From Rhodothermales bacterium (GTDB lineage Bacteria > Bacteroidota > Rhodothermia > Rhodothermales > UBA10348): 64,000 nucleotides of DNA. The notes under the pieces were generated by a model. It did no database searches and was not told the DNA's origin. It worked only from the letters and a program-made list of their open reading frames with translations. Where the stretch lies: the NCBI GenBank assembly GCA_024711125.1, contig JANJTM010000025.1, forward strand, positions 248,001-312,000, given 5' to 3'. Positions 1 through 64,000 of this stretch are shown piece by piece; within the stretch, counting starts at the first letter, position 1; each line of letters starts with the position of its first letter. The position numbers and the translations under genes were made by a program.

Positions 1-395
1 GGTCCTCCGACGATGCCGCCGTGCGGGCATCGCCCACGATCCGGGCCTCCTTCAGGGCCTTCTTCGCCCACGAGCCGGTGACCAGGTAGTCGGCCGATCC
101 GTTGTCGGGCAGGAAGTTGAGCGGCGCCATGTAGAACTGGAGCGAGGCTCCGCCCCCCAGGAAAAGGATGTGCCAGTCCTCCCCCAGCCCGAGCAGGGAC
201 CGCAGCCTGCCCTGGGCAGACTCCATCACGGCCGTGTATTCCGGCGAACGGTGCGAGATCTCGATGATCGACGCGCCTGCGCCCGGGTAGACGAGCATCT
301 CCTCCTGCGCTTCCCTGAGTACGGCTTCGGGAAGCGTGCCGGGGCCGGCGGAGAAGTTGAAGAGGCGGGTTTGGAAATCGGCGGTTGCGGTCATG
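1..395 (-). CDS. serC: Phosphoserine aminotransferase, N-terminal part (cut by window edge)
   Basis: Reading the minus strand from an ATG at 395 gives 131 open codons that run off the window. The protein starts MTATADFQTRLFNFSAGPGT and carries the PLP-phosphate-binding stretch GGGASLQFYM, both typical of SerC. The enzyme makes 3-phosphoserine from 3-phosphohydroxypyruvate with glutamate as amino donor, the second step of serine synthesis; it can also act in pyridoxal phosphate synthesis. The start lies 8 bases after the serA stop, so the two are almost certainly cotranscribed. The catalytic lysine region lies outside the window and could not be checked. Confidence 0.93.
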
Positions 396-403
396 GATTT
401 GGG

Positions 404-1606
404 TCAGATCTCCAGAAGGGTGACGGCCAGCACGTCGGGGTGCGACCGGATTCTTTCGATGGTGGCGTCGTCGGGCACGCCGGCGAAGCGGATGTAGGCG
501 CAGGCCGCGGGGGCCGAGGCGAAAACGAGGTTCTCCACTTCCTGCACGTTCCAGCCCGCCTCCTTCATCTCGGCGAAGACGGCCGCCAGGACACCGACGC
601 GATCGTGGTGGCGCACGGTGAGGTGGTGCGTGGCGGCCGACCGCTCGGCGATGTTGACGCAGTTGGCGACCTCGCCGGTCGAGGCGTAGACGTTGACGAT
701 GCGCACCGCCTCCTCCGCGATCGCTTCCTGGGCCTGCTCCGTGGATGCCCCGATATGATGGGTGACGTAGACCGACGGGTGCGACGCGAGCGCGCTCTCG
801 AAGACACCGTCCTTGCCCGCCGGCTCCCCGTCGAACACGTCGAGGCCGGCACGGATGCCCTTCGTCTGCAGTGCGTCGAGCAGCGCGGACTCGTCGACGA
901 CCGATGAACGGGTCGTGTTGATGAAGAGGGCCCCTGGCCTCATCGCGTCGAAAAAAGCCGCGTCGGCCAGTCGGGCGGTCTCCCCGGTGGCCGCCACGTG
1001 GAGCGAGACGATGTCGGCGTCACGGGCCACGTCGATCGGCGTGGCGCGGAAGCCGATCCCGAGATCGGAGGCCATCGCGGGGGTGAGCGATCGGCTCCAG
1101 CCGATGACCCGCATTCCGAAGGAACGGGCGCGGACGGCCACCTCCTTTCCGATCGAGCCGAGACCGACAAGCCCGATGGTCCGGCCCTTGATGCCCTCGG
1201 CCTTGGAGTACCGGTCCTTGTTCCACTCGCCGCGCCGTGCGTCGGAGACGTTGTCGGGGATGCGACGGTCAAGCGACAGGATCAGCCCGAGTGTCAGCTC
1301 GGCCACGGCAACCGAGTTCTTTCCCGGGCAGTTCGCGACGAATATGCCCCGCGCCGAGGCCGCGGCGACATCGATCGTGTCGTACCCTGCCCCCGCGCGA
1401 ACGATCAGTTCGAGCGCCGGCGCCGCGGCCATGAGTTCGGCCGTGACCTTGGTCGATCGGACCACGAGCACACCCGGGGCGGTCTCGGCCAACGCGTCAC
1501 GCAGCGCCTCGCCCTTGGCTTCGGGCCGGTTGACGACGGTATGGCCCGCCGCGTGAAGCGCGTCGAGACACGCGGACGACAGCTTGTCGGCGAGGAAAAC
1601 CTTCAT
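404..1606 (-). CDS. serA: D-3-phosphoglycerate dehydrogenase
   Basis: A 400-residue D-isomer-specific 2-hydroxyacid dehydrogenase. It has an N-terminal substrate domain, a Rossmann NAD-binding core with GLVGLGSIGKE around residues 145-155, the NTTRSSVVDE segment, and HHIGASTEQAQ carrying the catalytic histidine. The last 75 or so residues (THHLTVRHHDRVGVLAAVF onward) look like a regulatory ACT domain, which in this family binds serine. It oxidises 3-phosphoglycerate to 3-phosphohydroxypyruvate, the first committed step of serine synthesis. It lies between DUF1015 (14 bases upstream) and serC (8 bases downstream), which supports SerA over a generic hydroxyacid dehydrogenase. Confidence 0.93.
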   Translation of the reverse strand: MKVFLADKLSSACLDALHAAGHTVVNRPEAKGEALRDALAETAPGVLVVRSTKVTAELMAAAPALELIVRAGAGYDTIDVAAASARGIFVANCPGKNSVAVAELTLGLILSLDRRIPDNVSDARRGEWNKDRYSKAEGIKGRTIGLVGLGSIGKEVAVRARSFGMRVIGWSRSLTPAMASDLGIGFRATPIDVARDADIVSLHVAATGETARLADAAFFDAMRPGALFINTTRSSVVDESALLDALQTKGIRAGLDVFDGEPAGKDGVFESALASHPSVYVTHHIGASTEQAQEAIAEEAVRIVNVYASTGEVANCVNIAERSAATHHLTVRHHDRVGVLAAVFAEMKEAGWNVQEVENLVFASAPAACAYIRFAGVPDDATIERIRSHPDVLAVTLLEI

Positions 1607-1620
1607 GGGTCCTGTCGGGT

Positions 1621-2829
1621 TCAGAAAAGGTGGACGAGAAGCCCGCTGCGCAGCTTGGGTTCGAACCAGGTCGACTTCGGCGGCATGAGCTGGCCTGCAT
1701 CCGAAACCGCCAGCAGCTCGTCGATCCCCGTCGGAACCATCGAGATGGCCAGTTCGGCCTTTCCGGAATCAACGAGCCGCTCCAGTTCGGCCGTGCCCCG
1801 GATTCCGCCCACGAAATCGATGGTGCGGTCGGTCCTTGGATCCACGATGCCGAGCAGCGGCTCGAGTACGTGTTCGGTCAGGCGCGAGACGTCCAGCGAG
1901 TCGGCCGGCGTCGACCGCGTCGACGGCGGCAGCTCGAGACCGTACCACCGGCCCTCGAGGTAGACCGACACCGATCCCTTGCGGGTCGGCGTCGCCGAGA
2001 CGTCGACCTCCAGTCCGAAGCGTGACTCCAGTTCGCGCCGCAACGCACCGGTTCCCTGCGGCACCCGCCGTACGATCCGGTTGTAGGCCATGATGCGCAT
2101 CATGCCCATGGGGAACAGCACGGCCGGGAAGTACCGGGCCTCGGACGACGGATCTCCCGCATCGGCGAGCACGGCCGCCGCACGGCTGGCCGCCTTGCAC
2201 CGGTGGTGCCCGTCGGCCACGTACAGCCGGTCGATGCGAGAGAACGCCTCGACGAGGTCGGTCGTGTCGGCGAACTTCCACACGGTGTGCCGGATGCCGT
2301 CGGCTGCCGTGAAATCGTAGAGTGGAGCGCTCTCGGAACAGGCCCGCATGAGGCGCGACACGGTCGGGTCGTCGCGGAACGTGAGCATCACCGGCTCGGC
2401 GTGCGCCCGCTGTTCGAGGATGTGCCGGGTCCGGTCATCCTCCTTCTCGACCCGGGTCTTTTCGTGCTTGAGGATCACGTCCCGATCGTAGTCGTCGACC
2501 GCCACGCAGCCGAAGAGGCCCGTCTGCTCCCTGCCGTCCATGACGAGGCGGTACAGGTACACGGACGGCCGATCCTCCTGGACCGTGTGCGGGCCTTCGA
2601 CGAACGCGCGCAGATTCTCGGCCCCCTTCGCATAGACCGTGTCGTCGTGTTCGTCCGTGCCGGGCGCGCAATCGATCTCCGGCCGGATGACGTGGAGGAA
2701 GCTGAGCGGAAGCCCCTCGGAAAGGCGAAACGCCTCCTCTGCCGAGATCACGTCGTATGGGACGCAGGCCACCTCCCGCGCTGACTCGGGGACGGGGCGC
2801 ACCGCGCGGAATGGATGCAGGATCGCCAT
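1621..2829 (-). CDS. DUF1015 family protein, first gene of the serine operon
   Basis: A 402-residue protein beginning MAILHPFRAVRPVPESAREV, the usual DUF1015 start, with DVISAEEAF and a conserved VADGHHRCKAA box at about residues 204-214. The function is not established. The DGHHR box recalls the DGH-R motif of ParB-fold nucleotidases and of the archaeal free-serine kinase SerK, so a role in serine phosphorylation or dephosphorylation is a reasonable guess given that it heads a serA-serC operon. No serB-type phosphatase is visible nearby. An in-frame ATG at 2901 sits 24 bases from a promoter-like element and would add 24 residues; 2829 was chosen because it matches the family N-terminus. Confidence 0.82.
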   Translation of the reverse strand: MAILHPFRAVRPVPESAREVACVPYDVISAEEAFRLSEGLPLSFLHVIRPEIDCAPGTDEHDDTVYAKGAENLRAFVEGPHTVQEDRPSVYLYRLVMDGREQTGLFGCVAVDDYDRDVILKHEKTRVEKEDDRTRHILEQRAHAEPVMLTFRDDPTVSRLMRACSESAPLYDFTAADGIRHTVWKFADTTDLVEAFSRIDRLYVADGHHRCKAASRAAAVLADAGDPSSEARYFPAVLFPMGMMRIMAYNRIVRRVPQGTGALRRELESRFGLEVDVSATPTRKGSVSVYLEGRWYGLELPPSTRSTPADSLDVSRLTEHVLEPLLGIVDPRTDRTIDFVGGIRGTAELERLVDSGKAELAISMVPTGIDELLAVSDAGQLMPPKSTWFEPKLRSGLLVHLF

Positions 2830-2924
2830 CGGGAATCGGGATGAGACCGGGCCAAAATACCCCAGCGCGCCGGAAGCCCACGGGCTTAACGAAAAAGCCA
2901 TAGGGCCTTCGGAAGCGCTTTTGT

Positions 2925-2932
2925 GCAATATA
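2925..2932 (-). promoter_or_regulatory. Predicted -7 element for DUF1015-serA-serC
   Basis: On the minus strand the sequence reads TATATTGC, matching the TAnnTTtG -7 element seen before tRNA genes in this window. No TTG was found at the expected distance upstream. It is the only such element in front of the operon. Confidence 0.4.
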
Positions 2933-2978
2933 GTGGGTGTCGGGGACGTGCGTAGCGCGGATCAGACCTCCATTTGGG

Positions 2979-3009
2979 TTGCCGGCGGCCGCCTGTCGGC
3001 GTATATTGG
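2979..3009 (+). promoter_or_regulatory. Promoter of initiator tRNA-Met
   Basis: TTG at 2979-2981, 20 bases, then TATATTGG at 3002-3009. This fits the Bacteroidota promoter pattern (TTTG, 19-21 bases, TAnnTTTG). The mature tRNA begins ten bases after the -7 element. Confidence 0.65.
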
Positions 3010-3018
3010 GTTTCTTAT

Positions 3019-3091
3019 CGCGGGGTGGAGCAGCAGGTAGCTCACCGGGCTCATAACCCGGAGGTCGTGGGTTCGAATCCCACCCCCGCTA
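3019..3091 (+). tRNA. tRNA-fMet (CAT), initiator
   Basis: A 73-base cloverleaf with anticodon loop CTCATAA. Initiator features are present: three consecutive G-C pairs in the anticodon stem (CCGGG/CCCGG), an A11-T24 pair in the D-stem (GAGC/GCTC), and no Watson-Crick pair at 1-72 (C1 opposite T72). The T-arm is GTGGG-TTCGAAT-CCCAC. The CCA end is not encoded. An elongator tRNA-Met would normally lack this combination. Confidence 0.93.
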
Positions 3092-3096
3092 CTCCC

Positions 3097-3133
3097 GAAG
3101 AGCCTCCCGGAGACCACCTCCGGGAGGCTCTTC
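3097..3133 (+). terminator. Strong hairpin terminator after tRNA-fMet
   Basis: A perfect 16-bp inverted repeat (GAAGAGCCTCCCGGAG at 3097-3112 and its complement at 3118-3133) with a 5-base ACCAC loop, followed by CCCTTTC. It starts 5 bases after the tRNA and ends 20 bases before the next CDS, so it should insulate the two. The T-run is short. Confidence 0.75.
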
Positions 3134-3152
3134 CCTTTCGGTCCTCCCCGGT

Positions 3153-4070
3153 ATGAACGTCCTTCTCCTTTTCCTGGACGGCGTGGGTCTCGGGACGGCG
3201 GATCCCGCCACGAACCCGCTCGCCGGCGTCGGAGACGGTTTTCGTCGTCTGAGTGCCGGGTGCGATTGGGTGCGTGACGCGCCCGGCGTCGTCGAAGACC
3301 GTGCGGTATTCCGACCGATCGACGCGTGCCTGGGCGTCGACGGGCTGCCCCAGTCCGGCACGGGCCAGGCCACGCTCTTCACGGGCGTCAACTGCGCCGC
3401 CGTCGCCGGCCGACACTACGGCCCGCTGGCGCCGACGGTGCTGAAACCCCTGCTCGCCGCGGGAAGCCTGTTCCGCCGGGTCGTGGATCGCTTCGGGCCG
3501 GATTCGGCGGTGTTCGCGAACGCGTTCCCACCCCGCTATTTCGAAGCCGCGGCACCACGGGACCGCTGGCCCGTGATCAGCCGCTGTGCCCGCGAAGCCG
3601 GACTTCGACTTCGGGACCTGGATGACCTGGCGGCCGATCGTGCCGTCGCTGCCGACGTGACGGGAGCCGGACTTGCCCGCTTCGTCCCCGGCGTCGTGAC
3701 CGAGCGCACGGTCGAATACGCCGCCGATACCCTCCTTTCGCTCGCTTCCCGGGCGCGGTTCACCGTCTTCGAAGTCTTCCACACCGACAAGGCCGGACAC
3801 GAACAGTCGGCCGGACTCGCCAGGGCGATCCTCGAGCCGCTCGACGCACTGTTTTCGTGCCTGACAGCCGGCAAGCCGGACGACCTGCTGGTGGTCTGCA
3901 CGAGCGACCACGGCAACCTCGAAGACCTGTCCGTCCGCACCCACACCCGGAACGAGGTTCCGTTGGCCGCCTCGGGACCGGGCGCCCGCCGGTTCGCCGC
4001 GGTTACGGATCTCGCCGGTGTGGCGCCGGCGATCCTCGACACGCTCTCGATCGCCTCGTCGCCGGATTAG
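3153..4070 (+). CDS. Metalloenzyme of the alkaline phosphatase / iPGM superfamily
   Basis: A 305-residue protein with the metal-binding landmarks of the superfamily in order: LLFLDGVGLG at the N-terminus, SGTGQATLFTG with the catalytic Ser/Thr, FHTDKAGHEQ, and TSDHGNLEDL near the C-terminus. These coordinate two divalent metals. It is shorter than a full cofactor-independent phosphoglycerate mutase (about 510 residues) and lacks its second domain, so it is better called an uncharacterised phospho-transfer or hydrolase relative. The substrate cannot be inferred. The 3' end overlaps that of the convergent S46 peptidase by 4 bases. Confidence 0.8.
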   Translation: MNVLLLFLDGVGLGTADPATNPLAGVGDGFRRLSAGCDWVRDAPGVVEDRAVFRPIDACLGVDGLPQSGTGQATLFTGVNCAAVAGRHYGPLAPTVLKPLLAAGSLFRRVVDRFGPDSAVFANAFPPRYFEAAAPRDRWPVISRCAREAGLRLRDLDDLAADRAVAADVTGAGLARFVPGVVTERTVEYAADTLLSLASRARFTVFEVFHTDKAGHEQSAGLARAILEPLDALFSCLTAGKPDDLLVVCTSDHGNLEDLSVRTHTRNEVPLAASGPGARRFAAVTDLAGVAPAILDTLSIASSPD

Positions 4071-6319
4071 CGAGCCATGGCCGCGTCGGCCTCGGCTTCC
4101 GTCGCGAACACTTTCCGATGTATCAGCTCGGCGATCAGCCGATCGGCGTCGTAGACGACGTCCAGCGATTCCAGGATGCCCCGGACGTCGACCGAAACGG
4201 TGCGCGCCGCGTCATCGGTGTACACGTACTCGTTCGGGAGTGCCTCCATGTTCGAGTCGAACACGAGACCGACGACCCGGAGTTCGCGGTCGAGAAGCGG
4301 CGAGCCCGAATTACCGCCCGTGATATCGTTGGTCGAGACCAGGTTCATCGGCGTCGAGCGGTCGAAACCGGCCGGGGGCTGCAGCCACCGGTCGGGCAAC
4401 CGCCAGTCGCGATGCGATCCGAGGGACGCGTGCCGGTCGTAGAGGCCGTAGAAGGTCGTGAACGCCGGCGCCTCGGTACCGTTGTACCGGTAAGGCTTAA
4501 CGACGCCGTCGGCGAGGCGCAGCGAAAACGACGCGTCGGGCGGAATCGTCGTTCCGAACAAGGCAAGACGGGCCCGGGCAAGACGGGCGTTGAGATGATC
4601 CTCCTGCCTTCCCAAGGACTGGAGCTGCTGGCTCTGCGTGAAATACAGCGGGGCGATCGCCAGGATGACGTCGACGGTGGAGTCTCCGCTCGACAGGTAC
4701 GAACCGTCGAGCAGCGCGACGAACCGGCTGCTGTCGGCCAGCGCGGTCGAGTCCACCATCGCGGCGGCCACGTCGGCCGGAGACCTGGTTCCGAAGAGCC
4801 TGCGCACGGTGGGGTCCTTGTCGCCGAGTGCGTCACGGATTTCCTCGAGGCGCATGCGCACGAACTCCCGCTCGATCGCTCTCGGGCGATCCTTGATGGC
4901 CACGGCCTCCTTGCGGATGTCGGCAAGCTGCTCCGGCGGAGCGCCCCGCTGTTTCAGCACCGTGTAGACATAGGCGTACATGGCCCGCGTGAGCACGTGC
5001 GAATCCAGGTCGGGTGCGGCGAAGAACGAGAAGCCCGAGGCTGTCCGCGACGAGGCGCGCTTCGAGCGGTCGAGCGCCTCCAGGTCGGCGAATACCCCCT
5101 CGTAGAGCCCGCGAAGCGAGTCGTTTCCCGCGATGGCGGCCTTCAGCGCCTCCTCCGCCGCCCCTTTCCGCGGAATCAGCCAATCCGATCGCAGTCCGGA
5201 AAGCTGGCCCCGCTGTGACTTGAGCGTATTGGCGATCGAGAACCACGAGTTCCGAAGGTCATATCGTTCCGCTTCCTCGGGATGGGCCTCGATGTAGGCC
5301 GCGAGGGCCGTGGAACGACGGCCGAGCACCTCGACCGTATGCGGAAGTTCGACGTCCCGCTCGTATTCGAGCTGCACGCGCGCGGCAAGCCGGCTCGTCG
5401 ATCCCGGGTTTCCGACGACAAAGACCGGTTCGCCCACGTCGGCACCCGTCGAGTCGAACGCGAACCAGTGTCCGGGCCGCAGCGGTGCCCCGTCCGCGTC
5501 GTATACGCGGAAGAACGCGAAGTCGAGGCTGTACCGGGGATAGGTGAAGTTGTCCCAGTCGCCTCCGAAGAAGCCCAACTGCAGCTCCGGGGCCGCCACG
5601 AGCCGGACATCCTTGAACCGGCGGAACGTGTAGGCTGCGTAGCGTCCGCCGTCGTACAGCGGAATGACCTCGACTACGATGGCCGAATCCCGCGCCGCAG
5701 CTTCCTTCGTGAGGCGCTCGGCGAGCCGCTCGGCCCGATCGGCGCGCACTTCGGCCGCCTGGATGCCGCCCTCCTCGGGGCCCGCGTCGCCGTAGATGTC
5801 CCGGGTCACGTCGCGGATCGAGACGAGCCGATCGACGTGGAGCCCTTCGACCTTGCGTTCTTCGGCGAGCGTCGGCGCATAGAATCCCTTGTCGAGCAGG
5901 TTCTCCCCGGGACGGCTCACCTTGGAAACGCTCTCGCGGCCGCAGTGGTGGTTGGTCATCACCAACCCGGCCGCCGAGACGAACGAGGCGGAACAGTACG
6001 ACGAGAAGCGGAGCGCCGCCCCGCGGGCGTGTTCGAACCAGGCCGAATCGGGTTCGAACCCGTACTCCTCCCTGAGGTAGTCCATCGGCGGCGCGTCGAA
6101 GGTCCACATCTTGCCCGTGTCGAAGCGACCGAAAGCGACGCCGGCGTACGGATTGGGCAATGCCGGCGTTTCGGACGGGATCTCCGGCGCGGTCGCCGTA
6201 TCGAGCGGGACCGGTGCGGGGCGCTCAGCGACCTCGACCACCTGGCGCGGAGGGGCACAGGCCGATAACAGCAGAAGCACGAGAAGCGAGCTGGACGGGA
6301 ACGAGCGCACGAAGATCAC
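4067..6319 (-). CDS. S46 family serine peptidase (dipeptidyl-peptidase 7/11 type), lipoprotein
   Basis: A predicted 750-residue exported peptidase. The reading frame stays open through tRNA-Leu, so the start must lie downstream; GTG at 6319 gives a short signal peptide ending in the lipobox LLLLSAC (Cys about residue 21). GTG at 6310 is an alternative. Catalytic landmarks of the chymotrypsin-fold S46 family are present: SAAGLVMTNHHCG with the active-site histidine and NDITGGNSGSPLLD with the nucleophilic serine. Family members cut dipeptides from the N-termini of oligopeptides in the periplasm and are common in Bacteroidota. The usual length is about 700-720, in agreement. Confidence 0.92.
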   Translation of the reverse strand: MIFVRSFPSSSLLVLLLLSACAPPRQVVEVAERPAPVPLDTATAPEIPSETPALPNPYAGVAFGRFDTGKMWTFDAPPMDYLREEYGFEPDSAWFEHARGAALRFSSYCSASFVSAAGLVMTNHHCGRESVSKVSRPGENLLDKGFYAPTLAEERKVEGLHVDRLVSIRDVTRDIYGDAGPEEGGIQAAEVRADRAERLAERLTKEAAARDSAIVVEVIPLYDGGRYAAYTFRRFKDVRLVAAPELQLGFFGGDWDNFTYPRYSLDFAFFRVYDADGAPLRPGHWFAFDSTGADVGEPVFVVGNPGSTSRLAARVQLEYERDVELPHTVEVLGRRSTALAAYIEAHPEEAERYDLRNSWFSIANTLKSQRGQLSGLRSDWLIPRKGAAEEALKAAIAGNDSLRGLYEGVFADLEALDRSKRASSRTASGFSFFAAPDLDSHVLTRAMYAYVYTVLKQRGAPPEQLADIRKEAVAIKDRPRAIEREFVRMRLEEIRDALGDKDPTVRRLFGTRSPADVAAAMVDSTALADSSRFVALLDGSYLSSGDSTVDVILAIAPLYFTQSQQLQSLGRQEDHLNARLARARLALFGTTIPPDASFSLRLADGVVKPYRYNGTEAPAFTTFYGLYDRHASLGSHRDWRLPDRWLQPPAGFDRSTPMNLVSTNDITGGNSGSPLLDRELRVVGLVFDSNMEALPNEYVYTDDAARTVSVDVRGILESLDVVYDADRLIAELIHRKVFATEAEADAAMAR

Positions 6320-6369
6320 CGGCGTAAGTTGGCGGGTCCACGCGCGGGATCGACGCTCGTTCCGCCCGG

Positions 6370-6403
6370 TTGGAGCCGGGGCCCGGCAGACCCTATTTTT
6401 TTG
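6370..6403 (+). promoter_or_regulatory. Promoter of tRNA-Leu
   Basis: TTG at 6370-6372, 21 bases, then TATTTTTTTG at 6394-6403, a variant of TAnnTTTG with one or two extra T. The tRNA starts 5 bases later. The T-run is also unusual for this GC-rich sequence. Confidence 0.55.
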
Positions 6404-6408
6404 GCCGA

Positions 6409-6492
6409 GCGAAAGTGGCGGAATTGGCAGACGCGCCAGACTTAGGATCTGGTGGGAGAAATCCCTTGGGGGTTCGAGTCCCCCCTTTCGCA
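6409..6492 (+). tRNA. tRNA-Leu (TAG)
   Basis: An 84-base tRNA with a long variable arm (class II). Acceptor GCGAAAG pairs with CTTTCGC, anticodon stem-loop CCAGA-CTTAGGA-TCTGG gives anticodon TAG, and the T-loop is TTCGAGT. Reads CUA-family leucine codons. No encoded CCA. Confidence 0.95.
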
Positions 6493-6705
6493 CCGCGGGC
6501 TCGAACGGCACGACCTTGGCAAGAGACCGGGAGCAGGTCATTCCGTCTCAATCCGATACCCGCTCCCGTGCGTTCACTGCACCTCTCAGAGCCCTCAGGA
6601 CAGCCGTCCTCGATCCGGCCGCTCACCGCGGTACGGGTCGGCGTTCCGCAGCACGGTACCGCGTCTCCCGCGCCGCGACCCCACCCGTCCCGTCGGGAGG
6701 TTCCC

Positions 6706-6843
6706 CTGCGCCTCGTCACTCCCACGGCGGCCGACCGGATCCGGACCCGCAAGGGACCGGGCATCGCCACGGTGCTCCTCGTCGCGGCAGCGTACGGCAT
6801 CGCCTACGCGATGGCCTGGGTCGTCGTTCGGGTCCTCCTTTGA
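6706..6843 (+). CDS. Possible small membrane protein with CTG start
   Basis: A 45-residue open frame encoding a basic N-terminus (DRIRTRKGPG) followed by one hydrophobic helix (IATVLLVAAAYGIAYAMAWV) and a charged end. No ATG, GTG or TTG lies where it is needed, but GGGAGG at 6695-6700 precedes a CTG at 6706 by five bases. The region between tRNA-Leu and the convergent DUF4835 gene is otherwise empty. The hydrophobic pattern argues for a real peptide; the start codon and lack of recognisable homology argue against. Treat as tentative. Confidence 0.3.
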   Translation: MRLVTPTAADRIRTRKGPGIATVLLVAAAYGIAYAMAWVVVRVLL

Positions 6844-6845
6844 CC

Positions 6846-7730
6846 CTACTGCATCATCTGGTTGTAATCCGACAGGTGGGAAGGATCCACGACCGACAGG
6901 ATGTCGAACGCCTGTGACGCCAGGCGCGAGCCCTGGAATACGGCCGCGATCTCCTGGTACTTCGTCGAGAAGAACTGGTCCAGGTAGTAGGACCTCGACA
7001 CCTCGTTCGACAGTACCTGCAACGCGGTGATCACCTCCATCAGGGTCTCCCGCGCTCCGTCGGTCTGCTCGACGAACCGGTCGAGGCAGCCGAAGTGGTA
7101 GTCGAAGTATGCCCTCCGCAGGTTTCGGAACCGTGGGTCCAGGATCTGCTTGATCAGTTCGGATCGACTCCGGTCGCCGCTCAGCGCGGTCCAACCGGCA
7201 GCCCCGCTCGCCTGCGCCATGTCGGAGATGCGGCGGGCCTGCTCGAAGAACGGAGTTCCGCCCGACGGGGAGAACGTGTCGAAATCGAAGCCCAGCATCA
7301 GGTAGGCGTAGAAGTTCAGGACGGACGTCAGCGGCTGGAAGCGGGACAGATCGAATACGAGCGGAGTGCCCTGGGCGAATTCGAAGGCCCAATCCTCGTC
7401 GTTGAACTGGATGACCGTCGACTGCTGGGCGGTGCCGTAAATGGGCCGTCGGGTCGCCACGATGAGGCGGGCCCGGAACGAGGTCATGGAGATCGCTTCG
7501 CTGATGAGCACCTGCATCGTGCAGTCGATGCGCTCGGCTTCCTCGAAGCGGTCCTCCGTCCAGCGCCGCTCGTTCATGTACTCGCCGATCTTCTGCCGCA
7601 ACTCGTCGAGGTACGTGTAGTCGGAGCCCGTCAGGTTCTGGTAGTTCACCGTGACGCTGCAGTTGAACTCCTGCGCGGCAGCGGGCGCGACGAGCCCAGC
7701 GATCGCGAGCAGCAGGACGGCACTCTTCAT
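6846..7730 (-). CDS. DUF4835 family protein (PorD-like)
   Basis: A 294-residue secreted protein with signal peptide MKSAVLLLAIAGLVAPAAAQ. The mature part begins EFNCSVTVNYQNLTGSDYTY and continues with YLDELRQKIGEYMNERRWTE and ERIDCTMQV, the hallmark pattern of DUF4835, a family confined to Bacteroidota and relatives. Some members are annotated PorD because of an association with the type IX secretion system. The molecular role is unknown; a periplasmic or outer-membrane-associated location is likely. No other T9SS gene is in the window. The frame extends upstream of 7730 but only as low-complexity shadow sequence. Confidence 0.85.
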   Translation of the reverse strand: MKSAVLLLAIAGLVAPAAAQEFNCSVTVNYQNLTGSDYTYLDELRQKIGEYMNERRWTEDRFEEAERIDCTMQVLISEAISMTSFRARLIVATRRPIYGTAQQSTVIQFNDEDWAFEFAQGTPLVFDLSRFQPLTSVLNFYAYLMLGFDFDTFSPSGGTPFFEQARRISDMAQASGAAGWTALSGDRSRSELIKQILDPRFRNLRRAYFDYHFGCLDRFVEQTDGARETLMEVITALQVLSNEVSRSYYLDQFFSTKYQEIAAVFQGSRLASQAFDILSVVDPSHLSDYNQMMQ

Positions 7731-7837
7731 CGTTCGGGACGGCGTTTTCGGGGACAACACGGAGTCCCGCCCGCCGGTTTCCTCACGACCCGGTCGCCGC
7801 GCGTCACACTTCGGGCGCATTCCTCCTCCATGGAGGT

Positions 7838-8623
7838 ATGAAACCCTTTCTCCGCCTCCTCCTGCTTCTCGCGGTCGCCGTCCGGGCTCACCCGGTTCCC
7901 GCTTCGGCACAACCCGGGTTCGAAGACCTGGGTCGATCGATGCTCTCGGGCGCCGGAGCCGCGCTGGAGCCCCGACCCTTCTTCGGCACGGCGGCGGGGG
8001 CCGGGGACGATCGCGTGACGCTGACGGTCGCCCGCCTCTACGGCATCGGCGAACTGCATCCGGCGAGGATCTCGGCCGAGCGTCGCCTCGGCCGGATCCT
8101 TTCGCTGGCGCTGGACCTGGAGGCTCTCGGCCTCGAGGGGTATGCCCGCCACGCCGCGACCCTGTCCGCGGGCCTCGGAACCGGCGGATCCAGCGTGAGG
8201 GCGTCGCTTCGCGTCCTGAGGATGCGAGCCGGACGATACGCCCCGGTTCGCGCGCTGACGCCCGCGATCGTGCTGCGGACACCGGCCGTCTCGGGCCTCA
8301 CGGTGGGTTTGCGGATCGAAGGTCCACCCGACGCCGGCTCGGAAGGTCGTCACCGGCTCGTCTCGATCGGGGTCGCGTGGAATGCCGCGGAGGACCTGGC
8401 GGTCAGCGTGGACCGGGTGCGCCGCGCACCGTACCGGCCCGGTACATCGGTCGGCATCGCGTGGGATTCCGGCCCCGCTCGACTGCTGGCCGGTTGGTCG
8501 TCCGGGCCTCCGACCCGATCCCTAGGCCTCGTGCTGCGCACGGGTCGCATGAACCTGGGGCTGCTGGCGTCCTTCCACGATCCGCTCGGGTGGACGTCCG
8601 GCATCGGCGTGGAGTGGCGGTGA
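7838..8623 (+). CDS. Predicted exported beta-barrel-like protein
   Basis: 261 residues with a signal peptide (MKPFLRLLLLLAVAVRAHPV, cleavage near ASAQ). The mature part alternates short strands with Gly/Arg-rich turns (RVTLTVARLYG, AGRYAPVRALTPAIVLRTP, RLLAGWSSGPPTRSLGLVLR) and ends VEWR, as in small outer-membrane barrels. I do not recognise the family; a PorV/PorQ-like small barrel is one possibility. A strong GGAGGT lies directly against the ATG. Its stop overlaps the start of the next gene in TGATG, so translation of the two is probably coupled. Confidence 0.6.
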   Translation: MKPFLRLLLLLAVAVRAHPVPASAQPGFEDLGRSMLSGAGAALEPRPFFGTAAGAGDDRVTLTVARLYGIGELHPARISAERRLGRILSLALDLEALGLEGYARHAATLSAGLGTGGSSVRASLRVLRMRAGRYAPVRALTPAIVLRTPAVSGLTVGLRIEGPPDAGSEGRHRLVSIGVAWNAAEDLAVSVDRVRRAPYRPGTSVGIAWDSGPARLLAGWSSGPPTRSLGLVLRTGRMNLGLLASFHDPLGWTSGIGVEWR

Positions 8624-10260
8624 TGCTCCCATTCCCGAGAACCCTTGGGGTCGCCATACTCCTGATTGCCGGATGTGCCCCGACGTACGGCAGGCAGGCC
8701 GATTCCCTACTGCACCGGGTGCACGATGCGGAGCAGCCTGCCGTGTTGGACGATTTGATCGAGGAGGCGGCGGATCGCGATCGCGAACGCCTGGCGGGAA
8801 TCTCGTGGACCACGGCGGTCGCCTGGAGGAACGCGGAGGGGCCCCGGGCCCGGACCCGGGTCGAACGATCGGCCGCACGATGGCGTCTGCGTATCGTCTC
8901 GTCCCGCGATCCCGGCGAGCCGTGGCTCCGACGGATGCCCGGGGCCCTTCCGCGTCTGCCCGACGTCGGAGGGTACCTGGACGCCCATCCCCGTCCCTTC
9001 GTGCGCGTCACGGTGGGCGACTTCCGCCTCGAGCAGGGAATCGGACTCCTTGCGGCACGACCGGCATTCGGGCGATTCGTGGACGATCCGTTCGGCCGCT
9101 CCGGTACCTCCGATGCGCCCGATCGATTCCTCGACCCGGTGCATCCGTACTCGGGAGCCGACGGGGTACGTCGGTATTCGGGCGCCGCCGTCGGCATCCG
9201 GTCGGGGCGGTGGGCGGTGACGGGTTTCGAGACCGTTCGCAATCCGGCCCCGGTGGCCACCCGCGGGGCGAGCGCTTCGGTCGAGGGCCGCTCCGTCGGT
9301 CTCTCCGGGATGGTTGCCGTCGAGCGCGCGACGACGCCTACCGCGCTCCCATCCCGCACCCCCTCCGATTCGTTCCTCGTCAGAAGGACGCAGTCGTTGG
9401 CCGTTCGGGCGCGCCTGGGCGGGGTCCGTTGGACGACCGAAGTCGCTCGGGTAGGCTCGCGGACCGCCATCGCCGCCTTCGTGCGCTATCGTGGCGCCAA
9501 GTACGACCTGGTGGCGGGGTGGCGTCGCGCGGCGCCCGGATACAGCCCGGTCTGGGCGTCCGGGCCTTCCTTCCGCACCGGTGCCCCGGGAAACGAATCC
9601 GGTCTCACGATTGCCCTCCATCGTCGGGGGGCGACCGGTCCGAACCGCGTGGCCTGGGACCGGGGGTGCCGAATCATCGCCGAGGACCGCCATGCGTCAG
9701 GGGGCTGCACGGACGCGCTGCGCGCCGATGCGCGATGGGGGGCGCGGGAACGCTCCCTGGAGGTGCGGTTCGCTCATGACCGCCTCCGCGACGCCGACAC
9801 CGCGTCAGGAAGGGCCCCGACGGTGGAACGAACGACGGTGACCGCCACCGCGAGGCTCCCGGTCGCGCGGACCGGCTCGCTCACGGCGTCGCTGACCGCG
9901 CGTGCGGTGCGCGAAGGGTCCCGGGTCGCGCGGTCGTCCCGGTCGTCGCTGCGCCTCTCGTGGATCCCGCGGGCCGGGTGGCGACTTCAGGCCGGCGGCT
10001 CGGACGTACACGCGGAAGGCCAACCGTTGGCCGTATACGAGCCCGGGCCGCCTCTGACCGCCTCCATCCGTACCGTGGGCGGGGACGAGACGTCGGCCTT
10101 CCTGTCGGTAGTGCGTATCGGAGAGCGCGCGTCCTACGGGTTCGCGGTGTCGGCGCGACGCACCCTGAGGCTCCCCGCCGGGCCGATCGACGCCCCACGG
10201 CGCGGGCTCTCGGTCTCGCTCTTCGCCGCGATCGACCCGAAGCCTATCGAAAGACGGTAA
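8623..10260 (+). CDS. Exported beta-barrel-like protein, partner of the gene at 7838
   Basis: 545 residues starting in the TGATG overlap, with a lipoprotein-like N-terminus (VAILLIAGCAPTYGRQ). Residues 130-160 (VGDFRLEQGIGLLAARPAFG) resemble the stretch GDYRV-GQGL of Bacteroidota/Rhodothermota outer-membrane proteins that carry N-terminal helix-hairpin-helix repeats. Here the N-terminal part is short and shows no clear helix-hairpin-helix. The remainder is amphipathic strands ending in a C-terminal strand. The assignment to that family is an inference. The 3' end overlaps the convergent gene by 17 bases. Confidence 0.55.
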   Translation: MLPFPRTLGVAILLIAGCAPTYGRQADSLLHRVHDAEQPAVLDDLIEEAADRDRERLAGISWTTAVAWRNAEGPRARTRVERSAARWRLRIVSSRDPGEPWLRRMPGALPRLPDVGGYLDAHPRPFVRVTVGDFRLEQGIGLLAARPAFGRFVDDPFGRSGTSDAPDRFLDPVHPYSGADGVRRYSGAAVGIRSGRWAVTGFETVRNPAPVATRGASASVEGRSVGLSGMVAVERATTPTALPSRTPSDSFLVRRTQSLAVRARLGGVRWTTEVARVGSRTAIAAFVRYRGAKYDLVAGWRRAAPGYSPVWASGPSFRTGAPGNESGLTIALHRRGATGPNRVAWDRGCRIIAEDRHASGGCTDALRADARWGARERSLEVRFAHDRLRDADTASGRAPTVERTTVTATARLPVARTGSLTASLTARAVREGSRVARSSRSSLRLSWIPRAGWRLQAGGSDVHAEGQPLAVYEPGPPLTASIRTVGGDETSAFLSVVRIGERASYGFAVSARRTLRLPAGPIDAPRRGLSVSLFAAIDPKPIERR

Positions 10261-13087
10261 CCCAATCCCCCCGCTCGACGCGCCGTGCCATCCCGATCCG
10301 GAGGTCGATGCGGAGCCCGTGGAACAGGCTCCACTGGGCGCCCACGCCCCCTCCAAGGGACGTGTGACGGGTTCCGCCGAACCCGCCGTCGCGAACCTGT
10401 TCGCTGAAGCCGTACACGTACACCGCGTGCAGTACGGCGGGCAGCAGGATCGAGCCGTCATCGACGAACCGGATCGGCTGCGTGACGTCGAGGCCGACCC
10501 TACTCGACCATGCGGAGCTCAACAGGACGTCCTCCTGCCCGCGCGGGAGGAACGTGTCGAGGGAGAAGACGTCGGGACGATTCTGACCGAGCAGCCCGGC
10601 AGAAATCCTGACGCCCCCGTTCCATGCCGAAAGGACCGGCAGGTACACGGACGTTCCGATCTGAACGGCTCGCCGCGCCACGGAGGATGGCCTCACCAGG
10701 TCGATTTCCGACACGATGCCCGTTACCCAGCCGCTGTTCGGAACGAGGTCGCGCAGGTTCGACTGCATGGCGACGGCCACGCCGGCGTGCGGAGCCACCG
10801 TGAGCCGGGATTCGAACTCCGTCAGCGCGTTCATCGAGCGGTCGAACAGGCGCTCCTGTTCCCACTGCAGCCCCATGCCGAAGCTGGCCGTCGTGGAATA
10901 GACGTTGGCCGATAGGACGACCGGAACCCCGACCGCCGCCTGGAGACCCCGGCGTTCCCGCACGACCCTGCGACCGAATCCCGGCGAGGTTCCCCCGGGC
11001 ACCGTGACGAGGGACGGTCGGTCGAACAGGCGAACCACCGGACGCAGCACGGACGCCGACGTCGCGAGGCCGATCTCGCCCCACGGGCGGCCGGCACGGA
11101 CCAGCCCCTCTCCCCACCAGGCCCAGCGCTGCAACGGATCGGATCCCTGGAGCGCGAGCCCCCCGCCCCACCCCAGTTCGGCATCCGGCGCCGACGACGT
11201 CTCCGTCGGAGCATACAACACGGGGTAGACCATGCGCGGCGCCAGGCGGCGAAGCGGGCGGTAGGGTCGCACGTTCGACAGTGCAGGCGTCGGGGTCGGT
11301 TCGACCGCCACGAAACCCGCATCCGCCGTGACGTTCGCCTCGACGCTCTCGGAAGCCGACCCGGGATCGAACGGAATGACGACGAGATCCTGGCGGTCCT
11401 CGCCCAACTCCACGAACGCGAGGCGCCTCCCGTCCGGGGACACGGTCGGCTCCATCGCACCGTACGGCACGTTCGTCAATCGGACCACCCGGCCCTCTTC
11501 CGGCGCCCACGCGAAGAGGTTCATGACGGAGCCGGGATCGGCGGTCAGCACGACCCAGCGGCCGTCCGGGGTCCAGGAAGCATCGTATACCGATCCGCCC
11601 TCGAAGTCGAGCCGTCCCACGGGACGCCATTCGCGGTCGGCGTTCGGTCGCGCCAGGACGGCCGACTGCCGGCCCGCCCGGTTCACCACGAAGACCGCCT
11701 GTGCCTCCCGAGGCGACCCCTCAACCGAAAGGAAACGGGCGCCCGGCTCATCGTACACCGTGTCGATTCGACCGGATCGTCTCTGGAAGCGAACCCAACG
11801 CGTGGTGGACCCCTCCACGCGGATGGCCCACAGGCTGCCGTCGGGCGCCACCGTCGGGGCCATCAGGTGCGCGCCTGCGGTGATCCGGGTGACCTTCCCG
11901 GTCGACAGATCCACCTCGTGCAGGTCGGCAACCGACCGGCCGGGCGCCCAGGTATCGACGACGTACCGGGCGAACAGCAGCCTCCCGCCCCCCGGAACCA
12001 CGGAGAAATACAGGTCGTCGGTCAACTCCTGGTGGACGATCGGCCGGTCGGAGCCGTCCGACGGACCGATGCGGTACAGCCCGCGCCTCCGGTCGTAGCC
12101 CGTCCGGTAGAAGACCAGGCTTCCGTCGGGCAGCCATCTCGGGCGCCGGTGAAGCACTCCGTCCGCTCCCGCGATCGTCGACCGGGGGGTCGTCGGGCCC
12201 AGGGAGCGGATCCGCGCCGCCTCCGTCCACCGGGCGTCGGCGCGAAATTCGCGTCCGAGCTTCCAGGGCGGCGTCCGGGTTCCGACCCAGAGGCTGAGCC
12301 CGTAGCCGAGAAGCGGAAGCCGCTGGTGGAACGAGGACGTCCTGCGGAACGCCTCCATGCCCCGCGTGCGCTCCAGCCACTCGAAGAAATGGGCACCGCC
12401 GACGTAGTACCGGTCCGAAGGCCTCGTGTAGGCGGGCACTTCGAGCGCCTCCGCCAGCGACCAGGCTTCTCCCCTTCCGGCCGCCGCGCGAAAGGACGCC
12501 TCGAAATACCCGTGATGCAGTCTCCCGGCGCCCTGCTCAAGGCGGCTCTCCAACCACACCGCCGCTCCCTCGGCCACACCGGGAGGCACCCAGAGATTCA
12601 GCGACCGCGCGACATCCGGGGCAAACGGCCGAACGAGCCATCCCAGGCCGATTCCGGCACGGTAATCGGCATGCACGGCGTGCACCAGTTCGTGAGGACC
12701 GACGGTGCTCATCCACGAGGCGTGCCGGGGGGAGAGCGAGCGGCTCTTCAGCGACGCCGCTTCGATTTCCTGCCTGAAGGGCACGGTCGTCACGAACCCG
12801 TTCCCACGGTCCCGGTACGCGTTCACGATGACGGGCATCCGGAACGCGTCGCGAACGGGCAGGACGCCGGCTACCGCGCCGAGAGTCCGTTCCAGGACGG
12901 CCGCGAGTTCGGCCGCTTCGCGCTCGGCCCCCCGCTGGAAGATCAGGTCGAAATGTTCGGAACGCGCTTCGAGGTACGAGACACCCGGAGGCCGATGCAC
13001 CACCCCGTAAACGGGCACGACCTGGCCGAGGGCCGGGACGGCCGCCAGGCAGGCGAGACCGAAGGCGATGGGCAGGGACGCTCTCAC
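10244..13087 (-). CDS. Large exported protein: HExxH peptidase-like domain, TolB-type propeller, C-terminal barrel
   Basis: 947 residues from a GTG at 13087, chosen because it yields a signal peptide (VRASLPIAFGLACLAAVPAL). Residues 35-330 look like a gluzincin metallopeptidase: GPHELVHAVH (HExxH at 132-136) and GVAEGAAVWLE with the third ligand Glu at about 173. Residues 370-650 contain PD40/TolB-like blades (APTVAPDGSLWAIRV, DASWTPDGRWVVLTAD, EPTVSPDGRRLAFVEL). The last 300 residues are strand-rich like an outer-membrane barrel (SASVLRPVVRLF, GGGVGAQWSLFHGLRIDLRI). Such proteins are seen in Bacteroidota and Gemmatimonadota but are uncharacterised. The frame runs open through tRNA-Ser, so longer starts are rejected. 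Confidence 0.75.
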   Translation of the reverse strand: MRASLPIAFGLACLAAVPALGQVVPVYGVVHRPPGVSYLEARSEHFDLIFQRGAEREAAELAAVLERTLGAVAGVLPVRDAFRMPVIVNAYRDRGNGFVTTVPFRQEIEAASLKSRSLSPRHASWMSTVGPHELVHAVHADYRAGIGLGWLVRPFAPDVARSLNLWVPPGVAEGAAVWLESRLEQGAGRLHHGYFEASFRAAAGRGEAWSLAEALEVPAYTRPSDRYYVGGAHFFEWLERTRGMEAFRRTSSFHQRLPLLGYGLSLWVGTRTPPWKLGREFRADARWTEAARIRSLGPTTPRSTIAGADGVLHRRPRWLPDGSLVFYRTGYDRRRGLYRIGPSDGSDRPIVHQELTDDLYFSVVPGGGRLLFARYVVDTWAPGRSVADLHEVDLSTGKVTRITAGAHLMAPTVAPDGSLWAIRVEGSTTRWVRFQRRSGRIDTVYDEPGARFLSVEGSPREAQAVFVVNRAGRQSAVLARPNADREWRPVGRLDFEGGSVYDASWTPDGRWVVLTADPGSVMNLFAWAPEEGRVVRLTNVPYGAMEPTVSPDGRRLAFVELGEDRQDLVVIPFDPGSASESVEANVTADAGFVAVEPTPTPALSNVRPYRPLRRLAPRMVYPVLYAPTETSSAPDAELGWGGGLALQGSDPLQRWAWWGEGLVRAGRPWGEIGLATSASVLRPVVRLFDRPSLVTVPGGTSPGFGRRVVRERRGLQAAVGVPVVLSANVYSTTASFGMGLQWEQERLFDRSMNALTEFESRLTVAPHAGVAVAMQSNLRDLVPNSGWVTGIVSEIDLVRPSSVARRAVQIGTSVYLPVLSAWNGGVRISAGLLGQNRPDVFSLDTFLPRGQEDVLLSSAWSSRVGLDVTQPIRFVDDGSILLPAVLHAVYVYGFSEQVRDGGFGGTRHTSLGGGVGAQWSLFHGLRIDLRIGMARRVERGDWVTVFR

Positions 13088-13232
13088 GGGGTATCGGACG
13101 CTCCGGACCGGTCCCGGGTTCACGCGGCGGGACTTCCCTTCGAGGGAACGGACCGGGCGACGGAATTTGCGCGGGGCGCATCCCGCTGCGTCGTCTGAGG
13201 GGGCGCTCGGGCAAGCTCGGCTCCCCCTTTTA

Positions 13233-13271
13233 CGACGAAGCCGGGCCGCCGTGGGGCGGCCCGGCTCGTCG
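13233..13271 (-). terminator. Strong GC hairpin after tRNA-Ser
   Basis: A perfect 12-bp inverted repeat (AGCCGGGCCGCC at 13239-13250, complement at 13255-13266, loop of 4), extendable by 5 bp on each side past one bulged base. It lies just 3' of tRNA-Ser on the minus strand. No T-run follows, so it may serve in 3' processing or as a Rho-independent-like stop of modest efficiency. Confidence 0.5.
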
Positions 13272-13275
13272 GGGG

Positions 13276-13362
13276 CGGAGAGGGAGGGATTCGAACCCTC
13301 GGTACCCCGGAGGGTACTCCGGTTTTCGAGACCGGCCCATTCAACCGCTCTGGCACCTCTCC
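13276..13362 (-). tRNA. tRNA-Ser (CGA)
   Basis: An 87-base class II tRNA on the minus strand. Acceptor GGAGAGG pairs with CCTCTCC, the anticodon stem-loop CCGGT-CTCGAAA-ACCGG gives CGA, the long variable arm is TACCCTCCGGGGTA, and the T-arm is GAGGG-TTCGAAT-CCCTC. No promoter of the type found before the other tRNAs was seen; it may be cotranscribed with the GGGP synthase 73 bases upstream. Confidence 0.94.
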
Positions 13363-13435
13363 GGGCGCGATCAACTCGCATCCGCCAACCGGGATCCCGG
13401 GGTCGCCGCCAGATTTTTGAAGCGGCGCGCCAAAA

Positions 13436-14206
13436 TCACGGGCGACTCCCGGACCGGTCTCCGATGTGGGCGGCGGAAACCAACTCCCTCAGGAACGCGG
13501 GATCGGGGTTCCTCTCCACGGCGTTGCCCACGACGATGACCGAGGCCCCCGCGCGCACCTTGCGCGCGACGAGATCGGCCGATCGCAGGCCCCCGCCCAC
13601 GATCAGCGGGGCCGAGCAGGTTCGGGCGATCGCCGCAACCATCTCGTCGGCGACCGGGTGTTCGGCCCCGGAACCGGCATCCGCGTACAGCAGCCGCATG
13701 CCCATCATCTCGGCGGCCAGCGCGGTGGCTGCGGCCACCTCGGGCTTCGACCGGGGTATCGGAAGCGATCCGGAGAGGTACTGCGCGGTGGTGAGCGTGC
13801 CCGACTCGATCAACATGTAGGCCGTGGAGATCGCCTCGAGGCCCATTCTCCGGATCATGGGCGCCCCGTGCACGTGCTGACCGATCAGGTACTCCGGATT
13901 CCGACCCGAGACGACCGACAGGTAGAGCACGGCATCCAGCGCGGGCACGACCTGGGTGACGGCGCCCGGAAACCCGATGACCGGCAGGTCCGTGCGTCGT
14001 TTCAGTGCCGTGACGTAGTCGTTCGGCCGTGCCGCGTGAACGAGGCTGCCACCGACGAAAAAGGCGTCCACGCCGGCCTCGCACGCCGTCTCGACCGTGC
14101 GTGCGAGGGCGTCCTCGGCGGTCGATCCCGGGTCGACCAGGAGGACGAAGGCCGCCCCTTTCGTATCACGGGCTTCGAGGAGACGATGGTATACGGGTCC
14201 GTCCAT
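13436..14206 (-). CDS. Geranylgeranylglyceryl phosphate synthase family protein (PcrB/GGGPS)
   Basis: A 256-residue TIM barrel. Landmarks include AAFVLLVDPGST near the N-terminus, DAFFVGGSLV, LPVIGFPGAV, SGRNPEYLIGQHV, LLYADAGSGAEHPV and LIVGGGLRS with the phosphate-binding loop. The family joins a polyprenyl diphosphate (heptaprenyl or geranylgeranyl) to sn-glycerol-1-phosphate in an ether bond. Bacteroidota carry such enzymes, although the fate of the product in them is poorly known; no glycerol-1-phosphate dehydrogenase is visible in the window. The gene has its own promoter-like TAGCTTGC 23 bases upstream, although it follows alaS by 61 bases. Confidence 0.9.
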   Translation of the reverse strand: MDGPVYHRLLEARDTKGAAFVLLVDPGSTAEDALARTVETACEAGVDAFFVGGSLVHAARPNDYVTALKRRTDLPVIGFPGAVTQVVPALDAVLYLSVVSGRNPEYLIGQHVHGAPMIRRMGLEAISTAYMLIESGTLTTAQYLSGSLPIPRSKPEVAAATALAAEMMGMRLLYADAGSGAEHPVADEMVAAIARTCSAPLIVGGGLRSADLVARKVRAGASVIVVGNAVERNPDPAFLRELVSAAHIGDRSGSRP

Positions 14207-14228
14207 GGACTGGGGGGCTTGGGGCCCG

Positions 14229-14236
14229 GCAAGCTA
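14229..14236 (-). promoter_or_regulatory. Predicted -7 element for GGGP synthase
   Basis: The minus strand reads TAGCTTGC, fitting TAnnTTtG, 23 bases before the ATG and within the 61-base gap after alaS. No convincing TTG element was found upstream, since that would lie at the alaS 3' end. Confidence 0.35.
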
Positions 14237-14267
14237 CCCGATACCCGCTGCCCACACAACCGTGACC

Positions 14268-17117
14268 TCAGCCCATGGCTGCGGCGATCACGGCCGCGGT
14301 CTCGGACAACGCCTGTCCGAGCTTTGCCGGTTCCTTGCCCCCCGCGGTCGCCAGGGTCGGCCTCCCGCCGCCGCCTCCGCCCACGATCTTCGCGAGCGTT
14401 CCGATGATCCGGCCCGCCTGGACACCCTTTGCCACCAGGTCGTCCGCGACCGAAACCACGAGGTAGGCCTTGGTGCCGTCCGGATCGACGGATCCGAGCA
14501 CGCCGACCGAGCCGGCTCCAAGCCGCTCGCGCAGCTGCTCGCCGAGCACCCGGAGCCCGTTCATGTCGACGCCGTCGAGGCGTCCCGTGACGAGGCGTGC
14601 GCCCGCGACCTCGACAGCCGAGCCGATGAACGCCTCCAGTCGCGAGGCGAGGGCACCGATCCGCACGTCCTCGAGCTCCTTCTGCAGTCGGCGGTTCTGC
14701 TCGATGAGGTCGGCGACCTCCTCGTCCGACGGCCGCTGCAACGAGCGGAACTGGCCCCGCACGCGGTGCAGCTCGTCCAGCTCGCCGTGCAGGTGTCGCA
14801 CCGCATCCTCGCCCGCCACGGCCGTCACGCGACGAACTCCCGCGGCAACCGACCCTTCCGATACGAATCGGAACACCCCGATCTCTCCCGTGGCCTCCAC
14901 GTGGATGCCTCCGCACAGCTCCACCGAGTACTCCGGATCGAAGGTGATCATGCGCACCCGCTCCTGGTACTTCTCGCCGAAAAGCGCCGTGGCGCCCCGA
15001 TCCAGGGCCTCCTGCAACGGCACGTCCCGGTCTTCCCGGCGCTCGATGTTGCGCTGGATCGTCCGGTTGACCATCTCCTCCACCGCACGCAGTTCGTCCG
15101 GAGTGACGCGCTCGAAGTGGCTGAAGTCGAACCGCAGGTGATCCGGGGCGACCAGCGAACCCTTCTGCGCAACGTGCTTCCCGAGAATCCGGCGAAGGGC
15201 CGAATGCATCAGGTGCGTGACCGTGTGGTGCTTCCGGATCCGTGCCAGCCGGGCGGTATCCACTTCGGCGACGACCGGGGCGTCCGGGTTCGACGGAAGC
15301 CTGTCGACCACGTGTACCAGGCGTCCCTGGCGCTTCTGCACGTCCAGCACGGTCAGGGTCTCGTCGCCGACGGTCAGGGTTCCGGTGTCCCCGACCTGTC
15401 CGCCCGACTCCGCGTAGAACGGCGTCTCATCCAGGATCACCTCGTGGCGAGTCTCGCCGTTACCGCCCGTCGTGCGCATCGCCCGGATCGACGCACCGTC
15501 GACGCGGCTGCGGTCGTAACCGACGAATACGGAATCCTCGCCGGCCGAGACCACCGACCATTCGTCGGTGGAAGACTGGTCGATCCGGAAGTTCGCCGCG
15601 GCGCGGGCCCGATCCTTCTGCCCCTTCATCAGCGCATCGTATCGCGCCATGTCCACGCCGAAACCGACCTCACGGGCCATGAGCTGCGTCAGATCCACGG
15701 GAAACCCGTAGGTGTCGTGCAGCAGGAACGCGACCTCGCCCGGCAGATCCCTGCGGCCCGCCGTGTCGAGGAAGCGCTTCATGATGGCAGGGCGATCCGT
15801 CGTGTCGGCATACGCCTTGTCGAGCAGGTCCAGCGTCGAACGATCGCCGGCGAGACGGGCCGACACCGATTCCGTCGATTCGCCGCCCGCGAGCGCCGCC
15901 ACGTACGGCACCACGCGGTCGAAGAACTGGATTCCCGTTCCGAGCGTCTCGAGGAAACTCTCCTCTTCGGCCCGGATCACGCGCTCGATGTAGGCGCGGT
16001 TGCGCACCAGTTCGGGGAACTGCGCGCCCATGAGCGAGATGACGGTTTCGGAAAGCCGATACAGGAACGGCTCGTGAAGCCCGAGGGTCTGATACCCGAA
16101 CCGCACGGCGCGCCGGAGGATGCGACGGATCACGTACCCGCGCCCCGCATTGCCCGGCATGACCCCGTCGGCCACCGCGAACGAAATCGTGCGCACGTGG
16201 TCGGCGATGACGCGCATGGCGACGCGAACCCGATCGCGCTCGACCTCCGAGGCGATGTCCAGATCGTCGTAGGCGCGGATGTCGGCGCGCGGCGACAGCG
16301 CCGCCGCCCCGTCGAGGATCGGGCGGAACAGGTCGGTGTCGTAGTTCGACTTCTTGCCCTGCAGTACCGCGACCATGCGCTCGAAGCCCATGCCCGTATC
16401 GACGTGCTTGGCCTTCAGCGGCTGCAGCGTCCCGTCACCGAGGGCGTTGTACTGGATGAAAACCAGGTTCCAGATTTCCATCACCCGCGGGTCGTCGCTG
16501 TTTACCAGCGTCTTGCCGTCCACCCGGGCGCGTTCCTCGTCGGAACGCAGGTCCACGTGGATCTCGGAGCACGGTCCGCACGGCCCCGTGTCCCCCATCA
16601 TCCAGAAATTGTCCTTGGAGCGGCAGTAGAGGATGTGGTCCTGGGCGATGGTCGTCTCGCTCTTCCAGAAGCCGGCCGCCTCATGGTCGGCGTCGAGGCC
16701 CAGCCGCGCGTCTCCCTCGTGCACGGTGGCGTACAGCCGCCCGCCGTCGAGTCCCCACCGTTCGGTGAGCAGCTCCCACGCCCAGCGGATCGCTTCCTTC
16801 TTGAAATAGTCCCCGAAGCTCCAGTTGCCGAGCATCTCGAAGAGCGTGTGGTGGTAGGTGTCGAAACCCACCTCCTCGAGATCGTTGTGCTTGCCGGAAA
16901 CGCGGAGGCACTTCTGCGTGTCGGCCGCACGCAGGTAAGGCCGCGTGCCTTCCCCGAGGAACACGTCCTTGAACTGGTTCATCCCCGCGTTCGTGAACAG
17001 CAGCGTGGGATCGTTGTGCGGGACCAGCGAATCGCTCGGAACGATTTCGTGTCCCTTTTCCCGGAAGAAGGAGAGGAAATCCTCGCGGACCTGTTCGGCG
17101 GTCAGATGGGCTTTCAT
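14268..17117 (-). CDS. alaS: Alanyl-tRNA synthetase
   Basis: 949 residues, somewhat longer than the usual 870-880. It opens MKAHLTAEQVREDFLSFFRE and has the class II catalytic core (LFTNAGMNQFKDVFLG, TQKCLRVSGKHND, FEMLGNWSFGDYFK, GPCGPCSEIHVD). The editing domain follows with HHTVTHLMHSALR and the zinc-binding ELCGGIHV, then a C-terminal oligomerisation domain ending in a Gly-rich GGGGGGRPTLA segment. The extra length includes an insertion at about residues 440-490 (AGGESTESVSARLAGDR). It charges tRNA-Ala. The leader carries a hairpin followed by a T-run (see 17133). Confidence 0.97.
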   Translation of the reverse strand: MKAHLTAEQVREDFLSFFREKGHEIVPSDSLVPHNDPTLLFTNAGMNQFKDVFLGEGTRPYLRAADTQKCLRVSGKHNDLEEVGFDTYHHTLFEMLGNWSFGDYFKKEAIRWAWELLTERWGLDGGRLYATVHEGDARLGLDADHEAAGFWKSETTIAQDHILYCRSKDNFWMMGDTGPCGPCSEIHVDLRSDEERARVDGKTLVNSDDPRVMEIWNLVFIQYNALGDGTLQPLKAKHVDTGMGFERMVAVLQGKKSNYDTDLFRPILDGAAALSPRADIRAYDDLDIASEVERDRVRVAMRVIADHVRTISFAVADGVMPGNAGRGYVIRRILRRAVRFGYQTLGLHEPFLYRLSETVISLMGAQFPELVRNRAYIERVIRAEEESFLETLGTGIQFFDRVVPYVAALAGGESTESVSARLAGDRSTLDLLDKAYADTTDRPAIMKRFLDTAGRRDLPGEVAFLLHDTYGFPVDLTQLMAREVGFGVDMARYDALMKGQKDRARAAANFRIDQSSTDEWSVVSAGEDSVFVGYDRSRVDGASIRAMRTTGGNGETRHEVILDETPFYAESGGQVGDTGTLTVGDETLTVLDVQKRQGRLVHVVDRLPSNPDAPVVAEVDTARLARIRKHHTVTHLMHSALRRILGKHVAQKGSLVAPDHLRFDFSHFERVTPDELRAVEEMVNRTIQRNIERREDRDVPLQEALDRGATALFGEKYQERVRMITFDPEYSVELCGGIHVEATGEIGVFRFVSEGSVAAGVRRVTAVAGEDAVRHLHGELDELHRVRGQFRSLQRPSDEEVADLIEQNRRLQKELEDVRIGALASRLEAFIGSAVEVAGARLVTGRLDGVDMNGLRVLGEQLRERLGAGSVGVLGSVDPDGTKAYLVVSVADDLVAKGVQAGRIIGTLAKIVGGGGGGRPTLATAGGKEPAKLGQALSETAAVIAAAMG

Positions 17118-17132
17118 GCTGGGGGCGGAACC

Positions 17133-17160
17133 AAAAAAAGCCCAAACCGGAGCCTGGGCT
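17133..17160 (-). terminator. Hairpin plus U-tract in the alaS leader (possible attenuator)
   Basis: On the minus strand AGCCCA (17160-17155) pairs with TGGGCT (17144-17139), separated by a 10-base loop and followed directly by a run of T ending at 17133. This is a small intrinsic-terminator shape 16-43 bases before the alaS ATG and downstream of the predicted -7 element. No gene lies upstream on this strand for it to terminate, which suggests premature termination of alaS transcription. The stem is only 6 bp, so strength is uncertain. Confidence 0.45.
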
Positions 17161-17178
17161 GTTGATCGGGCAGACTCG

Positions 17179-17186
17179 CGAATATA
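17179..17186 (-). promoter_or_regulatory. Predicted -7 element of alaS
   Basis: The minus strand reads TATATTCG, one step from TAnnTTTG, placing the transcript start about 55 bases before the alaS ATG. A well-spaced TTG element is not visible. Confidence 0.4.
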
Positions 17187-17299
17187 CGAACCGGTCCCCC
17201 CGGGCCCGTTCCGACCGCTTTCAAGATCCGGTAAAGGGGTCGTAACCCGGGGGCTGGCGGTCCGTATCGCGAACGATTCACCCAACCCGCTCCGATTCC

Positions 17300-18298
17300 A
17301 TGCGTACCCGACTCCTCGGCTCGGCCGTCGTTGTTCTCGCGATTCTCGGCGGTCTCAACCTCGTGCATGCCCTCAGGCGCGACCGGGGCCACGATCGTCC
17401 CACGACCGCCGGAACCGTGGTGTTCGCGGGCGACCGGCGGACCGACCGCGTGATGATCGACGAGTCGTTCCAGGTGCGGGAGGGTCAACGCATCCTCGTG
17501 GACGTCCAGCATGCCGACCTGGTGGTCGAGACCGCTCCCGGGCTCCAGGCTCGGATCGTCGTCACGGTGACCTCCGACGACATGCCCCGCGCGGTAGAGC
17601 GTTTCGAGAAGATGCGATTCTCGGCCGGGCTGGACGCATCCGGCCCAACCCTCACGTCGAAACCCGAGGACGGCGGGTTCTTCCGAGGATCCTGGAACAC
17701 CGTACGGATGGACATCCGCGTCCGACTGGTCATCCCGCGGGAATTCGACCTCGACCTGACGTCGTCCCACGGCGACGTGTCGCTCGCCTCCCACCGGGGA
17801 ACCGCCCGGATTTCGACGACCCACGGCGACGTGGACGCGGATGCGCTCGAGGGTGCGTCGATCACGATCGAAACGACGCACGGCGATCTGCACGCGTCGA
17901 TCCTGAACGCGCCGACCGTCACCCTGGGTACCACCCACGGGGATATCGAACTGGGAACGGTAACGGGCGACGTGCTCCTGGCGCGCACCACCCACAGTGA
18001 CGTCTCCATCGAAGGGCTCTCGGCCCGCGCCGACGTGGAAACCACGCACGGGGACGTCGCGATGTCGGTTCTCGCCACGACCGGACTCCGCGTGGAAACG
18101 ACGCACGGAGACGTCTCTATAGAACTGCCGAAACACCTCGCGGTCGATGTCGACCTGGAGGGGGACCCGGTGCTGCTCGACACGGACGGGGCGTTCGACG
18201 GGAATCGCGACGAGGAGCGGATCGTGGGATCGATAAACGGCGGCGGATCCCGCATCGACGTGTCGACGACGTTCGGCTCGGTGCGCGTCAGGGGCTGA
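17300..18298 (+). CDS. DUF4097-type beta-strand repeat protein with a THGD ladder
   Basis: 332 residues with an N-terminal membrane anchor or signal (LLGSAVVVLAILGGLNLV) followed by an extracytoplasmic domain. From residue 155 on, the motif T-T-H-G-D-(V/L/I) recurs seven times, with histidines at 157, 175, 194, 213, 232, 250 and 269, a period of 18-19 residues. That period fits one turn of a right-handed parallel beta-helix per repeat, as predicted for DUF4097 (putative adhesin) proteins. Stacked His and Asp side chains on one face could bind metal; this is inference. It stands alone between alaS (divergent) and yyaL (convergent). Confidence 0.78.
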   Translation: MRTRLLGSAVVVLAILGGLNLVHALRRDRGHDRPTTAGTVVFAGDRRTDRVMIDESFQVREGQRILVDVQHADLVVETAPGLQARIVVTVTSDDMPRAVERFEKMRFSAGLDASGPTLTSKPEDGGFFRGSWNTVRMDIRVRLVIPREFDLDLTSSHGDVSLASHRGTARISTTHGDVDADALEGASITIETTHGDLHASILNAPTVTLGTTHGDIELGTVTGDVLLARTTHSDVSIEGLSARADVETTHGDVAMSVLATTGLRVETTHGDVSIELPKHLAVDVDLEGDPVLLDTDGAFDGNRDEERIVGSINGGGSRIDVSTTFGSVRVRG

Positions 18299-18340
18299 GG
18301 GCCCGGAGAGACCGCGCGACCGCGTTCTGTACGGAATCCG

Positions 18341-20434
18341 TCACGCGGGCGGACCCACGTCGAGCCCGAGCCGACGCTTCAACTCGTCGGCCGTCCGGAC
18401 CGGAAGTCCGCACGCCCGACCCCGGCAGACATACGCCGCCGACTGCCATCCCGGCGGCAACGGCCGGTCGATCCCGAAGTGCGGACCCTCCCGATGTGCC
18501 GTCGGCGCGGCGGGATCCAGCCGCCAGACCATGGCGCCGGGCAGGTAGGATTCGGAGAGTACCGACGCGAGCGCATCGAACCCGGGGTCTCCGGGAACGC
18601 CCACCAGCGCAACCTCGACCGTTGCCGGGGAAGCCTGCATCCATCCGATCAGGAGTCCCGCGTACGAGCCGGGCGAGGCGTTCATGAGCCTCCCGGCGGC
18701 GCTGGCGAGTCGCGAAGCCGACTCGTCCAGGTCGGACCTGCCGGTGAGCCGGGCCAATCGGGCGAGCGTGTCGAGGGCAAGCGCGTTGGACGACGGCATG
18801 GCGCCGTCGTGGAAGTGCTGCTGGCGAACGAGGGCCGCGGGATTCCCGGACTCGGTGTGCCAGAGCCCCCCGGTACCGGAGCCGTACCGTTCTACCATGC
18901 GCTTGCAGAGATCGGTCGACCTGCCGATCCACTCGGAGCGGCCGCTCGCCAGCGCCAACTCGAGGCAGCCCCACGCGAGGAACGCCGTATCGTCGAGGAA
19001 CGCCGGCACGGAGGGCTTGCCCCGGAAGCAGACGTGGTACGGGCCACCCGGAACGTCCCACAGCCTGTCGAATACGAAACGCGCCGCCCGCTCGGCGTCA
19101 GCCACGAGCGCCGGTTCCCGCAACCGGGCTCCGGCGCGTGCCAGGGCGCCGATGGCGAGCCCGTTCCAATCGGCGAGGATCTTCTCGTCGCGCGACGGAC
19201 GCACGCGCCGTGTCCGACTCCCCAGCAGCGTATCGCGGATGCGATCCAGTCGTCTGACGCCCGCCGCATCGAGCGCGCCGCCGCCTCCCGCAACCCGGTC
19301 GCCCGCACGCCGCGGATGCAGCACGTTGAGGCCGTTCGATTCTCCGGTCGCCTCGTCCCGGTAGTTCCCTCCCGGTTCGACACCGAACCAGGACGCTGCA
19401 AACGCGGCGTCTTCCGGGCCGAGTGCGGCTTCGAGCTCCCCTGCGGTCCACAGGTAGAAAAGCCCCTCCCTCCCTTCGGAATCGGCGTCCTCGCCGGCGT
19501 AAAGTCCCCCCTCCGCTGACGTGAGGTCGCGACCGATGTACCGCGCGATACGGAGCGCGGTCTCGCGAAGCGACTCGTCTCGCGAGGCCTCCCAACCCTC
19601 GGTATAGGCCAGGAGGGCCCACGCCTGGTCGTACAGCATCTTCTCGAAGTGCGGAACCCGCCATTCGGCGTCGGTCGCGTAGCGGTGGAATCCGCCCCCG
19701 ACCTGGTCATGTATGGCCGACCCGGCCATGACCCGGAGCGTGTCGATCGCCATGCGCGTCGCCTCGGGGCGCCCGTTCGCAGCACCGTATCGGAGCAGGA
19801 AGACGATCGTGTGGGCCATGGGGAACTTCGGCGCGGCACCGAAACCACCGTGGATCGGGTCGTAACGGGACGCGAGCTGGTCGAACGCCCGGTCCAGGAC
19901 GTCCACGCCCGGATTCTCGGGCGGCGGCACGTGCTCGGTCCGGTGCACGAGTTCGGCCACCTGTTGGGCAGAGATCTCGACCTTCTCCCGCTCGCTCCTC
20001 CAGAGCCGGCCGACCCTGCCGGCGATCTCGACCAGGCCCGGGCGCCCGAAACGGGCGGTCTTCGGCAGGTACGTCGCCGCGTAGAAGGGCAGCCGCCGCG
20101 GGGTGAGCCATAGCGTGAGGGGCCATCCGCAGTGCCTGCCGATCGCCTGGCACACGGCCATGTACTGGTGATCGATGTCGGGGCGTTCCTCCCGGTCGAC
20201 CTTGACGCAGACGAAATCCCGGTTCAGGATCTCGGCCACGTCGGCGTCCTCGAACGACTCCCGTTCCATGACGTGGCACCAATGACACGTCGAGTACCCG
20301 ATGGACAGGAAGACCGGCACGTCCCGACGACGCGCTTCGTCGAACGCTTCCTCGGACCACGGCCACCAGTCCACGGGATTGCCGGCATGCTGCAGGAGAT
20401 AGGGGCTCGACGAGCCGGCGAGGCGATTGGCCAT
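18341..20434 (-). CDS. Thioredoxin-domain protein of the YyaL / DUF255 (SSP411) family
   Basis: 697 residues, the full length of the family. The N-terminus reads [20 protein letters not shown] and is followed by a thioredoxin-like fold with [14 protein letters not shown] (CxxC-type redox pair) and [12 protein letters not shown]. The rest is an (alpha/alpha)6 barrel related to N-acylglucosamine epimerases and glycosidases ([38 protein letters not shown]). The family is found in all domains of life; its biochemical activity is not settled. No signal peptide, so probably cytoplasmic. Confidence 0.92.
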
Positions 20435-20489
20435 GGGTCGCCCGTTTTCGATCTGACCTGCCCGGGCCGACGATCCAGGGCCTGTCGGA

Positions 20490-21746
20490 TCAGCCCACGA
20501 CCGCCACGGTCAGGTCCATCACGTTCGTATGCGTCGGGCCGGTCACCACGAGGCCACCGACCCGTTCGAAGAATCCGAACGAATCGTTGGCGTCGAGGGA
20601 TCCGTGCGGATCGATTCCGAGCGCTCGGGCCCGGATGCACGTGTTCCCGTCGACGACGGCACCCGCCGCCGGGGTAGGTCCGTCGCGTCCGTCGGTGCCC
20701 GCCGCAAGGATGGTCACCGGCTTCTGCCGGCCGTCGAGTTCACACGCCGCCGCCAGGGCCAGTTCCTGGTTGCGTCCGCCCACGCCCGCGCCCCGGACCG
20801 TCACGGTAGTCTCGCCGCCCCACACCAGGCATCGACGCGCGCCGGAATCGATCGCCAGCGCCGCGTGGGCGACGATCCGCCCCGCCGACTTCGCTTCGCC
20901 CACCAACGGCTCCCCGCTGACCGTGACCTCGTAACCCATGGAGCGGGCGGCCATCGCGGCGGCCGCCACGGCGTCGCGATTCGATCCCACGCAATGCGTT
21001 TCGGCGGGCCGGCCGCGTGCCGCCGGCACGCCGCCGGCCTCCAGCACGGCGCGCACGGACGCGGGCGCCGCGTCCCACAGCCCGAGTCGCTCGAGCACCG
21101 ATCGGGCGCCCGGGCGCGGACGTGCCGGCGCGAGGGTAGGACCCGAACCCACGACGGAAAGGTCGTCCCCCGGCACGTCCGAGAGCACGAGGCCCACACA
21201 GCGGGCAGGCCGCGACCGCGCCGCGAGCCTGCCCTCGGCGAAGGTCGACAAGGCGGCTCGCACCACGTTGACGTCTCCGATGGGAGCCCCGCTGCGAAGG
21301 AGGAGACCCGTCAGGCTCGAAGCATCCTCCAGCGAGATACCCGGAGCCAGCGCCGGGAGCAGGGCCGAGGCGCCGCCCGACACGGCCACTACCACCACGT
21401 CGTCGGTTCCGGCGGCATCGACCAGGCACCGCACCTCCTCGGACGCGGAGAGTCCCGCCGCATCCGGTACCGGGTGCCCGGCCTCCAGCACACGGAAGCG
21501 CCGCAGCACCTGGCCGGCGGCGTAGCCGTGCGGCACCACCGCCAGGCCGGAAAGACCCGCCCCGGACAGCCCTTCCTCGAGCCGGCGCGCGAACGCGATC
21601 GAGGCCTTGCCGGCAGCGCAGGCGATCCAGCGGCCCCCACGGCGCGGTCCGGGGCCCGTCAGCGAGGCCAGGCGCTCGTCGGACAGCAGCCGATCCGGCC
21701 GCACCGCCTCGACGGCCCGTCGGAAGATGATCTCCACGTCATGCAC
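20490..21746 (-). CDS. Glycerate kinase, type II (MOFRL/GckA family)
   Basis: 418 residues from GTG at 21746 ([20 protein letters not shown]). It shows the DUF4147 N-terminal domain ([46 protein letters not shown]) and the MOFRL C-terminal domain ([45 protein letters not shown]). The enzyme phosphorylates D-glycerate, usually to 2-phosphoglycerate, feeding glycolysis or linking to serine and photorespiratory-type metabolism. A second GTG three codons downstream is possible. It is divergent from the M24 peptidase, sharing a 107-base intergenic region. Confidence 0.9.
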
Positions 21747-21817
21747 CCCCGCAATTTCGTGCCGCGCGCGACGACGGGCAACGTGCGATTCCGGGTGCCC
21801 GGCACCGCCCGGTCGTT

Positions 21818-21825
21818 TATCTTGG
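21818..21825 (+). promoter_or_regulatory. Predicted -7 element for the M24 peptidase operon
   Basis: TATCTTGG, 28 bases before the ATG. It matches the recurrent TAnnTTG pattern found at 52214, 57007 and 60925, all 20-29 bases before start codons. No clear TTG element upstream. Confidence 0.4.
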
Positions 21826-21853
21826 CACACTCAAGGCATCAACGCACGATCTC

Positions 21854-22993
21854 ATGGCCTCCAACGACCTAGGCGCCGCACTGGCGCGCCGTCACGACCG
21901 CCTCCGCAAAGCCCTCGGCGATCACGGGCTCGATGCCCTCGTCCTCAATCCCGGCCCCACGCTGGGATACCTGACGGGGCTGCACTTTCACCTTTCGGAG
22001 CGTCCCGTACTCGCCTTCTTCCCCGCATCGGGCGATCCGGTCATGGTCGTTCCGGAACTCGAGGCCCAGAAGACGCAGGCGGCGGCGTTCCGCCTGACCG
22101 TGCACACGTATCCCGAGCAGCCCTCCCGCTGGCAGGCCGCCTTCGACGCGGCGGCCGGCGCCGCGGGAATCGGCGCGGCGCGAGTGGGTGTCGAACCCAG
22201 GTGGCTTCGCTACCTCGAGCTGTCGCACCTGCAGTCCGCGGCACCCGGCGCCACGCTGGCGAGGGAGGGCGAATCGGCCGTTGCCAGCCTGCGCATGCAC
22301 AAGGACGAGGTGGAAATCGCCACCATGCGCAAGGCGACGCAGATCGCGCAGGACGCGCTCACGGCAACCCTCTCGGCCCTGAGGCCCGGAATCACGGAGC
22401 GCGAGGCGGCGGCGGAACTCATCCAGAACCTGCTTCGCCTCGGTAGCGCCGGGGAGCTTCCTTTCCAGCCGATCATCGCGTTCGGGGAGAACTCGGCGAA
22501 TCCGCACGCCGTCCCGACCGATCGGGCGTTGCGGCGGGGCGACCTCGCGCTCTTCGACTGGGGTGCGAACTGGAACGGCTACTTCTCGGATCTTACCCGC
22601 ACGTTCACGTACGGCCCCGTGGACGAGGAACTGCTTCGTATCGCGCGCCTTGTCGAGGAGGCGAATGCCGCAGGCCGGGCAGCGTCGGCTCCGGGCGTCG
22701 CCGCCGGTGCGGTCGACCGCGCCGCCCGCTCGGTGATCGAGGCCGGCGGATACGGGCCGTATTTCGTGCACCGGACGGGACACGGCCTCGGAATCGAAAT
22801 CCACGAGGAGCCCTACATCCGCGGCGACAACGATCAGATCCTCCTTCCCGGCATGACCTATACGGTCGAACCGGGAATCTACCTCGCGGGTCGGGGGGGC
22901 GTGCGCATCGAGGACGACATCTGGATCAGACCCGACGGCGCCGAAAGCCTGAGCGACATGCCGCGTGCGGTCGTCCCGCTCGAAATCGACTGA
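21854..22993 (+). CDS. M24 family aminopeptidase P / Xaa-Pro dipeptidase
   Basis: 379 residues with a creatinase-type N-terminal domain and a pita-bread catalytic domain. Metal ligands are recognisable: LALFDWGANWNGYFSDLTRT (two Asp), FVHRTGHGLGIEIHEEPYI (His), and YTVEPGIYLAGRGGVRIEDD (two Glu). The enzyme removes residues N-terminal to proline using Mn or Co. Cytoplasmic. The next gene, a histidine kinase, starts one base after its stop, so the two are cotranscribed. Confidence 0.93.
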   Translation: MASNDLGAALARRHDRLRKALGDHGLDALVLNPGPTLGYLTGLHFHLSERPVLAFFPASGDPVMVVPELEAQKTQAAAFRLTVHTYPEQPSRWQAAFDAAAGAAGIGAARVGVEPRWLRYLELSHLQSAAPGATLAREGESAVASLRMHKDEVEIATMRKATQIAQDALTATLSALRPGITEREAAAELIQNLLRLGSAGELPFQPIIAFGENSANPHAVPTDRALRRGDLALFDWGANWNGYFSDLTRTFTYGPVDEELLRIARLVEEANAAGRAASAPGVAAGAVDRAARSVIEAGGYGPYFVHRTGHGLGIEIHEEPYIRGDNDQILLPGMTYTVEPGIYLAGRGGVRIEDDIWIRPDGAESLSDMPRAVVPLEID

Positions 22994-22994
22994 A

Positions 22995-24431
22995 GTGGCG
23001 CACGACCGCCTGGATATCCTGCTCGTCGCCCCGAAGAATCCACGGGCCGACGGGTTCGCGCAGCGCCTCGCGCAGTGCACGCGCCCGCGGCTTGACGTGA
23101 CCCGGGCGACGACGATGGACCACGCGACCTCGCTGGCCGCGGCGGGACAGTTCGACCTCGCGCTGCTCGATTTCGAACTCGTTCCCGATGTACGGCGGGG
23201 ATTCCTGCTGCTTTCGACCGCGCTGCATGCGCTGCCGATCGTGCTGTCCGTGCCCGACGACGCCGAAGCGGAGTTGCGCAGGGTCCTGCCGGAGGGGGTG
23301 CTCGACTACGTGCGTCGGGATTCCGACCACCCCCACGTGCTGGAGCGGCTGCTCCATTACGCCAGCCAGCGGTCGGAAACGCTCCGATCGCTGCGGGAGG
23401 CGGAAGCGAGGCTGCGCGGCATCGTGGAAACGATTTCAGAGGGTGTGCTCATCGTCGACGACGGCGGCGCGGTGCTGTATGCGAACCCGGCCGCCGAGAC
23501 CGTACTGGCCCGACCCCTCGTGGAAATCCTCGGAGCCCCTACCGGATTCCAGGTTCCGGACACATCCCCCGGCGTCGTGGAGGTATTCGGCGGTCGGCAC
23601 GAACCCGCGAGGCTGCACGTCACCGTCGGATCGATGACCTGGGAGGGCCGCCCCGCGCGGCTCGTCACCCTGCGGGACGTGACCGCGCAGATGGAGACGG
23701 AAGAGAACCTGCGCCGGTCGCGGGACGAAGCGCAGCGCACGGCAGGTCTGAAGACGGCGTTCCTGGCCAACATGAGCCACGAACTTCGCATGCCGCTCGC
23801 CTCGATCATCGGTTTCGCCCAGATCCTTCGCGACGGCCTCGAGGACCACGAATTCCGCGAGTTCGCAGACAGTATCATCACGAGCGGCAATCGCCTGCTC
23901 GAGACGATCACCTCGGTCCTCGACCTCACGCGGCTCGACGCGAACGCGGTCCAGGCCCAGGCGCGCCCCGTTTCGGTCGCGTCGGTCGCCCGCGAAGCGG
24001 TCGGCATGCTGGGGGCCCTGGCTTCACGCAAGGGACTCCCCGTCGAGATCGAAACCGCCGAAGGGGACGACACGGTGCATGCCGACCCGGCCGTCCTGCG
24101 CCGCATCCTGAACAACCTGGTCGGAAACGCCATCAAGTTCACCGAGAAGGGCTCCGTTCGTGTCCGCATCGAGCCGGACGGTTCGTTCGTGCGGGTTCAT
24201 GTGGTCGACACGGGTATCGGAATCTCCGAGGCGTTCCTGCCCCAGCTGTTCGACGAATTCACGCAGGAGTCCAGCGGATACGACCGCAGCCACGAGGGCT
24301 CCGGTCTCGGGCTCGCCATCACCCGCCGGTTATGTGCCCTGATCGGAGCCGAGATCGGCGTGGAGAGTGAACCCGGCAGGGGTTCGACGTTCACCGTCGT
24401 GATCCCGCACTCGCAGGCCTGGACCGATTGA
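22995..24431 (+). CDS. PAS-domain sensor histidine kinase (soluble)
   Basis: 478 residues from GTG at 22995. The first 120 residues resemble a receiver domain without obvious acidic pocket (LDILLVAPKN, FDLALLDFELV). Then come a PAS domain (GIVETISEGVLIVDDGG), HisKA with the phospho-acceptor His in LANMSHELRMPLASIIGF, and HATPase_c with LNNLVGNAIKFTEKG (N box), DTGIGI (G1) and GSGLGLAI (G2). No membrane segment, so it senses an intracellular signal. No response regulator is adjacent. It lies in an apparent operon between the M24 peptidase and a DUF819 permease. Confidence 0.93.
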   Translation: MAHDRLDILLVAPKNPRADGFAQRLAQCTRPRLDVTRATTMDHATSLAAAGQFDLALLDFELVPDVRRGFLLLSTALHALPIVLSVPDDAEAELRRVLPEGVLDYVRRDSDHPHVLERLLHYASQRSETLRSLREAEARLRGIVETISEGVLIVDDGGAVLYANPAAETVLARPLVEILGAPTGFQVPDTSPGVVEVFGGRHEPARLHVTVGSMTWEGRPARLVTLRDVTAQMETEENLRRSRDEAQRTAGLKTAFLANMSHELRMPLASIIGFAQILRDGLEDHEFREFADSIITSGNRLLETITSVLDLTRLDANAVQAQARPVSVASVAREAVGMLGALASRKGLPVEIETAEGDDTVHADPAVLRRILNNLVGNAIKFTEKGSVRVRIEPDGSFVRVHVVDTGIGISEAFLPQLFDEFTQESSGYDRSHEGSGLGLAITRRLCALIGAEIGVESEPGRGSTFTVVIPHSQAWTD

Positions 24432-24446
24432 CCCCCTCCCCCCGGC

Positions 24447-25643
24447 ATGAACGGAACCGAAGCGCTCGTCACCGAGCCGACCGCCCTCTTTGCACTGCTC
24501 GCCGGAGCGCTCGCCCTGGTCTTCCGCCTCAGCCGCGTCGAACGGCTCGGGCGGTTCTTCGAGGTCCTGCCGCCCGTCATCTGGGCCTATTTCCTGCCGA
24601 TGTTCCTTACGACGGCCGGAATCACGCCGTCGTCCAGCCCGGCGTACGACTGGATGTCGCGCTGGCTCCTCCCGGTCGCGCTGTTCCTGCTCATGATCAC
24701 GGTGGACCTGCCGGCGATTCTCCGGCTCGGTCCCCGGGCGCTCCTGATGATGCTGGCCGGCACGGCCGGGGTCATCGTCGGCGGCCCGGTGGCGCTCGCG
24801 CTGTTCGGACCGGTGCTGCCCGACGATGCGTGGCAGGGATTCGCGGCCCTGTCCGGCTCCTGGATCGGCGGAACCGCCAATTTCGTGGCCATCAAGGAAT
24901 CGGTGGGCGCCAGTGATTCCATCGTCGGTCCGATCATCGTCGTGGACACGGTGGTCGGATACGGTTGGATGGGGATCCTCCTGTTCCTCTCGGCTTACCA
25001 GGAACGCTTCGACCGCTGGATCCGGGCCGACACGTCGATCATCGAGGACGTGAACCGCAGGCTGGCCGCGACCGACGACACGCGGATCCCGGCCACGACG
25101 CCCGACCTCTCGATCATGCTCGGCATGGCCCTCGTGGTCTCGGCGCTCGCCGTCTGGATAGGAAACGGATGGCTGCCGCCGCTCGGCGATCCGACCATCA
25201 TCAGCGGTACGACGTGGGCCGTGCTGCTCGTGGTCACGGTGGGCCTCGCCCTTTCCTTCACGCGCCTGCGCACGCTCGAGCGCACCGGGGCCTCGCGCCT
25301 CGGTTTTCTCGCGCTCTACCTCCTGCTGACGTCGATCGGCGCGCGCGCCGACCTGCACGCCGTCGTCGAGGCACCGGTTTTCCTCGCGGCCGGGGTCGTG
25401 TGGATCGCCATCCACGTCCTGTTCATGCTCACCATGGCCCGACTGCTGAGGGCCCCGCTCTTCTTCTTCGCGGCCGGAAGCATGGCGAACATCGGCGGCC
25501 CCGCGTCGGCCCCGGTGGTCGCCTCGGTGTACCTGCCCGCCATGGCACCGGTGGGCGTGCTCATGGCGATACTGGGCTACATCCTCGGCATCTACGGCGG
25601 TCTGCTGTGCGCGTGGCTGCTCAGCCTCGTCGCGGCACTCTGA
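24447..25643 (+). CDS. DUF819 family membrane protein
   Basis: 398 residues with about ten predicted membrane helices. Family landmarks include SGSWIGGTANFVAIKE in the first half and AGSMANIGGPASAPVVA in the second, an inverted-repeat arrangement typical of transporters. A charged cytoplasmic loop (residues 185-220) joins the halves. DUF819 proteins look like secondary transporters, but the substrate is unknown. It begins 15 bases after the histidine kinase, so it may be regulated by or with it. Confidence 0.88.
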   Translation: MNGTEALVTEPTALFALLAGALALVFRLSRVERLGRFFEVLPPVIWAYFLPMFLTTAGITPSSSPAYDWMSRWLLPVALFLLMITVDLPAILRLGPRALLMMLAGTAGVIVGGPVALALFGPVLPDDAWQGFAALSGSWIGGTANFVAIKESVGASDSIVGPIIVVDTVVGYGWMGILLFLSAYQERFDRWIRADTSIIEDVNRRLAATDDTRIPATTPDLSIMLGMALVVSALAVWIGNGWLPPLGDPTIISGTTWAVLLVVTVGLALSFTRLRTLERTGASRLGFLALYLLLTSIGARADLHAVVEAPVFLAAGVVWIAIHVLFMLTMARLLRAPLFFFAAGSMANIGGPASAPVVASVYLPAMAPVGVLMAILGYILGIYGGLLCAWLLSLVAAL

Positions 25644-25648
25644 ACCGA

Positions 25649-27433
25649 TCAGGCCGACGCCGTGGCGAGCGACTCGGCTTCGGCGACCAGGTTTTCGATG
25701 GCCGCAAGTCCCTGCTCCCAGAACGCCCGGTCGGTCAGGTCGATTCCGAGTCGACCCACGAGCACGTGGGGCCAATCGCTTCCGCCCGAGGCCAGCAGTT
25801 CCAGGTACCGATCGGCGAAGGTCGGTCCGACCTCGAGGTACCGGGCGTACAGGGCGAGTACGAGCAGTTCCCCGAACGCGTAGGCGTACACATACCCCGG
25901 CGTGTGCAGGAAATGCGGGATGTAGGACCACCAGTGGCGATAGTGGTCCCCCAGCGTGACCGAGCCGTCGAACATGGCCTGCTGCGTATCGAGCCAGGCT
26001 TCGGCGAAAGCGTCCACCGAAAGTTCTCCGCGCTCGCGCCTTCCGGTGTGGATCCGATGTTCGAAACGGTTCATCGCAACCTGCCGGAATACGGTGGCGA
26101 CCGTATCGTCGATCTTGGCGACCAGCATGGCAAGCCGGTTGCGCGGGTCCCGTTCCTCGGAGAGCAGGCGCTGGAAGACGAGCATTTCTCCGAAGACCGA
26201 GGCCGTTTCAGCCGTGGTGAGGGGCGTGTCGGCGTGGAAGATGCCCTGCGACCGCGAGAGGTACTGGTGTACGCCGTGTCCCAGTTCGTGGGCGAGCGTC
26301 TGCACGTCCCGCACCCGTCCGGTGTAGTTCATGAGGACGAACGGGTGGGCGCTCGGAACCGCCCCGTGACTGAACGCACCGCTGCGCTTGTTCGGGGCGA
26401 GCGCCGCGTCGATCCATCGTTCGTCGAAGAACCTGCGCGTGATGCGTCCCATCTCCGGGTGGAATCCCTCGTACGCATCCACCACGACCTCGCGGGCCCG
26501 ATCCCACGGGTATGTGGTCGCTGCTTCGCCGACGGGTGCGTAGCGATCGTAGTCCTGGAGATCGGAGATTCCGAGAAGGCCCGCCTTGAGCCGGTAGAAC
26601 CGCCCGACCAGCTCGTACCGGCCCGACACCGACGCCACCAGCGCCTCGACCACCTCGTCGGGGACCTCGTTCGAGCGGTTGCGGGACGAGATCCACGTCG
26701 GGTAGCCGCGCAGGCGGTCGTCGGACGCCTTGTCGGCGAGGATCGTGTTGAAGATGAAGGCCGAGGTGCGAAGCTGCTTTACCAGGCCCTCCGTAAACCC
26801 AAGCGCTGCATCGCGCCGCAGATCCCGATCCCGCTCGTGCAGGAGCGCGAGGACTTCCTGCTGTGTCTTTTCGACCCCCCGGACGACGTACCGCGCCGAG
26901 CCCATGGTCTCGTCGAAGTAGCGCTCCCAGGCCCCCCGGCCGGTCACCGACTTTTCCACGAGGATCTTCTCCTCCGGCTCGGTCAGCAGGTACGGCTTGT
27001 GAAGGCGCTGTATCTCGAGCCAGTGACGGTAGGGCGCGAGCGCCGGGAACGGGAGGAGGGCCTCGGCCTCGGCCTCGTCACGATCGGCCCATTCCAGCTC
27101 GAAGAAGAGCACGTCCTGGGACAGGGCCGTGTACGCCTCCCGTACGCGCTGCAGGAGCGCTCCGCGCGCCGCGTCGGCCGTATCGGTCGACCAGTCCAGG
27201 TAGGCGTACGTGTAAGCGCGGCCGATCCGATCCTGGATCGAACCCAGCATCGCGAGCGCTTCGGCCATGGAAGCGGCGTCGAGACCGGAAACGCGGGAGC
27301 GGTATCGGTCACGAAAGGATCGCGCATCCGACGCCGCCGACTCCAGGTCGCGTTCCAGCGCATCGGGATCGGCGTAGAGCGATTGCAGGTCCCAACGGAT
27401 CGTTTCGGCGCCGGTGATCGAATCAGAAGCCAT
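25649..27433 (-). CDS. pepF: Oligoendopeptidase F (M3 family metallopeptidase)
   Basis: 594 residues, the usual length, from ATG at 27433 (MASDSITGAETIRWDLQSLY). The zinc site LAHELGHGVHQYLS holds HExxH, with the third Glu ligand in TAETASVFGEML. No signal peptide: it degrades intracellular peptides of about 7-17 residues. The frame continues 39 codons upstream without a family-like sequence. The 3' end is 5 bases from the convergent DUF819 gene. Confidence 0.95.
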   Translation of the reverse strand: MASDSITGAETIRWDLQSLYADPDALERDLESAASDARSFRDRYRSRVSGLDAASMAEALAMLGSIQDRIGRAYTYAYLDWSTDTADAARGALLQRVREAYTALSQDVLFFELEWADRDEAEAEALLPFPALAPYRHWLEIQRLHKPYLLTEPEEKILVEKSVTGRGAWERYFDETMGSARYVVRGVEKTQQEVLALLHERDRDLRRDAALGFTEGLVKQLRTSAFIFNTILADKASDDRLRGYPTWISSRNRSNEVPDEVVEALVASVSGRYELVGRFYRLKAGLLGISDLQDYDRYAPVGEAATTYPWDRAREVVVDAYEGFHPEMGRITRRFFDERWIDAALAPNKRSGAFSHGAVPSAHPFVLMNYTGRVRDVQTLAHELGHGVHQYLSRSQGIFHADTPLTTAETASVFGEMLVFQRLLSEERDPRNRLAMLVAKIDDTVATVFRQVAMNRFEHRIHTGRRERGELSVDAFAEAWLDTQQAMFDGSVTLGDHYRHWWSYIPHFLHTPGYVYAYAFGELLVLALYARYLEVGPTFADRYLELLASGGSDWPHVLVGRLGIDLTDRAFWEQGLAAIENLVAEAESLATASA

Positions 27434-27595
27434 GGCTGGAGGAGTCGGGCGGTTGGAGAAGGGTACCCGGCGAGATGCGGGCGCAATCCCAACCGGGGTG
27501 CGCCCGACCCGGTTCGTTCCGCCTTGTGAATTCCCGGTGAGGCCGGGCATCCGACGCTTCGTTGAGCCGTTCCGTTGTTTTCCCCACCCGATACC

Positions 27596-28138
27596 ATGAC
27601 CCGATCCTTCCCGCTCCTCGCCGCGGTATGCCTTGCCTCCGCCTGCGGCCCGTCCGCCCCGCCGGTCCCGGTTACCGTTTCGGATGCGATCGTGGCCGCC
27701 GCCGGCGCGGTCCCGGATTCGACCCGGGCTCCGGAAGTGCAGTTCCGCATGCTGGACGGATCGACGGCGTCCATGGCGGACTGGCGCGGGCGTGCGGTCC
27801 TGGTCAATTTCTGGGCCACCTGGTGCGGTCCGTGCATCAAGGAGATGCCCTGGCTCGCCGGCCTGCGGGAGCGGATCGGCACGGAGCGCTTCGAAGTGCT
27901 GGGCATCGCCACCGCCGAACCCGACACCTCCGTCGTCGTCGGCTTCCTTGCCGACAATCCGGTTCCGTACCCTGTGGCGTTTGATCCCGACGGAGCCGTC
28001 GCCGACGCGTTCGGTGGCGTCTACGCGATGCCCACCTCCTTCCTCGTCTCGCCGGACGGCATCGTGCGCTATCGTTTTCTCGGCGTGATACCCGAGGACG
28101 GTCCGATCGATTCGCTCCTGGCGGTCGTCATGCGCTGA
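27596..28138 (+). CDS. TlpA-like thioredoxin-fold lipoprotein
   Basis: 180 residues. The signal peptide ends in the lipobox CLASACGPS, so the protein should be a periplasm-facing lipoprotein. The thioredoxin fold has LVNFWATWCGPCIKEMPWL (WCGPC redox centre) and YAMPTSFLVSPDGIVRYRFLG with the cis-proline. Relatives keep cytochrome c or secreted proteins reduced. The single gene overlaps the convergent M16 peptidase by 11 bases. Confidence 0.9.
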   Translation: MTRSFPLLAAVCLASACGPSAPPVPVTVSDAIVAAAGAVPDSTRAPEVQFRMLDGSTASMADWRGRAVLVNFWATWCGPCIKEMPWLAGLRERIGTERFEVLGIATAEPDTSVVVGFLADNPVPYPVAFDPDGAVADAFGGVYAMPTSFLVSPDGIVRYRFLGVIPEDGPIDSLLAVVMR

Positions 28139-29420
28139 CGGTCACGGAGGGCTCGAACCAACCCACGGTCTCGCCCGCTTCGGTAAGCACCTCCCGGGCC
28201 GCGTCCCGGATCTCGTCGAGACCGATCGATGCGGCACGCCGCGCCCAGTCGACGTAGAGCCGCCAGTCTCCGGTCGCTACGGCCTCGTTGAGACGGCCGG
28301 CCACCGCGAACGGTCCGTCGCGCGTGTACGCTTCGTCGGCTTCCAGCTGCCTGAGCGCCCTCGCGCGTTCGGCCTCGCTGACACCCTGCCGCGCGACGAG
28401 GTCGAGGGCTTCGCGAACGGCCGCCTCGACGGCCTCGTGCGCACGGCCGGGGGCCGGCATGGTGACGACCTGGAACAGTCCCGGATCGCGGAACCGGCCG
28501 GCATACGCCGACTGGTTCAACGCCAGGCCGCTGTCGATGAGGGCCTTGTAGAGCCGTGCGTGTTTGCCGCGCGAAAGGATCATCGCCAGCAGCGAGAGCG
28601 CGTCGGTCCGGCGATCGAGTCCGGCCGGACTCTTCCAGGCCAGGATCACGGCACCGGGCTCTCCCTGCATGCGCACCGTAACCCGCCTGGGACCCGGCTG
28701 GGGCGGTTCCACCACCCGGCGCCCGCGGACGGGCACCGGAGCGGCCGGGATCGCCCCGAAATGCCGGTGCAGTAACTCGAGTGCCGGCCCCGGGTCGAAA
28801 TCCCCGACCACCGACACCACCGCGTTGTCGGGCCAGTAGTATTCGTCGTAGAAACCGCGAAGATCGTCGGCCGTCACGGCTTCGACGTCAGACCGCCAAC
28901 CGATGGTCGGATGCCGGTAGGGATGCACCGTGAACGCCTGGCTCCAGACCGCGTGGTGCAGGCGACGGACCGGCTCGTTCTCCCCGCGATCGAGCTCGTT
29001 GAGGATGACGGTGCGTTCGCTTTCCACAGCATCCGGATGCAGCACCAGTCCCCGCATGCGATCGGCCTCGATCTCCACGGCCCGCTCCAGGTGCTCGGCC
29101 GGCAGCAGCGCGTAATAGTTGGTGCGGTCGAGCCACGTCGTGGCGTTCACCTGCGCGCCGAGCCGCTGGAGCACCTGGAATACCGACGTGCCCCGGTGCT
29201 TTCCGAAACGCTCGGTGCCCTTGAACATCAGGTGTTCGAGGAAATGCGTCGCCCCGGTGAGCCCGGTCGGCTCGTCACGGCTCCCCACGAGGTAGGTGAC
29301 CATGAACGTCGCCGCCGGAACGGTCCGGTCCGGCAGAAGGAGCGCACGAAGGCCGTTCCCGCGGTGCCGCCACTCCCGGATCCCGGATCGCTCGTCGATC
29401 GCCTCGAACGCGTCGTGCAT
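28128..29420 (-). CDS. M16 family zinc peptidase (processing peptidase-like)
   Basis: 430 residues from ATG at 29420, two bases after the polA stop (TGAGCATG). The inverted zinc motif is HFLEH in GATHFLEHLMFKGTERFG, with the downstream Glu in ERTVILNELDRGENEP. Two M16 domains are present; the second lacks the zinc motif. Related bacterial proteins act as cytoplasmic or periplasmic pairs; no signal peptide is evident and no inactive partner is adjacent. Cotranscription with polA is likely. Confidence 0.93.
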   Translation of the reverse strand: MHDAFEAIDERSGIREWRHRGNGLRALLLPDRTVPAATFMVTYLVGSRDEPTGLTGATHFLEHLMFKGTERFGKHRGTSVFQVLQRLGAQVNATTWLDRTNYYALLPAEHLERAVEIEADRMRGLVLHPDAVESERTVILNELDRGENEPVRRLHHAVWSQAFTVHPYRHPTIGWRSDVEAVTADDLRGFYDEYYWPDNAVVSVVGDFDPGPALELLHRHFGAIPAAPVPVRGRRVVEPPQPGPRRVTVRMQGEPGAVILAWKSPAGLDRRTDALSLLAMILSRGKHARLYKALIDSGLALNQSAYAGRFRDPGLFQVVTMPAPGRAHEAVEAAVREALDLVARQGVSEAERARALRQLEADEAYTRDGPFAVAGRLNEAVATGDWRLYVDWARRAASIGLDEIRDAAREVLTEAGETVGWFEPSVTVSA

Positions 29421-29422
29421 GC

Positions 29423-32227
29423 TCAATGGGCGTCCAGCCAGTTGTCGCCCGTGTCGAGCCCCACCTCGACCGGGACGCCGAGCGGGAGGGCGTTCTCCAT
29501 CTCCTCGCGCACCAGGCTTCGCATGAGGTCCAGTTCCCCCGGCGGAACCTCGAACACGAGTTCGTCATGCACCTGGAGCAGCATGCGGGACGCCAGCCCT
29601 TCGCGCTGCAGTCGTCGGTCGATCCGGATCATGGCGATCTTGATCATGTCGGCCTGCGTGCCCTGGATGGGCATGTTCACGGATACCCGCTCGGCTGCCT
29701 CGCGCACGACCCGGTTACGGGCCCCGATGTCGGGAACGAACCGGCGCCGGCCGAGCAGGGTTTCGGCGTATCCGCGTTCGCGGGCCTTTTCGACCTGTTC
29801 CGACAGGTACCGCGCCACGCCCGGAAAGGACTGGTGGTACCCGTCGATGAGTGCCTGTGCCTCGTTCCTCGAGCAGCGCAGCCGCTGGGCCAGTCCGAAA
29901 GCCGAAACGCCGTACGGAATGCCGTAGTTGACTTCCTTGGCCTTGCGGCGCTGATCCTTCGTCACTTCTTCCGCGGTACAACCGAACACCCGGGCGGCGG
30001 TGACGGTGTGGATGTCCACTCCGTCGCGGAAGGCTCCGATCATCGCCCGGTCGTCGGCCAGCGACGCGAGGATGCGCAGTTCGATCTGCGCATAGTCGGC
30101 CGACAGCAGTTGCCATCCCGGCTCGGGAACGAAGGCACGCCGGATTTCGCGCCCCCGCGCGGTGCGCACGGGGATATTCTGCAGGTTCGGATTGGAGCTG
30201 GAAAGACGGCCCGTCGCGGCCACCGTCTGGTTGAAACTGGTGTGCACGCGTCCGGTCTCGGGGTGGACGAGACCCGCGAGCGTATCCACGTACGTGCTCT
30301 TCAGCTTCGCGAGTTCGCGCCAGTCGAGGATCAGACCGGGCAGCGCATGTTCGGTGGCGAGCTGCGCGAGCACGTCCTCCCGGGTCGATGGTTTCCCCGT
30401 CCCGGTCTTGCCGAGTACCGGCAATTTCAGCCGTTCGTACAGGATGTCGCCCAGCTGCTGGGTCGACGAGATGTTGAATTCACCGCCGGCCGCGTCGAAG
30501 ATCTGGGCCTGAAGCGCGATCAGCTCGGCGTCCAGTCCCCTCGAGATCGATGCCAGGACGCCCGTATCGACCCGCACGCCACGAAGTTCCATGCGGGCGA
30601 GAACGCGCACGAGCGGAAATTCTATGTCGTCGGCCACGCGCCGCAGTCCCTCCCGGTCCAGTTCGGCAGCCAGGAGGTCGGCGAGCCGAAGCGCGACGTC
30701 GGCGTCCTCGCACGCATACGGGCCGACCTTGTCGAGCGGCACGTCCCGCATCGAGATCTGGACCCTCCCGATTCCGATCAGTTCGGAAATCGGGATCGTG
30801 CGATACGCAAGGTAACGAGCTGCAAGCGCATCCAGCCCATGGGGTTCCTCCGGCGCCACGAGATAGTGGGCCACCATCGTGTCGAACAGGGGTCCCGCGA
30901 CCTCCACCCCGTGTCGGGCGAGGACCAGGAGATCGTACTTGAGGTTCTGCCCGATCTTCGGCGCGTCGGATGCGAGCAGCGGCCGAAGCACCTCGAGCAC
31001 TTCCTCCGTGGACGTGCCGTCGGGTAGCGGGGTCGGAACGTAGGCCGCCCTTCCGTGCTCCCAGGCGAGGGCAACTCCGACGAGGGATGCCATCAGGGCG
31101 TCGACGGACGTCGTCTCGGTGTCCACCGAGAGGCGTGGCGCGGACGCGAGGCGGTCGGCCAGGGCCCCGAGCGCCGCGCGTGACCGGATCACGGCATACT
31201 CGACGGACGATTCGTCGTAGCGGGCGAGGTCATCGGTTGCTGCCGCAGGTGCGACCGGAACGACCTCGTCCCGACCACCCGGCGCAAAGAGGTCCGGCTG
31301 GCCCGACGGCGCCACCGGGGCACCCGTTCCGCCCAGAAGGCGGATGGCTCTCTCGGCGAGCGTGTGGAATTCGAGCCGGGCAAACAACTGGCGCAGACGG
31401 GCGAGGTCGGGGTTGGCCCGGTGGAAATCGTGCCAGTCGAGCGGGACCTCGAGATCGGTACGGATCGTGACGAGCTGCTTGGACAGCCGTGCCGCGTCGG
31501 CGTGCTGTTCCAGTCCCTCCCGCGGCCGCTTGGCCGATATCTCTTCGACATGCAGCAGAAGGTTTTCGACCGTGCCGTAACGGCGGATCAGTTCGGCCGC
31601 CGTCTTCTCCCCGATGCCCGGCACGCCGGGCACGTTGTCTGCCGTGTCGCCCATCAACGCGAGCACGTCCACGAACTGCGGCGGTTCGAGCCCGAACCGC
31701 TCCCGGAACGACGTCTCGGTCACGGGATCGAAGGCATCGCCCTTGTAGGCGGGCCGCAGCATCGTGATCCGGTCAGAGATGAGCTGCTGGAAATCCTTGT
31801 CCGGAGAGACGATGACCACGCGCGCCCCGTCGGCCTCGGCGCGGCGCGCGAGCGTTCCGATGACGTCGTCGGCCTCGACTCCTCCCAGTTCCACCACCGG
31901 GATGTCCATGGCCCGGACCACGTCCTTGATCGGCGGAAGATTCGCGAGCAGGTCCTCGGGCGGAGGGTCCCGGTGCGCCTTGTATTCCGCGTACAGTTCG
32001 TCGCGGAACGTTCCGCCCTCCTCCATTACGTCGAATACCACGACCGAGTGGCGCAGCCCGTGATCCTCGATCAGCCGCAGCAGCGCGCCCGTGAAGCCGT
32101 ACGTGGCCGACGTGTTCTGCCCACGGCTGTTCATCAGCGGACGGTTGATGAAGGCGAAATGCGCGCGGTAGGCCAGCGCCATCCCGTCGAGCAGGTAAAG
32201 TGTATCGTCGGCCCTGGAGACTGCCAT
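29423..32227 (-). CDS. polA: DNA polymerase I
   Basis: 934 residues from ATG at 32227. The N-terminal 5'-3' exonuclease domain (YLLDGMALAYRAHFAF, GVEADDVIGTLA, VSPDKDFQQLI, VPGVPGIGEKTA) is followed by a 3'-5' exonuclease domain that keeps LSVDTETTSVDAL with the metal-binding Asp/Glu, so proofreading is probably active. The polymerase domain carries LLSADYAQIELRILAS (motif A), RRKAKEVNYGIPYG (motif B) and LLQVHDELVFEVP (motif C). It acts in repair and Okazaki fragment processing. The frame is open far upstream (to 34420) but only as antisense of neighbouring genes. Confidence 0.97.
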   Translation of the reverse strand: MAVSRADDTLYLLDGMALAYRAHFAFINRPLMNSRGQNTSATYGFTGALLRLIEDHGLRHSVVVFDVMEEGGTFRDELYAEYKAHRDPPPEDLLANLPPIKDVVRAMDIPVVELGGVEADDVIGTLARRAEADGARVVIVSPDKDFQQLISDRITMLRPAYKGDAFDPVTETSFRERFGLEPPQFVDVLALMGDTADNVPGVPGIGEKTAAELIRRYGTVENLLLHVEEISAKRPREGLEQHADAARLSKQLVTIRTDLEVPLDWHDFHRANPDLARLRQLFARLEFHTLAERAIRLLGGTGAPVAPSGQPDLFAPGGRDEVVPVAPAAATDDLARYDESSVEYAVIRSRAALGALADRLASAPRLSVDTETTSVDALMASLVGVALAWEHGRAAYVPTPLPDGTSTEEVLEVLRPLLASDAPKIGQNLKYDLLVLARHGVEVAGPLFDTMVAHYLVAPEEPHGLDALAARYLAYRTIPISELIGIGRVQISMRDVPLDKVGPYACEDADVALRLADLLAAELDREGLRRVADDIEFPLVRVLARMELRGVRVDTGVLASISRGLDAELIALQAQIFDAAGGEFNISSTQQLGDILYERLKLPVLGKTGTGKPSTREDVLAQLATEHALPGLILDWRELAKLKSTYVDTLAGLVHPETGRVHTSFNQTVAATGRLSSSNPNLQNIPVRTARGREIRRAFVPEPGWQLLSADYAQIELRILASLADDRAMIGAFRDGVDIHTVTAARVFGCTAEEVTKDQRRKAKEVNYGIPYGVSAFGLAQRLRCSRNEAQALIDGYHQSFPGVARYLSEQVEKARERGYAETLLGRRRFVPDIGARNRVVREAAERVSVNMPIQGTQADMIKIAMIRIDRRLQREGLASRMLLQVHDELVFEVPPGELDLMRSLVREEMENALPLGVPVEVGLDTGDNWLDAH

Positions 32228-32335
32228 GGTCGTGGATGGGTGGAGCGGAAAGCTAACACAGCCCGCCGCCGCATCCACGAACGGAACCCCCGTCGGCTTG
32301 TTCGCTACAAGACGTCGACCCAACGATTCCGTCGA

Positions 32336-33421
32336 ATGCCCGTCCACCACCCCAGGCGTGTCCTCGTTACCGGGGGTGCCGGATTCATCGGCACCAATCT
32401 CCTGCATTACCTGGTTCCCCGTTGGACGGACGCGTCCTTCGTCAACCTCGACGCCGTCACGTACGCCGGACGGCCGTCCAACCTGAGGTCGCTGGAAACG
32501 AGCGGACGCTACCGGTTCGAGCAGGGGGATATCGCCGATCGCGAACGGGTCGCGGCCCTGTTCGACGAGCACGGATTCACGACGGTGCTCCACCTCGCGG
32601 CGGAGAGCCACGTCGACCGGTCGATCCTCGACCCGCTGGCTTTCGTGCGCACCAACGTGCTCGGCACGGCGGTGCTTCTCGACGTGGCGCGCGGCGCGTG
32701 GCAGTCGGCCGACGGATCCTATGGCGACGTGCGGTTCCACCACGTGTCCACCGACGAGGTATTCGGTTCGCTCGGCGACACCGGGATGTTCGACGAGACC
32801 ACGCCCTACGACCCGAGATCCCCGTACGCGGCCTCCAAGGCCGGCAGCGACCACCTCGTCCGGGCCTTCGTCAACACGTACCGGTTTCCCGCGGTACTCT
32901 CGAACTGCTCGAACAACTACGGTCCGTACCAGTACCCCGAAAAGCTCATTCCGCTCGTCATCCTGAACGCGTTCCACGGCCGCGAGGTACCCGTGTACGG
33001 CACCGGGTCCAACGTGCGGGACTGGTTGCACGTCGAGGATCATTGCTCGGCCATCGAGCGGATCGTGACGACGGCCCCCACGGGATCGACGTACCTGGTG
33101 TCGGGCGGAGAAGAGCGGTCGAACCTGGAACTGGTAGGGCTCCTGCTCGACCTGGTCGATGACCGGTTGGGTCGTCCACGCGGCACGTCCCGGCGGTTGA
33201 TCCGGTTCGTCCTGGACCGGCCGGGACACGACTTCCGCTATGCCATCGACGGGTCGCGCCTCGTGGCCGATCTGGCATGGTCGCCCACCAGGAGCCTGGA
33301 GCGGGGGCTCGGCGAGACCGTCGACTGGTACCTCGCGAACCTCGGCTGGCTCGACGATCCGCAGGACGAGTCGTACCGCGCGTGGGTTCGGACCGTCTAC
33401 GCGGACCGCCCGAGCGCCTGA
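32336..33421 (+). CDS. rmlB: dTDP-glucose 4,6-dehydratase
   Basis: 361 residues of the extended short-chain dehydrogenase family. The NAD motif is VLVTGGAGFIGTNL, the catalytic triad region is HHVSTDEVFGSLG (Thr-Asp-Glu), and YAASKAGSDHLVRA has the Tyr-xxx-Lys pair. It converts dTDP-glucose to dTDP-4-keto-6-deoxyglucose for rhamnose and other deoxysugars of the cell surface. Other rml genes are not in the window, so the pathway context is incomplete; the fit to RmlB is strong. An HAD phosphatase follows 27 bases later. Confidence 0.93.
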   Translation: MPVHHPRRVLVTGGAGFIGTNLLHYLVPRWTDASFVNLDAVTYAGRPSNLRSLETSGRYRFEQGDIADRERVAALFDEHGFTTVLHLAAESHVDRSILDPLAFVRTNVLGTAVLLDVARGAWQSADGSYGDVRFHHVSTDEVFGSLGDTGMFDETTPYDPRSPYAASKAGSDHLVRAFVNTYRFPAVLSNCSNNYGPYQYPEKLIPLVILNAFHGREVPVYGTGSNVRDWLHVEDHCSAIERIVTTAPTGSTYLVSGGEERSNLELVGLLLDLVDDRLGRPRGTSRRLIRFVLDRPGHDFRYAIDGSRLVADLAWSPTRSLERGLGETVDWYLANLGWLDDPQDESYRAWVRTVYADRPSA

Positions 33422-33448
33422 ACTCCGCCGCGCGCTGCCTCCTCGTCC

Positions 33449-34135
33449 ATGCTCGTCCTCTTCGACATCGACGGCACGCTGCTGCACGCCCACGGGGTCG
33501 GGAGGCGCTCCATAGAGCACGCGCTGAGCGACGTGGCGGGCCGACCGGTTTCCGCGTCCGGAGTTCCCTTCGCAGGCCGCACGGACCCCGCCATCGCGCG
33601 TGACATGCTGGCGGGTTCCGGGGTGTCGATGGACGAGATGGAACCCATCGTGGCCGAGGGCCTGCGCCGCTACGGCCAACTGGTCGAAGCGGCGCTGCTC
33701 GAATCGCCGGTCACGGTGCTGCCCGGCGTCGAAGCCGTGCTGGACCGCCTCGCGGCCGAATCCTCGATCCAGCTGGCCCTGTTGACCGGCAACCTGCGAC
33801 CCTCTGCGTATGCCAAGCTGCGCTCGGGACGCCTGGACCACTTCTTCCCGTTCGGGGCATTCGGAAGCGACGACGCCGACCGCTACCGGCTGCCGCCGGT
33901 AGCCCTCCGCCGCGCCTTCGAATTCAGCGGCCGCTCGTACCGCCCGTCCGAATGCGTCATCGTCGGCGATACCGAACACGACGTAGGGTGCGGACGGGAA
34001 TCGGGGATGCTTACGGTGGGCGTCTGCACGGGCCCCCACGAACGATCCCTGCTCGAACGCCACGGCGCTGACGTCGTGCTCGAGGATCTCGCCACGCCCG
34101 GACCCCTCTTCCGCCTGCTGCGCCTGGATTCCTGA
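33449..34135 (+). CDS. HAD-superfamily phosphatase (phosphoglycolate phosphatase-like)
   Basis: 228 residues with all HAD motifs: LVLFDIDGTLL (nucleophile and acid Asp), LALLTGNLR, a lysine in the region YAKLRSGRLD, and VIVGDTEHDVGCG with the metal-binding Asp. A helical cap sits between motifs I and II (subtype I). The substrate is not identifiable from sequence; phosphoglycolate or a sugar phosphate are candidates. Probably cotranscribed with rmlB. Confidence 0.88.
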   Translation: MLVLFDIDGTLLHAHGVGRRSIEHALSDVAGRPVSASGVPFAGRTDPAIARDMLAGSGVSMDEMEPIVAEGLRRYGQLVEAALLESPVTVLPGVEAVLDRLAAESSIQLALLTGNLRPSAYAKLRSGRLDHFFPFGAFGSDDADRYRLPPVALRRAFEFSGRSYRPSECVIVGDTEHDVGCGRESGMLTVGVCTGPHERSLLERHGADVVLEDLATPGPLFRLLRLDS

Positions 34136-34142
34136 CCCGGGG

Positions 34143-34664
34143 TCACCCGGCAACGCGGACGTGGGCGGCCAGGGCGCCCAGCAGCGCCCGGCACGTCCGA
34201 TCCACGATGTCGAAGACCTGCTCGAAACCCTCCGGTCCCCCGTAATACGGGTCCGGGACCTGCCAGTCGCCCGGGTCGGGATCGAATTCACGGAAGAGAC
34301 GGACCTTGTCGGCGAACCGTCCCTCAGGATCCAGAAAGAGGATGTCGTGAAGGTTGTCGCGGTCCATCGCGAGCAGGAGGTCATGGGATTCGAGATCCTC
34401 TGCCCGGAGCTGACGACCACGGCTGCTTAGTTCGATTCCATGCCTGCGGGCCGTTTCGAGCATCCGCGCGTCGGGCCGATCGCCCACGTGCCATCCTGCC
34501 GTGCCCGCGGAGGCCACCTCGAACGAATCCGCGAGCCCGGCACGGTCGACGTGATCGCGGAATACGCCCTCGGCGAGCGGACTCCGGCAGATGTTTCCGA
34601 GACACACGAAGAGCACGCGCACGGGCCGCCGGCCACCGTGGTTGCAGGAGGATTCGCTGGACAC
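34143..34664 (-). CDS. Low-molecular-weight protein tyrosine phosphatase
   Basis: 173 residues. The P-loop VLFVCLGNICRSPLAEG (CX5R with Cys nucleophile) is near the N-terminus and the general acid Asp lies in VPDPYYGGPEGFE, both diagnostic. Such enzymes dephosphorylate tyrosine kinases of exopolysaccharide export or other proteins. It begins 13 bases after the NSS transporter stop, suggesting cotranscription. The first 14 residues (MSSESSCNHGGRRP) are extra relative to the family, so a slightly later start is possible. Confidence 0.93.
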   Translation of the reverse strand: MSSESSCNHGGRRPVRVLFVCLGNICRSPLAEGVFRDHVDRAGLADSFEVASAGTAGWHVGDRPDARMLETARRHGIELSSRGRQLRAEDLESHDLLLAMDRDNLHDILFLDPEGRFADKVRLFREFDPDPGDWQVPDPYYGGPEGFEQVFDIVDRTCRALLGALAAHVRVAG

Positions 34665-34677
34665 GGGCGCGACGGGA

Positions 34678-36186
34678 TCAGTCCACGGGTGGAGCGTGAC
34701 GGAGCGTGGGGTACGCCATGCGGCGATTCAACGCGTACAGCAGCCCCGCGGCGGCACCCCATTGGACGAGACAGGTCATGACGCTGTACGGATCGAACGG
34801 GTCGTACCACGAATCCGGCGCGTAGACGGCCGCGGCCTGGTACAGCCACCAACCGAGCAGGACCACGGCGAGCGCAGGGACCACCACGGATACGAGGATC
34901 TCCCATCCGCGACCCGCGCGCCAGTCGCCGGGCGTAGCGTCGACGACCGAGGTGCGGAACGACGAAACTCCGTGGCGGATCAGGGCGAAGGAGACCATGG
35001 CGCCGGATATCATCAGGGCGACACCCCAGACGAAGTCCTGGTTCCCGAGAAAACCCGTGTGGAGCGCCGACGGCAGCCCGAAAAGGAATCCGGCGACGGT
35101 GACGAGCCCCACGGCCTGCGGTCGCCGGACGCCGAGGTCCGTGATCGCCCGCACGGCAAGCTCGATCATGGAAACCAGCGACGTGAAGGCAGCGAACGAA
35201 AGCCCGAGGAAGAACAGCACCGACATGGGACCGCCGAAGTCCATGGCGGCGAACAGCTGCGGCATCCAGATGAACGTCAGCCCGGTGGACGCCGGACCGC
35301 TCGTCTGCATGACCTCGAGAACCTGCGCATCGGTCATCTCCCGTCCCAGCACCGCGAAGACGGTACCGAAGATGGTCACGGCCGCGAGGAGGGAAACCAG
35401 GTTGTTCCCGAACCCGGTGATGAACGCATTCTTGACCACGCCGTGGCGCGCCTGCATGTAGGCGCCGTACGTGAGGATCAGTCCCCATCCGGCGCCCGTA
35501 TCCCAGGCGTTCTGCGTCAGCGCCTCGAGCCACACGCGCGGATGGGCGAGCGTCTCCCAGGACGGCGTGAAGAGGAACCGGATGCCGTCCCACGCCCCGT
35601 CGAGGGTGATCGCGCGCACCACCGCAACGACGACGATCGCGAGCAGCGTCGGCATGAGCACCTTGCTGACGCGCTCGATGCGTGAAACGCCGCGAAGGAC
35701 GACGAAAGCCCCGAGACCCATCGCCAGGGCGTGGAACAGGACGGGCAAGCCGCCGGCCTGGAAGGCATCCCAGGCGGCCGTCGCCTGGTCGGTCGACGAC
35801 GGAAGGGGGCTGGACGCGGTATGGACGAGGTAGTAGACGCACCAGCCGGTGACCACGCTGTAGTAGAACATGATGGCCGTTGCCACGAATCCCACGAACG
35901 CCCCCATCCACGCGAATCGCTCTCCCGCGATGCGCGCGAAGGTGCCTACGACGCCCATTCGCCCCTTCCGCCCCATCGCGTATTCGGCGATGATGAGCGG
36001 AACGCTCCACGTCACGAGGAAGAACAGCCACACCAGCAGGAACGCCCCGGCTCCCTCCTCTCCGGCACTCTGGGATGCGATGCGGGGGAACCGCCAGATG
36101 TTGCCGGTTCCCACCGCGATGCCGAGTACGGCGAGCAGCATGCCGATCCGGCTGGAGAACCGGTTGGGGTCGTGGGTAGCGCTCAT
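34678..36186 (-). CDS. Sodium-dependent transporter, neurotransmitter:sodium symporter (NSS) family
   Basis: 502 residues with 11-12 predicted membrane helices. Helix 1 carries AVGTGNIWRFPRIASQS, the conserved unwound Na/substrate site of LeuT-fold NSS proteins, and helix 6 has AFTSLVSMIEL. Bacterial members import amino acids such as leucine, tyrosine or tryptophan with sodium. The substrate cannot be told here. It lies 4 bases after the penicillin-acylase-family gene on the same strand, forming a likely parA-acylase-NSS-phosphatase transcript. Confidence 0.93.
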   Translation of the reverse strand: MSATHDPNRFSSRIGMLLAVLGIAVGTGNIWRFPRIASQSAGEEGAGAFLLVWLFFLVTWSVPLIIAEYAMGRKGRMGVVGTFARIAGERFAWMGAFVGFVATAIMFYYSVVTGWCVYYLVHTASSPLPSSTDQATAAWDAFQAGGLPVLFHALAMGLGAFVVLRGVSRIERVSKVLMPTLLAIVVVAVVRAITLDGAWDGIRFLFTPSWETLAHPRVWLEALTQNAWDTGAGWGLILTYGAYMQARHGVVKNAFITGFGNNLVSLLAAVTIFGTVFAVLGREMTDAQVLEVMQTSGPASTGLTFIWMPQLFAAMDFGGPMSVLFFLGLSFAAFTSLVSMIELAVRAITDLGVRRPQAVGLVTVAGFLFGLPSALHTGFLGNQDFVWGVALMISGAMVSFALIRHGVSSFRTSVVDATPGDWRAGRGWEILVSVVVPALAVVLLGWWLYQAAAVYAPDSWYDPFDPYSVMTCLVQWGAAAGLLYALNRRMAYPTLRHAPPVD

Positions 36187-36190
36187 CGGG

Positions 36191-38692
36191 TCACGATCCG
36201 TGGGTTGACGCGGGAGTCAGGGTCAGCGTGCGGAATACGAGGCTGTCGGCCAGCGCCTCGGGCGATTCGGGGGTTCTGAGGTCACGGTACCGGAACGCGT
36301 TGAAATCGTCGACGTGCAGGTCATACCGTCGCGAGAACGGGTTTCCGGATGCGCCGCCGGCGTAGACACCCCGTGCGACCGGCTTCGGACCCGCGAAATC
36401 GACGACCACGCGCCAGGATGCGCTGAACGTGACGCGTCGTCCGCGACCTGGCGACAGCGTACCGTTCGTGCCGGGGAACGGAAACGGGCCCCTCCAGAGG
36501 GCCTGCAGGGCGGGGGTCATCGTGATGTGGCGGAGGAGCAGGGTGTGGTGGTCGCCCCACCGGGCCGTCTCCCACCCCTCGCCGCCGATCGAAGCCAGCG
36601 AGTCGGCCGCCCGCGCGAGAGCGAATCCGAGGAGATCGGTCCCGGTCTCGACGTCCGGCGTGCGTGTCCGATCGAACAACCGGAACCCGGGGTCCTCCTC
36701 CAGCAGCGCGAGCAGGCGGGTGAACGGCGGCTCGCCTGCCGTGGCGAACACCGGCTCGTCCCATGCCGCGTCTTCGATCGCGTCGAGCAGGAGATCGAAA
36801 CCCAGGGGCTCCCAACGGTCGGCCGACATCGTGCCGTCCCAGCGGGCGAGACCGTCCTTCAGGCGCCGGGCCCGCTCCGAAACCGGTTCCACCGGAACCA
36901 GGAGGCGGTTGAGCCACGTCGCGTGCACGGCCGTGACGTCCGACTGGTACCGGGCAAGATCGTCCGGGGCGTGCCGCTCCCGTCCGCCCAGCAGTTCGTC
37001 GATGCGGACCGAGCGCATCCCCGCCTCGGCGTATGTCGGAACGCCCACGTAATACGGGTAGTCGGGACCGGCCGGGTACTGGTTGGTCGAAGCCAGGTAG
37101 CCCCGTGCGGGATCGATCGACGCCGGGAGGTCCTCGAAAGGAACGCGGCCGATCCACGCGGAACGGGACGTGGTACCGTCGCGCATTCCCGGCCCTCCCC
37201 CGTCGGCCCGGATCGGCAGATATCCGGTGGACCGGATGGCGATGCGACCGTCGCGACCCGCGTAGAGGATGTTCTGCATCGGCGAGTCCCACGACCGCAG
37301 CGCCCGCTCGAAGGACGCGTAGTCGGTCGCGCGAACCATCTCCCACAACGCGTCGAAGGTCCGCAGGGTATCGTGCCCGACCCAGCGCACCGCCACCGGA
37401 CCGTCGGGATCGGAGAAAGAGACCGGACCCCAGTGACTCCAGGCGATGGAATCGGTCACGGTCGGCGCCCCGCGCACCGGCAGGTCGTGGCGCCGGTATC
37501 GCAGGGGTCTCCATTCGCCGTCCACGAGGTACCGCGTGCGGGTGCCGTCGACTTCGAGCCGCAGATGGTCGACCTGGTCTGCGCCGGTGTTCGTGAAGGC
37601 CCAACCCACGTCCCGGTTGAACGCCTCGATCGGAAGCGGCACGCCAGGCACCGTGACGCCATACACGTCCATATCCGGCGTGACGAGGTGAACTTCGTAC
37701 CAGATCGACGGCAGGGTCAGGGACAGGTGCATATCTCCGGCGAGGATCGGGGCGCCCGTGGTGGAGCGCGACGAACCCACGGCCCAGTTGTTCGACCCTT
37801 TTCCCTCCTCGAACCCTCGGGCCCACGAACCCGGGAACCCGGTCCCGGCCGATCCGGCGCGTTGCGGACCCGGGGGGTCCGGCGCGCCCGAAGCGCCGGC
37901 GATCTCCGGCCCTGCCCCGGCGGCGCGGCGAAGCCACCATCCTTCGCCGGCGGGCACGATCGGACGGTACGGGTCTCGGAACGGTCCGAAGAGGAGATCG
38001 GCCTCCCCCGGTCCCAGTTCCGCGAGGCGCGACGGGTCGAACGCGGTTTCGCCCCGGTACGTGAGGTCGTAGACCAGGTTCCAGCCGATGAGACCCGGGT
38101 CCACGACGGAAAACGGTGCAGGACGGTATCCGAGCAGCCGGAATTCGAACGGAAGATCCCGCTCCTCGAGGTCCTCCAGGTATGCGTTGACGCCCTCGGC
38201 GAACCAGGAGAACAGGTCGAACGTACGTCGGCCGTCCTTTCGTGCCGCGGCGATGTTGCGGCCCACGCTCTCCTCTATTCCGGTCTGCAGCATGGCCCTG
38301 TCGGTCGGAAGCGCCGCCGCGCCCATCACCTCGGACAGCCTGCCCGACGTGTATCGCCGCAGGAAATCCATCTGGAACAGCCTGTCCTGCGCCACGACGT
38401 ATCCGAAGGCGCGCACGGCATCCTCGTCCGACGGCGCGAAGATGTGCGGTACTCCACGCTCGTCGCGTACGACGCGCACGGGCCCCGAGAGCCCCGGCAA
38501 CTCGATCGACTCGTCGGCGCGGGCATCGGCGAGCCGTGCGGTGCGCCACAACCCGTTCGCCGGGTCCAGCAGGGGCCCGGCGCGAAACGTCCCCCCCATC
38601 GGGTACGAGAAGGCCACGATCAGCAGCCAGGCGGCGATCGACGCGGCCGCGAACACGGCCAGCCTGGCGGCAAGCGGTCTGGTTGCGGCCAT
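36191..38692 (-). CDS. Penicillin acylase family protein (Ntn hydrolase, S45)
   Basis: 833 residues with one N-terminal hydrophobic segment (LAVFAAASIAAWLLIVAF) that targets it to the periplasm. The alpha region includes VRVVRDERGVPHIFAPSDED and FGYVVAQDRLFQMDFLRRY; the autoproteolytic site and nucleophile are in GKGSNNWAVGSSRS, where Ser becomes the N-terminal residue of the beta chain. Family members hydrolyse amides such as penicillins, N-acyl-homoserine lactones or cyclic imides; the substrate here is unknown. Start at 38692 is 4 bases after the parA stop, implying coupling. Confidence 0.93.
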   Translation of the reverse strand: MAATRPLAARLAVFAAASIAAWLLIVAFSYPMGGTFRAGPLLDPANGLWRTARLADARADESIELPGLSGPVRVVRDERGVPHIFAPSDEDAVRAFGYVVAQDRLFQMDFLRRYTSGRLSEVMGAAALPTDRAMLQTGIEESVGRNIAAARKDGRRTFDLFSWFAEGVNAYLEDLEERDLPFEFRLLGYRPAPFSVVDPGLIGWNLVYDLTYRGETAFDPSRLAELGPGEADLLFGPFRDPYRPIVPAGEGWWLRRAAGAGPEIAGASGAPDPPGPQRAGSAGTGFPGSWARGFEEGKGSNNWAVGSSRSTTGAPILAGDMHLSLTLPSIWYEVHLVTPDMDVYGVTVPGVPLPIEAFNRDVGWAFTNTGADQVDHLRLEVDGTRTRYLVDGEWRPLRYRRHDLPVRGAPTVTDSIAWSHWGPVSFSDPDGPVAVRWVGHDTLRTFDALWEMVRATDYASFERALRSWDSPMQNILYAGRDGRIAIRSTGYLPIRADGGGPGMRDGTTSRSAWIGRVPFEDLPASIDPARGYLASTNQYPAGPDYPYYVGVPTYAEAGMRSVRIDELLGGRERHAPDDLARYQSDVTAVHATWLNRLLVPVEPVSERARRLKDGLARWDGTMSADRWEPLGFDLLLDAIEDAAWDEPVFATAGEPPFTRLLALLEEDPGFRLFDRTRTPDVETGTDLLGFALARAADSLASIGGEGWETARWGDHHTLLLRHITMTPALQALWRGPFPFPGTNGTLSPGRGRRVTFSASWRVVVDFAGPKPVARGVYAGGASGNPFSRRYDLHVDDFNAFRYRDLRTPESPEALADSLVFRTLTLTPASTHGS

Positions 38693-38696
38693 CGGT

Positions 38697-39473
38697 TCAG
38701 GCGGTGGATGGGGTGCCGGCCGGCAGCCCGACGAAAAGTTCGTCGGCCGCGTTCGCGTAGTCGATGACTCCGCGACTCCCGGGATCCGACTCGAACGGAG
38801 AGCGGCCGCCCTCGCGGCCGGCCGCGAGAGACGCGCTCGTACGAACCACGCTTCGCAGGACCCCTTCCCCGTAGCGCTCACGCAGGTAGGCGGAATACGC
38901 ATGGTGATCCCGTTTCCGGGCGTCCACCATGGTGAGAAGGAACCGCGCGTCGACGAGTCCGGGGTTGAGCTTGTCGCGCACCATCTGCGCCGTCTGCCAG
39001 GTCTGTTCCGCCCCGACGACCGGCTGGTATTCCGGCAGGACCGGGATGACCACCCGGTCCGCGGCCACGAGGGCGTTCAGGCTGAGTACGGTGAGCGCCG
39101 CCGCAGTATCGATCATCACGAGGTCATACCCGTCGGTTCGGGTCGCGAGCGCCTCCCGCACCCGGAAGACGTCGGTGGGTTTCGTCATGCGGCGCAGTTC
39201 GGTCGTGAGGCGCGTGCTCGACGGCACGATGTCGAAACCGGCGGCGGCGACCGTCGGCAGCGGGTCCGCCCGCCCGTCCTCGACGAAAAGCACGCACGAC
39301 GAGTCGGAGGGGCGCGGCTCCGGAAGTCCCACCAGCCGCGTGAGGAAGCCCTGGGGATCCAGGTCGATCACCAGCACACGATGACCGGAGAGTCCCGCGG
39401 CCGAAGCCAGCATGCTGGTGGACGTCGTTTTTCCGGTCCCGCCCTTGTGATTGCAGACACTGATCGTGATCAT
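38697..39473 (-). CDS. ParA/MinD-like ATPase (orphan)
   Basis: 258 residues starting MITISVCNHKGGTGKTTSTS with the deviant Walker A motif KGGTGKTT, Walker A' region LVIDLDPQGFLTRL, and Walker B VMIDTAAAL. This is the ParA/Soj type used in chromosome or cargo partition. No ParB-like partner is next to it; it is instead upstream of the acylase and transporter. It could place an envelope complex or act on plasmid-like partition with a distant partner. The upstream ATG-less extension (15 residues) was not used. Confidence 0.9.
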   Translation of the reverse strand: MITISVCNHKGGTGKTTSTSMLASAAGLSGHRVLVIDLDPQGFLTRLVGLPEPRPSDSSCVLFVEDGRADPLPTVAAAGFDIVPSSTRLTTELRRMTKPTDVFRVREALATRTDGYDLVMIDTAAALTVLSLNALVAADRVVIPVLPEYQPVVGAEQTWQTAQMVRDKLNPGLVDARFLLTMVDARKRDHHAYSAYLRERYGEGVLRSVVRTSASLAAGREGGRSPFESDPGSRGVIDYANAADELFVGLPAGTPSTA

Positions 39474-39604
39474 CGGGACCGAACGCGTACCGGACGGAAT
39501 TCGTGGGCTCCTGGACACCCGTCTTCGCCGTGGCGCTTGCGTGCGCCCTCAGGCGGCCGCGAAAGTAGCCCCTGCTCCCCGCCCAGTCAAATACGGATGC
39601 CCGC

Positions 39605-41083
39605 ATGAACCGACGGCCAGGCGTACCCGGCTCGGGTCGTTTTCCAGGGTCCGTCGCGGCGGGCGCGCTGCTGGCCGCGTTCGCGTTCGGATGGGCACAG
39701 GGCCTGCCGGCCGGGATTGCCGGCACCGTGGCGCTCGGCTTGACCGCCCGGGCCTGGGGCCGTGCCGACGACGCATCCGCCGCATTCCGGAGCACATGGT
39801 GGGTAATGGGCACGGCCCACGTGGCCGGATTCCACTGGGTCGTCCGGCATCCGGAGCCCGGTCCGGCGGTGGCCGGCGCGCTCGCGATCGTGCTCATTCC
39901 GCTCCTCGTCTCGGCCGCGTGGTCCCTGGCCTTCCAATGGACCCGCAAGGCCACCACGGCCGTACGTGCGGCCGGCCTGGCCGGAGTGAACGCCCTGTCG
40001 GAATGGGTATTGCTCGAAGGCCCCCTCCCGCTCCCATGGGGCCTGCCGACGCACCTGACGGCCTCGCTGACGCCACTTGACGGCCTGGCCTCGCTGGCCG
40101 GGTGGTGGACTCCCGCGGCCGTTGTCGTCGCGGTTTCGATGACGGTGTCTTCGTCGTCCCTGCGCGTTCGGGTCGCCGGGGTCCTTCTCGCGGCGACCGC
40201 GCTGGCCGTGCCGCTGCCGAGAGCGGCGAAGCCGGAACGGACGGTTCGCGTCGGACTCGTGCAACCGGGTCTGTCCATCGCGCGCTGGGAGCGGGACGGC
40301 GAACGCCTCTCCTCCCTGGTCTCCCTGACCGACTCGCTGCTCGAATCCGCCACCGGCCGTCCGGACTGGGTCGTCTGGCCCGAAACCGCGCTGCGAACCG
40401 ACGCCGATCGGCGGGTAGCCGATTCGCTCGCGCGGGGCCTCGGCCTCCGGCTGGTAAGCGGCTCGCTGGAGACCGACCCCGACGGGCGACGCAGAAACGC
40501 CGTTCGGCTGTTCGGTCCGGTCGGCACGCAGGCGATATCGAAGCGCCGGCTCGTGCCGTGGGTCGAATGGATTCCGCTCGAGGAAACCGTGCGCACGCTC
40601 GCCGGAGACGGCGCCCCGGTGTCTTCCTACCGCCCGGGCTCCGGAGATCCCCTCCTGCAGGCGGGGCCTACTCCCCTGGGCGTCGTGGTCTGTTTCGAGA
40701 GCCTGTTCCCCGACGAAGGGCGGATCGCGGCCCGTGCCGGCGCCCGCGTCCTGGTCGCCGTGACCAACGATTCGTGGTGGTCCGTTGCCGCCCCGGCACG
40801 GGCTCACCTCGCGTTCTCCCGGCGGCGTGCCGTCGAGACGGGCCTGCCGATCGTCCAGGCCTCGGTGGGTGGATTCACCGGGACGGTGGATCCCGACGGA
40901 CGGGTTCGTTCCGCGGCCGCGTGGAGGGAGCGCCGGGCCTCGATCGTTACCGTGACCGTGCCGGAGCATGGACGGAACGGCGGTGTGCCCGTTCTGCCCG
41001 GTGCCCTGCTGCTGGTCGCCTTGAGCCTCCTGTCGCGATTGCGGAACTCCGGCACCGGATCGCGTGTGGATGCGACGCCATGA
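39605..41083 (+). CDS. lnt: Apolipoprotein N-acyltransferase
   Basis: 492 residues: an N-terminal block of about six membrane helices and a C-terminal nitrilase domain with the catalytic residues in WVVWPETALRT (Glu), SKRRLVPWVEWIPLE (Lys) and VVVCFESLFPDEGR (Cys), then LVAVTNDSWW. It adds the third acyl chain to the N-terminal cysteine of lipoproteins in the inner membrane, consistent with the many lipoboxes in this window. The stop overlaps the maf start (ATGA). Confidence 0.93.
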   Translation: MNRRPGVPGSGRFPGSVAAGALLAAFAFGWAQGLPAGIAGTVALGLTARAWGRADDASAAFRSTWWVMGTAHVAGFHWVVRHPEPGPAVAGALAIVLIPLLVSAAWSLAFQWTRKATTAVRAAGLAGVNALSEWVLLEGPLPLPWGLPTHLTASLTPLDGLASLAGWWTPAAVVVAVSMTVSSSSLRVRVAGVLLAATALAVPLPRAAKPERTVRVGLVQPGLSIARWERDGERLSSLVSLTDSLLESATGRPDWVVWPETALRTDADRRVADSLARGLGLRLVSGSLETDPDGRRRNAVRLFGPVGTQAISKRRLVPWVEWIPLEETVRTLAGDGAPVSSYRPGSGDPLLQAGPTPLGVVVCFESLFPDEGRIAARAGARVLVAVTNDSWWSVAAPARAHLAFSRRRAVETGLPIVQASVGGFTGTVDPDGRVRSAAAWRERRASIVTVTVPEHGRNGGVPVLPGALLLVALSLLSRLRNSGTGSRVDATP

Positions 41084-41673
41084 GATTCACCTGCCCGTTC
41101 GTCCTCGCCTCCGCGTCCCCCCGCCGTCGGACCCTGCTCTCGCGGCTGGGCGTACCGTGCACCGTCGATCCCGCCCACGTCGACGAATCGATCGACGACT
41201 CGGCCCTGCCCGAAGCCGAGGCAGCCCGGCTGGCGTCGGAGAAGGCCGCATGGGTCGCAGCGCGCCACCCCGACGCCCTCGTTCTCGGTGCCGACACGAT
41301 CGTCGTGATCGACGGGCGCGTCCTGGGGAAACCGGAGTCGACCGACGAGGCTCACGCCATGTTGCGCACGCTGTCGGGCCGCTCCCACCACGTGCACACG
41401 GGCGTGGCCCTCGTGCATCGACCGTCCGGCCGCGCCGTCGCAGAGACCGAGAGCACGCGGGTCACGTTCGCCCCGATGACCGAAGCCGAGCGCGCGGCCT
41501 ACGTCGCCACGGGCTCACCGCTCGACAAGGCCGGCGCCTACGGCATCCAGGACGACGAAGGAGCCTGGTTCGTCTCGGGAATCGAAGGCGATTTCTACAA
41601 CGTGGTCGGGCTCCCGCTCCACCGGCTTTACCGGATCGTGCGACGCGATTTTCCGGACCTGCTCTCGCCCTGA
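41080..41673 (+). CDS. maf: Maf family nucleoside triphosphate pyrophosphatase
   Basis: 197 residues, typical for the family. Signature segments are FVLASASPRRRTLLSRLG, VLGADTIVVIDGRVLGKP and GAYGIQDDEGAWFVSGIEGD. The enzyme hydrolyses dTTP, UTP or modified nucleotides to monophosphate and pyrophosphate, a housecleaning activity also tied to division control. Translation is coupled to lnt through the ATGA overlap. Confidence 0.94.
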   Translation: MRFTCPFVLASASPRRRTLLSRLGVPCTVDPAHVDESIDDSALPEAEAARLASEKAAWVAARHPDALVLGADTIVVIDGRVLGKPESTDEAHAMLRTLSGRSHHVHTGVALVHRPSGRAVAETESTRVTFAPMTEAERAAYVATGSPLDKAGAYGIQDDEGAWFVSGIEGDFYNVVGLPLHRLYRIVRRDFPDLLSP

Positions 41674-41691
41674 ACCCGCGTTGCCGTCGCG

Positions 41692-42738
41692 TCAGGCTCC
41701 GGGACGATCGATCACCTCCATCACGCGTCGTCGGGGGGTGGCACGTCCGGGTGATCCGTACCCCATGCGCAGCACGAGCTGCGGCGTGTGAGACGTTCGG
41801 GCGATCTCGGCGACCTGCGGCCTCAGATCGGCGATCTCGACGGGTTGGTTGAGGAAGGACGCGTACAACCCGCGGGAGACTCCCTCGAGCAGCACGCGCG
41901 CCAGCGCCTGACCGGTTTCGAGCCAGGACGAGGCGTTGTCGCCGCGCGACGACAGCACCAGGAGGAGCGGCGAACCCTCGGCCAGTTCCCGGTCCCGGGC
42001 CGCCCGACCCCGACCCCAGTCGAAGGTGCGCACGACGAGCGGTCCCGCGAGCGAGGAAAGGTCACCGAGGCCCACGCCGTACCCGGGAATCCCGTCGCGG
42101 CTCGAGGATCGGTTGGGGTGCATCCAGGCCGCCAGTTCGCGGCGGAAACTCCGGTCACTCCCCTGCCTGCGATCCCCCTCCGCGATCAAGTCGGCCATTC
42201 GGTTACGGTCTGCCATCTCGCGTAACACAGAAAGCTCGACCCCCTCGACCTCGGCCGACGCGCGCAAGGCCTCGCACGTGGATTCCTCGACCGGTCGATC
42301 GTCGAAGGGCACCCGCACCGTCCTGCGATTCGGAATGGCCCGGAAGTGGCGCCGAACGTCCTCGGTCGGCTCCTCCGATCGGCCGCCCCGTACCCATGCG
42401 AGAAGGTCGGGGTTACGCAGGTCCGGAAAAGTCCTGACCTCGGGTCGTCGTCCGAAGTAAGCCAGCGCTACCCGGAGGTGATACAGCGCCGCGCCGCACG
42501 AAATGACCAGCTCCCGGTCTTCCGGGTCTGCGACCGGGAGCGCCCTGCGCCGGTCGGCCAGCAACGAGACTTCTTCGCCCGACAGCCGGAACAGCCACGG
42601 TTGGGTATTGTGCGACGACGGCGCCAGCACGGCGTAGTTCAGGAGAAAACGGAGCTGCTCCTCGGGCATCGCGCCCGCGGGATACTCCGTCTCCTGTACG
42701 CGCCAGGGATCAGCCTGCGCGAATTCGTAACTGCCCAT
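41692..42738 (-). CDS. Acg-type FMN-binding nitroreductase-family protein
   Basis: 348 residues. The segment LNYAVLAPSSHNTQPWLFRL, followed by RELVISCGAALYHLRVAL, is characteristic of the Acg family, fused two-domain relatives of nitroreductases. The mycobacterial member Acg (Rv2032) belongs to the DosR hypoxia regulon. Later segments GYGVGLGDLSSLAG and LVLRMGYGSPGRATPRR fit the second half. The enzyme may bind or sequester FMN; activity is uncertain. The start lies 128 bases from the palindrome at 42865 and just downstream of an inverted repeat at 42790. It is the last gene of the minus-strand stress block. Confidence 0.85.
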   Translation of the reverse strand: MGSYEFAQADPWRVQETEYPAGAMPEEQLRFLLNYAVLAPSSHNTQPWLFRLSGEEVSLLADRRRALPVADPEDRELVISCGAALYHLRVALAYFGRRPEVRTFPDLRNPDLLAWVRGGRSEEPTEDVRRHFRAIPNRRTVRVPFDDRPVEESTCEALRASAEVEGVELSVLREMADRNRMADLIAEGDRRQGSDRSFRRELAAWMHPNRSSSRDGIPGYGVGLGDLSSLAGPLVVRTFDWGRGRAARDRELAEGSPLLLVLSSRGDNASSWLETGQALARVLLEGVSRGLYASFLNQPVEIADLRPQVAEIARTSHTPQLVLRMGYGSPGRATPRRRVMEVIDRPGA

Positions 42739-42789
42739 GCCGCCCCGTGATGTGAACGCACGGCGTACGCCACGGCATCACCGGACACC

Positions 42790-42818
42790 CGCCGTTCATG
42801 AAGGAACGGCGAAGGATA
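42790..42818 (-). promoter_or_regulatory. Predicted -7 element and overlapping inverted repeat before the Acg gene
   Basis: On the minus strand TATCCTTC (42818-42811) resembles the local TAnnTTTC -7 element. It is followed by CGCCGTTC-CTTCAT-GAACGGCG (42811-42790), a perfect 8-bp inverted repeat with a 6-base centre. The repeat would span the transcription start and could be an operator or a leader hairpin. The nearby palindrome at 42865 is about 65 bases upstream of the predicted start, a normal distance for a NarL/FixJ activator. Confidence 0.4.
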
Positions 42819-42864
42819 CGGTGTCTACGGCCCGCTCACTGTGCGGAACGGACCCCGGGCTCTT

Positions 42865-42880
42865 GTAGGGGATTTCCCTA
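42865..42880. promoter_or_regulatory. Palindromic box upstream of the Acg gene (candidate response-regulator site)
   Basis: GTAGGGGATTTCCCTA, with inverted arms TAGGG and CCCTA. A near copy lies at 45891 before the universal stress operon. AT-rich centres flanked by GGG/CCC arms are unusual in this background. The two sites sit in front of the two downstream transcription units of a sensor-regulator block, suggesting they are binding sites for its regulator. Confidence 0.5.
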
Positions 42881-42899
42881 ATTCCGCGGCATGGGATCG

Positions 42900-43730
42900 T
42901 CACGAACGCCCGCCCGCGTCCTTGAGCCGGAACCGGATCGGAATGGCCATGCGGACCGAGACCGCCCGACCCCGCTGTTTGCCCGGGACGAACCGGAGTT
43001 TCATGACGGCATCGGCGGCCGCACGGTCCAGGACCTCGCCCGCCGATCGCACCACGATCGGGTCCGTCGGCACCCCCTGCGGACTGACGACGATCTGGAT
43101 GACGACCAGCCCCTCCATCCCCGCCTGGCGGGCGATCGGCGGGTACTCCAGGTACTCGTAGACCTTCTGGCTTCCGCCGATGATCTCCGGCATCTGCTCG
43201 ACGACCACGAAGATCTCGGGCTCCGGTTCTTCGATCGCCCGGTCGTCTGACGGTGGAGCGGGCGGGGGCGGCGGCAGCGTCGAGATCGGCTCATCGAGAT
43301 CGAGGGACGCATCCAGGTCGAGGTCGACGTCGTCGAGTATCCTGTCATCCGGCACTTCCACCGGTACCGGCGGCCGAGGCGGCGGAGGCGGCCGCTGCAC
43401 CTGCTGCGTCTGCTGGATTTCCTCCATCTGCACGATTTCCTGTTCGGAAAGCGTGATATCGAGGGTCGCTCCGTCGGAACTCCATTCGATGCGGAACGCG
43501 GCGACCACCAGTGTCAGCACGAGGGCCAGCGAGGCCAGCAGGGTGAGCCGATAATCGGGGCGGAGATCGATGCCCGGTCGGCGGACGATCTTTCTCCGTC
43601 CCGGGACAGGGGACACGACAGCAGCCTTTCGAGAGGATTCCCGGGGCACGAGGCGCGGTGACGCACCCTCTGCCTCCCGGTCGGCCAGGCGTCGTTCCCG
43701 GCTTCTTTCGGGTCGGAAGTGGGTCTTCAT
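42900..43730 (-). CDS. TonB-like energy transducer
   Basis: 276 residues: a long basic cytoplasmic N-terminus (1-60), one membrane helix (YRLTLLASLALVLTLVVAAF, about 60-79), a periplasmic Pro-rich spacer with PPPPPRPPVP and PPPPPAPPS, and a TonB C-terminal domain (EYPPIARQAGMEGLVVIQIV, then AVMKLRFVPGKQRGRAV). TonB passes proton-motive energy from ExbB/ExbD to outer-membrane receptors. It is the third gene after two universal stress proteins, 21 bases from the second, an odd place for TonB. ExbB and ExbD are encoded at 58-59 kb. The 60-residue N-terminus is longer than usual. Confidence 0.9.
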   Translation of the reverse strand: MKTHFRPERSRERRLADREAEGASPRLVPRESSRKAAVVSPVPGRRKIVRRPGIDLRPDYRLTLLASLALVLTLVVAAFRIEWSSDGATLDITLSEQEIVQMEEIQQTQQVQRPPPPPRPPVPVEVPDDRILDDVDLDLDASLDLDEPISTLPPPPPAPPSDDRAIEEPEPEIFVVVEQMPEIIGGSQKVYEYLEYPPIARQAGMEGLVVIQIVVSPQGVPTDPIVVRSAGEVLDRAAADAVMKLRFVPGKQRGRAVSVRMAIPIRFRLKDAGGRS

Positions 43731-43751
43731 GGCGATGTTCTCCTTTCGGGG

Positions 43752-44702
43752 TCAAGCCGTTCGCGCCTGGTGCGCGGCCGGCGCCATCCGGGCGCCGCCG
43801 AGGGAACGCGATGCTCCCTGCAACAGGCTGCGACCCCAGGTCTTGACCGTGAGTACGGGGCAGGGCGCCGAACGGGTAACGGCATCGGCTACACTGCCGA
43901 TGCTCACCGCGCCGCGCCCCCTGTTTCCATGGCTTGCCAGCATCACGAGGGGATGGTCCCGTCGAATGGCGTCTCTCACGATCGCCTCCGCGGGACGGCC
44001 CTCCGTCAGCTCGATCTCGACGGTAAGCCCCGGGCTCTCCTGCGCCCGCGCCAGATCCGAGAGCCTGCGACGGGCGTCGGCGCGCTGCTGTTCGCTCGAG
44101 GCGCGCGGAAGCACGTGGAGCAGGACGAGGGGCACTCCGTAGAACAAGGCCATCGACCCGGCCTGCGCCGCAAGTCCCGACGCATGCGGGGAGTCGTCGA
44201 CGGGTGCCACGACCTGGCGGAACCCGGTGGTGGTTCGACTTCCCTGGGGACCGACCGCCAGCACGGGGCAGCGGGTCTCCGGCAGCACCATGCGGGCGGT
44301 CTGCCCGATGGGCCAACCGTCCGGCGTATCGTTGAGGAAACGCCGCACCGAATGCCACCCGTGCGTGCCCAGCACGAGCATGTCGATGTCGTCGAGCGCC
44401 GCCCGATCAAGGATCGCCTCGGTTGCATCCTCCGCCCAGAGCGTTCGAGCGGCGACCTCGCGTTCGAGCCATCGGAAACGCACCACGTCGCTTCCGGAGG
44501 AGGTCTCGTACGCGCTGCGCCAGGCCCGGGCCAGGGGATGCTGCAGCGAAAGGCAATCGCGGCCCGTCACCCCCATTTCGCATACGTGCAGCAGCTCCAG
44601 CTCACCGCCCGAGCGCATCGCCAGGTCGGCGCCGAGGGCCAGCGCCGCGTCCGCGCATCCGGAAAAATCCGTGGCAACCACGATCCTGCGAAACGAAATC
44701 AT
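43752..44702 (-). CDS. Tandem universal stress protein (UspA), second of pair
   Basis: 316 residues with two Usp domains. Domain 1 (MISFRRIVVATDFSGCADAA) has a degenerate nucleotide site (LVLGTHGWHSVRRFLND). Domain 2 (FRQVVAPVDDSPHASGL) keeps the ATP-binding pattern G-2x-G-9x-G-S in SHGNRGRGAVSIGSVA. The start was set at 44702 because it overlaps the upstream usp stop by 4 bases (ATGA) and opens at a canonical Usp N-terminus; the frame is open further upstream. Usp proteins accumulate under growth arrest, hypoxia or oxidative stress. One ATP site apparently lost, one kept. Confidence 0.92.
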   Translation of the reverse strand: MISFRRIVVATDFSGCADAALALGADLAMRSGGELELLHVCEMGVTGRDCLSLQHPLARAWRSAYETSSGSDVVRFRWLEREVAARTLWAEDATEAILDRAALDDIDMLVLGTHGWHSVRRFLNDTPDGWPIGQTARMVLPETRCPVLAVGPQGSRTTTGFRQVVAPVDDSPHASGLAAQAGSMALFYGVPLVLLHVLPRASSEQQRADARRRLSDLARAQESPGLTVEIELTEGRPAEAIVRDAIRRDHPLVMLASHGNRGRGAVSIGSVADAVTRSAPCPVLTVKTWGRSLLQGASRSLGGARMAPAAHQARTA

Positions 44703-45655
44703 CCGTCGTGCTCCTGGGATTCGCCGACATGCGGCATGGCGAACGGTCCGTCGGCGAGGGTCTTGACCACGAGCGTCGGACACGGCGCCGATCGCACCAC
44801 GTGGTCGGCGACGCTGCCGATCAGCAGGTGGGCGAGCCCGGTGAGCCCATGGGTGGACATCACGATCAATGCGGCCTCCCTATCGCTCGCCACGCGGATG
44901 ATCTCCGTCGCGGCCCGTCCGTCCACCACTTCGTACTCGACGGGCACGTCGGGCCCTGGCGTCCGTTCGACGACGGCGCGAAGGTGTTCCCAGGCCTTCT
45001 CCTCGACGTCGGGCTGCAGGTCGTAGATGGAGAACGCCCCCGCGTTGTAGAACGCCGGATGCAGCGTCTCTTCGATCACGTGCAGGACGCGGAGACCGGT
45101 CTGCAAATGCGCGGCGATTTCGCGACCCGCGTGAACCGCCTCGAGCGAGTGATCCGAAAAATCGACCGGAACCAATACTTCGCGTCCGTCGCCGGGCAGC
45201 AGACGCTGCACGTCGGCGTCCGACCGCACGGTCAGCACCGCGCACGGCAGCGCCCGCACCATCTCCTCGGCAACCGACCCCAGCATCCAGTGGCGAAGCC
45301 CCCGTCGTCCGTGGGTGCCGGCAATCGCCAGGTCCACGGAATGCGTGCGAACGAACCGGTCGAGCGCGGGCATGACGGCCGAATCCACGAGCACGTGGGT
45401 CTCCAGCGCCCCGGGAGGCGGCATGCCCGTGTCGGCGGCGACCGACGCCGCCAGTTCGTTCATGGCATCGATGACGCGCCGCCTGTGATCGGCCGGGTAG
45501 GTCGCCGGCGCGAAGGGGTCTGCGTGCACCACCTGGACGAAAGCCAGGTGGACCCTGGCGCCGGTCCGACCGGCCAGCCGGAAAGCCAGGCGAAGGCCCT
45601 CGGTCGAACATTCGCTGAAATCGACCGCGACCAGGATGTCGTCGAGACGCAGCAT
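44699..45655 (-). CDS. Tandem universal stress protein (UspA), first of pair
   Basis: 318 residues, two Usp domains, both with the ATP-binding pattern: AGTHGRRGLRHWMLGSVAEE in the first and STHGLTGLAHLLIGSVADH in the second. N-terminus MLRLDDILVAVDFSECSTEG is canonical. It leads the usp-usp-tonB transcript. The 301-base upstream region carries a palindrome at 45891 shared with the Acg gene and a TACGTTGC -7-like element at 45788-45795. In mycobacteria, paired usp genes of this kind belong to the DosR regulon, which is the basis for the regulon idea here. Confidence 0.93.
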   Translation of the reverse strand: MLRLDDILVAVDFSECSTEGLRLAFRLAGRTGARVHLAFVQVVHADPFAPATYPADHRRRVIDAMNELAASVAADTGMPPPGALETHVLVDSAVMPALDRFVRTHSVDLAIAGTHGRRGLRHWMLGSVAEEMVRALPCAVLTVRSDADVQRLLPGDGREVLVPVDFSDHSLEAVHAGREIAAHLQTGLRVLHVIEETLHPAFYNAGAFSIYDLQPDVEEKAWEHLRAVVERTPGPDVPVEYEVVDGRAATEIIRVASDREAALIVMSTHGLTGLAHLLIGSVADHVVRSAPCPTLVVKTLADGPFAMPHVGESQEHDG

Positions 45656-45956
45656 GGCAGTCTGTCTCCCCGCAGGACCCGGTCGCCGACCGGGAACCGC
45701 GGAATGGAATCCGTCGATCCGGGTCCGTCATGCCGACCGCGGGAGACACGCACCCGTCCCGCGGGCATCGCGCACGACGACCCGGACGCAACGTACGCGC
45801 GATTGTGAAGCGCGTGTGACGGGACGCCATACGACTACCTGTGGGGGGATGACTCGACCGCGTAGACGGACGGACACCCGAACGCCCGGCGGGGAAATCC
45901 CTACACGGATGGCGGGACGCCCATCCGCTGACCTCTGCGGTCCGACCCCGTGCGGC
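45656..45956 (-). promoter_or_regulatory. Regulatory intergenic region of the usp-usp-tonB operon
   Basis: 301 bases without a convincing ORF. Read on the minus strand it contains, in order: an imperfect hairpin (GGATGGGCG/CGCCATCC, 45909-45930) just after the response-regulator stop, the GTAGGGATTTCCCC box (45904-45891), a GC-rich stretch, and TACGTTGC (45795-45788) as a possible -7 element, leaving a leader of about 130 bases. The box lies about 110 bases upstream of the predicted start, somewhat far for direct activation, so another promoter may exist. Confidence 0.45.
45891..45904. promoter_or_regulatory. Palindromic box upstream of the usp operon
   Basis: GGGGAAATCCCTAC on the plus strand, GTAGGGATTTCCCC on the minus. 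It contains the perfect core GGGA-TT-TCCC. Compared with the site at 42865 (GTAGGGGATTTCCC), it differs by one inserted G. No third copy of GGGATTTCCC was found in intergenic sequence of the window. Confidence 0.5.
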
Positions 45957-46607
45957 TCAGCCCGCCCCCTCGCCTTCCACCCACTGCACCGCGTGTTGCA
46001 TCAACTCCGCGGCGCTGGTCAGGTTCAGCTTGTTCTTTATGCGGGCCCGATACGACTCGACCGTCTTCACCGACAGGTGCAGCCTCTCGGCGATTTCCCG
46101 CGTGCCGTATCCGCGCCCGGTCAGTTCGAACACCTCCAACTCCCTGTCGCTCAACACCTCGAGCGGCGACTTCACCATGCCGTCGCGCCCGGTGGCCATG
46201 CCGAGAAGGAGGCGTTCGTTGATCTCGTCGCTGACGTAGATACCCCCGTTCATGACCCGGCGGATGGCGCGTATCATGACGTCGGCCGCCTCGAGCTTCA
46301 TGACGTAGCCGCGGGCGCCTGCCCGGATGGCGCGCTCCGCATAAAGCGACTCGTCGTGCCTGGAAACCACGAGGATCTTGAGTGCGGGCTTCAACGCCAG
46401 CATGTGCTTGATCAACTCGAGACCGCTCATGCCCGGCAGGGAGATGTCTACAACCGCCATTTCCGGGTCCTCGGCCTGGAGCGCGTCCAACGCCTCCTCG
46501 GCGTTGGAGGCCTGGGCCACCACCTTGACGTCGGGCTCGCTGCTCATGGACATGACGAGCCCCTTGCGCATCAGCGGATGGTCGTCGACGATGAGAACTC
46601 GGATCAT
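45957..46607 (-). CDS. NarL/FixJ family response regulator (DosR-like)
   Basis: 216 residues from ATG at 46607, which overlaps the kinase stop (ATGA). The receiver domain has VLIVDDHPLMRKGL (acidic pocket), AVVDISLPGMSG with phospho-acceptor Asp54, and a conserved Lys in YVMKLEAADV. The LuxR-type HTH is LSDRELEVFELTGRGYGTRE with recognition helix LSVKTVESYRARI. Such regulators bind short palindromes as dimers. Coupled expression with the FixL-type PAS kinase marks them as a two-component pair. Confidence 0.95.
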   Translation of the reverse strand: MIRVLIVDDHPLMRKGLVMSMSSEPDVKVVAQASNAEEALDALQAEDPEMAVVDISLPGMSGLELIKHMLALKPALKILVVSRHDESLYAERAIRAGARGYVMKLEAADVMIRAIRRVMNGGIYVSDEINERLLLGMATGRDGMVKSPLEVLSDRELEVFELTGRGYGTREIAERLHLSVKTVESYRARIKNKLNLTSAAELMQHAVQWVEGEGAG

Positions 46608-47977
46608 GGAAGAGTGACCTCGTTGCTGGTCTGATTGGCCGGATCCGGCCAGAGAGCGGAAGATCGGGGCAGCGTGCACGTAATGACAGTACCCCCCTCG
46701 GGACGATTCCGGATCTCCAGCACCGCGCCGATCACCCGGGCGCGGTAGTGCATGATACGTACCCCCATGCCACGATCGTCGTCGAGGGTCTCCGGAAAGC
46801 CGACGCCATTGTCCTGGATGCGCAGGCGGATCTGGTCCCGCCCGGAGGCCAGGGTGACCCGCACGCTGCTGGCCCGTCCGTGTTTGACGGCGTTGGATAC
46901 CGCCTCCTGGGCGATCCGGTAGAGGTTGATGGCCGACGTCGAATCACGAAGCGGAATCGAGCCGACCTCCTCGAAGAAGCACTCGATGCCGAACAGGCGC
47001 GCCGCGTTGGTCGACAGGCGCTGCACGGCGGCGGCGAGCCCGTGGGCGTCCAGTTCCACCGGCACGAGACCGCGGGCGAGGGAGCGGGCCTGTTGGTCTG
47101 CCTCCCGGACGAGTTCGGTGATTTCCTCCACCTCCCCCGCGACGGGCGAGTGTTCGCCTCTCAGGCGCCGCGCCAGGTTCTGCGAAATGAGCCCGATACC
47201 CGTGAGCATCTGGCCGAGCCCGTCGTGAAGGTCCTGCCCGATACGGCGTCGCTCCTGGTCGCTGATGCGCAGTACCTCGTTCTCGAGCCGGCGACGTTCC
47301 GAAATGTCCCGCACGAGACCGGTGAACGTGACCCCGTCCTGTGACCGGACCTCCGAAACGGCGAGGTCCATCGGAAAGGTGGAGCCGTCCCGGCGCCGGC
47401 CGAGCACCTCCCGGCCTATGCCGATGATCTTTCGGCGCCCCGTGCGCAGGTAATTGAGCAGGTACGCGTCGTGCTCGTCGCGGAACGGGTCGGGCATGAG
47501 CGAGCTGACGTTCCGCCCGACGAGTTCGTCGGCCGTATACCCGAAGATGCGCTCGACGGCCGGGTTTACCGACAGCATGCGACCGGTCTCGTCGATGACG
47601 ATGATGCCGTCGACGGTAGTGTCGATGATCGCGCGCAGGCGGCGTTCCCTCGACAGCAGGGTCGCCCTGCGCCGGGCGAGAAACGGCAGGCGCCGCTCCA
47701 GGTTGTCCGAAAGGACCCAGTCGTCTGCGCCGGCTTCGTACAGATCCTCGTCGGTGGGCCGGTCGGCGTCCTCGCGGACGGCAAAAACGGGGCAGGTCGG
47801 ATCGAGCGAGGCCCGGGCCGAACGTAGACGGTCGAGGTCACCGGGTTCACGCACGTGCACGAGCGCGATGTCGGGAGTTCCGTCGACCAGCGAAACGTCG
47901 TGCACGAACCGCACCTTGCCGACGGCAGGCACCTCGGGCAACGAGCGACCCTCCCCTCCGATCACGAGTATCTGCAT
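46604..47977 (-). CDS. Sensor histidine kinase with FixL-type (haem-pocket) PAS domain and HisKA_3 transmitter
   Basis: 457 residues. Residues 1-105 resemble a receiver without its acidic pocket. Residues 110-228 form a PAS domain aligning with FixL: DEHDAYL has His169 at the position of the haem-ligating His200 of Bradyrhizobium FixL, and KIIGIGREVLG has Ile184 and Arg189 at Ile215 and Arg220, which contact bound oxygen; RRDGSTFPMDLAVSE and VTFTGLVRDISER also match. Arg206 is replaced by Asn175. The transmitter is HisKA_3 (IGQDLHDGLGQMLTGI, His251) with HATPase QEAVSNAVKHG and DNGVGF, as in NarX/DosS rather than FixL. No membrane helix. Likely a cytoplasmic oxygen or redox sensor; haem binding is inferred. 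Confidence 0.88.
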   Translation of the reverse strand: MQILVIGGEGRSLPEVPAVGKVRFVHDVSLVDGTPDIALVHVREPGDLDRLRSARASLDPTCPVFAVREDADRPTDEDLYEAGADDWVLSDNLERRLPFLARRRATLLSRERRLRAIIDTTVDGIIVIDETGRMLSVNPAVERIFGYTADELVGRNVSSLMPDPFRDEHDAYLLNYLRTGRRKIIGIGREVLGRRRDGSTFPMDLAVSEVRSQDGVTFTGLVRDISERRRLENEVLRISDQERRRIGQDLHDGLGQMLTGIGLISQNLARRLRGEHSPVAGEVEEITELVREADQQARSLARGLVPVELDAHGLAAAVQRLSTNAARLFGIECFFEEVGSIPLRDSTSAINLYRIAQEAVSNAVKHGRASSVRVTLASGRDQIRLRIQDNGVGFPETLDDDRGMGVRIMHYRARVIGAVLEIRNRPEGGTVITCTLPRSSALWPDPANQTSNEVTLP

Positions 47978-48058
47978 GCTCCGTCCGTTCGCGACGTTTC
48001 GTGTCGATGCCGGGGAATTTAGCGTTTCCCCGTCAATCGGCGAAGCGTTTTCCCCGCG

Positions 48059-48598
48059 TTATCGTGCGCCTCGGCCCGCCGTTCCGAACCGATCATCCAG
48101 GCCGATCGATTCGCCGGGCGCGCGCACGACGACGAGAGACCCCGAACCGGGGTCGAACGGCGAACCGGGCGCGCTGACCGACCATTCGATCAATGCGACC
48201 GTACCGGGGCGGAAAGCCATCGGGCGCCTCCCTGACAGGTGAAACACGGCGTGCGACATCGTGGGCTCGTGTCCGACGACGAGGACCGTGCCGTCCGGGG
48301 GCGCGGCCCCCCTCACGACGTCCAACATCATGGAAACGCTGGTTTCATAGAGGCTGGCCACGAATCGCGTGTCCACGCCGGCCATGCCGCCACCCTCCGC
48401 CGCCAGCCGCCAGGTCTCCCGCGTGCGCCGCGCGGTGGAACACAGGACGAGGTCCGGGGCCAATCCGTGCCCGCGAAACCACGCGCCGACTTCCCTGGCC
48501 GCGGCGACGCCTTCCGCCGAAAGCGGTCGGTCGTGGTCCGAGGCATGGCCCGCCAGGGGCTCGGCCTTCGCATGGCGGAGCAGCAGCAGACGGGTCAC
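48059..48598 (-). CDS. sixA: SixA-like phosphohistidine phosphatase
   Basis: 179 residues of the histidine phosphatase superfamily: LLLLRHAKAEPL (RHG-type motif with catalytic His), CSTARRTRETW and VVGHEPTMSHAVFHLSG with the second His. SixA enzymes remove phosphate from histidine of phosphotransfer proteins. GTG start at 48598 overlaps the folB stop (GTGA). It lies 81 bases upstream of the histidine kinase on the same strand, so a link with that signalling pair is possible but unproven. Confidence 0.87.
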   Translation of the reverse strand: MTRLLLLRHAKAEPLAGHASDHDRPLSAEGVAAAREVGAWFRGHGLAPDLVLCSTARRTRETWRLAAEGGGMAGVDTRFVASLYETSVSMMLDVVRGAAPPDGTVLVVGHEPTMSHAVFHLSGRRPMAFRPGTVALIEWSVSAPGSPFDPGSGSLVVVRAPGESIGLDDRFGTAGRGAR

Positions 48599-48972
48599 GG
48601 TTCGGTTGCGCGTACGCAGCGGTAGACGGCTTCGGCACAGTCACAGGGTCCGCCGACCGGGGGGTTGGCCTTGCGCACGGTGACCTCGACGGCGCGCAGG
48701 TGGGCCGAGCCCTCGAGGATCTCGCGGGCGATCAGGTACGCCAGCCGCTCGATCAGGAAGAACCGGTTTCCCGTTACCACCCGGGACACCGTTCCGTATA
48801 CCTTCTCGTAGTCCACCGTCAGGGAGAGGTCGTCCTCGGTCGCGGCGGCCTCGAAATCGAGATCCATCGCCACGTCGACCTCGTATCGACCGCCGATGCG
48901 GTGTTCTTCCTGCATCACCCCGTGGTGGGCATAGAACACCGCGTTTCGAAGGCGTACCGTTCCGACCGTCAT
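48595..48972 (-). CDS. folB: Dihydroneopterin aldolase
   Basis: 125 residues, the family length. Landmarks are RNAVFYAHHGVMQEEHRIGG with the catalytic Glu, TVDYEKVYGTV, FFLIERLAYLIAREIL and VTVRKANPPVGG with the catalytic Lys. It splits dihydroneopterin to 6-hydroxymethyl-dihydropterin and glycolaldehyde in folate synthesis. The frame is open 40 codons further up, but ATG at 48972 gives the family start. Translation is coupled to sixA. Confidence 0.94.
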   Translation of the reverse strand: MTVGTVRLRNAVFYAHHGVMQEEHRIGGRYEVDVAMDLDFEAAATEDDLSLTVDYEKVYGTVSRVVTGNRFFLIERLAYLIAREILEGSAHLRAVEVTVRKANPPVGGPCDCAEAVYRCVRATEP

Positions 48973-49033
48973 GGCTCTCCCTGTGATCGCGTCGCCAAGA
49001 TACGTCCTGCGCCCGGCGGACGGTGGGCGCCGT

Positions 49034-49984
49034 TCAGAAGCCGACGAGAGATACCAGGTCGTCGTCGGAACCGGCGGGGGCTCCGGCATCACGCCCGGAG
49101 AGCAGCGCCGAGAGTCGGAGCGTGGCGTGCAGGCCGAGCAGACCGTCCTCCCTGCGCGCGTGCTCGTCCAATCGGGCGGTCACGTCCGCACGACGCCACT
49201 CGGGAGGAACGAACAGCGCGCGCGGGCCCCAGGGACCGTCGGGGGCGGTCGCGGGAAAACTGCGCTGGGGTTCGAACTCGCGGTCTCCGTAGTGGCAACC
49301 GTAACAATCGGCCGGAACGCGCAGGTCGTCCGTGGTGCCGCGGATCCGGTCGACAGGGAGCCCGTCCGCGCCGTACGCGGCGAAATCCCAGAATCCGTCG
49401 GACCTCCGGGTCATCACCGTCGTCTCCACGACCCGCCCGGCGTCGAGATGCTCCCCGACGACCACCGTGCCCGGCGGGTACCGCAGTCCGCGCCCTTCCG
49501 CGAAGGAAACGACGGCCGATCGCACCGCGGCGAGCGGAATGTGCAGTCGCCTGCGGTACGTGGTCATCGACCCGGCGACCTCGTGTCGGAACCACTCGCC
49601 GTCTCGGTCCCGGTAGCCGGTTCGCGCGGCGAAAGCACCCAGGTCGGCGTCGACCGGGGGTCGCATGCGCCAGGCGCGGTCCAGGATCCGGTCCAATGCG
49701 TCCGAATCGACCCGGTCGGCAACGGCCTCGTCACGAAAGGCCAGCGCGGCACCCGGAGATCGGCCTTCGAGCACGTCGATGTCCACCAGGGTCGAACCGT
49801 CGGCCGCCACGGATACCGGATCGGAGCCCGCCGGTTCGAAGGTGCCTACCACGTAGCGGACCCGGTTCGGGCTCGCGTCCACCGCAACGCGCTTAGCACC
49901 TCCCGCACCGCAGCCGATCGCGACGACCGACGACACGATGCAGACCGGTATCCATTTGAGAATCCGGGAAAAGGACCGATGCAT
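49034..49984 (-). CDS. Lipoprotein with single CxxCH haem motif (cytochrome P460-like)
   Basis: 316 residues. The signal peptide ends in VAIGCGAGG (lipobox Cys25), so it is probably a periplasm-facing lipoprotein. A c-type haem motif CYGCH stands at 227-231, preceded by GFWDFAAYGADGLP and followed by YGDREFEP. That W-F-Y-G-DG...C-x-x-CH order recalls the C-terminal half of cytochrome P460 domains, which oxidise hydroxylamine or nitric oxide; the match is partial, so a generic monohaem protein is also possible. It lies 61 bases before folB on the strand of the sensor-kinase block. Confidence 0.6.
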   Translation of the reverse strand: MHRSFSRILKWIPVCIVSSVVAIGCGAGGAKRVAVDASPNRVRYVVGTFEPAGSDPVSVAADGSTLVDIDVLEGRSPGAALAFRDEAVADRVDSDALDRILDRAWRMRPPVDADLGAFAARTGYRDRDGEWFRHEVAGSMTTYRRRLHIPLAAVRSAVVSFAEGRGLRYPPGTVVVGEHLDAGRVVETTVMTRRSDGFWDFAAYGADGLPVDRIRGTTDDLRVPADCYGCHYGDREFEPQRSFPATAPDGPWGPRALFVPPEWRRADVTARLDEHARREDGLLGLHATLRLSALLSGRDAGAPAGSDDDLVSLVGF

Positions 49985-50077
49985 GGCAGGTATGCAGACC
50001 CCAACCGAACGAGTACCCTCGATTCGCGTTCCGTAGCCGACGCCCGCACCCCCGGAGCCCCAGTCCGGGAGTCCTTC

Positions 50078-50833
50078 ATGGATACCTCCACTCTCATCCT
50101 GGTCGTGGCCCTGGTCCTCGCCGTGGCGATCGGACCCCCGGTCGGCTTCGTCCTCGCGCGGCGACGCCTCGAGCGCAAGCTGCAGGGTCGAATGGATCGC
50201 ACCCACCGTTTCGCCGATCTCGACGCGCAGGTCCGCTCGCTGTCGGGTCCGGAGCCGCCGGATCCCGGGGTCAGGTTCCGGGGAACCCCGACGGGAACAT
50301 CCCCGGTTGCCGACCGCCCGGCGTTTGACCGGCGTACCGCGGAGCCGCTTCCGGTTCCGGAGGAACTGCACGCGCCGGGGGCCGGACGGTTCGTGCACGA
50401 CCCGCCGACGTTCGGTACGTCACCCCCCGGGCCACCTCCCGCCGCGAGGACCCCGGCCGGAACGGTCCCGGCGGCCGATCGTGCGGAAGCTCGCCCGGGC
50501 GCGACGACGGCAGGACCGCCGGCGCACTCGTCAGACGGCTCGGCGCCCGCGCAGCCCGCCGCCGACGTCACCGAATCCCCGAAATTCCGGCCTATCGCAG
50601 ACCACGTGGAGGACGCGGTCAAGCTGCGCCTGTCGTGGCTCCACCAGGTACCCACCGGCCGACTGCTCGCCCTTCACCGGCTCGGGTACGATGACCCGGT
50701 CAAGATCGCCAACCTCAGGCCGGTCGAGGTGTCACGCCTCGCGCGGGCCCTTCACGTGGCCGAGCAGGAGATCGAGGAAGAGTGGATGCCCGCGGCACGC
50801 CGCGAACTCGGCATGCGTCGGTTCGGCGCCTGA
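50078..50833 (+). CDS. Hypothetical membrane-anchored protein with Pro-rich linker
   Basis: 251 residues: an N-terminal membrane helix (STLILVVALVLAVAIGPPVGF), a basic stretch (RRRLERKLQGRM), a 110-residue Pro/Ala/Gly/Thr-rich linker, and a folded C-terminal domain of about 75 residues (HVEDAVKLRLSWLHQVPTGR, then LHRLGYDDPVKIANLRPVEV). The latter has the helix-turn-helix rhythm of a helix-hairpin-helix-like domain, so it could bind DNA or protein. I do not recognise the family. It is convergent with the PfkB gene, 4 bases apart. Confidence 0.7.
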   Translation: MDTSTLILVVALVLAVAIGPPVGFVLARRRLERKLQGRMDRTHRFADLDAQVRSLSGPEPPDPGVRFRGTPTGTSPVADRPAFDRRTAEPLPVPEELHAPGAGRFVHDPPTFGTSPPGPPPAARTPAGTVPAADRAEARPGATTAGPPAHSSDGSAPAQPAADVTESPKFRPIADHVEDAVKLRLSWLHQVPTGRLLALHRLGYDDPVKIANLRPVEVSRLARALHVAEQEIEEEWMPAARRELGMRRFGA

Positions 50834-50837
50834 CGGT

Positions 50838-51812
50838 TCAGCCCCGCGCCACGCGCTCGCCCAACTTCTCGAGGGCCGGCTCGGCCCCGAAATTATCTGC
50901 GTACCGGGCCGAGAACTCGTCGAATCCGAACCGGTGGTTGGCCGTGCCCACGTGCTCGAGCACGTACGTGGAACAGAGCGCACCGACCCGACCCGCGACC
51001 CCGTGGTCGAGGCCGGCGCTCAACGCCGCGAAGAACCCGCCCCGGTAGGCATCTCCCGCGCCGGTGGGCTCCTTGATGACCCTCGGCACGGCGATCGGAA
51101 TGTGGATCCGGCCGCCCGCACCGTGAATCGCGCTTCCCCGCTCCCCGTCGGTGACCACCACGAACTCGACGCGCTGCTGCAGATCCTCCAGCGTCCAGCC
51201 CGTCTTGTTCTCGATCAGGGCGAGTTCGTAGGCGTTCACCATCAGGTAACGCGCACCCGGGATTCCGTCCCGGAGGGCATCCCCGTCGAGACGCGCCGTC
51301 TGCTGGCTCGGATCGTACGCGAACGGAATGCCCAGCGCTCGACATTCCCGGGCGAGATTCGTCATCGCCACGGGATCGTTGGGACTGATGATGACGAGAT
51401 CGGCGTCCGTGAGTCCCTGGTCAGTCAGCGAGAATCGCCGGGCATGCGCCATGGCGCCGGTGTAGAAATTCGCGATCTGGTTCTGGGCCTCGTCCGTCGA
51501 TACGAAGAACGAGGCCGTGAAATCGTCCTCGATTTCGATGATTCCGCGCGTCGAAATGCCCTGCTCCTCCAGCCATCGGCGGTAATCGCCGAAATCCTGT
51601 CCCACGGTGGCCAGGATCACGGGGTCTCCGCCCAGCATCTTGAGCGTGTAGGCGATGTTGGCCGCCACACCTCCCCGCTGGCGGACCATGGAGTCGACGA
51701 GGAAGCTCAGGCTGACCGTATCGAGCCGATGCGCGAGCAGGTGGTCCGTGAACCGACCCGGGAAGTGCATCAGGTAATCGTAGGCGATCGATCCGGTGAC
51801 GACGATGCGCAT
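50838..51812 (-). CDS. PfkB family carbohydrate/adenosine kinase
   Basis: 324 residues of the ribokinase fold. N-terminus [20 protein letters not shown], first signature [19 protein letters not shown], second signature [17 protein letters not shown] with the catalytic Asp and anion hole. The substrate is not determined; the pattern YLMHFPGRF is seen in adenosine-kinase-like members common in Bacteroidota. Start ATG at 51812. A small membrane protein lies just upstream on the same strand. Confidence 0.9.
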
Positions 51813-51862
51813 GGCACGGCCAGGCCCGCGACGGGCCGGAGGAGATTCGGTGTCGTTTGCGG

Positions 51863-52078
51863 TCAGCGGCGCGACCGGCGGCTCAGGAGGAGTCCCGCGA
51901 GAAACCCGGCGCCCACGAGCAGACCCGTGCGAATCGTTTTCTCGCTCCAACCCGTGGCGGCCGCCGTGCGTCCTACCACGGAATCCAGGACCCCGGCGGC
52001 CCGACTGCGGGCACTTCGCAGGGTATCGGCAACGGCAGCGGCCGCGCGTTCCTCGGCCTTCGCCGACTTCTCGCTCAT
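51863..52078 (-). CDS. Small membrane protein (YtxH/DUF3618-like)
   Basis: 71 residues from ATG at 52078. A charged, Ala-rich helix ([20 protein letters not shown]) is followed by [20 protein letters not shown] and a basic tail LLSRRSRR. This layout of amphipathic helix plus one membrane span resembles small stress-related or ribosome-hibernation-associated membrane proteins. No specific function. A 50-base gap separates it from pfkB, so cotranscription is possible. Confidence 0.6.
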
Positions 52079-52213
52079 GATGCGTCTGACCAGACTCCTG
52101 GCCGCTGTGCTCCCGGGGTCGAGCGCGCGGCGTTCATACGAAACTTCCACCCCGATCGTTCATGCACCATGCAGACGGCCCGGGGTTCCGCCTTCGGCGC
52201 CGCGCGCCCGCCG

Positions 52214-52221
52214 TATCTTGC
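52214..52221 (+). promoter_or_regulatory. Predicted -7 element for the TPR-barrel-SPOR-ExbBD operon
   Basis: TATCTTGC, 28 bases before the ATG of the TPR gene, matching the recurrent TAnnTTG element. No clear TTG box at 20-21 bases upstream. Confidence 0.4.
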
Positions 52222-52249
52222 CCGAACCCCGCACGAGCCCCCCCACCCG

Positions 52250-55200
52250 ATGCTCCGAACCGCCGTCCCGAGGATAGCCGGCCTGCTTGCCGCGATCGCG
52301 ATCGCCTGCCTCCCGGTCGCCCCGAGCCGCGCCCAGGACGCCGACCGGAGCGACGCGGAGTCGTTCGTTCGGGCGCTCGCCCACCTCGAATCCGGACAAT
52401 ACGCGGCAGCCGCCGACGGATTCGGGCGATTCGCAACCCTGCATCCGGGCTCCCCGCTCGGCCCGGACGCCCTGTTCCACGAGGGAACGGCATTGCTCGC
52501 GCTCGGCCGGACCGACCGCGCCGTGGAAGTCCTGGAATCCTTCGAGCTGCGGTATCCGGTGCATCCGCTCTCGTACGAGGCCCGCCTGCTGCTCGGACAG
52601 CATTTCTACGCGGAAGGCCGCGCCGAAGAAGCCATCTCCGTTCTCGGGCGCGTCATCGAGCGGGGGCCCACGGACGACGTCGCCGCGAAGGCCCTGTACT
52701 GGATGGGCGATTCGGCCGTTCGCCTGGGCGACGACGAGCAGGCGTTGGGCTATTACCAGCGGGCCGCCGATGCGTATCGCACCACCGGAACGGCTCCTCT
52801 CGCGCTCTACGCGAGGGCCTATACTCTCGTCCGCATGGAGCGGTATGCCGAAGCGGCCGAGGCGTTCGAGGTGCTCGCCGCGCGCTACCCCGAGTCGGAC
52901 CTGGCCCGCAACGTCGGGCTTTCGCTCGCCGAGGTCTACTACGAACTGGGGGAATATGCCCGGGCCGTCGCCGAAATCCAGCGTCGTCGCGCCGCACTCA
53001 CCGGCCCCGCCGACGAACGGGCCGAATTCCTCCTGGCCGAGTCGTACAACCAGCTGCGCGATTCCGGGAATGCCATCGTCCACTACCGGCGGTTCACCGA
53101 GGGCGATCCCGAGGGGCCTTACTTCCGGAGGGCCGTGTACGGGCTCGCGTGGAACTACTACCACGAGAACGCCCACCAGTGGGCCGCCGAGCAGTACTCC
53201 CGGATCTCCGGGGGCACCGATGAACTGGCCCCGGAGGCGCTCTACTACGAGGGGGTGAACCTCGCCCTCTCGAACCGGCCCGACGATGCCGCCGAGCGTT
53301 TCGGGCGGTTGGCCGACGTCTGGCCCGACCATCGGCTCGCTCCGCATGCCGTCGTCGAACTGGGGCTCCTGCGGTACCAGGCACGCCGGTGGGAGGAGGC
53401 GGAAGCGGCGTTCGCCCGCGTCGTGGAGGACTACCCGGAATCGGACCGTGCCGGCGAAGCCTCCACCTGGCGCGGGAACGCCCTGATCGCGCTGGGGCAG
53501 TTCGACGAGGCCCTGGAGGCGTTCGAGTTCGCCATCGAGCGGGAAGCGGCGTCTCCCGAAGTGCGCGACGCCGTCGTATTCCAGAAGTCGTGGCTGCTCT
53601 ATCGCCGCGAGCGGTATGCCGAGGCGGCCGCGGCCTTCGAATCCCTCCACGCATCCGATCCCACCGGCCCGCAGGCGGCCCAGGCCCTCTTCTGGGCTTC
53701 GGAGAGCCTTTTCCAGGTAGGTCGGATCGATCGCGCGGTCGAGGGATTCCGCCGCTACCTCCGGGAATTCCCGCGGGGCAACCACGTCGATGCCGCCCAT
53801 TATGCGCTCGGCTGGGCGTACTTCCGACAACAGCGATACGAGGCGGCCATCCCCGAATTCGAGCGGTTCCTGGCGGCCTACCGCGAAGAATCCGGGACCG
53901 TGCCCTACCGCACGGACGCCCAACTGCGGCTCGCCGATTCGTTTTTCGCACTCAAGCGATACGCCGAGGCGGTGCGCGTCTACCGCCGCCTCGCAGAGGA
54001 CGGTGACGACTACTCGCAGTACCAGATCGCGCAGGCGTACGCCAACTCGGGCGAACCGCTCGAGGCGATTTCGGCGTTCTCGCGGCTCCTCGAGGAGTAT
54101 CCTGCCAGCGAATGGCGCGAAGAAGCGAGGTACTCGCTGGGTTACCTGTATTTCCAGAACCAGGAGTATGACCAGGCCGTCACGGAGTACCAGGCGCTGA
54201 TCCGGGAGCACGGCCGGGACCCCCTTGCCGCCAAGGCGCAATACGGAATCGGCGACGCGCACTTCAACGCCGGCCGTCTCGAGCAGGCGGTCTCGGCGTA
54301 CCGCATCGTGCTCGACCGGTACCCGGACAGCCCGTTCGCGGGGGATGCCGCGGCCGGTATCCAGTTCGCCCTGCTGGCGGCCGGACAGGAGGAGCGGTCG
54401 AGCGCGTTCATCGACTCCTTCGCCGTCGCCCACCCCGATTCGCCCCTGGTCGACGAACTGCGGTTCCGTAGAGCCGAAGTCCGGTACCAGGGCGGGCGGG
54501 TCGACGAGGCCGTCAACGACCTCCTGGCGTTCGTTCGCTCGGCCGGCAACGAGCGCCTGCTTCCGGAAGCGTATTTCTACCTCGGTACGATCTACGCCGA
54601 TCGCGGTCAGGCCCGTGAGGCAACCGGGTATCTCGGGCAGATCGTGGACCGCTTTCCCGACAGCCCCCGGCGTGCAGAGGCCGCATCCCGGCTCGGCAGG
54701 ATCCACCTCGAGGCCGGCCGCGCCGACGAGGCGGCCCGCGTTTACGACGTCCTCGCGTCCGTGGCCGGTGACGATGCCAGGATGCGGACGGAGGCCCTCT
54801 ATGGACGCAGCATGGCCATGCTCGCCCTCGGACGGACCGGGGAGGCCGAGGCACTGCTTCGTCAGGCGATAGATGCCGCGCCGCAGGACCCATCGTCGGC
54901 CGCGGCCTGGCTGGGACTCGGGCGTCTCGAAGAACGGAGCGGCCGCGCCGCGGATGCCGTTTCGGCGTACCGGACCGCCGCCCGGCTCGGCCAGGACGAG
55001 GCGGGCGCCGAGGCCATCTATCGCGTCGGCGCCCTGCTTCTACGCTCGGGCGACGCGCCGGGAGCCTACGAGGAACTCTCCCGGCTGGGCACCCGGTTTG
55101 CCGGCTACACCGAGTGGATGGCGCGCGGAACGCTGGAGCAGGCCCGCGCCCTTCGCGCCCTCGATCGTCCGGGCGAGGCCCTGCGCCTGTACGAATCGCT

Positions 55201-55270
55201 GATCTCGCTCTACCCCGACCACCCGGCGGCGGCCGACGCCCGTCGAGAGATGGAGGCCATCCAACGATGA
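52250..55270 (+). CDS. Large periplasmic TPR-repeat protein
   Basis: 1006 residues with a signal peptide (IAGLLAAIAIACLPVAPSRAQ) followed almost entirely by TPR-like repeats, roughly 25 of them, with signatures such as HLESGQYAAAADGFGRF, KALYWMGDSAVRLGDDEQAL and RYSLGYLYFQNQEYDQAV. Its spacing pattern (Y-x-G, A, P) resembles BamD/YbgF-type envelope TPRs. Such long TPR proteins in Bacteroidota are scaffolds in the periplasm or outer membrane. It shares its stop with the start of the barrel gene (ATGA) and leads the operon ending in ExbB/ExbD. Confidence 0.88.
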   Translation: MLRTAVPRIAGLLAAIAIACLPVAPSRAQDADRSDAESFVRALAHLESGQYAAAADGFGRFATLHPGSPLGPDALFHEGTALLALGRTDRAVEVLESFELRYPVHPLSYEARLLLGQHFYAEGRAEEAISVLGRVIERGPTDDVAAKALYWMGDSAVRLGDDEQALGYYQRAADAYRTTGTAPLALYARAYTLVRMERYAEAAEAFEVLAARYPESDLARNVGLSLAEVYYELGEYARAVAEIQRRRAALTGPADERAEFLLAESYNQLRDSGNAIVHYRRFTEGDPEGPYFRRAVYGLAWNYYHENAHQWAAEQYSRISGGTDELAPEALYYEGVNLALSNRPDDAAERFGRLADVWPDHRLAPHAVVELGLLRYQARRWEEAEAAFARVVEDYPESDRAGEASTWRGNALIALGQFDEALEAFEFAIEREAASPEVRDAVVFQKSWLLYRRERYAEAAAAFESLHASDPTGPQAAQALFWASESLFQVGRIDRAVEGFRRYLREFPRGNHVDAAHYALGWAYFRQQRYEAAIPEFERFLAAYREESGTVPYRTDAQLRLADSFFALKRYAEAVRVYRRLAEDGDDYSQYQIAQAYANSGEPLEAISAFSRLLEEYPASEWREEARYSLGYLYFQNQEYDQAVTEYQALIREHGRDPLAAKAQYGIGDAHFNAGRLEQAVSAYRIVLDRYPDSPFAGDAAAGIQFALLAAGQEERSSAFIDSFAVAHPDSPLVDELRFRRAEVRYQGGRVDEAVNDLLAFVRSAGNERLLPEAYFYLGTIYADRGQAREATGYLGQIVDRFPDSPRRAEAASRLGRIHLEAGRADEAARVYDVLASVAGDDARMRTEALYGRSMAMLALGRTGEAEALLRQAIDAAPQDPSSAAAWLGLGRLEERSGRAADAVSAYRTAARLGQDEAGAEAIYRVGALLLRSGDAPGAYEELSRLGTRFAGYTEWMARGTLEQARALRALDRPGEALRLYESLISLYPDHPAAADARREMEAIQR

Positions 55271-56991
55271 CCCGATTCCTGCTCTTCGTCGCACTCGCGG
55301 CAGGTCTCGTCCCCTCGGTGCGTGCCCAGGACGACCCGGTGCTCCCCGATCTCGCGCCTCGCGAGATCGAGATCACCGGGGAACTGGCGATCCGGTTTCC
55401 GTCGCTGCGGCGCCAACCCCTGCTCGGATTCAATCCGCCCCCCCGCATTCCCGACGTCCCGCAGGGTCGCCGTCCGTATGCCGAGGAGTACCTGCAGCGC
55501 CGAGCCGACCTCCCGGCCACGCCGCTCAGATCGCCGATCTCGCCCGCGGTCTCGCCGTACGCATCCGGTCCGCGCTTCGACGGTTCCGTCGAAGCCGGCG
55601 TCGGGCGGTACGCGCAGCGCTACGTCGAACTGGACCTGGCCTCGGGATCCCGGTCGCGGTCCCTGTGGAGGATCCAGGCCGATTACGAAGGACGCAGCGG
55701 TTTCGTGCCGCAGGACGCGGTGGACGGACGGTCGTCGGCGTACGATCTCGGTCGCATCGGCGCCCGCTTCGAAACGCCCGTCGCGTCGTGGCGAATCGGC
55801 GCCGCGGTCGACGGCGCGCTCCAGCGGTACGCACTGTACGCCGCCGAACCGGGTCCCACGGTTGCGCCCAACGCCGCTCCCGACAGGGACGGACGCTTCG
55901 GCAGCGCGACCGCGTGGAGCGAGCGTCACGGTACCGACTGGCGGCTGCGACTTGGCGCAACCCTGTCCGCGTCCCGGGTGAATACCGACGTCTTCGACGA
56001 GACCGTGCGCCTGGATCCCCGGACCGAACGCACCGACGCATCCGGACGCTTCGACCTGCGCCTGGAGACCGGGGCCGTCGACCGCGGGCTGTCCCTGTCG
56101 GGGCAATACGAGGGCGTCGGCCTGGACGGATCCGGTCCCGTCGCCTCCGGATGGCAGACGGGGGCCGGCACGCGGTTTCCCCTCGGTTCGACCGTCCGGG
56201 TCACAGCCGGGTTGGCCGCACTAGGAATGTCCGCCGGCCGCGAGGCCACGGGCTCCGGCGATCGGTCCCTGGTGTGGATCGCGCCCGATTTCCGCATCGA
56301 AACCACTCGGCCGTCCGGGCTGCGGCTGTCCGCCGAGAATCGTCCTTCCGTCGTGTCGGCCCGGCTCGACGCGCTGTACCGCGCAAATCCGTTTGCCGTG
56401 GATTCGCCGTGGATCGAGGCCGAACTACGGCCGATCGACGCCGCCGTCCGTGGGGAAGCGTCCCTTGGACGGCTGGAACTCTCGGCCGCCGGGCGATGGA
56501 ACCATTCGCCGAACCGGCGCTACTTCCTGCACACGGCCGAGCATTTCTCCGGGTACGTCCGCGGACTCTCCGAGGTGCGCCACGGACGGGTTCGCGAGCT
56601 GGGCGTCGATCTCGACGCGGGCGCGTACCTGGGGGCCGGAATCCGGATCCGCATGGGAGCCACCGTACGCTCGGCCCGGCTGACGGGGTTCGACATCGAC
56701 GTACCCCACGTGGCCCCGTGGTCGATCCGGGCGCTCGCCTCGGCCGGCTTCGACGGGCGGCGTGGCCTGGTGCAGCTCGTCGGACGCGTGGAAGGACCCC
56801 GAACGATCGACCTCGAGGGATCGCGATCGCTGGACCCGTACGCAGACGTGGACCTTTCTGCGAGCTACCGGGTGGCACCCGCGGCCACGGCGGTCGTACG
56901 ACTTCAGAACCTGGCAGGAAACAGGCCCGAGTGGTACGGTTACGTGCGTCCCTCGCCCGTCTTCACGGCCGGTCTGCGGTGGCAGTTCTGA
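55267..56991 (+). CDS. Predicted outer-membrane beta-barrel protein
   Basis: 574 residues with a signal peptide (FLLFVALAAGLVPSVRAQDD), a short Pro-rich segment (residues 50-100), then regular amphipathic strands such as DGSVEAGVGRYAQRYVELDL, SVRVTAGLAALGM (approximate) and PVFTAGLRWQF at the end, where the terminal Phe is the classic outer-membrane signal. No TonB-dependent receptor plug is visible, so it resembles a receptor-like barrel without a plug. Coupled by ATGA to the TPR protein. Confidence 0.72.
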   Translation: MTRFLLFVALAAGLVPSVRAQDDPVLPDLAPREIEITGELAIRFPSLRRQPLLGFNPPPRIPDVPQGRRPYAEEYLQRRADLPATPLRSPISPAVSPYASGPRFDGSVEAGVGRYAQRYVELDLASGSRSRSLWRIQADYEGRSGFVPQDAVDGRSSAYDLGRIGARFETPVASWRIGAAVDGALQRYALYAAEPGPTVAPNAAPDRDGRFGSATAWSERHGTDWRLRLGATLSASRVNTDVFDETVRLDPRTERTDASGRFDLRLETGAVDRGLSLSGQYEGVGLDGSGPVASGWQTGAGTRFPLGSTVRVTAGLAALGMSAGREATGSGDRSLVWIAPDFRIETTRPSGLRLSAENRPSVVSARLDALYRANPFAVDSPWIEAELRPIDAAVRGEASLGRLELSAAGRWNHSPNRRYFLHTAEHFSGYVRGLSEVRHGRVRELGVDLDAGAYLGAGIRIRMGATVRSARLTGFDIDVPHVAPWSIRALASAGFDGRRGLVQLVGRVEGPRTIDLEGSRSLDPYADVDLSASYRVAPAATAVVRLQNLAGNRPEWYGYVRPSPVFTAGLRWQF

Positions 56992-57006
56992 GCCCGGGCC
57001 GCTGCG

Positions 57007-57014
57007 TATCTTGA
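57007..57014 (+). promoter_or_regulatory. Predicted -7 element before the HU/SPOR gene
   Basis: TATCTTGA, 25 bases before the ATG at 57040 and just after the barrel stop, so the HU/SPOR-ExbB-ExbD part may also be transcribed separately. Confidence 0.35.
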
Positions 57015-57039
57015 CCCGATCGACCTGCCGGTGCTTGCC

Positions 57040-58155
57040 ATGACCCCGAACGATTTCCTGCGCGTCCTGATCGACGTCGTGGTCGAAAGCCTTCAGGTAG
57101 GGCGACCGGTGGCCTTGCCGGGCATCGGCCGATTCCTTCGCACCGGGGATCCGGAACTGCCGGTGCGATTCGAATCGACCGCATCCGCCGAAGACGAGCC
57201 GGCCGTGGCGTCGCTCGTCGGGCTGGTCTCCGACCGGACCGGACACGACCCGGCCGCGGTGCGCGCCGGTCTCGAACGGTTCTCCGCGTCGGTGCGTACC
57301 GCGTTGGAACGGGGCGACGTGCCGCTTCCCGGTCTCGGCACCTTGCGCGCGGGAACGGACCGAATTCCTGGTTTCGACCCCGATCCGGCCCTGGCCGAAG
57401 CCGTTAACTGGGACGTCGCGCCGGTCACGACCGATTCCCCGTCGGCGCGGCCGGTCGAGTCCGATCCCGGGGAGGCCGTCATCGACCGGGTTCTCGACGA
57501 ATCGAACCTTCCGCCGCTGGCATCTCCGGGCCCGGGCAGGACGCCGCGGGACCCTCGGCGACCCCGTCCCCGTCCTGCGGCCGGATCGACCCGATTCGTC
57601 GCCGGGCTCCTCCTCCTCGCGGCGGTCGTCACGGTCACCGTCGTGGTGCTGCGCGACCGGATCCCCTCGAGGGAGCCGGCGCCCCCGCCTTCCGGGCTTT
57701 CGGACGCCTCGCGCGGCGCAGAGGAGGGCGCGGATGCCGCGGCGGCCGTTCCGGATTCGACGGAACTCGGCGCGGACTCCCTCGGCGCGGCAGCCGTCGC
57801 GGCGCGTCCCACGGTGGCCGATCTTCCCGTCGCCACCGAGCCGGCGCCTCCTCCCGCCTCCCGCCCCGACACCCGACCCGCCCCGCAGCCCTCGACGGGC
57901 GACTTCGACACGTCGGCCGCCGGATTCACCCTGATCACCGCATCCACTACCCGTGCTGCCGACGCTTCGGCCGAAGCGGCGATCGTCTCGGGCCTGGGAC
58001 ATCCGGTGGCCGTCCTGGCGTACGCCGAGGGTGGACGTACCCGCTACCGGGTGGGTGTCGGTCGATTCCCGACCATCCGCGCGGCCGACTCCGTACGCAC
58101 TGCACTATCCGACCGGCTCCCCGCCGAAACGTGGGTCCGGCGCATCCGTCCCTGA
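57040..58155 (+). CDS. HU-like / SPOR domain membrane protein
   Basis: 371 residues. Residues 1-115 contain two HU-type units, recognisable from PVALPGIGRFLR and DVPLPGLGTLRA, as in the HU-CCDC81 bacterial family. A basic linker leads to a membrane helix at about 185-204 (STRFVAGLLLLAAVVTVTVV), then a Pro/Ala-rich periplasmic spacer and a C-terminal SPOR domain (VAVLAYAEGGRTRYRVGVG, FPTIRAADSVRTAL) that in other proteins binds denuded peptidoglycan. It therefore links a DNA-binding-like fold inside the cell to septal peptidoglycan outside. Such proteins are known from Bacteroidota but their role is unclear. A GTG at 57031 is an alternative start. Confidence 0.85.
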   Translation: MTPNDFLRVLIDVVVESLQVGRPVALPGIGRFLRTGDPELPVRFESTASAEDEPAVASLVGLVSDRTGHDPAAVRAGLERFSASVRTALERGDVPLPGLGTLRAGTDRIPGFDPDPALAEAVNWDVAPVTTDSPSARPVESDPGEAVIDRVLDESNLPPLASPGPGRTPRDPRRPRPRPAAGSTRFVAGLLLLAAVVTVTVVVLRDRIPSREPAPPPSGLSDASRGAEEGADAAAAVPDSTELGADSLGAAAVAARPTVADLPVATEPAPPPASRPDTRPAPQPSTGDFDTSAAGFTLITASTTRAADASAEAAIVSGLGHPVAVLAYAEGGRTRYRVGVGRFPTIRAADSVRTALSDRLPAETWVRRIRP

Positions 58156-58174
58156 ACGCTCGCTCCGTATCGGC

Positions 58175-58891
58175 ATGCCCAATACCCTGCTCTACCAGGT
58201 CGCTTCCGACTCCACGCGGCTCTTCATTCCGCCCCCGCAGGAAACCACCACGCTCGACATCCTGCTGCAGGGCGGCTGGGTCATGTGGCCGATCCTGCTC
58301 CTGTCGTTCGTGACGATCTACCTGTTCGTGGAACGGCTCCTGACGCTGAAGAAGGCCGCGTCGGATCCGGCAACGATCATGGACCGGATCCGGGACTACG
58401 TGCGCTCGGCGAATATCGACGGCGCGCAGGCCTACTGCGAGAGCCAGGACAAGCCGATCACGAGGATCCTCGCCCACGGGCTGGAGCGGCTGGGGCGTCC
58501 GATCGCCGAGATCCAGGACGCGGTCAATTCGGCCGGAAAGCACGAAGCGTTCGAACTCGAGCGCCGCATCGACATGCTGGCCACGGTTGCGGGTATCGCC
58601 CCGATGCTCGGTTTCCTCGGTACCGTCACCGGCATGATCGACGCCTTCCAGCGCATCCAGAACCTGCAGGGCAACGTCAATCCGAGCGTCCTCGCCGGCG
58701 GCATCTGGGAAGCCCTGCTCACGACCGCCGCGGGCCTGGTCGTCGGCATCGTGGCGCTCTTTTTCTACAACTTCCTGTTCCAGCGAATCCGGCGCCTCGT
58801 GAACGACATGGAGCGCTCGGCAACCGAGTTCATCGACCTGCTCCAGGCGCCGGCTCCCGCCGCGCGCCGCCGCGACGAGTACAGCCGCTGA
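58175..58891 (+). CDS. exbB: MotA/TolQ/ExbB proton channel family protein
   Basis: 238 residues with three membrane helices: WVMWPILLLSFVTIYLFVER near the N-terminus, and the pair around VAGIAPMLGFLGTVTGMIDA and GGIWEALLTTAAGLVVGIVA, which form the proton-conducting core. Large cytoplasmic loop between helices 1 and 2. With ExbD it uses the proton gradient to energise TonB or TolA-like proteins. Here it is 7 bases before exbD; no tonB is adjacent, and the only TonB in the window is at 43 kb. Confidence 0.92.
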   Translation: MPNTLLYQVASDSTRLFIPPPQETTTLDILLQGGWVMWPILLLSFVTIYLFVERLLTLKKAASDPATIMDRIRDYVRSANIDGAQAYCESQDKPITRILAHGLERLGRPIAEIQDAVNSAGKHEAFELERRIDMLATVAGIAPMLGFLGTVTGMIDAFQRIQNLQGNVNPSVLAGGIWEALLTTAAGLVVGIVALFFYNFLFQRIRRLVNDMERSATEFIDLLQAPAPAARRRDEYSR

Positions 58892-58897
58892 AACGCC

Positions 58898-59311
58898 ATG
58901 GCTTCGATCGACTTCTCGACCAATCGTCAGCCGCTCAGCGCGTTCAGCCTCGCCGGGCTGGCCGACATCGTACTGCTGCTCCTCATCTTCTTCCTGCTCA
59001 CCTCGTCGTTCATTCCCCAGTTCGGCATCCGAGTGAACCTCCCCCAGGTGGATTCGGCGGCACCGACGGACGCCCAGTACGTCACGGTGGCCATCACGGC
59101 CGACGGCGAATACTACGTGGAACAGGAACGCGTGCCCCGGGAGCAACTCGTCACGGCCGTGAGCCGGGTCATGGGCACCCGGACTGCGCTCGTGCTCCGG
59201 GCCGACCAGGACGCATCGGTCGGCCAGTTCGCCACCGTGGCCAACGTGGCCCAGGCGCTCAACCTGAGGGTACTGATGGCGACCGAACGACTCGATCTCA
59301 GGCCCCGCTGA
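58898..59311 (+). CDS. exbD: ExbD/TolR family biopolymer transport protein
   Basis: 137 residues: one N-terminal membrane helix (GLADIVLLLLIFFLLTSSFI) with the essential Asp at about residue 23, and a periplasmic domain (YVTVAITADGEYYVEQERV and ADQDASVGQFATVANVAQAL) of the ExbD/TolR fold. It partners ExbB. The stop overlaps the convergent comM gene by 14 bases. Confidence 0.92.
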   Translation: MASIDFSTNRQPLSAFSLAGLADIVLLLLIFFLLTSSFIPQFGIRVNLPQVDSAAPTDAQYVTVAITADGEYYVEQERVPREQLVTAVSRVMGTRTALVLRADQDASVGQFATVANVAQALNLRVLMATERLDLRPR

Positions 59312-60851
59312 CCACGGGCGCCGCGTCCGGAACGAGGCGTTCGACGGCGCGGAACTGGACGGCTTCAGCCACGTGCCTTGGCTCTATGGTCGGTGACGCG
59401 TCCAGATCGGCCACGGTCCGCGCGACGGTGCGGACCCGGGCGACGGCCCGGGCCGAAAGCCCCATCCGCTCGGCCGCCCGGAAGAGGATTCCCGCCGCGC
59501 TGCCCTCGACCGGGCACCATGCGCGGATCCCCCCGGCGTCCAGCAGGCCGTTTTCGACCGATTGACCGCGCGAGTTCCGGAATCGAGCGGCGGCGGCGAC
59601 GCGGTCCGCCACGATTCGTGACGGCTCCCCTCCGCCGCGCTCCCAGTCGCCGACGCGAACGGGCGCGACGTGCACGTGGAGATGGATGCGGTCCAGCAAC
59701 GGGCCCGAGAGCCGGGCAAGGTACCGTCGCACCTGGCCCGGATCGCACGAGCAGACATCGCCCGGAAGCCCGAGCCTACCGCACGGACACGGATTCATGC
59801 CGGCAACGAGCATGACGCGGGCCGGCCATCGTAGCCGGTAGCGCGATCGAGAGATGACGAGCGAGCCGTCCTCGAGCGGCTCCCGGAGAGCCTCCAGCGC
59901 ATCACGGGAGAATTCCGGCAATTCGTCGAGGAACAGCACACCGTGGTGCGCGAGCGACAGTTCGCCCGGTCGCGGAGGGTCGCCACCGCCCACGAGACCG
60001 GCCCTGGACACCGAATGGTGCGGCGATCGGAAGGGCCGGATCCGTACGAGTCCCTGTCCCTCGGGGACCAGGCCCGCCACCGACTGGATGCGGGTGACCT
60101 CGAGCGCTTCTTCTCCCGCCAGCGGCGTCATCACCGACGGCAGACGTCGCGCCAGCATGGTCTTCCCGGAACCCGGCGGCCCGAAGAACAGCACGTTGTG
60201 ACGTCCCGCGGCCGCGATCTCGAGCGCACGGCGCGCATCGGCCTGGCCGACGACGTCCTCGAGGTCGGGCGCCTCGACGGGTGCCGACTCGCGCGCAGGT
60301 CGCCAGGTCTCCCCGGCCGATTCCCCCCGGAGTACGGCGATTGCCGTCGAGAGCGAATCGACCGCAAATACCTGCACGGTACCGGGCAACGAGGCTTCGG
60401 CCGCGTTGGCGAGCGGCACCACGACCGACCGGATTCCGCATTCGGAAGCCGCGGCCACGAGGGCCAGGGTTCCCCTTACGGGCCGCACGCGCCCGTCGAG
60501 CGCCAACTCTCCCACGAGCAGCGCACGGGCGACCAGGCCGTCCCGGGGTATGACTCCCTCGGCGGCCATGAGCGCCGCGGCCAGCGGGAGATCGAAGGCG
60601 GCGCCGTCCTTCCGAACGTCGGCGGGAGCCATGTTTATCGTCACCGCTCCTCGCGGCACGGGGAGTCCTGCCGCCCGCAGCGCCGAGAGGACGCGGTCCC
60701 GGCTCTCGCGCACGCTGGCCTGGGGCAGGCCCACCATCGTGTACGAAGGCAGCCCCGGGCGCACGTGGGCCTCCAGTTCTATGCGGATCGCGTCGATGCC
60801 GAGCGTAGTGGCGCTGAACACGCGGCCCAGACCATGGTCCTGTTCCTTCAT
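59298..60851 (-). CDS. comM: YifB/ComM family Mg-chelatase-like AAA ATPase
   Basis: 517 residues. N-terminal ChlI-like fold (TTLGIDAIRIELEAHVRPG, PSYTMVGLPQASVRESRDRV), Walker A in FFGPPGSGKTMLARRL, Walker B in GVLFLDELPEFSRDALEALR, and the C-terminal Mg-chelatase domain with PCPCGRLG and GRLSGPL-like arginine finger region. ComM is a branch-migration helicase of natural transformation; YifB proteins without transformation also exist. An ATG at 60875 would add eight residues. Confidence 0.93.
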   Translation of the reverse strand: MKEQDHGLGRVFSATTLGIDAIRIELEAHVRPGLPSYTMVGLPQASVRESRDRVLSALRAAGLPVPRGAVTINMAPADVRKDGAAFDLPLAAALMAAEGVIPRDGLVARALLVGELALDGRVRPVRGTLALVAAASECGIRSVVVPLANAAEASLPGTVQVFAVDSLSTAIAVLRGESAGETWRPARESAPVEAPDLEDVVGQADARRALEIAAAGRHNVLFFGPPGSGKTMLARRLPSVMTPLAGEEALEVTRIQSVAGLVPEGQGLVRIRPFRSPHHSVSRAGLVGGGDPPRPGELSLAHHGVLFLDELPEFSRDALEALREPLEDGSLVISRSRYRLRWPARVMLVAGMNPCPCGRLGLPGDVCSCDPGQVRRYLARLSGPLLDRIHLHVHVAPVRVGDWERGGGEPSRIVADRVAAAARFRNSRGQSVENGLLDAGGIRAWCPVEGSAAGILFRAAERMGLSARAVARVRTVARTVADLDASPTIEPRHVAEAVQFRAVERLVPDAAPVVSGA

Positions 60852-60924
60852 GGGCGATTGTGGGATTGCACGCATGACTCGGCGGGGACCTCCGCATAAC
60901 CTGCCGAGACCGCCGGGTCTGCCG

Positions 60925-60932
60925 TACCTTGC
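60925..60932 (+). promoter_or_regulatory. Predicted -7 element for NAD kinase
   Basis: TACCTTGC, 20 bases before the ATG at 60953, fitting TAnnTTG. Very short leader expected. Confidence 0.35.
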
Positions 60933-60952
60933 GCACGCAGCCACGAAAGACC

Positions 60953-61828
60953 ATGGTTTTCGGTGTAACGGGAAACATCGGCAAGGAATCGCTCTGGGAT
61001 CCGGTCGTCGGCCTGATCGGCCACTTCCGGGCGAGCGGACAGCCGTTCCGGCTTCACGCCGACGTCGCCGCCGGACTCGTCGAACGGGGCGTCCTGTCGG
61101 CCGAAGAGGCGTTGGAAAAGGCACCCGGCCCCCTCGCCGACGGCTGCGACCTCGTCCTGTCCTTCGGCGGTGACGGCACGCTGCTCAATACAGCGGCCGA
61201 GATCGGGGACCGCGGAACGCCCATCCTGGGGGTCAACGTCGGGCGCCTCGGATTCCTCGCCCACATCGAGGTGGCCCAGCTGGCCGGCGCCATTCCGCGC
61301 ATAGCGGCCGGATACTACGTCATCGAACCGCGCATGGTGCTCGACGCCGAAGCGCAGGGGGTCGACCTGCCCCGCCGCTGGGCGTTGAACGAGGTGGTCA
61401 TCCAGCGGGAGGGCGAAGCGAGCCTCATCGCGATCGAGGTCACCGTGGACGGAACCGTCGTCAATACCTACTGGGCCGACGGACTCATCATCGCCACTCC
61501 CACGGGCTCGACGGCCTACTCCCTCGCGGTCGGCGGCCCGATCGTGTACCCGGGCAGCGGCACGATCCTCCTGACGCCGATCGCGCCGCATACCCTGACC
61601 GTTCGGCCGATGGTGCTGCCCGACCGGGTGCGCATCGAGGCCCGCGTGGTGGACCACGACGGACCGTTCGTCATCACGGTCGACGGACGATCCGCCCGCC
61701 TCGAGCGGAACGGGACGACGCTCTCCATCCGAAAGGCGCACCACACGGTGAATATCGTACGCCTGCCTGAGCAGGACTTTTTCAGCACGCTGCGCGCCAA
61801 ACTCATGTGGGGCGCTCGGAAGAGTTGA
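60953..61828 (+). CDS. nadK: NAD kinase
   Basis: 291 residues. The family motif is LVLSFGGDGTLLNTAAEIGD with catalytic Asp, followed by LGVNVGRLGFLAHI, LNEVVIQREGEASLI and LIIATPTGSTAYSLAVGGPI. It phosphorylates NAD to NADP in the cytoplasm. ATG at 60953 gives MVFGVTGNIGKESLWDPV, the canonical start; an in-frame GTG or ATG at 60929 seems too far upstream. Confidence 0.95.
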   Translation: MVFGVTGNIGKESLWDPVVGLIGHFRASGQPFRLHADVAAGLVERGVLSAEEALEKAPGPLADGCDLVLSFGGDGTLLNTAAEIGDRGTPILGVNVGRLGFLAHIEVAQLAGAIPRIAAGYYVIEPRMVLDAEAQGVDLPRRWALNEVVIQREGEASLIAIEVTVDGTVVNTYWADGLIIATPTGSTAYSLAVGGPIVYPGSGTILLTPIAPHTLTVRPMVLPDRVRIEARVVDHDGPFVITVDGRSARLERNGTTLSIRKAHHTVNIVRLPEQDFFSTLRAKLMWGARKS

Positions 61829-61879
61829 TCCGACGGGACCTCCCGCATCCCGTTACCGGCGCGCGGGTCGGCCGGAAGG

Positions 61880-61911
61880 TTGACCCACCCGGCAACGAGC
61901 GCGTATATTTC
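61880..61911 (+). promoter_or_regulatory. Promoter of tRNA-Phe
   Basis: TTG at 61880-61882, 21 bases, TATATTTC at 61904-61911; the tRNA begins 8 bases later. Confidence 0.65.
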
Positions 61912-61919
61912 GGGTCTTC

Positions 61920-61992
61920 GGTCAGGTAGCTCAGTTGGTAGAGCAATGGACTGAAAATCCATGTGTCGGGGGTTCAACTCCCTCCCTGACCA
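61920..61992 (+). tRNA. tRNA-Phe (GAA)
   Basis: A 73-base cloverleaf: acceptor GGTCAGG/CCTGACC, D-arm GCTC/GAGC, anticodon stem-loop ATGGA-CTGAAAA-TCCAT giving GAA, and a T-loop TTCAACT. Discriminator A; CCA not encoded. Confidence 0.96.
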
Positions 61993-61995
61993 CGA

Positions 61996-62025
61996 AACCC
62001 CGCCGGGCCTCCGCCCGGTGGGGTT
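61996..62025 (+). terminator. Terminator hairpin after tRNA-Phe
   Basis: AACCCCGCCGGGC (61996-62008) pairs with GCCCGGTGGGGTT (62013-62025) over 13 bp with one G-T wobble and a CTCC loop, followed by CTTCGTTTC. It begins four bases after the tRNA. Confidence 0.75.
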
Positions 62026-62100
62026 CTTCGTTTCTCCCGGGCGCTGCCCCCTCCGCCCCGGGCGCGAAACGATTTTCACTTTCGGCGAAAGACAAACCGT

Positions 62101-62132
62101 TGCCGACCCCGATCGCCCCGCCGTATATTTGC
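62101..62132 (+). promoter_or_regulatory. Promoter of tRNA-Asp
   Basis: TTG at 62101-62103, 21 bases, then TATATTTG at 62125-62132, an exact match to the Bacteroidota -7 consensus TAnnTTTG. The tRNA starts 19 bases downstream. Confidence 0.72.
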
Positions 62133-62150
62133 TGGCCTGAACGATACCCG

Positions 62151-62223
62151 GTCCGGTAGTTCAGTTGGTTAGAATGCCGCCCTGTCACGGCGGAGGTCGC
62201 GAGTTCGAGTCTCGTCCGGACCG
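62151..62223 (+). tRNA. tRNA-Asp (GTC)
   Basis: A 73-base cloverleaf: acceptor GGTCCGG/CCGGACC, anticodon stem-loop CCGCC-CTGTCAC-GGCGG giving GTC, T-arm GCGAG-TTCGAGT-CTCGT. Discriminator G, as expected for tRNA-Asp. CCA not encoded. Confidence 0.96.
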
Positions 62224-62226
62224 CAG

Positions 62227-62270
62227 AGCGCCCCTGTAACTCCTGTGCAGCAGGAAATTGCAGGGGCGCT
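62227..62270 (+). terminator. Terminator hairpin after tRNA-Asp
   Basis: AGCGCCCCTG (62227-62236) pairs perfectly with CAGGGGCGCT (62261-62270); a second small hairpin (TCCTG/CAGGA) lies within the loop. Followed by TGCTCTTT. The stem starts 4 bases after the tRNA. Confidence 0.72.
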
Positions 62271-62370
62271 TGCTCTTTGGCGCGGAGGTTCGGGCGCCGG
62301 CGGGCGTGCAACAAGGCGATGGGGGGGCGTGGGGCGCCGACGTGGTATTTCGGCCCAAATCGCACGTATT

Positions 62371-62526
62371 GAACCCCGAAATGGACCCAATACATCGCAA
62401 GAGGGCTCCTTTTCGATGTATTCACCCCCGAAATCGACCCAATACATCGACAAAGGGCTTCCTGTCGAGGTATTCGCCTTCCAAACCGGTCCAATACATG
62501 GAATTCGGGCCCGGTTTTCCACGGCC
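62371..62526. repeat. 52-bp tandem repeat, two good copies and one diverged, after tRNA-Asp
   Basis: Unit 1 (62371-62422) and unit 2 (62423-62474) are 52 bases each and agree at about 40 positions, sharing CCCCGAAAT, GACCCAATACATCG and AGGGCT. A diverged third copy begins at 62475 and keeps TCCAATACAT. A partial unit ends at 62370. Each unit contains AATACATCG and, 20-odd bases later, its near complement (CGATGTATT in unit 1). The AT-rich content contrasts with the surrounding DNA. The 455 bases between tRNA-Asp and the next gene otherwise show no convincing coding potential. Confidence 0.8.
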
Positions 62527-62678
62527 TGACCCTCCGGGACAGCCTCCGGGCCCGGCGCCACGATCGCAGGGGAGCTGGTTGCCGAGGTTTCCCGATTGCG
62601 CGCGCGAAATCGCCCTCCGCCCGGGTTGCCGCATTCGGTCGCGAATCCTACCATCGGGAGAACCAATTCGCGAGCCGA

Positions 62679-64000
62679 ATGTCCCTCTCCCGTCGCCGCT
62701 TCGTACAGACCGCCGCGCTCGGCGCGGTCGCCTACAGTTTCCCCGGTATGCCCGTCCTGGCCCGCCCGCGCACGCGGCGCGTCGCCCCGTCCGACATGGT
62801 GCGCTTCGGCGCCGTCGGCGTGAAGGGCATGGGCTGGTCCAACACGAACTCGTTCCTCAAGATGGATGCGTTCGACTGCGTGGCGCTCTGCGACGTGGAC
62901 GAGGCCGTCCTGGCCCAGCGCAGCGGAAACGTGGAAGAACGACGCGGGCATAGGCCCGAGCGGTACGGCGATTTCCGCCGGATGATGGAGCGCAACGACC
63001 TGGATTTCGTCGTCATCGGCACGCCCGACCACTGGCATCCGCTCATCATGCTGGCTGCCGTCGAAAGCGGCAAGCACGTCTACTGCGAGAAGCCCATGGC
63101 GAATTCCATGGGCGAAGCCGACGTCATGCTGGCCGGTGCGCGCAGGTACGACAAGCTCGTCCAGATCGGCCAGTGGCAACGCTCGGGGCCGCACTGGCAA
63201 CAGGCGATCGAGTACGTGCGGTCCGGGGTGCTGGGCAACATCCGGACGGTAAAGACCTGGGCCTACCAGGGCTGGATGAAGCCGATCCCGGTCCAGGCCG
63301 ACGCTCCCGTGCCCGACGGGGTGGACTACGACCTGTGGCTCGGCCCCGCGGCCGCGCGTCCGTTCAACCCCAACCGGTTCCACTTCAACTTCCGCTGGTT
63401 CTGGGACTACGCCGGGGGGCTGATGACCGACTGGGGCGTACACATCCTCGATTTCGCGTTGTACGGGATGAATGCCGGCTGGCCGAAGTCGGTCGTGGCC
63501 GTGGGCGGAAAGATGGCCTATCCCGACGATGCCTCCGAGACGCCCGACACGCTCACGGCCGTCTTCGAATACGACGACTTCATCATGACCTGGGAGCACG
63601 CGACCGGCATCGACCTGGGGCCATACGGCCGCACGCACGGGGTCGCCTTCATCGGCAACAACGGCACGCTGGTCGTCGACCGCGGAGGATGGGAAGTGAT
63701 TTCGGAAACCGAGGCCGACGGCCAGGGCGGGCGTCGCGCGAAGCTCGACGCCCCGCAGCCCATCGCGGTCCAGGGTTCGGACCTCGACCGCCACACGCAG
63801 AATTTCGCGGCGGCACTCCGGGGCGAGGCCCCGCTCAACGCCGACATCGAGGTAGGGCACAAGGTGGCGGTCACCGCCCACATGGGAAACGTCGCCTTCC
63901 GCACCGGACGGAAGCTCTACTGGGACGAAGGAGCGTGGGCCTTCGCGGGCGACGACGAGGCCAACCGGCTCGCCCGCGGCATCGAATACCGCGCCCCCTG
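62679..64000 (+). CDS. Tat-exported Gfo/Idh/MocA family oxidoreductase (3' end just outside window)
   Basis: 440 complete codons from ATG at 62679, open to the window edge; the last residues (GIEYRAP) are typical of the family C-terminus, so only one or a few residues are missing. A twin-arginine signal SRRRFVQTAALGAVAYSFPG targets it to the periplasm folded. The NAD(P)-binding domain follows (VRFGAVGVKGMGWSNTN), then VIGTPDHWHPLIMLAAVESG, VYCEKPMANS (EKP motif) and WDYAGGLMTDWGVHILDFAL. These enzymes oxidise or isomerise sugars and sugar derivatives with a bound nucleotide; the substrate is unknown. Many Bacteroidota-type members are exported this way. Confidence 0.92.
   Translation, partial: MSLSRRRFVQTAALGAVAYSFPGMPVLARPRTRRVAPSDMVRFGAVGVKGMGWSNTNSFLKMDAFDCVALCDVDEAVLAQRSGNVEERRGHRPERYGDFRRMMERNDLDFVVIGTPDHWHPLIMLAAVESGKHVYCEKPMANSMGEADVMLAGARRYDKLVQIGQWQRSGPHWQQAIEYVRSGVLGNIRTVKTWAYQGWMKPIPVQADAPVPDGVDYDLWLGPAAARPFNPNRFHFNFRWFWDYAGGLMTDWGVHILDFALYGMNAGWPKSVVAVGGKMAYPDDASETPDTLTAVFEYDDFIMTWEHATGIDLGPYGRTHGVAFIGNNGTLVVDRGGWEVISETEADGQGGRRAKLDAPQPIAVQGSDLDRHTQNFAAALRGEAPLNADIEVGHKVAVTAHMGNVAFRTGRKLYWDEGAWAFAGDDEANRLARGIEYRAP

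Follow-up and report, generated by a model that had tools for sequence, protein, structure and literature searches.

Why does a terminator-like hairpin followed by a run of U lie between the likely promoter of alaS and its start codon, on a strand where no upstream gene seems to need one? The question arises in the genome of a Rhodothermales bacterium (G000), in a 64,000-nucleotide stretch of DNA that was analysed as a whole (hereafter, the window). To our knowledge, descriptions of how tRNA synthetase genes are controlled are scarce beyond the T-box bacteria and a handful of E. coli cases. The locus comprises the following parts.

17300–18298, plus strand: divergent neighbour, a DUF4097 protein (Pfam)
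17179–17188, minus strand: promoter-like box CGTATATTCG, a -7-type element, from sequence and alignment
17161–17176, minus strand: predicted first 16 nt of the transcript, with neither a start codon nor a conserved antiterminator
17139–17160, minus strand: putative terminator hairpin AGCCCAGGC-UCCG-GUUUGGGCU, 9 pairs
17133–17139, minus strand: U tract of 7 U, the first of which is also the last paired base, from sequence
17118–17132, minus strand: remainder of the leader between the U tract and alaS
14268–17117, minus strand: alaS, alanine--tRNA ligase, 949 aa

The alaS product is AlaRS (TIGR00344, 851 bits), and its nearest named relatives are those of Bacteroidota MAGs, Salinivenus and a Rhodothermaceae bin. 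On the minus strand the box is followed by 18 nt, the hairpin, T7, 15 nt and the ATG at 17117, with 21 nt from hairpin to ATG. If transcription starts 7 nt from the centre of the box, as the B. thetaiotaomicron rule in PMC7366714 predicts, the alaS leader would be about 59 nt long. The letters and positions given by the initial annotation were confirmed (AGCCCA at 17160–17155, N10, TGGGCT at 17144–17139, U7 at 17139–17133, ATG at 17117). The hairpin is present as it described, although the stem is longer than stated, with 9 pairs, two of them G-U, around the four-base loop UCCG (DNA letters from 17160 to 17139: AGCCCAGGC-TCCG-GTTTGGGCT). Its remark that no same-strand upstream gene needs a terminator also holds, as the neighbour is on the plus strand and the next minus-strand gene upstream of alaS ends at 18341. 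The segment 17118–17132 contains neither a second TAnnTT box nor any of the Shine-Dalgarno-like motifs tried.

Folded alone, the hairpin reaches -12.7 kcal/mol. None of 200 shuffles was as stable as the 38-nt hairpin segment (-15.2 kcal/mol, z -3.1); the wider 83-nt leader is ordinary (z -1.2; 28 of 200 shuffles equally stable). A generic consensus scan of 7 kb, weak evidence by itself, returned four terminator-like sites (two being the alaS hairpin) against 2.7 expected and found no sigma-70 -35/-10 promoter. A scan of both strands of 264 kb of G000 (the window plus 200 kb) for hairpins of ≤ -9 kcal/mol with a U tract gave 84 sites, and only two of these, in the alaS and rimP-nusA-infB leaders, have a TA[TC][ACT]TT box starting 18–36 nt upstream. 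When the leaders of 196 crudely predicted genes in the same 264 kb were surveyed, eight leader hairpins were found at seven genes, three of which (alaS, rimP and greA) recur in the family and four of which have poor U tracts. The same survey of 200 kb of G013 gave six leader hairpins, including that of alaS and two before a transporter-like gene.

The organism's family is represented by 27 genomes, and the start of alaS is present in 23 of them (absent: G012, G014, G023 and G026). A strict test required a hairpin of ≤ -10 kcal/mol with 6 or more pairs and a loop of no more than 12, together with 5 or more T in 8, inside 180 nt; 12 of the 23 family leaders passed it, against 35 of 920 shuffled family leaders. 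In the other families of the order a single leader passed among 32 (G055; 33 were examined and G037 was dropped for N), and 40 of their 1280 shuffles did so. The hairpin-plus-U in the family leaders is not due to chance, and the binomial figure of 8e-12 for the strict test ignores relatedness and is not to be taken at face value. The alaS leader hairpin, whose conservation among relatives the initial annotation had proposed to check, is conserved in about half of the family (12/23 strict) and is confined to this one family. A scan of 76 alaS leaders from named records, a few of them from family members, gave 13 hairpins of ≤ -8 kcal/mol (including L065), close to what shuffles give under the same criteria (25/184 for the family, 31/256 for others); the named loci numbered 80, with L062, L080, L084 and L096 left out because they have little or no upstream DNA.

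Two further leaders were added by eye, bringing the carriers to 14 of 23: G013, with a long loop side (-21.8 kcal/mol), and G001 (-11.7 kcal/mol). The latter is a doubtful carrier, in which two bases separate the stem from U7 and the hairpin begins 11 nt after the box start, approximately at the expected transcript start. The U tract has only 4 U in G002, G003, G013 and G022. A TATATT-like box occurs upstream of alaS in all 23 family leaders, and the distance from box to hairpin, start to start, is 19–29 nt in the 12 strict carriers and 30 nt in G013. In seven alaS promoters (G004, G008, G013, G017, G021, G022 and G025) the motif GGTTTGC stands about 6 nt upstream of this box; common to three genera, it may extend the promoter or act as an operator. 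The G024 leader (L136) has a second hairpin, AGGTCGGTATCCGACCT and then GACTATTTTTCTTC, downstream of the first, and G004 has a second, divergent AlaRS-like open frame of 601 aa beside its normal alaS (G004:C29:2123-3859, L161; 40–46% identity in the N-terminal part).

In a 13-row alignment of family leaders (G013, with its long loop, was left out), GTATATT is invariant. Of the stem cells 121/151 (80.1%) are paired and 30 are unpaired, in rows that are related to one another. Changes on both sides occur in 8 of the 12 stem pairs, and the covariation score is matched by 0 of 500 shuffles; sliding the partner by one column lowers the pairing to 58.9% either way. The structure of the alignment was taken from G016, which favours the covariation result, whereas the poor placement of G000 and G007 by MAFFT works against it. 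No stem sequence in this alignment is conserved between genera. On a midpoint-rooted AlaRS tree of 26 rows the hairpin label needs 5 changes, compared with a mean of 8.8 for shuffled labels (3 of 500 as low), and the presence of the hairpin is clustered but labile. The three outside rows all lack it, and the fork joining them to G000/G003 and G018/G009 is unresolved in this tree, which is compatible with a single early gain followed by several losses as well as with gains on repeated occasions. Sister species that differ in having the hairpin (G018/G009, G013 and other g9, G002 and other g3) offer a natural experiment.

The upstream neighbours bear on whether the hairpin serves another gene. 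Judged from translations, with a Pfam check for the window's neighbour, the upstream gene is divergent in nine of the 14 carriers (G000, G001, G002, G003, G004, G007, G013, G018 and G022), so that in these the hairpin is not that gene's terminator. In the other five (G005, G011, G016, G020 and G024, all from a single genus) the end of a codirectional ORF lies close to the box, and this gene could use the hairpin; a gene-end terminator, or an insulator against transcription arriving from upstream, would look like this. We regard this explanation as very improbable, given the divergent neighbour in the window and eight other carriers, and given that a hairpin downstream of the promoter box would stop alaS too. 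Moreover, G022, of the same genus as those five, has a divergent neighbour and keeps its hairpin. Between hairpin and start codon, no TAnnTT box was found in 11 of the 14 carriers, window included (it is present in G004, G016 and G024), so that in those 11 the transcription of alaS must cross the hairpin.

What, then, might the leader sense? The initial annotation had seen no T-box signature, in agreement with Rfam, which gave no T-box at gathering score over the window and none in L001 at E 0.5. A T-box riboswitch was rejected on this basis and on the inferred leader of about 59 nt with neither specifier nor antiterminator; no Rfam family of any kind was found at the alaS leader. The spacer after the box measures 13–23 nt in the 12 strict carriers. 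ATG, GTG and TTG are absent from the window's spacer and from those of seven of the 12, with scattered TTG or ATG in five, and leader-peptide attenuation was rejected because no conserved ORF precedes the terminator in the strict carriers. The alternative antiterminator that the initial annotation had envisaged did not materialise among partners upstream of the hairpin: in all 12 strict carriers, pairing between spacer and 5' arm did not exceed that of shuffled spacers (31 to 160 of 200 as low), and no conserved upstream antiterminator was seen. The G3:U70 pair is the identity pair of tRNA-Ala. Mimicry through this pair was rejected as well, a 5'G-3'U at the third pair being found in 0/12 strict hairpins and the reverse U-G in one (G003). 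As the leader is too short to accommodate a leader peptide, a T-box or a sizeable aptamer, readthrough, if controlled at all, would be set by the polymerase, its factors or a binder of the hairpin.

A different role, in the mRNA instead of in termination, was also considered. The hairpin and T run could be a 5'-end stabiliser or a translation element, with the U-rich stretch recruiting the ribosome where there is no Shine-Dalgarno. In 13 of the 14 carriers no Shine-Dalgarno-like motif, of those tried, lies downstream of the hairpin, as such an element would lead one to expect. A run of six T is also kept in four of the nine leaders that lack the hairpin (G008, G009, G021 and G025, overlapping the box in G008 and G025), so the T run may serve some other purpose. 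The other five (G006, G010, G015, G017 and G019) have no six-T run, which speaks against this role, as does the way the T run tracks the stem: it directly follows it in 13 of the 14 carriers (two bases later in G001) at any hairpin-to-start-codon distance, from 21 to 106 nt. We give a role in the mRNA only a slight chance. The T runs that persist in four of the leaders lacking the hairpin, and the unusual layout of G001, make it somewhat more credible, and attenuation of alaS less sure, than they would otherwise be. The nine hairpin-free leaders further indicate that the hairpin is dispensable.

Leader terminators at other genes of these genomes place the alaS hairpin in context. Those of G000 are as follows.

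G000:C30, about 179577–179652 (L286): rimP-nusA-infB leader, two tandem terminators
G000:C30:44561–44535, minus strand (L329; family leaders L320–L342): greA leader hairpin
G000:C48:29646–29692 (L302/L360): aspS leader with TCCGTATATTTC, GGGCCCCUGCAGGGGCCU, a U tract and a divergent neighbour

The strict test was applied across the family within 230 nt of the domain matches of rimP, greA and aspS, with no shuffles. Strict leader terminators were found in 22 of 23 rimP leaders (24 places, one without upstream DNA), in 22 of 23 greA leaders and in one of 19 aspS leaders (21 full places; the late-starting matches of G003 and G024 were left out). A shorter aspS hairpin with a U tract was seen by eye in G001, G009 and G018. 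In 30 genomes outside the family 29 rimP leaders were positive within 280 nt, 23 of them with two hairpins; the scan thus works outside the family, where only 1 of 32 alaS leaders passed. The tandem rimP-nusA-infB terminators are found in many members of the order (L266–L289, L368–L397) with the G-rich 5' arm first, and the second, GCGCCCGUCC...GGACCGGGCGUUUUUU, is nearly invariant in the family. The order of the two motifs looks reversed relative to the Gammaproteobacterial version in PMC2965389, and Rfam detected neither of the two rimP leaders tried (L286 and L282). The greA leader hairpin is exemplified by CGCTGCCACC..GGTGGGAGCG followed by U; that of G000 lacks a TATATT box, and its U tract is interrupted.

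A covariance model of the 13 alaS leaders was run on the 27 family genomes, with 150 of 234 to 1049 candidates scored in each, and gave at least 25 places at E ≤ 1. Among the matches listed were 14 alaS leaders (the model's own 13 plus the left-out G013 leader, at a rough E of 0.10), the aspS leader of G000 (rough E 0.026, not in the model) and ten others; none of the nine hairpin-free alaS leaders was among them. In G000, among the 150 of 474 candidates scored, only alaS and aspS reached E ≤ 1. Inspected by eye, five of the ten others are gene ends (after rpoD-like and rpmA-like genes and a tRNA gene), one is the rimP leader of G026, and those of G005 and G014 are unclear. The remaining two have a CGTATATT box, in G011 and, before a gene that looks queA-like by eye, in G003; the latter is a weak match, with the box CGTATATTCG (L365, G003:C210:3657-3726). 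A survey of the synthetase genes of five genomes yielded 88 match rows, of which 72 were used (16 weak, cut or second pieces were dropped) and 71 scanned, one having too little upstream DNA. Of the ten hairpins found, most lie inside coding sequence or lack the box, and a clear combination of box, hairpin and U tract was seen at aspS of G000 alone. The thrS match of G016 was rejected as a leader terminator, as it sits in a tandem repeat; near-copies of AGGGCCTTATATATTA are arrayed there upstream of thrS (L215) as repeated promoter-like boxes.

Premature termination, as first proposed for alaS, is a well supported reading of these sequences: a terminator-like hairpin lies between box and alaS in about half of the family, and in nine of the 14 carriers it is not required by any gene upstream, although the upstream antiterminator part of the proposal was not supported. 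What the sequences show is the hairpin, its conservation and its position, whereas the start site, termination and the effect on alaS are inferred. RNA polymerase would start near the CGTATATTCG box and transcribe some 16 nt before the hairpin and its seven U, where a fraction of complexes would release an RNA of about 38–44 nt and only readthrough complexes would go on to transcribe alaS. Readthrough would depend on the polymerase, on its accessory factors or on something that binds the bare hairpin. We lean, by a little more than an even chance, towards a promoter-proximal intrinsic terminator acting as a sensorless attenuator of alaS, a terminator of fixed efficiency included.

In that fixed form, a partly efficient and unregulated terminator would cut alaS output by a constant factor. 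The lack of a sensor element or conserved upstream antiterminator is consistent with this, as is the presence and absence of the hairpin among close relatives. A weaker promoter would suffice for the same purpose, however, and the hairpin is kept despite a change of upstream gene; rimP and greA, too, have leader terminators of this sort. Counted within the attenuator, the fixed form seems to us rather unlikely.

Were readthrough of the attenuator adjusted, general elongation factors (NusA, NusG, GreA) or the state of the polymerase would be most likely to set it, given the leader terminators that these genomes also have at rimP-nusA-infB and greA. Tuning by general elongation factors is a possibility that we hold tentatively. 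As to what tunes the alaS terminator, if anything, these factors are our first guess and AlaRS the bolder one. AlaRS, or uncharged tRNA-Ala, might bind the nascent hairpin or leader and favour or prevent termination, so that the enzyme would set its own level. AlaRS is an RNA-binding protein, predicted attenuators were reported by Naville and Gautheret, and the other match to the leader model in G000 (150 of 474 candidates scored) is a synthetase gene, aspS. Against such feedback, the stem sequence varies between genera, no strict hairpin of the 12 has a G3:U70 counterpart, and the design is common to aspS, rimP and greA, which argues for a cause that is not specific to alanine; we think it unlikely.

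A broader proposal is that in this family a few genes of gene expression (alaS, rimP-nusA-infB, greA and, in some members, aspS) are gated by bare promoter-proximal terminators, tying synthetase supply directly to the elongation-factor state of the polymerase (or to the binding of a nascent hairpin by the synthetase it encodes), while the RNA itself would sense neither amino acid nor tRNA. We offer it as speculative and doubtful. A terminator this compact would show whether the transcription machinery alone can throttle a synthetase gene.

Our literature search found no report of such an alaS leader, and a search on AlaRS autoregulation did not return 'alanyl-tRNA synthetase' among the matches listed. 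The main text of PMC2965389, figures and tables aside, mentions neither 'alaS' nor 'Bacteroid'. The initial annotation's view that this mode is not known from Bacteroidota-type bacteria nevertheless needs narrowing, since the order has strict rimP leader terminators (29 positive among 30 genomes of other families) and the family has them at greA, and both are attenuator kinds known elsewhere according to the main text of PMC2965389. That text, a survey of premature terminators across bacteria, ranks rimP first and greA/rnk seventh, and infers a protein regulator from the conserved rimP stem. Like the rimP leader as described there, the alaS leader would be a bare terminator with no larger conserved sensor; unlike it, the alaS stem is not conserved in sequence and occurs in a single family.

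In E. coli, alaS is under autogenous repression by AlaRS, which acts on promoter DNA. The present locus resembles that system in a possible self-control of the same gene and differs in that a terminator, not promoter DNA, would be the site of action. The alaS T-box leader of Firmicutes (PMC4695836) likewise has premature termination before alaS, which is putative here; the present leader, with a predicted length of only about 59 nt, has no Rfam T-box and neither specifier nor antiterminator. The closest layout is that of E. coli greA/GraL, with a promoter, short spacer, intrinsic terminator hairpin, U-rich tail and gene (PMC6829880). There the spacer runs from +1 to +18 and the hairpin from +19 to +48, and with the predicted start the alaS hairpin would span about +17 to +38, an almost identical layout. 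The alaS leader has the geometry of this type (a spacer of < 20 nt, a hairpin, a U tract and an RNA of about 40–60 nt); the gene here is alaS, and the likeness drawn is one of layout. According to PMC6829880, the sequence of the greA hairpin matters for GreA feedback, that feedback and a role in trans were shown for GraL only, and, as a section heading states, Nus factors have no effect on E. coli greA regulation. The best reading of these comparisons is that the alaS leader is probably a family-specific new case of a known kind of leader terminator.

Follow-up and report, generated by a model that had tools for sequence, protein, structure and literature searches.

Palindromes upstream of acg and usp genes as putative operators of a predicted oxygen-responsive two-component system in Rhodothermales

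Two G-rich palindromes lie about 3 kb apart in a 64,000-nucleotide stretch of a Rhodothermales genome (the whole stretch is termed the window), one in front of an acg gene and the other in front of a usp-usp-tonB unit, with a sensor kinase and response regulator pair adjoining. The locus raises the question of whether the palindromes are regulatory sites and, if so, which protein reads them and in answer to which signal. With a probability of roughly 0.87 they are operators of the adjoining two-component system, which is predicted to respond to oxygen and to govern a low-oxygen regulon. The features of the locus are as follows.

41692..42738, minus strand: acg, Acg/Rv3131-family FMN oxidoreductase with the nitroreductase fold (NF047509, 332.8 bits, cut-off 199)
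42813..42818, minus strand: TATCCT, predicted -10 of the acg promoter; the centre of operator 1 is 55 bp away
42840..42858, minus strand: possible weak secondary box CCGGGGTCCGTTCCGCACA, 24 bp downstream of operator 1, right half CCGCACA
42864..42882, minus strand: putative operator 1, 19 bp, ATTAGGGAAATCCCCTACA towards acg and TGTAGGGGATTTCCCTAAT on the plus strand; 21.5 bits with a matrix from other genomes only
42900..43616, minus strand: tonB-type gene of the usp-usp-tonB unit, start at 43616 or 43730
43752..44702, minus strand: second universal stress protein (tandem Usp), start at 44702 or 44714
44699..45655, minus strand: first universal stress protein (tandem Usp), opening the usp-usp-tonB unit
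45790..45795, minus strand: TACGTT, predicted -10 of the usp promoter; the centre of operator 2 is 101 bp away
45840..45858, minus strand: possible weak secondary box GTCGAGTCATCCCCCCACA, 47 bp downstream of operator 2, right half CCCCACA
45887..45905, minus strand: putative operator 2, TGTAGGGATTTCCCCGCCG towards usp, 16.7 bits in the matrix scan
45957..46604, minus strand: NarL/GacA/DevR-type response regulator, the proposed operator-binding protein, recognition helix SVKTVESYRARIK
46604..47977, minus strand: soluble sensor kinase with an N-terminus (residues 1-105), FixL-type haem-PAS, HisKA_3 and HATPase_c

The palindromic unit at the locus and in related genomes

The two sequences from which the original prediction started, GTAGGGGATTTCCCTA (42865-42880, plus strand) and GTAGGGATTTCCCC (45904-45891, minus strand), are both present at these positions. 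They had been taken to differ by one inserted G, but an ungapped alignment fits better than a gapped one and gives both copies the same spacing, GTAGGG-N5-CCC, with copy 1 reading GTAGGG-GATTT-CCCTAA and copy 2 GTAGGG-ATTTC-CCCGCC. Each complete unit spans 19 bp, TGTAGGG-N5-CCCTACA, at 42864-42882 and 45887-45905, and in de novo discovery palindromes of even length (16 and 18 bp) had a far lower likelihood than those of 17 or 19. The centre of operator 1 (42873) is placed 135 bp before the acg ATG, the interval from the end of copy 1 to that ATG (42738) being 126 bp and not the 65 bp or so first given. Operator 2 (centre 45896) is indeed upstream of usp-usp-tonB, its centre 241 bp and the copy itself ~235 bp before the first usp ATG (45655); it has a poor right half and is far from its start codon. 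Within the window a matrix scan at a threshold of at least 11 bits returned these two sites only, in agreement with the earlier remark that no further copy is present, and found no operator directly upstream of the kinase-regulator pair. The nearest further site is ~0.77 kb before the window start, upstream of an alanine dehydrogenase gene.

The repetition had been judged unlikely by chance, which does not hold within the window alone (13-mer with up to two mismatches, 2 versus 0.83 expected) and does hold once the genome and its relatives are considered; the significance of the palindromes comes from these two sources. The discovery set comprised 92 regions from 40 loci of relatives, each preceding a regulator, usp, tonB, acg or ccoN gene; the window genome was left out, and genes were called with codon models trained per GC class. 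Palindromic EM run de novo on these regions gave TGTAGGGgaWtcCCCTACA in 58%. At 9 bits or more, 53 of the 92 target regions carry a site compared with 11 of 202 other intergenic regions, a result reached by none of 300 permuted matrices, and a matrix trained on one family showed enrichment in held-out families (26/50 versus 10/119, p=2e-9). The same operator was recovered de novo around the same regulator in Balneolia; in other phyla, the same approach applied around more distant homologues yielded no clear motif.

In the window's own genome (1.22 Mb scanned, 92% coding) there are 15 intergenic sites and no coding site at 15 bits or more, whereas column-permuted motifs in the same scan average 0.38 intergenic and 1.6 coding. 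The random genomic scatter named beforehand as the outcome that would refute the prediction is excluded, as nearly every high-scoring site is intergenic and precedes genes of a single physiological theme. Simple pattern counts in 60 genomes showed no general excess over a reversed-pattern control; this control is unfair because CATCCC...GGGATG suits coding DNA and GTAG contains a stop triplet, and column-permuted palindromic matrices and intergenic placement were therefore used instead. Sites abut or neighbour three response regulator genes in the own genome, and across the order they adjoin kinase/regulator, usp, tonB, acg and ccoN genes, the gene order regulator-tonB-acg being kept in relatives. 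The genome-wide and comparative evidence supports the original idea of a regulator-binding palindrome common to both stress units, probably a site for the regulator at 45957, and widens it to a low-oxygen regulon, of which acg, with operator 1 in front, is a predicted member.

The regulator and the sensor kinase

The best match of the regulator among solved structures is DevR (3c3w, E 2.5e-26). Its best-scoring named NCBIfam model is NF052445 (MctS/MctR) at 151.8 bits (cut-off 300), with NF007018 (GacA/UvrY/SirA) at 144.6 bits, below its cut-off of 280, and the FixJ model at 76 bits (cut-off 255). Binding of the motif by this protein is strongly inferred. Assignment to the protein at 45957 alone is uncertain because the genome holds some 25 response regulator-like matches, including paralogues with nearly the same recognition helix: RR2, 75% identical and beside ccoN, and RR3, 51% identical. 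Both have recognition helices near-identical to that of the window regulator, no adjoining kinase gene and operators beside their own genes, all of which would fit a minority reading, to which about one chance in five may be given, that the operator is read mainly by RR2 or RR3 and that the window regulator has other or overlapping targets. Against this, the site in many relatives is right at the kinase-regulator pair itself, and the window kinase is the only close haem-PAS kinase in the genome, so that all three regulators would share one pathway.

The PAS domain of the kinase matches FixL (1d06, E=8.7e-33) and contains His169 and Arg189, counterparts of H200 and R220 in BjFixL, from which haem binding is predicted. 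The His and the GIGR sequence are kept in nearly all kinase homologues of the two orders. The kinase core is HisKA_3 and not FixL-type; the full-length FixL model NF041777 matches the PAS region only (146 bits of 850), and the core matches NF052443 (MctS/MctR) at 120.7 bits (cut-off 700) with the haem-PAS outside the match.

Promoter layout, target genes and the proposed mechanism

Secondary sites are enriched at +23/24 from the operator (117 promoters) and also at +47, and TANNNT is enriched as a -10 element at +54/+77/+100 relative to the operator centre. The weaker boxes repeat every 23 bp at fixed distances to this element, with predicted start sites placing the boxes at about -43, -66 and -89. 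The Bacteroidetes-type TAnnTTTG -7 box was considered and rejected, being without enrichment. In the window TATCCT (42813..42818) and TACGTT (45790..45795) are the sole TANNNT sequences of the acg and usp leaders, respectively, and the secondary box of operator 1, weak as a single case, is proposed on the basis of the +23/24 enrichment over the 117 promoters.

Predicted targets in the own genome form a low-oxygen set made up of cbb3 oxidase, ferredoxin oxidoreductases, FeoB, multihaem cytochromes, a di-haem peroxidase, hemerythrin, usp and acg, alongside an S15 hydrolase, a transaldolase and an epimerase, which have no evident low-O2 role. All 18 ccoN (cbb3) orthologues with ~450 bp upstream carry a site (10.8-22.6 bits; two belonged to the training set), compared with none of 11 weak or unrelated haem-copper oxidase matches (at most 5.3 bits), and ccoN is mostly missing from genomes poor in the regulator (1/15 versus 20/31, p=2e-4).

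Oxygen is the probable signal and activation the probable effect. NO and CO can also bind haem-PAS domains, hemerythrin and Acg would fit nitrosative stress, and some operator sites are far upstream, leaving a small chance that the signal is another haem or redox ligand or that the system represses its targets. The conserved FixL-type His and Arg (GIGR) and the O2-limitation character of the target genes speak against it, as does the fixed upstream distance to the -10 element, which suits activation. Still less probable is a different factor, such as one of Crp/Fnr type, as the motif-binding protein, in which case the two-component genes would be mere fellow targets. A regulator can be just a target of a site beside its gene, and Crp/Fnr proteins do exist in several other families of the order; however, no Crp/Fnr-type HTH over cut-off was found in the own genome, a clear one is missing from most of the family, the motif accompanies the same regulator into Balneolia, and its outer TGTA/TACA is like that of the GacA box, to which regulators of a related family bind. 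That the palindromes are a dispersed repeat, a terminator or a product of chance is a negligible explanation, even though GGGGAATCCCC is able to fold and a pair of copies in 64 kb is not significant in itself, as the sites are intergenic, precede genes and occur in divergent promoters, and the families have nothing in common there beyond the 19 bp and the -10 element.

In the preferred reading, operators of the adjoining two-component system, the kinase (46604-47977) would sense O2 via its FixL-type haem-PAS; as O2 falls the haem would lose its O2 and the HisKA_3 core would autophosphorylate, phosphorylating the NarL-type regulator (45957-46604) and probably also its two orphan paralogues, which are encoded elsewhere. 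Dimers of the regulator would occupy TGTAGGG-N5-CCCTACA, in many cases a strong box accompanied by a weaker one 23 bp nearer the promoter, and RNA polymerase would then be activated at promoters having the TANNNT -10 in common. The regulon would ready the cell for low oxygen through cbb3 oxidase, ferredoxin-dependent oxidoreductases, FeoB and a TonB/TonB-receptor set, with multihaem cytochromes, hemerythrin, universal stress proteins and the Acg oxidoreductase as further outputs. The system is best read as an oxygen regulon of Rhodothermales and Balneolia that senses in the manner of FixL and otherwise resembles DosR. On balance we favour a broader form of this, a regulon of the lineage's own, convergent with DosR, where one FixL-type haem-PAS/HisKA_3 kinase would act on up to three NarL-type regulators sharing one operator, arranged as a 23-bp tandem ladder on one DNA face (-43/-66/-89 and onward), and would substitute for the missing Crp/Fnr in part of the order.

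Neither a named system or motif for the lineage nor a regulator responding to oxygen in Rhodothermales, Salinibacter or Balneolia was present in the literature searched. The operator, sensor, regulator and predicted targets are testable in cultured Salinibacter, Fodinibius, Roseithermus and Rhodohalobacter, and the reading would put a dormancy-type response of universal stress proteins and Acg under an oxygen regulon outside Actinobacteria.

Comparison with known regulatory systems

DosR/DevR (DosS/DosT, Mycobacterium) and OsdKR (Streptomyces) likewise have a NarL-family regulator with usp and Acg-type oxidoreductases in the regulon. The DosS/DosT sensor is a haem-GAF, whereas the sensor here is a FixL-type haem-PAS and no GAF match is present in the window kinase. 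The predicted regulon also differs from that of DosR in including cbb3 oxidase, FeoB and ferredoxin oxidoreductases, and the phylum is different. As here, systems of the DosR/OsdKR type have a G-rich palindrome close to usp genes and to the gene of the regulator itself (PMC5069765). Those of the DosR type have strong and weak neighbouring boxes of which the proximal one overlaps the -35 (PMC3029386), an arrangement that the secondary sites at +23/+47 and the -10 ladder at +54/+77/+100 may parallel. The site had originally been proposed to differ from those of FixJ, NarL and DosR, and it is indeed unlike that of DosR, the de novo 19-bp TGTAGGG-N5-CCCTACA contrasting with the 16-bp AGGGCCGATCGGCCCT type (PMC5069765).

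The system resembles FixL/FixJ of rhizobia in its FixL-type haem-PAS with haem His and sensing Arg and in cbb3 oxidase as an output. It differs in the HisKA_3 core, in a regulator scoring far below the FixJ model and in a predicted direct use of the operator, no FixK-type intermediate over cut-off being found in the own genome. The GacA/UvrY (BarA/GacS) regulator family is related, and its operator, TGTAAG-N6-CTTACA (PMC4950607), has the outer TGTA...TACA in common; the unit here is one base wider overall with GGG/CCC in place of AG/CT, the sensor is a soluble haem-PAS protein, and the predicted targets are protein-coding low-O2 genes and not small RNAs. The MctS/MctR models match both the regulator and the kinase core, at about half or less of their cut-offs. 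The lineage would combine the sensor head of FixL with an output like that of DosR, each belonging to a textbook oxygen switch.

Placement of the operator

Two elements of the form TGTAGGG-N5-CCCTACA, termed operators, precede the stress transcription units.

42864-42882, operator 1, before acg
45887-45905, operator 2, before usp-usp-tonB
45957-46604, minus strand, NarL/GacA/DevR-type response regulator (RR)
46604-47977, minus strand, soluble sensor kinase (HK)

Inspection of the sequence bears out the two palindromes of the original prediction at their positions; the inserted G said to distinguish them is an error, both being the same unit with identical spacing (GTAGGG-N5-CCC). Nor do two copies within the window exceed chance as had been claimed, the 13-mer with at most two mismatches giving 2 matches against 0.83 expected. 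As the 13-mer is thus unremarkable within the window, the own genome (assembly of 3.79 Mb) and its relatives were examined. The relatives of the window regulator occur in Rhodothermales MAGs, Roseithermus, Salinibacter and Fodinibius, and next in Balneolaceae.

From 40 neighbourhoods of regulator homologues in relatives, the window genome being left out, the 92 intergenic regions preceding HK, RR, usp, tonB, acg or ccoN genes went into an unsupervised palindromic search (INDEPENDENTLY); gene calls throughout come from a simple codon model, and the relatives sampled are not independent of one another. The best restarts gave TGTAGGGgaWtcCCCTACA in ~58% of the regions, and an unconstrained search returned the same motif. 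At least 9 bits were reached in 53/92 target regions compared with 11/202 other intergenic regions, and none of 300 column-permuted matrices did as well (mean 3, maximum 31). With the matrix learned from one family and the others held out, the counts were 26/50 versus 10/119 (p=2e-9). Scored by a matrix containing no own-genome sequence, the two window copies reach 21.5 and 16.7 bits.

Random scatter, named with the original prediction as what would refute it, is ruled out by a matrix scan of the own genome: the 1.22 Mb covered, 92% of it coding, contains 15 intergenic and 0 coding sites of at least 15 bits, compared with averages of 0.38 and 1.6 for 40 permuted matrices. Across all the DNA sampled, the 24 best-scoring sites are intergenic, nearly all of them 50-250 bp upstream of a gene. 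A third operator (L271:7233-7251, own-genome contig C30) stands close to the window, ~0.77 kb ahead of its first base; it precedes an alanine dehydrogenase gene and has a TANNNT at +55.

CcoN, of the cbb3 oxidase, was searched in 46 genomes. All 18 ccoN orthologues with ~450 bp of upstream DNA (two from the training set) carry a site of 10.8-22.6 bits centered 46-282 bp before the start, compared with at most 5.3 bits at 11 weak or unrelated haem-copper oxidase matches. One further ccoN, with just 116 bp upstream, has no site there, and one more had too little DNA. The oxidase is present in 1/15 regulator-poor genomes versus 20/31 others (p=2e-4, relatedness not corrected).

In Balneolia and Fodinibius, independent discovery near this regulator gave tgTAGGGaaattCCCTAca in 26% of 150 regions; motif discovery near homologues of 50-58% identity in other phyla gave no clear motif. 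In a whole-genome search, no HTH of the Crp/Fnr type (PF13545) passed the cut-off in the own genome; clear proteins of this type occur in several other families of the order.

Promoter layout and predicted regulon

Measured downstream from the operator center, the TANNNT element, a predicted -10, clusters at 54/55, 77/78 and 100/101 bp in 125 oriented promoters (14+5, 13+9 and 5+6 promoters, against a background of 0.9 per position), with Poisson p of 8e-13 at 54 and 2e-10 at 77 after removal of redundancy. These positions step by 23 bp, and weak secondary boxes are enriched exactly at +23 (mean score -9.2 versus -16.3, sd 1.1, at other offsets) and also at +46/47, so that weaker in-phase boxes often come after a strong one. 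This series would run to about -43, at the -35 region. The sole TANNNT of acg (TATCCT, +55) and of usp (TACGTT, +101) fit this layout; the offsets come from pooling every locus, with the two in the window among them, and in the own genome alone occur in 7/34 promoters, which are small numbers.

Genes associated with operator sites in the own genome
acg; usp-usp-tonB (window)
ccoN/ccoO cbb3 oxidase, with the RR paralogue RR2 on the opposite side
RR3, a second paralogue, with transaldolase
FeoB
two pyruvate/2-oxoacid:ferredoxin oxidoreductase genes
alanine dehydrogenase
several multihaem cytochromes with ApbE
operon including a di-haem cytochrome c peroxidase (MauG family)
DUF4212 and sodium:solute symporter
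HupE; hemerythrin
two TonB-dependent receptor genes
acyl-CoA dehydrogenase
some hydrolases and unknowns

Life at low oxygen is the theme that unites this predicted regulon. A multihaem c-type cytochrome cluster (L070:2021-14900, contig C40; MtrC-like, c7, c554, ApbE) with several operators may be a unit for extracellular or anaerobic electron transfer. The TonB gene within the stress unit (42900-43616) and the same operator on feoB and two TonB-dependent receptor genes (loci L317:16169-18943 and L073:953-3403) suggest a TonB uptake set dedicated to low oxygen. Elsewhere in the window, 49034-50398 encodes a predicted 454-aa protein with no NCBIfam match and, over a 388-aa stretch, no Pfam match.

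Sensor kinase and regulators

Among solved structures, the HK PAS domain is best matched by the haem domain of FixL (1d06, E 8.7e-33). Comparison with BjFixL places His169 and Arg189 of HK at the haem ligand H200 and sensing arginine R220, and the H...GIGRE signature is retained in nearly all HK homologues of the two orders. HK residues 1-105 (47660-47977) match no Pfam family and by eye look like a degenerate receiver domain. No other close copy of HK occurs in the own genome; a second kinase, 30% identical and followed by a regulator gene, lies at C14:36096-38102 with one in-frame TAG in the kinase match.

RR2 and RR3 are orphans with no adjoining kinase gene, 75% and 51% identical to the window RR, and each is followed by a DUF5916 gene.

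L067:3366-4040 (contig C79), 75% identical orphan RR paralogue beside operator sites
L061:3512-4159 (contig C15), 51% identical orphan RR paralogue beside operator sites

The recognition helix, [IV]KTVESYRxRxxxKL, is almost identical in all three regulators, and the natural reading would be a single sensor acting through three regulators at a shared operator. Neighborhood, co-distribution and helix similarity point to the window regulator as a protein that probably acts on the operator. HK-RR-(usp)-tonB-acg synteny is kept throughout the family, with HK-RR-ccoNO or HK-RR-usp order elsewhere in the bacterial order. Regulator homologues of loci L207-L258 carry ESHRANIK or ESHRAHIK where the recognition helix otherwise reads ESYRARIK; the palindromes near them seem altered in their outer bases (TATAGGG, ATGGGG), which may reflect covariation of helix and operator.

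Comparison with known systems

Searches of open-licence papers turned up no account of such a system in this lineage. The predicted haem sensor head is shared with FixL, whereas the kinase core is HisKA_3, unlike that of FixL, the FixJ model is matched only below its cut-off and no FixK-type protein scores over the cut-off in this genome; in the named-model search the window regulator falls below every cut-off (MctR, GacA/UvrY, NarL, FixJ). Its nearest solved relative is DevR/DosR, a system that combines hypoxia-type genes, usp and Acg among them, with a NarL regulator and strong plus weak boxes (PMC5069765, PMC3029386), which the predicted regulon resembles in outline. Membership of DosR/DevR is nevertheless rejected on the haem-PAS sensor and the different operator, the 16-bp AGGGCCGATCGGCCCT type being unmatched here. 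The operator recalls the GacA box TGTAAG-N6-CTTACA (PMC4950607), being one base wider overall with GGG/CCC replacing AG/CT.
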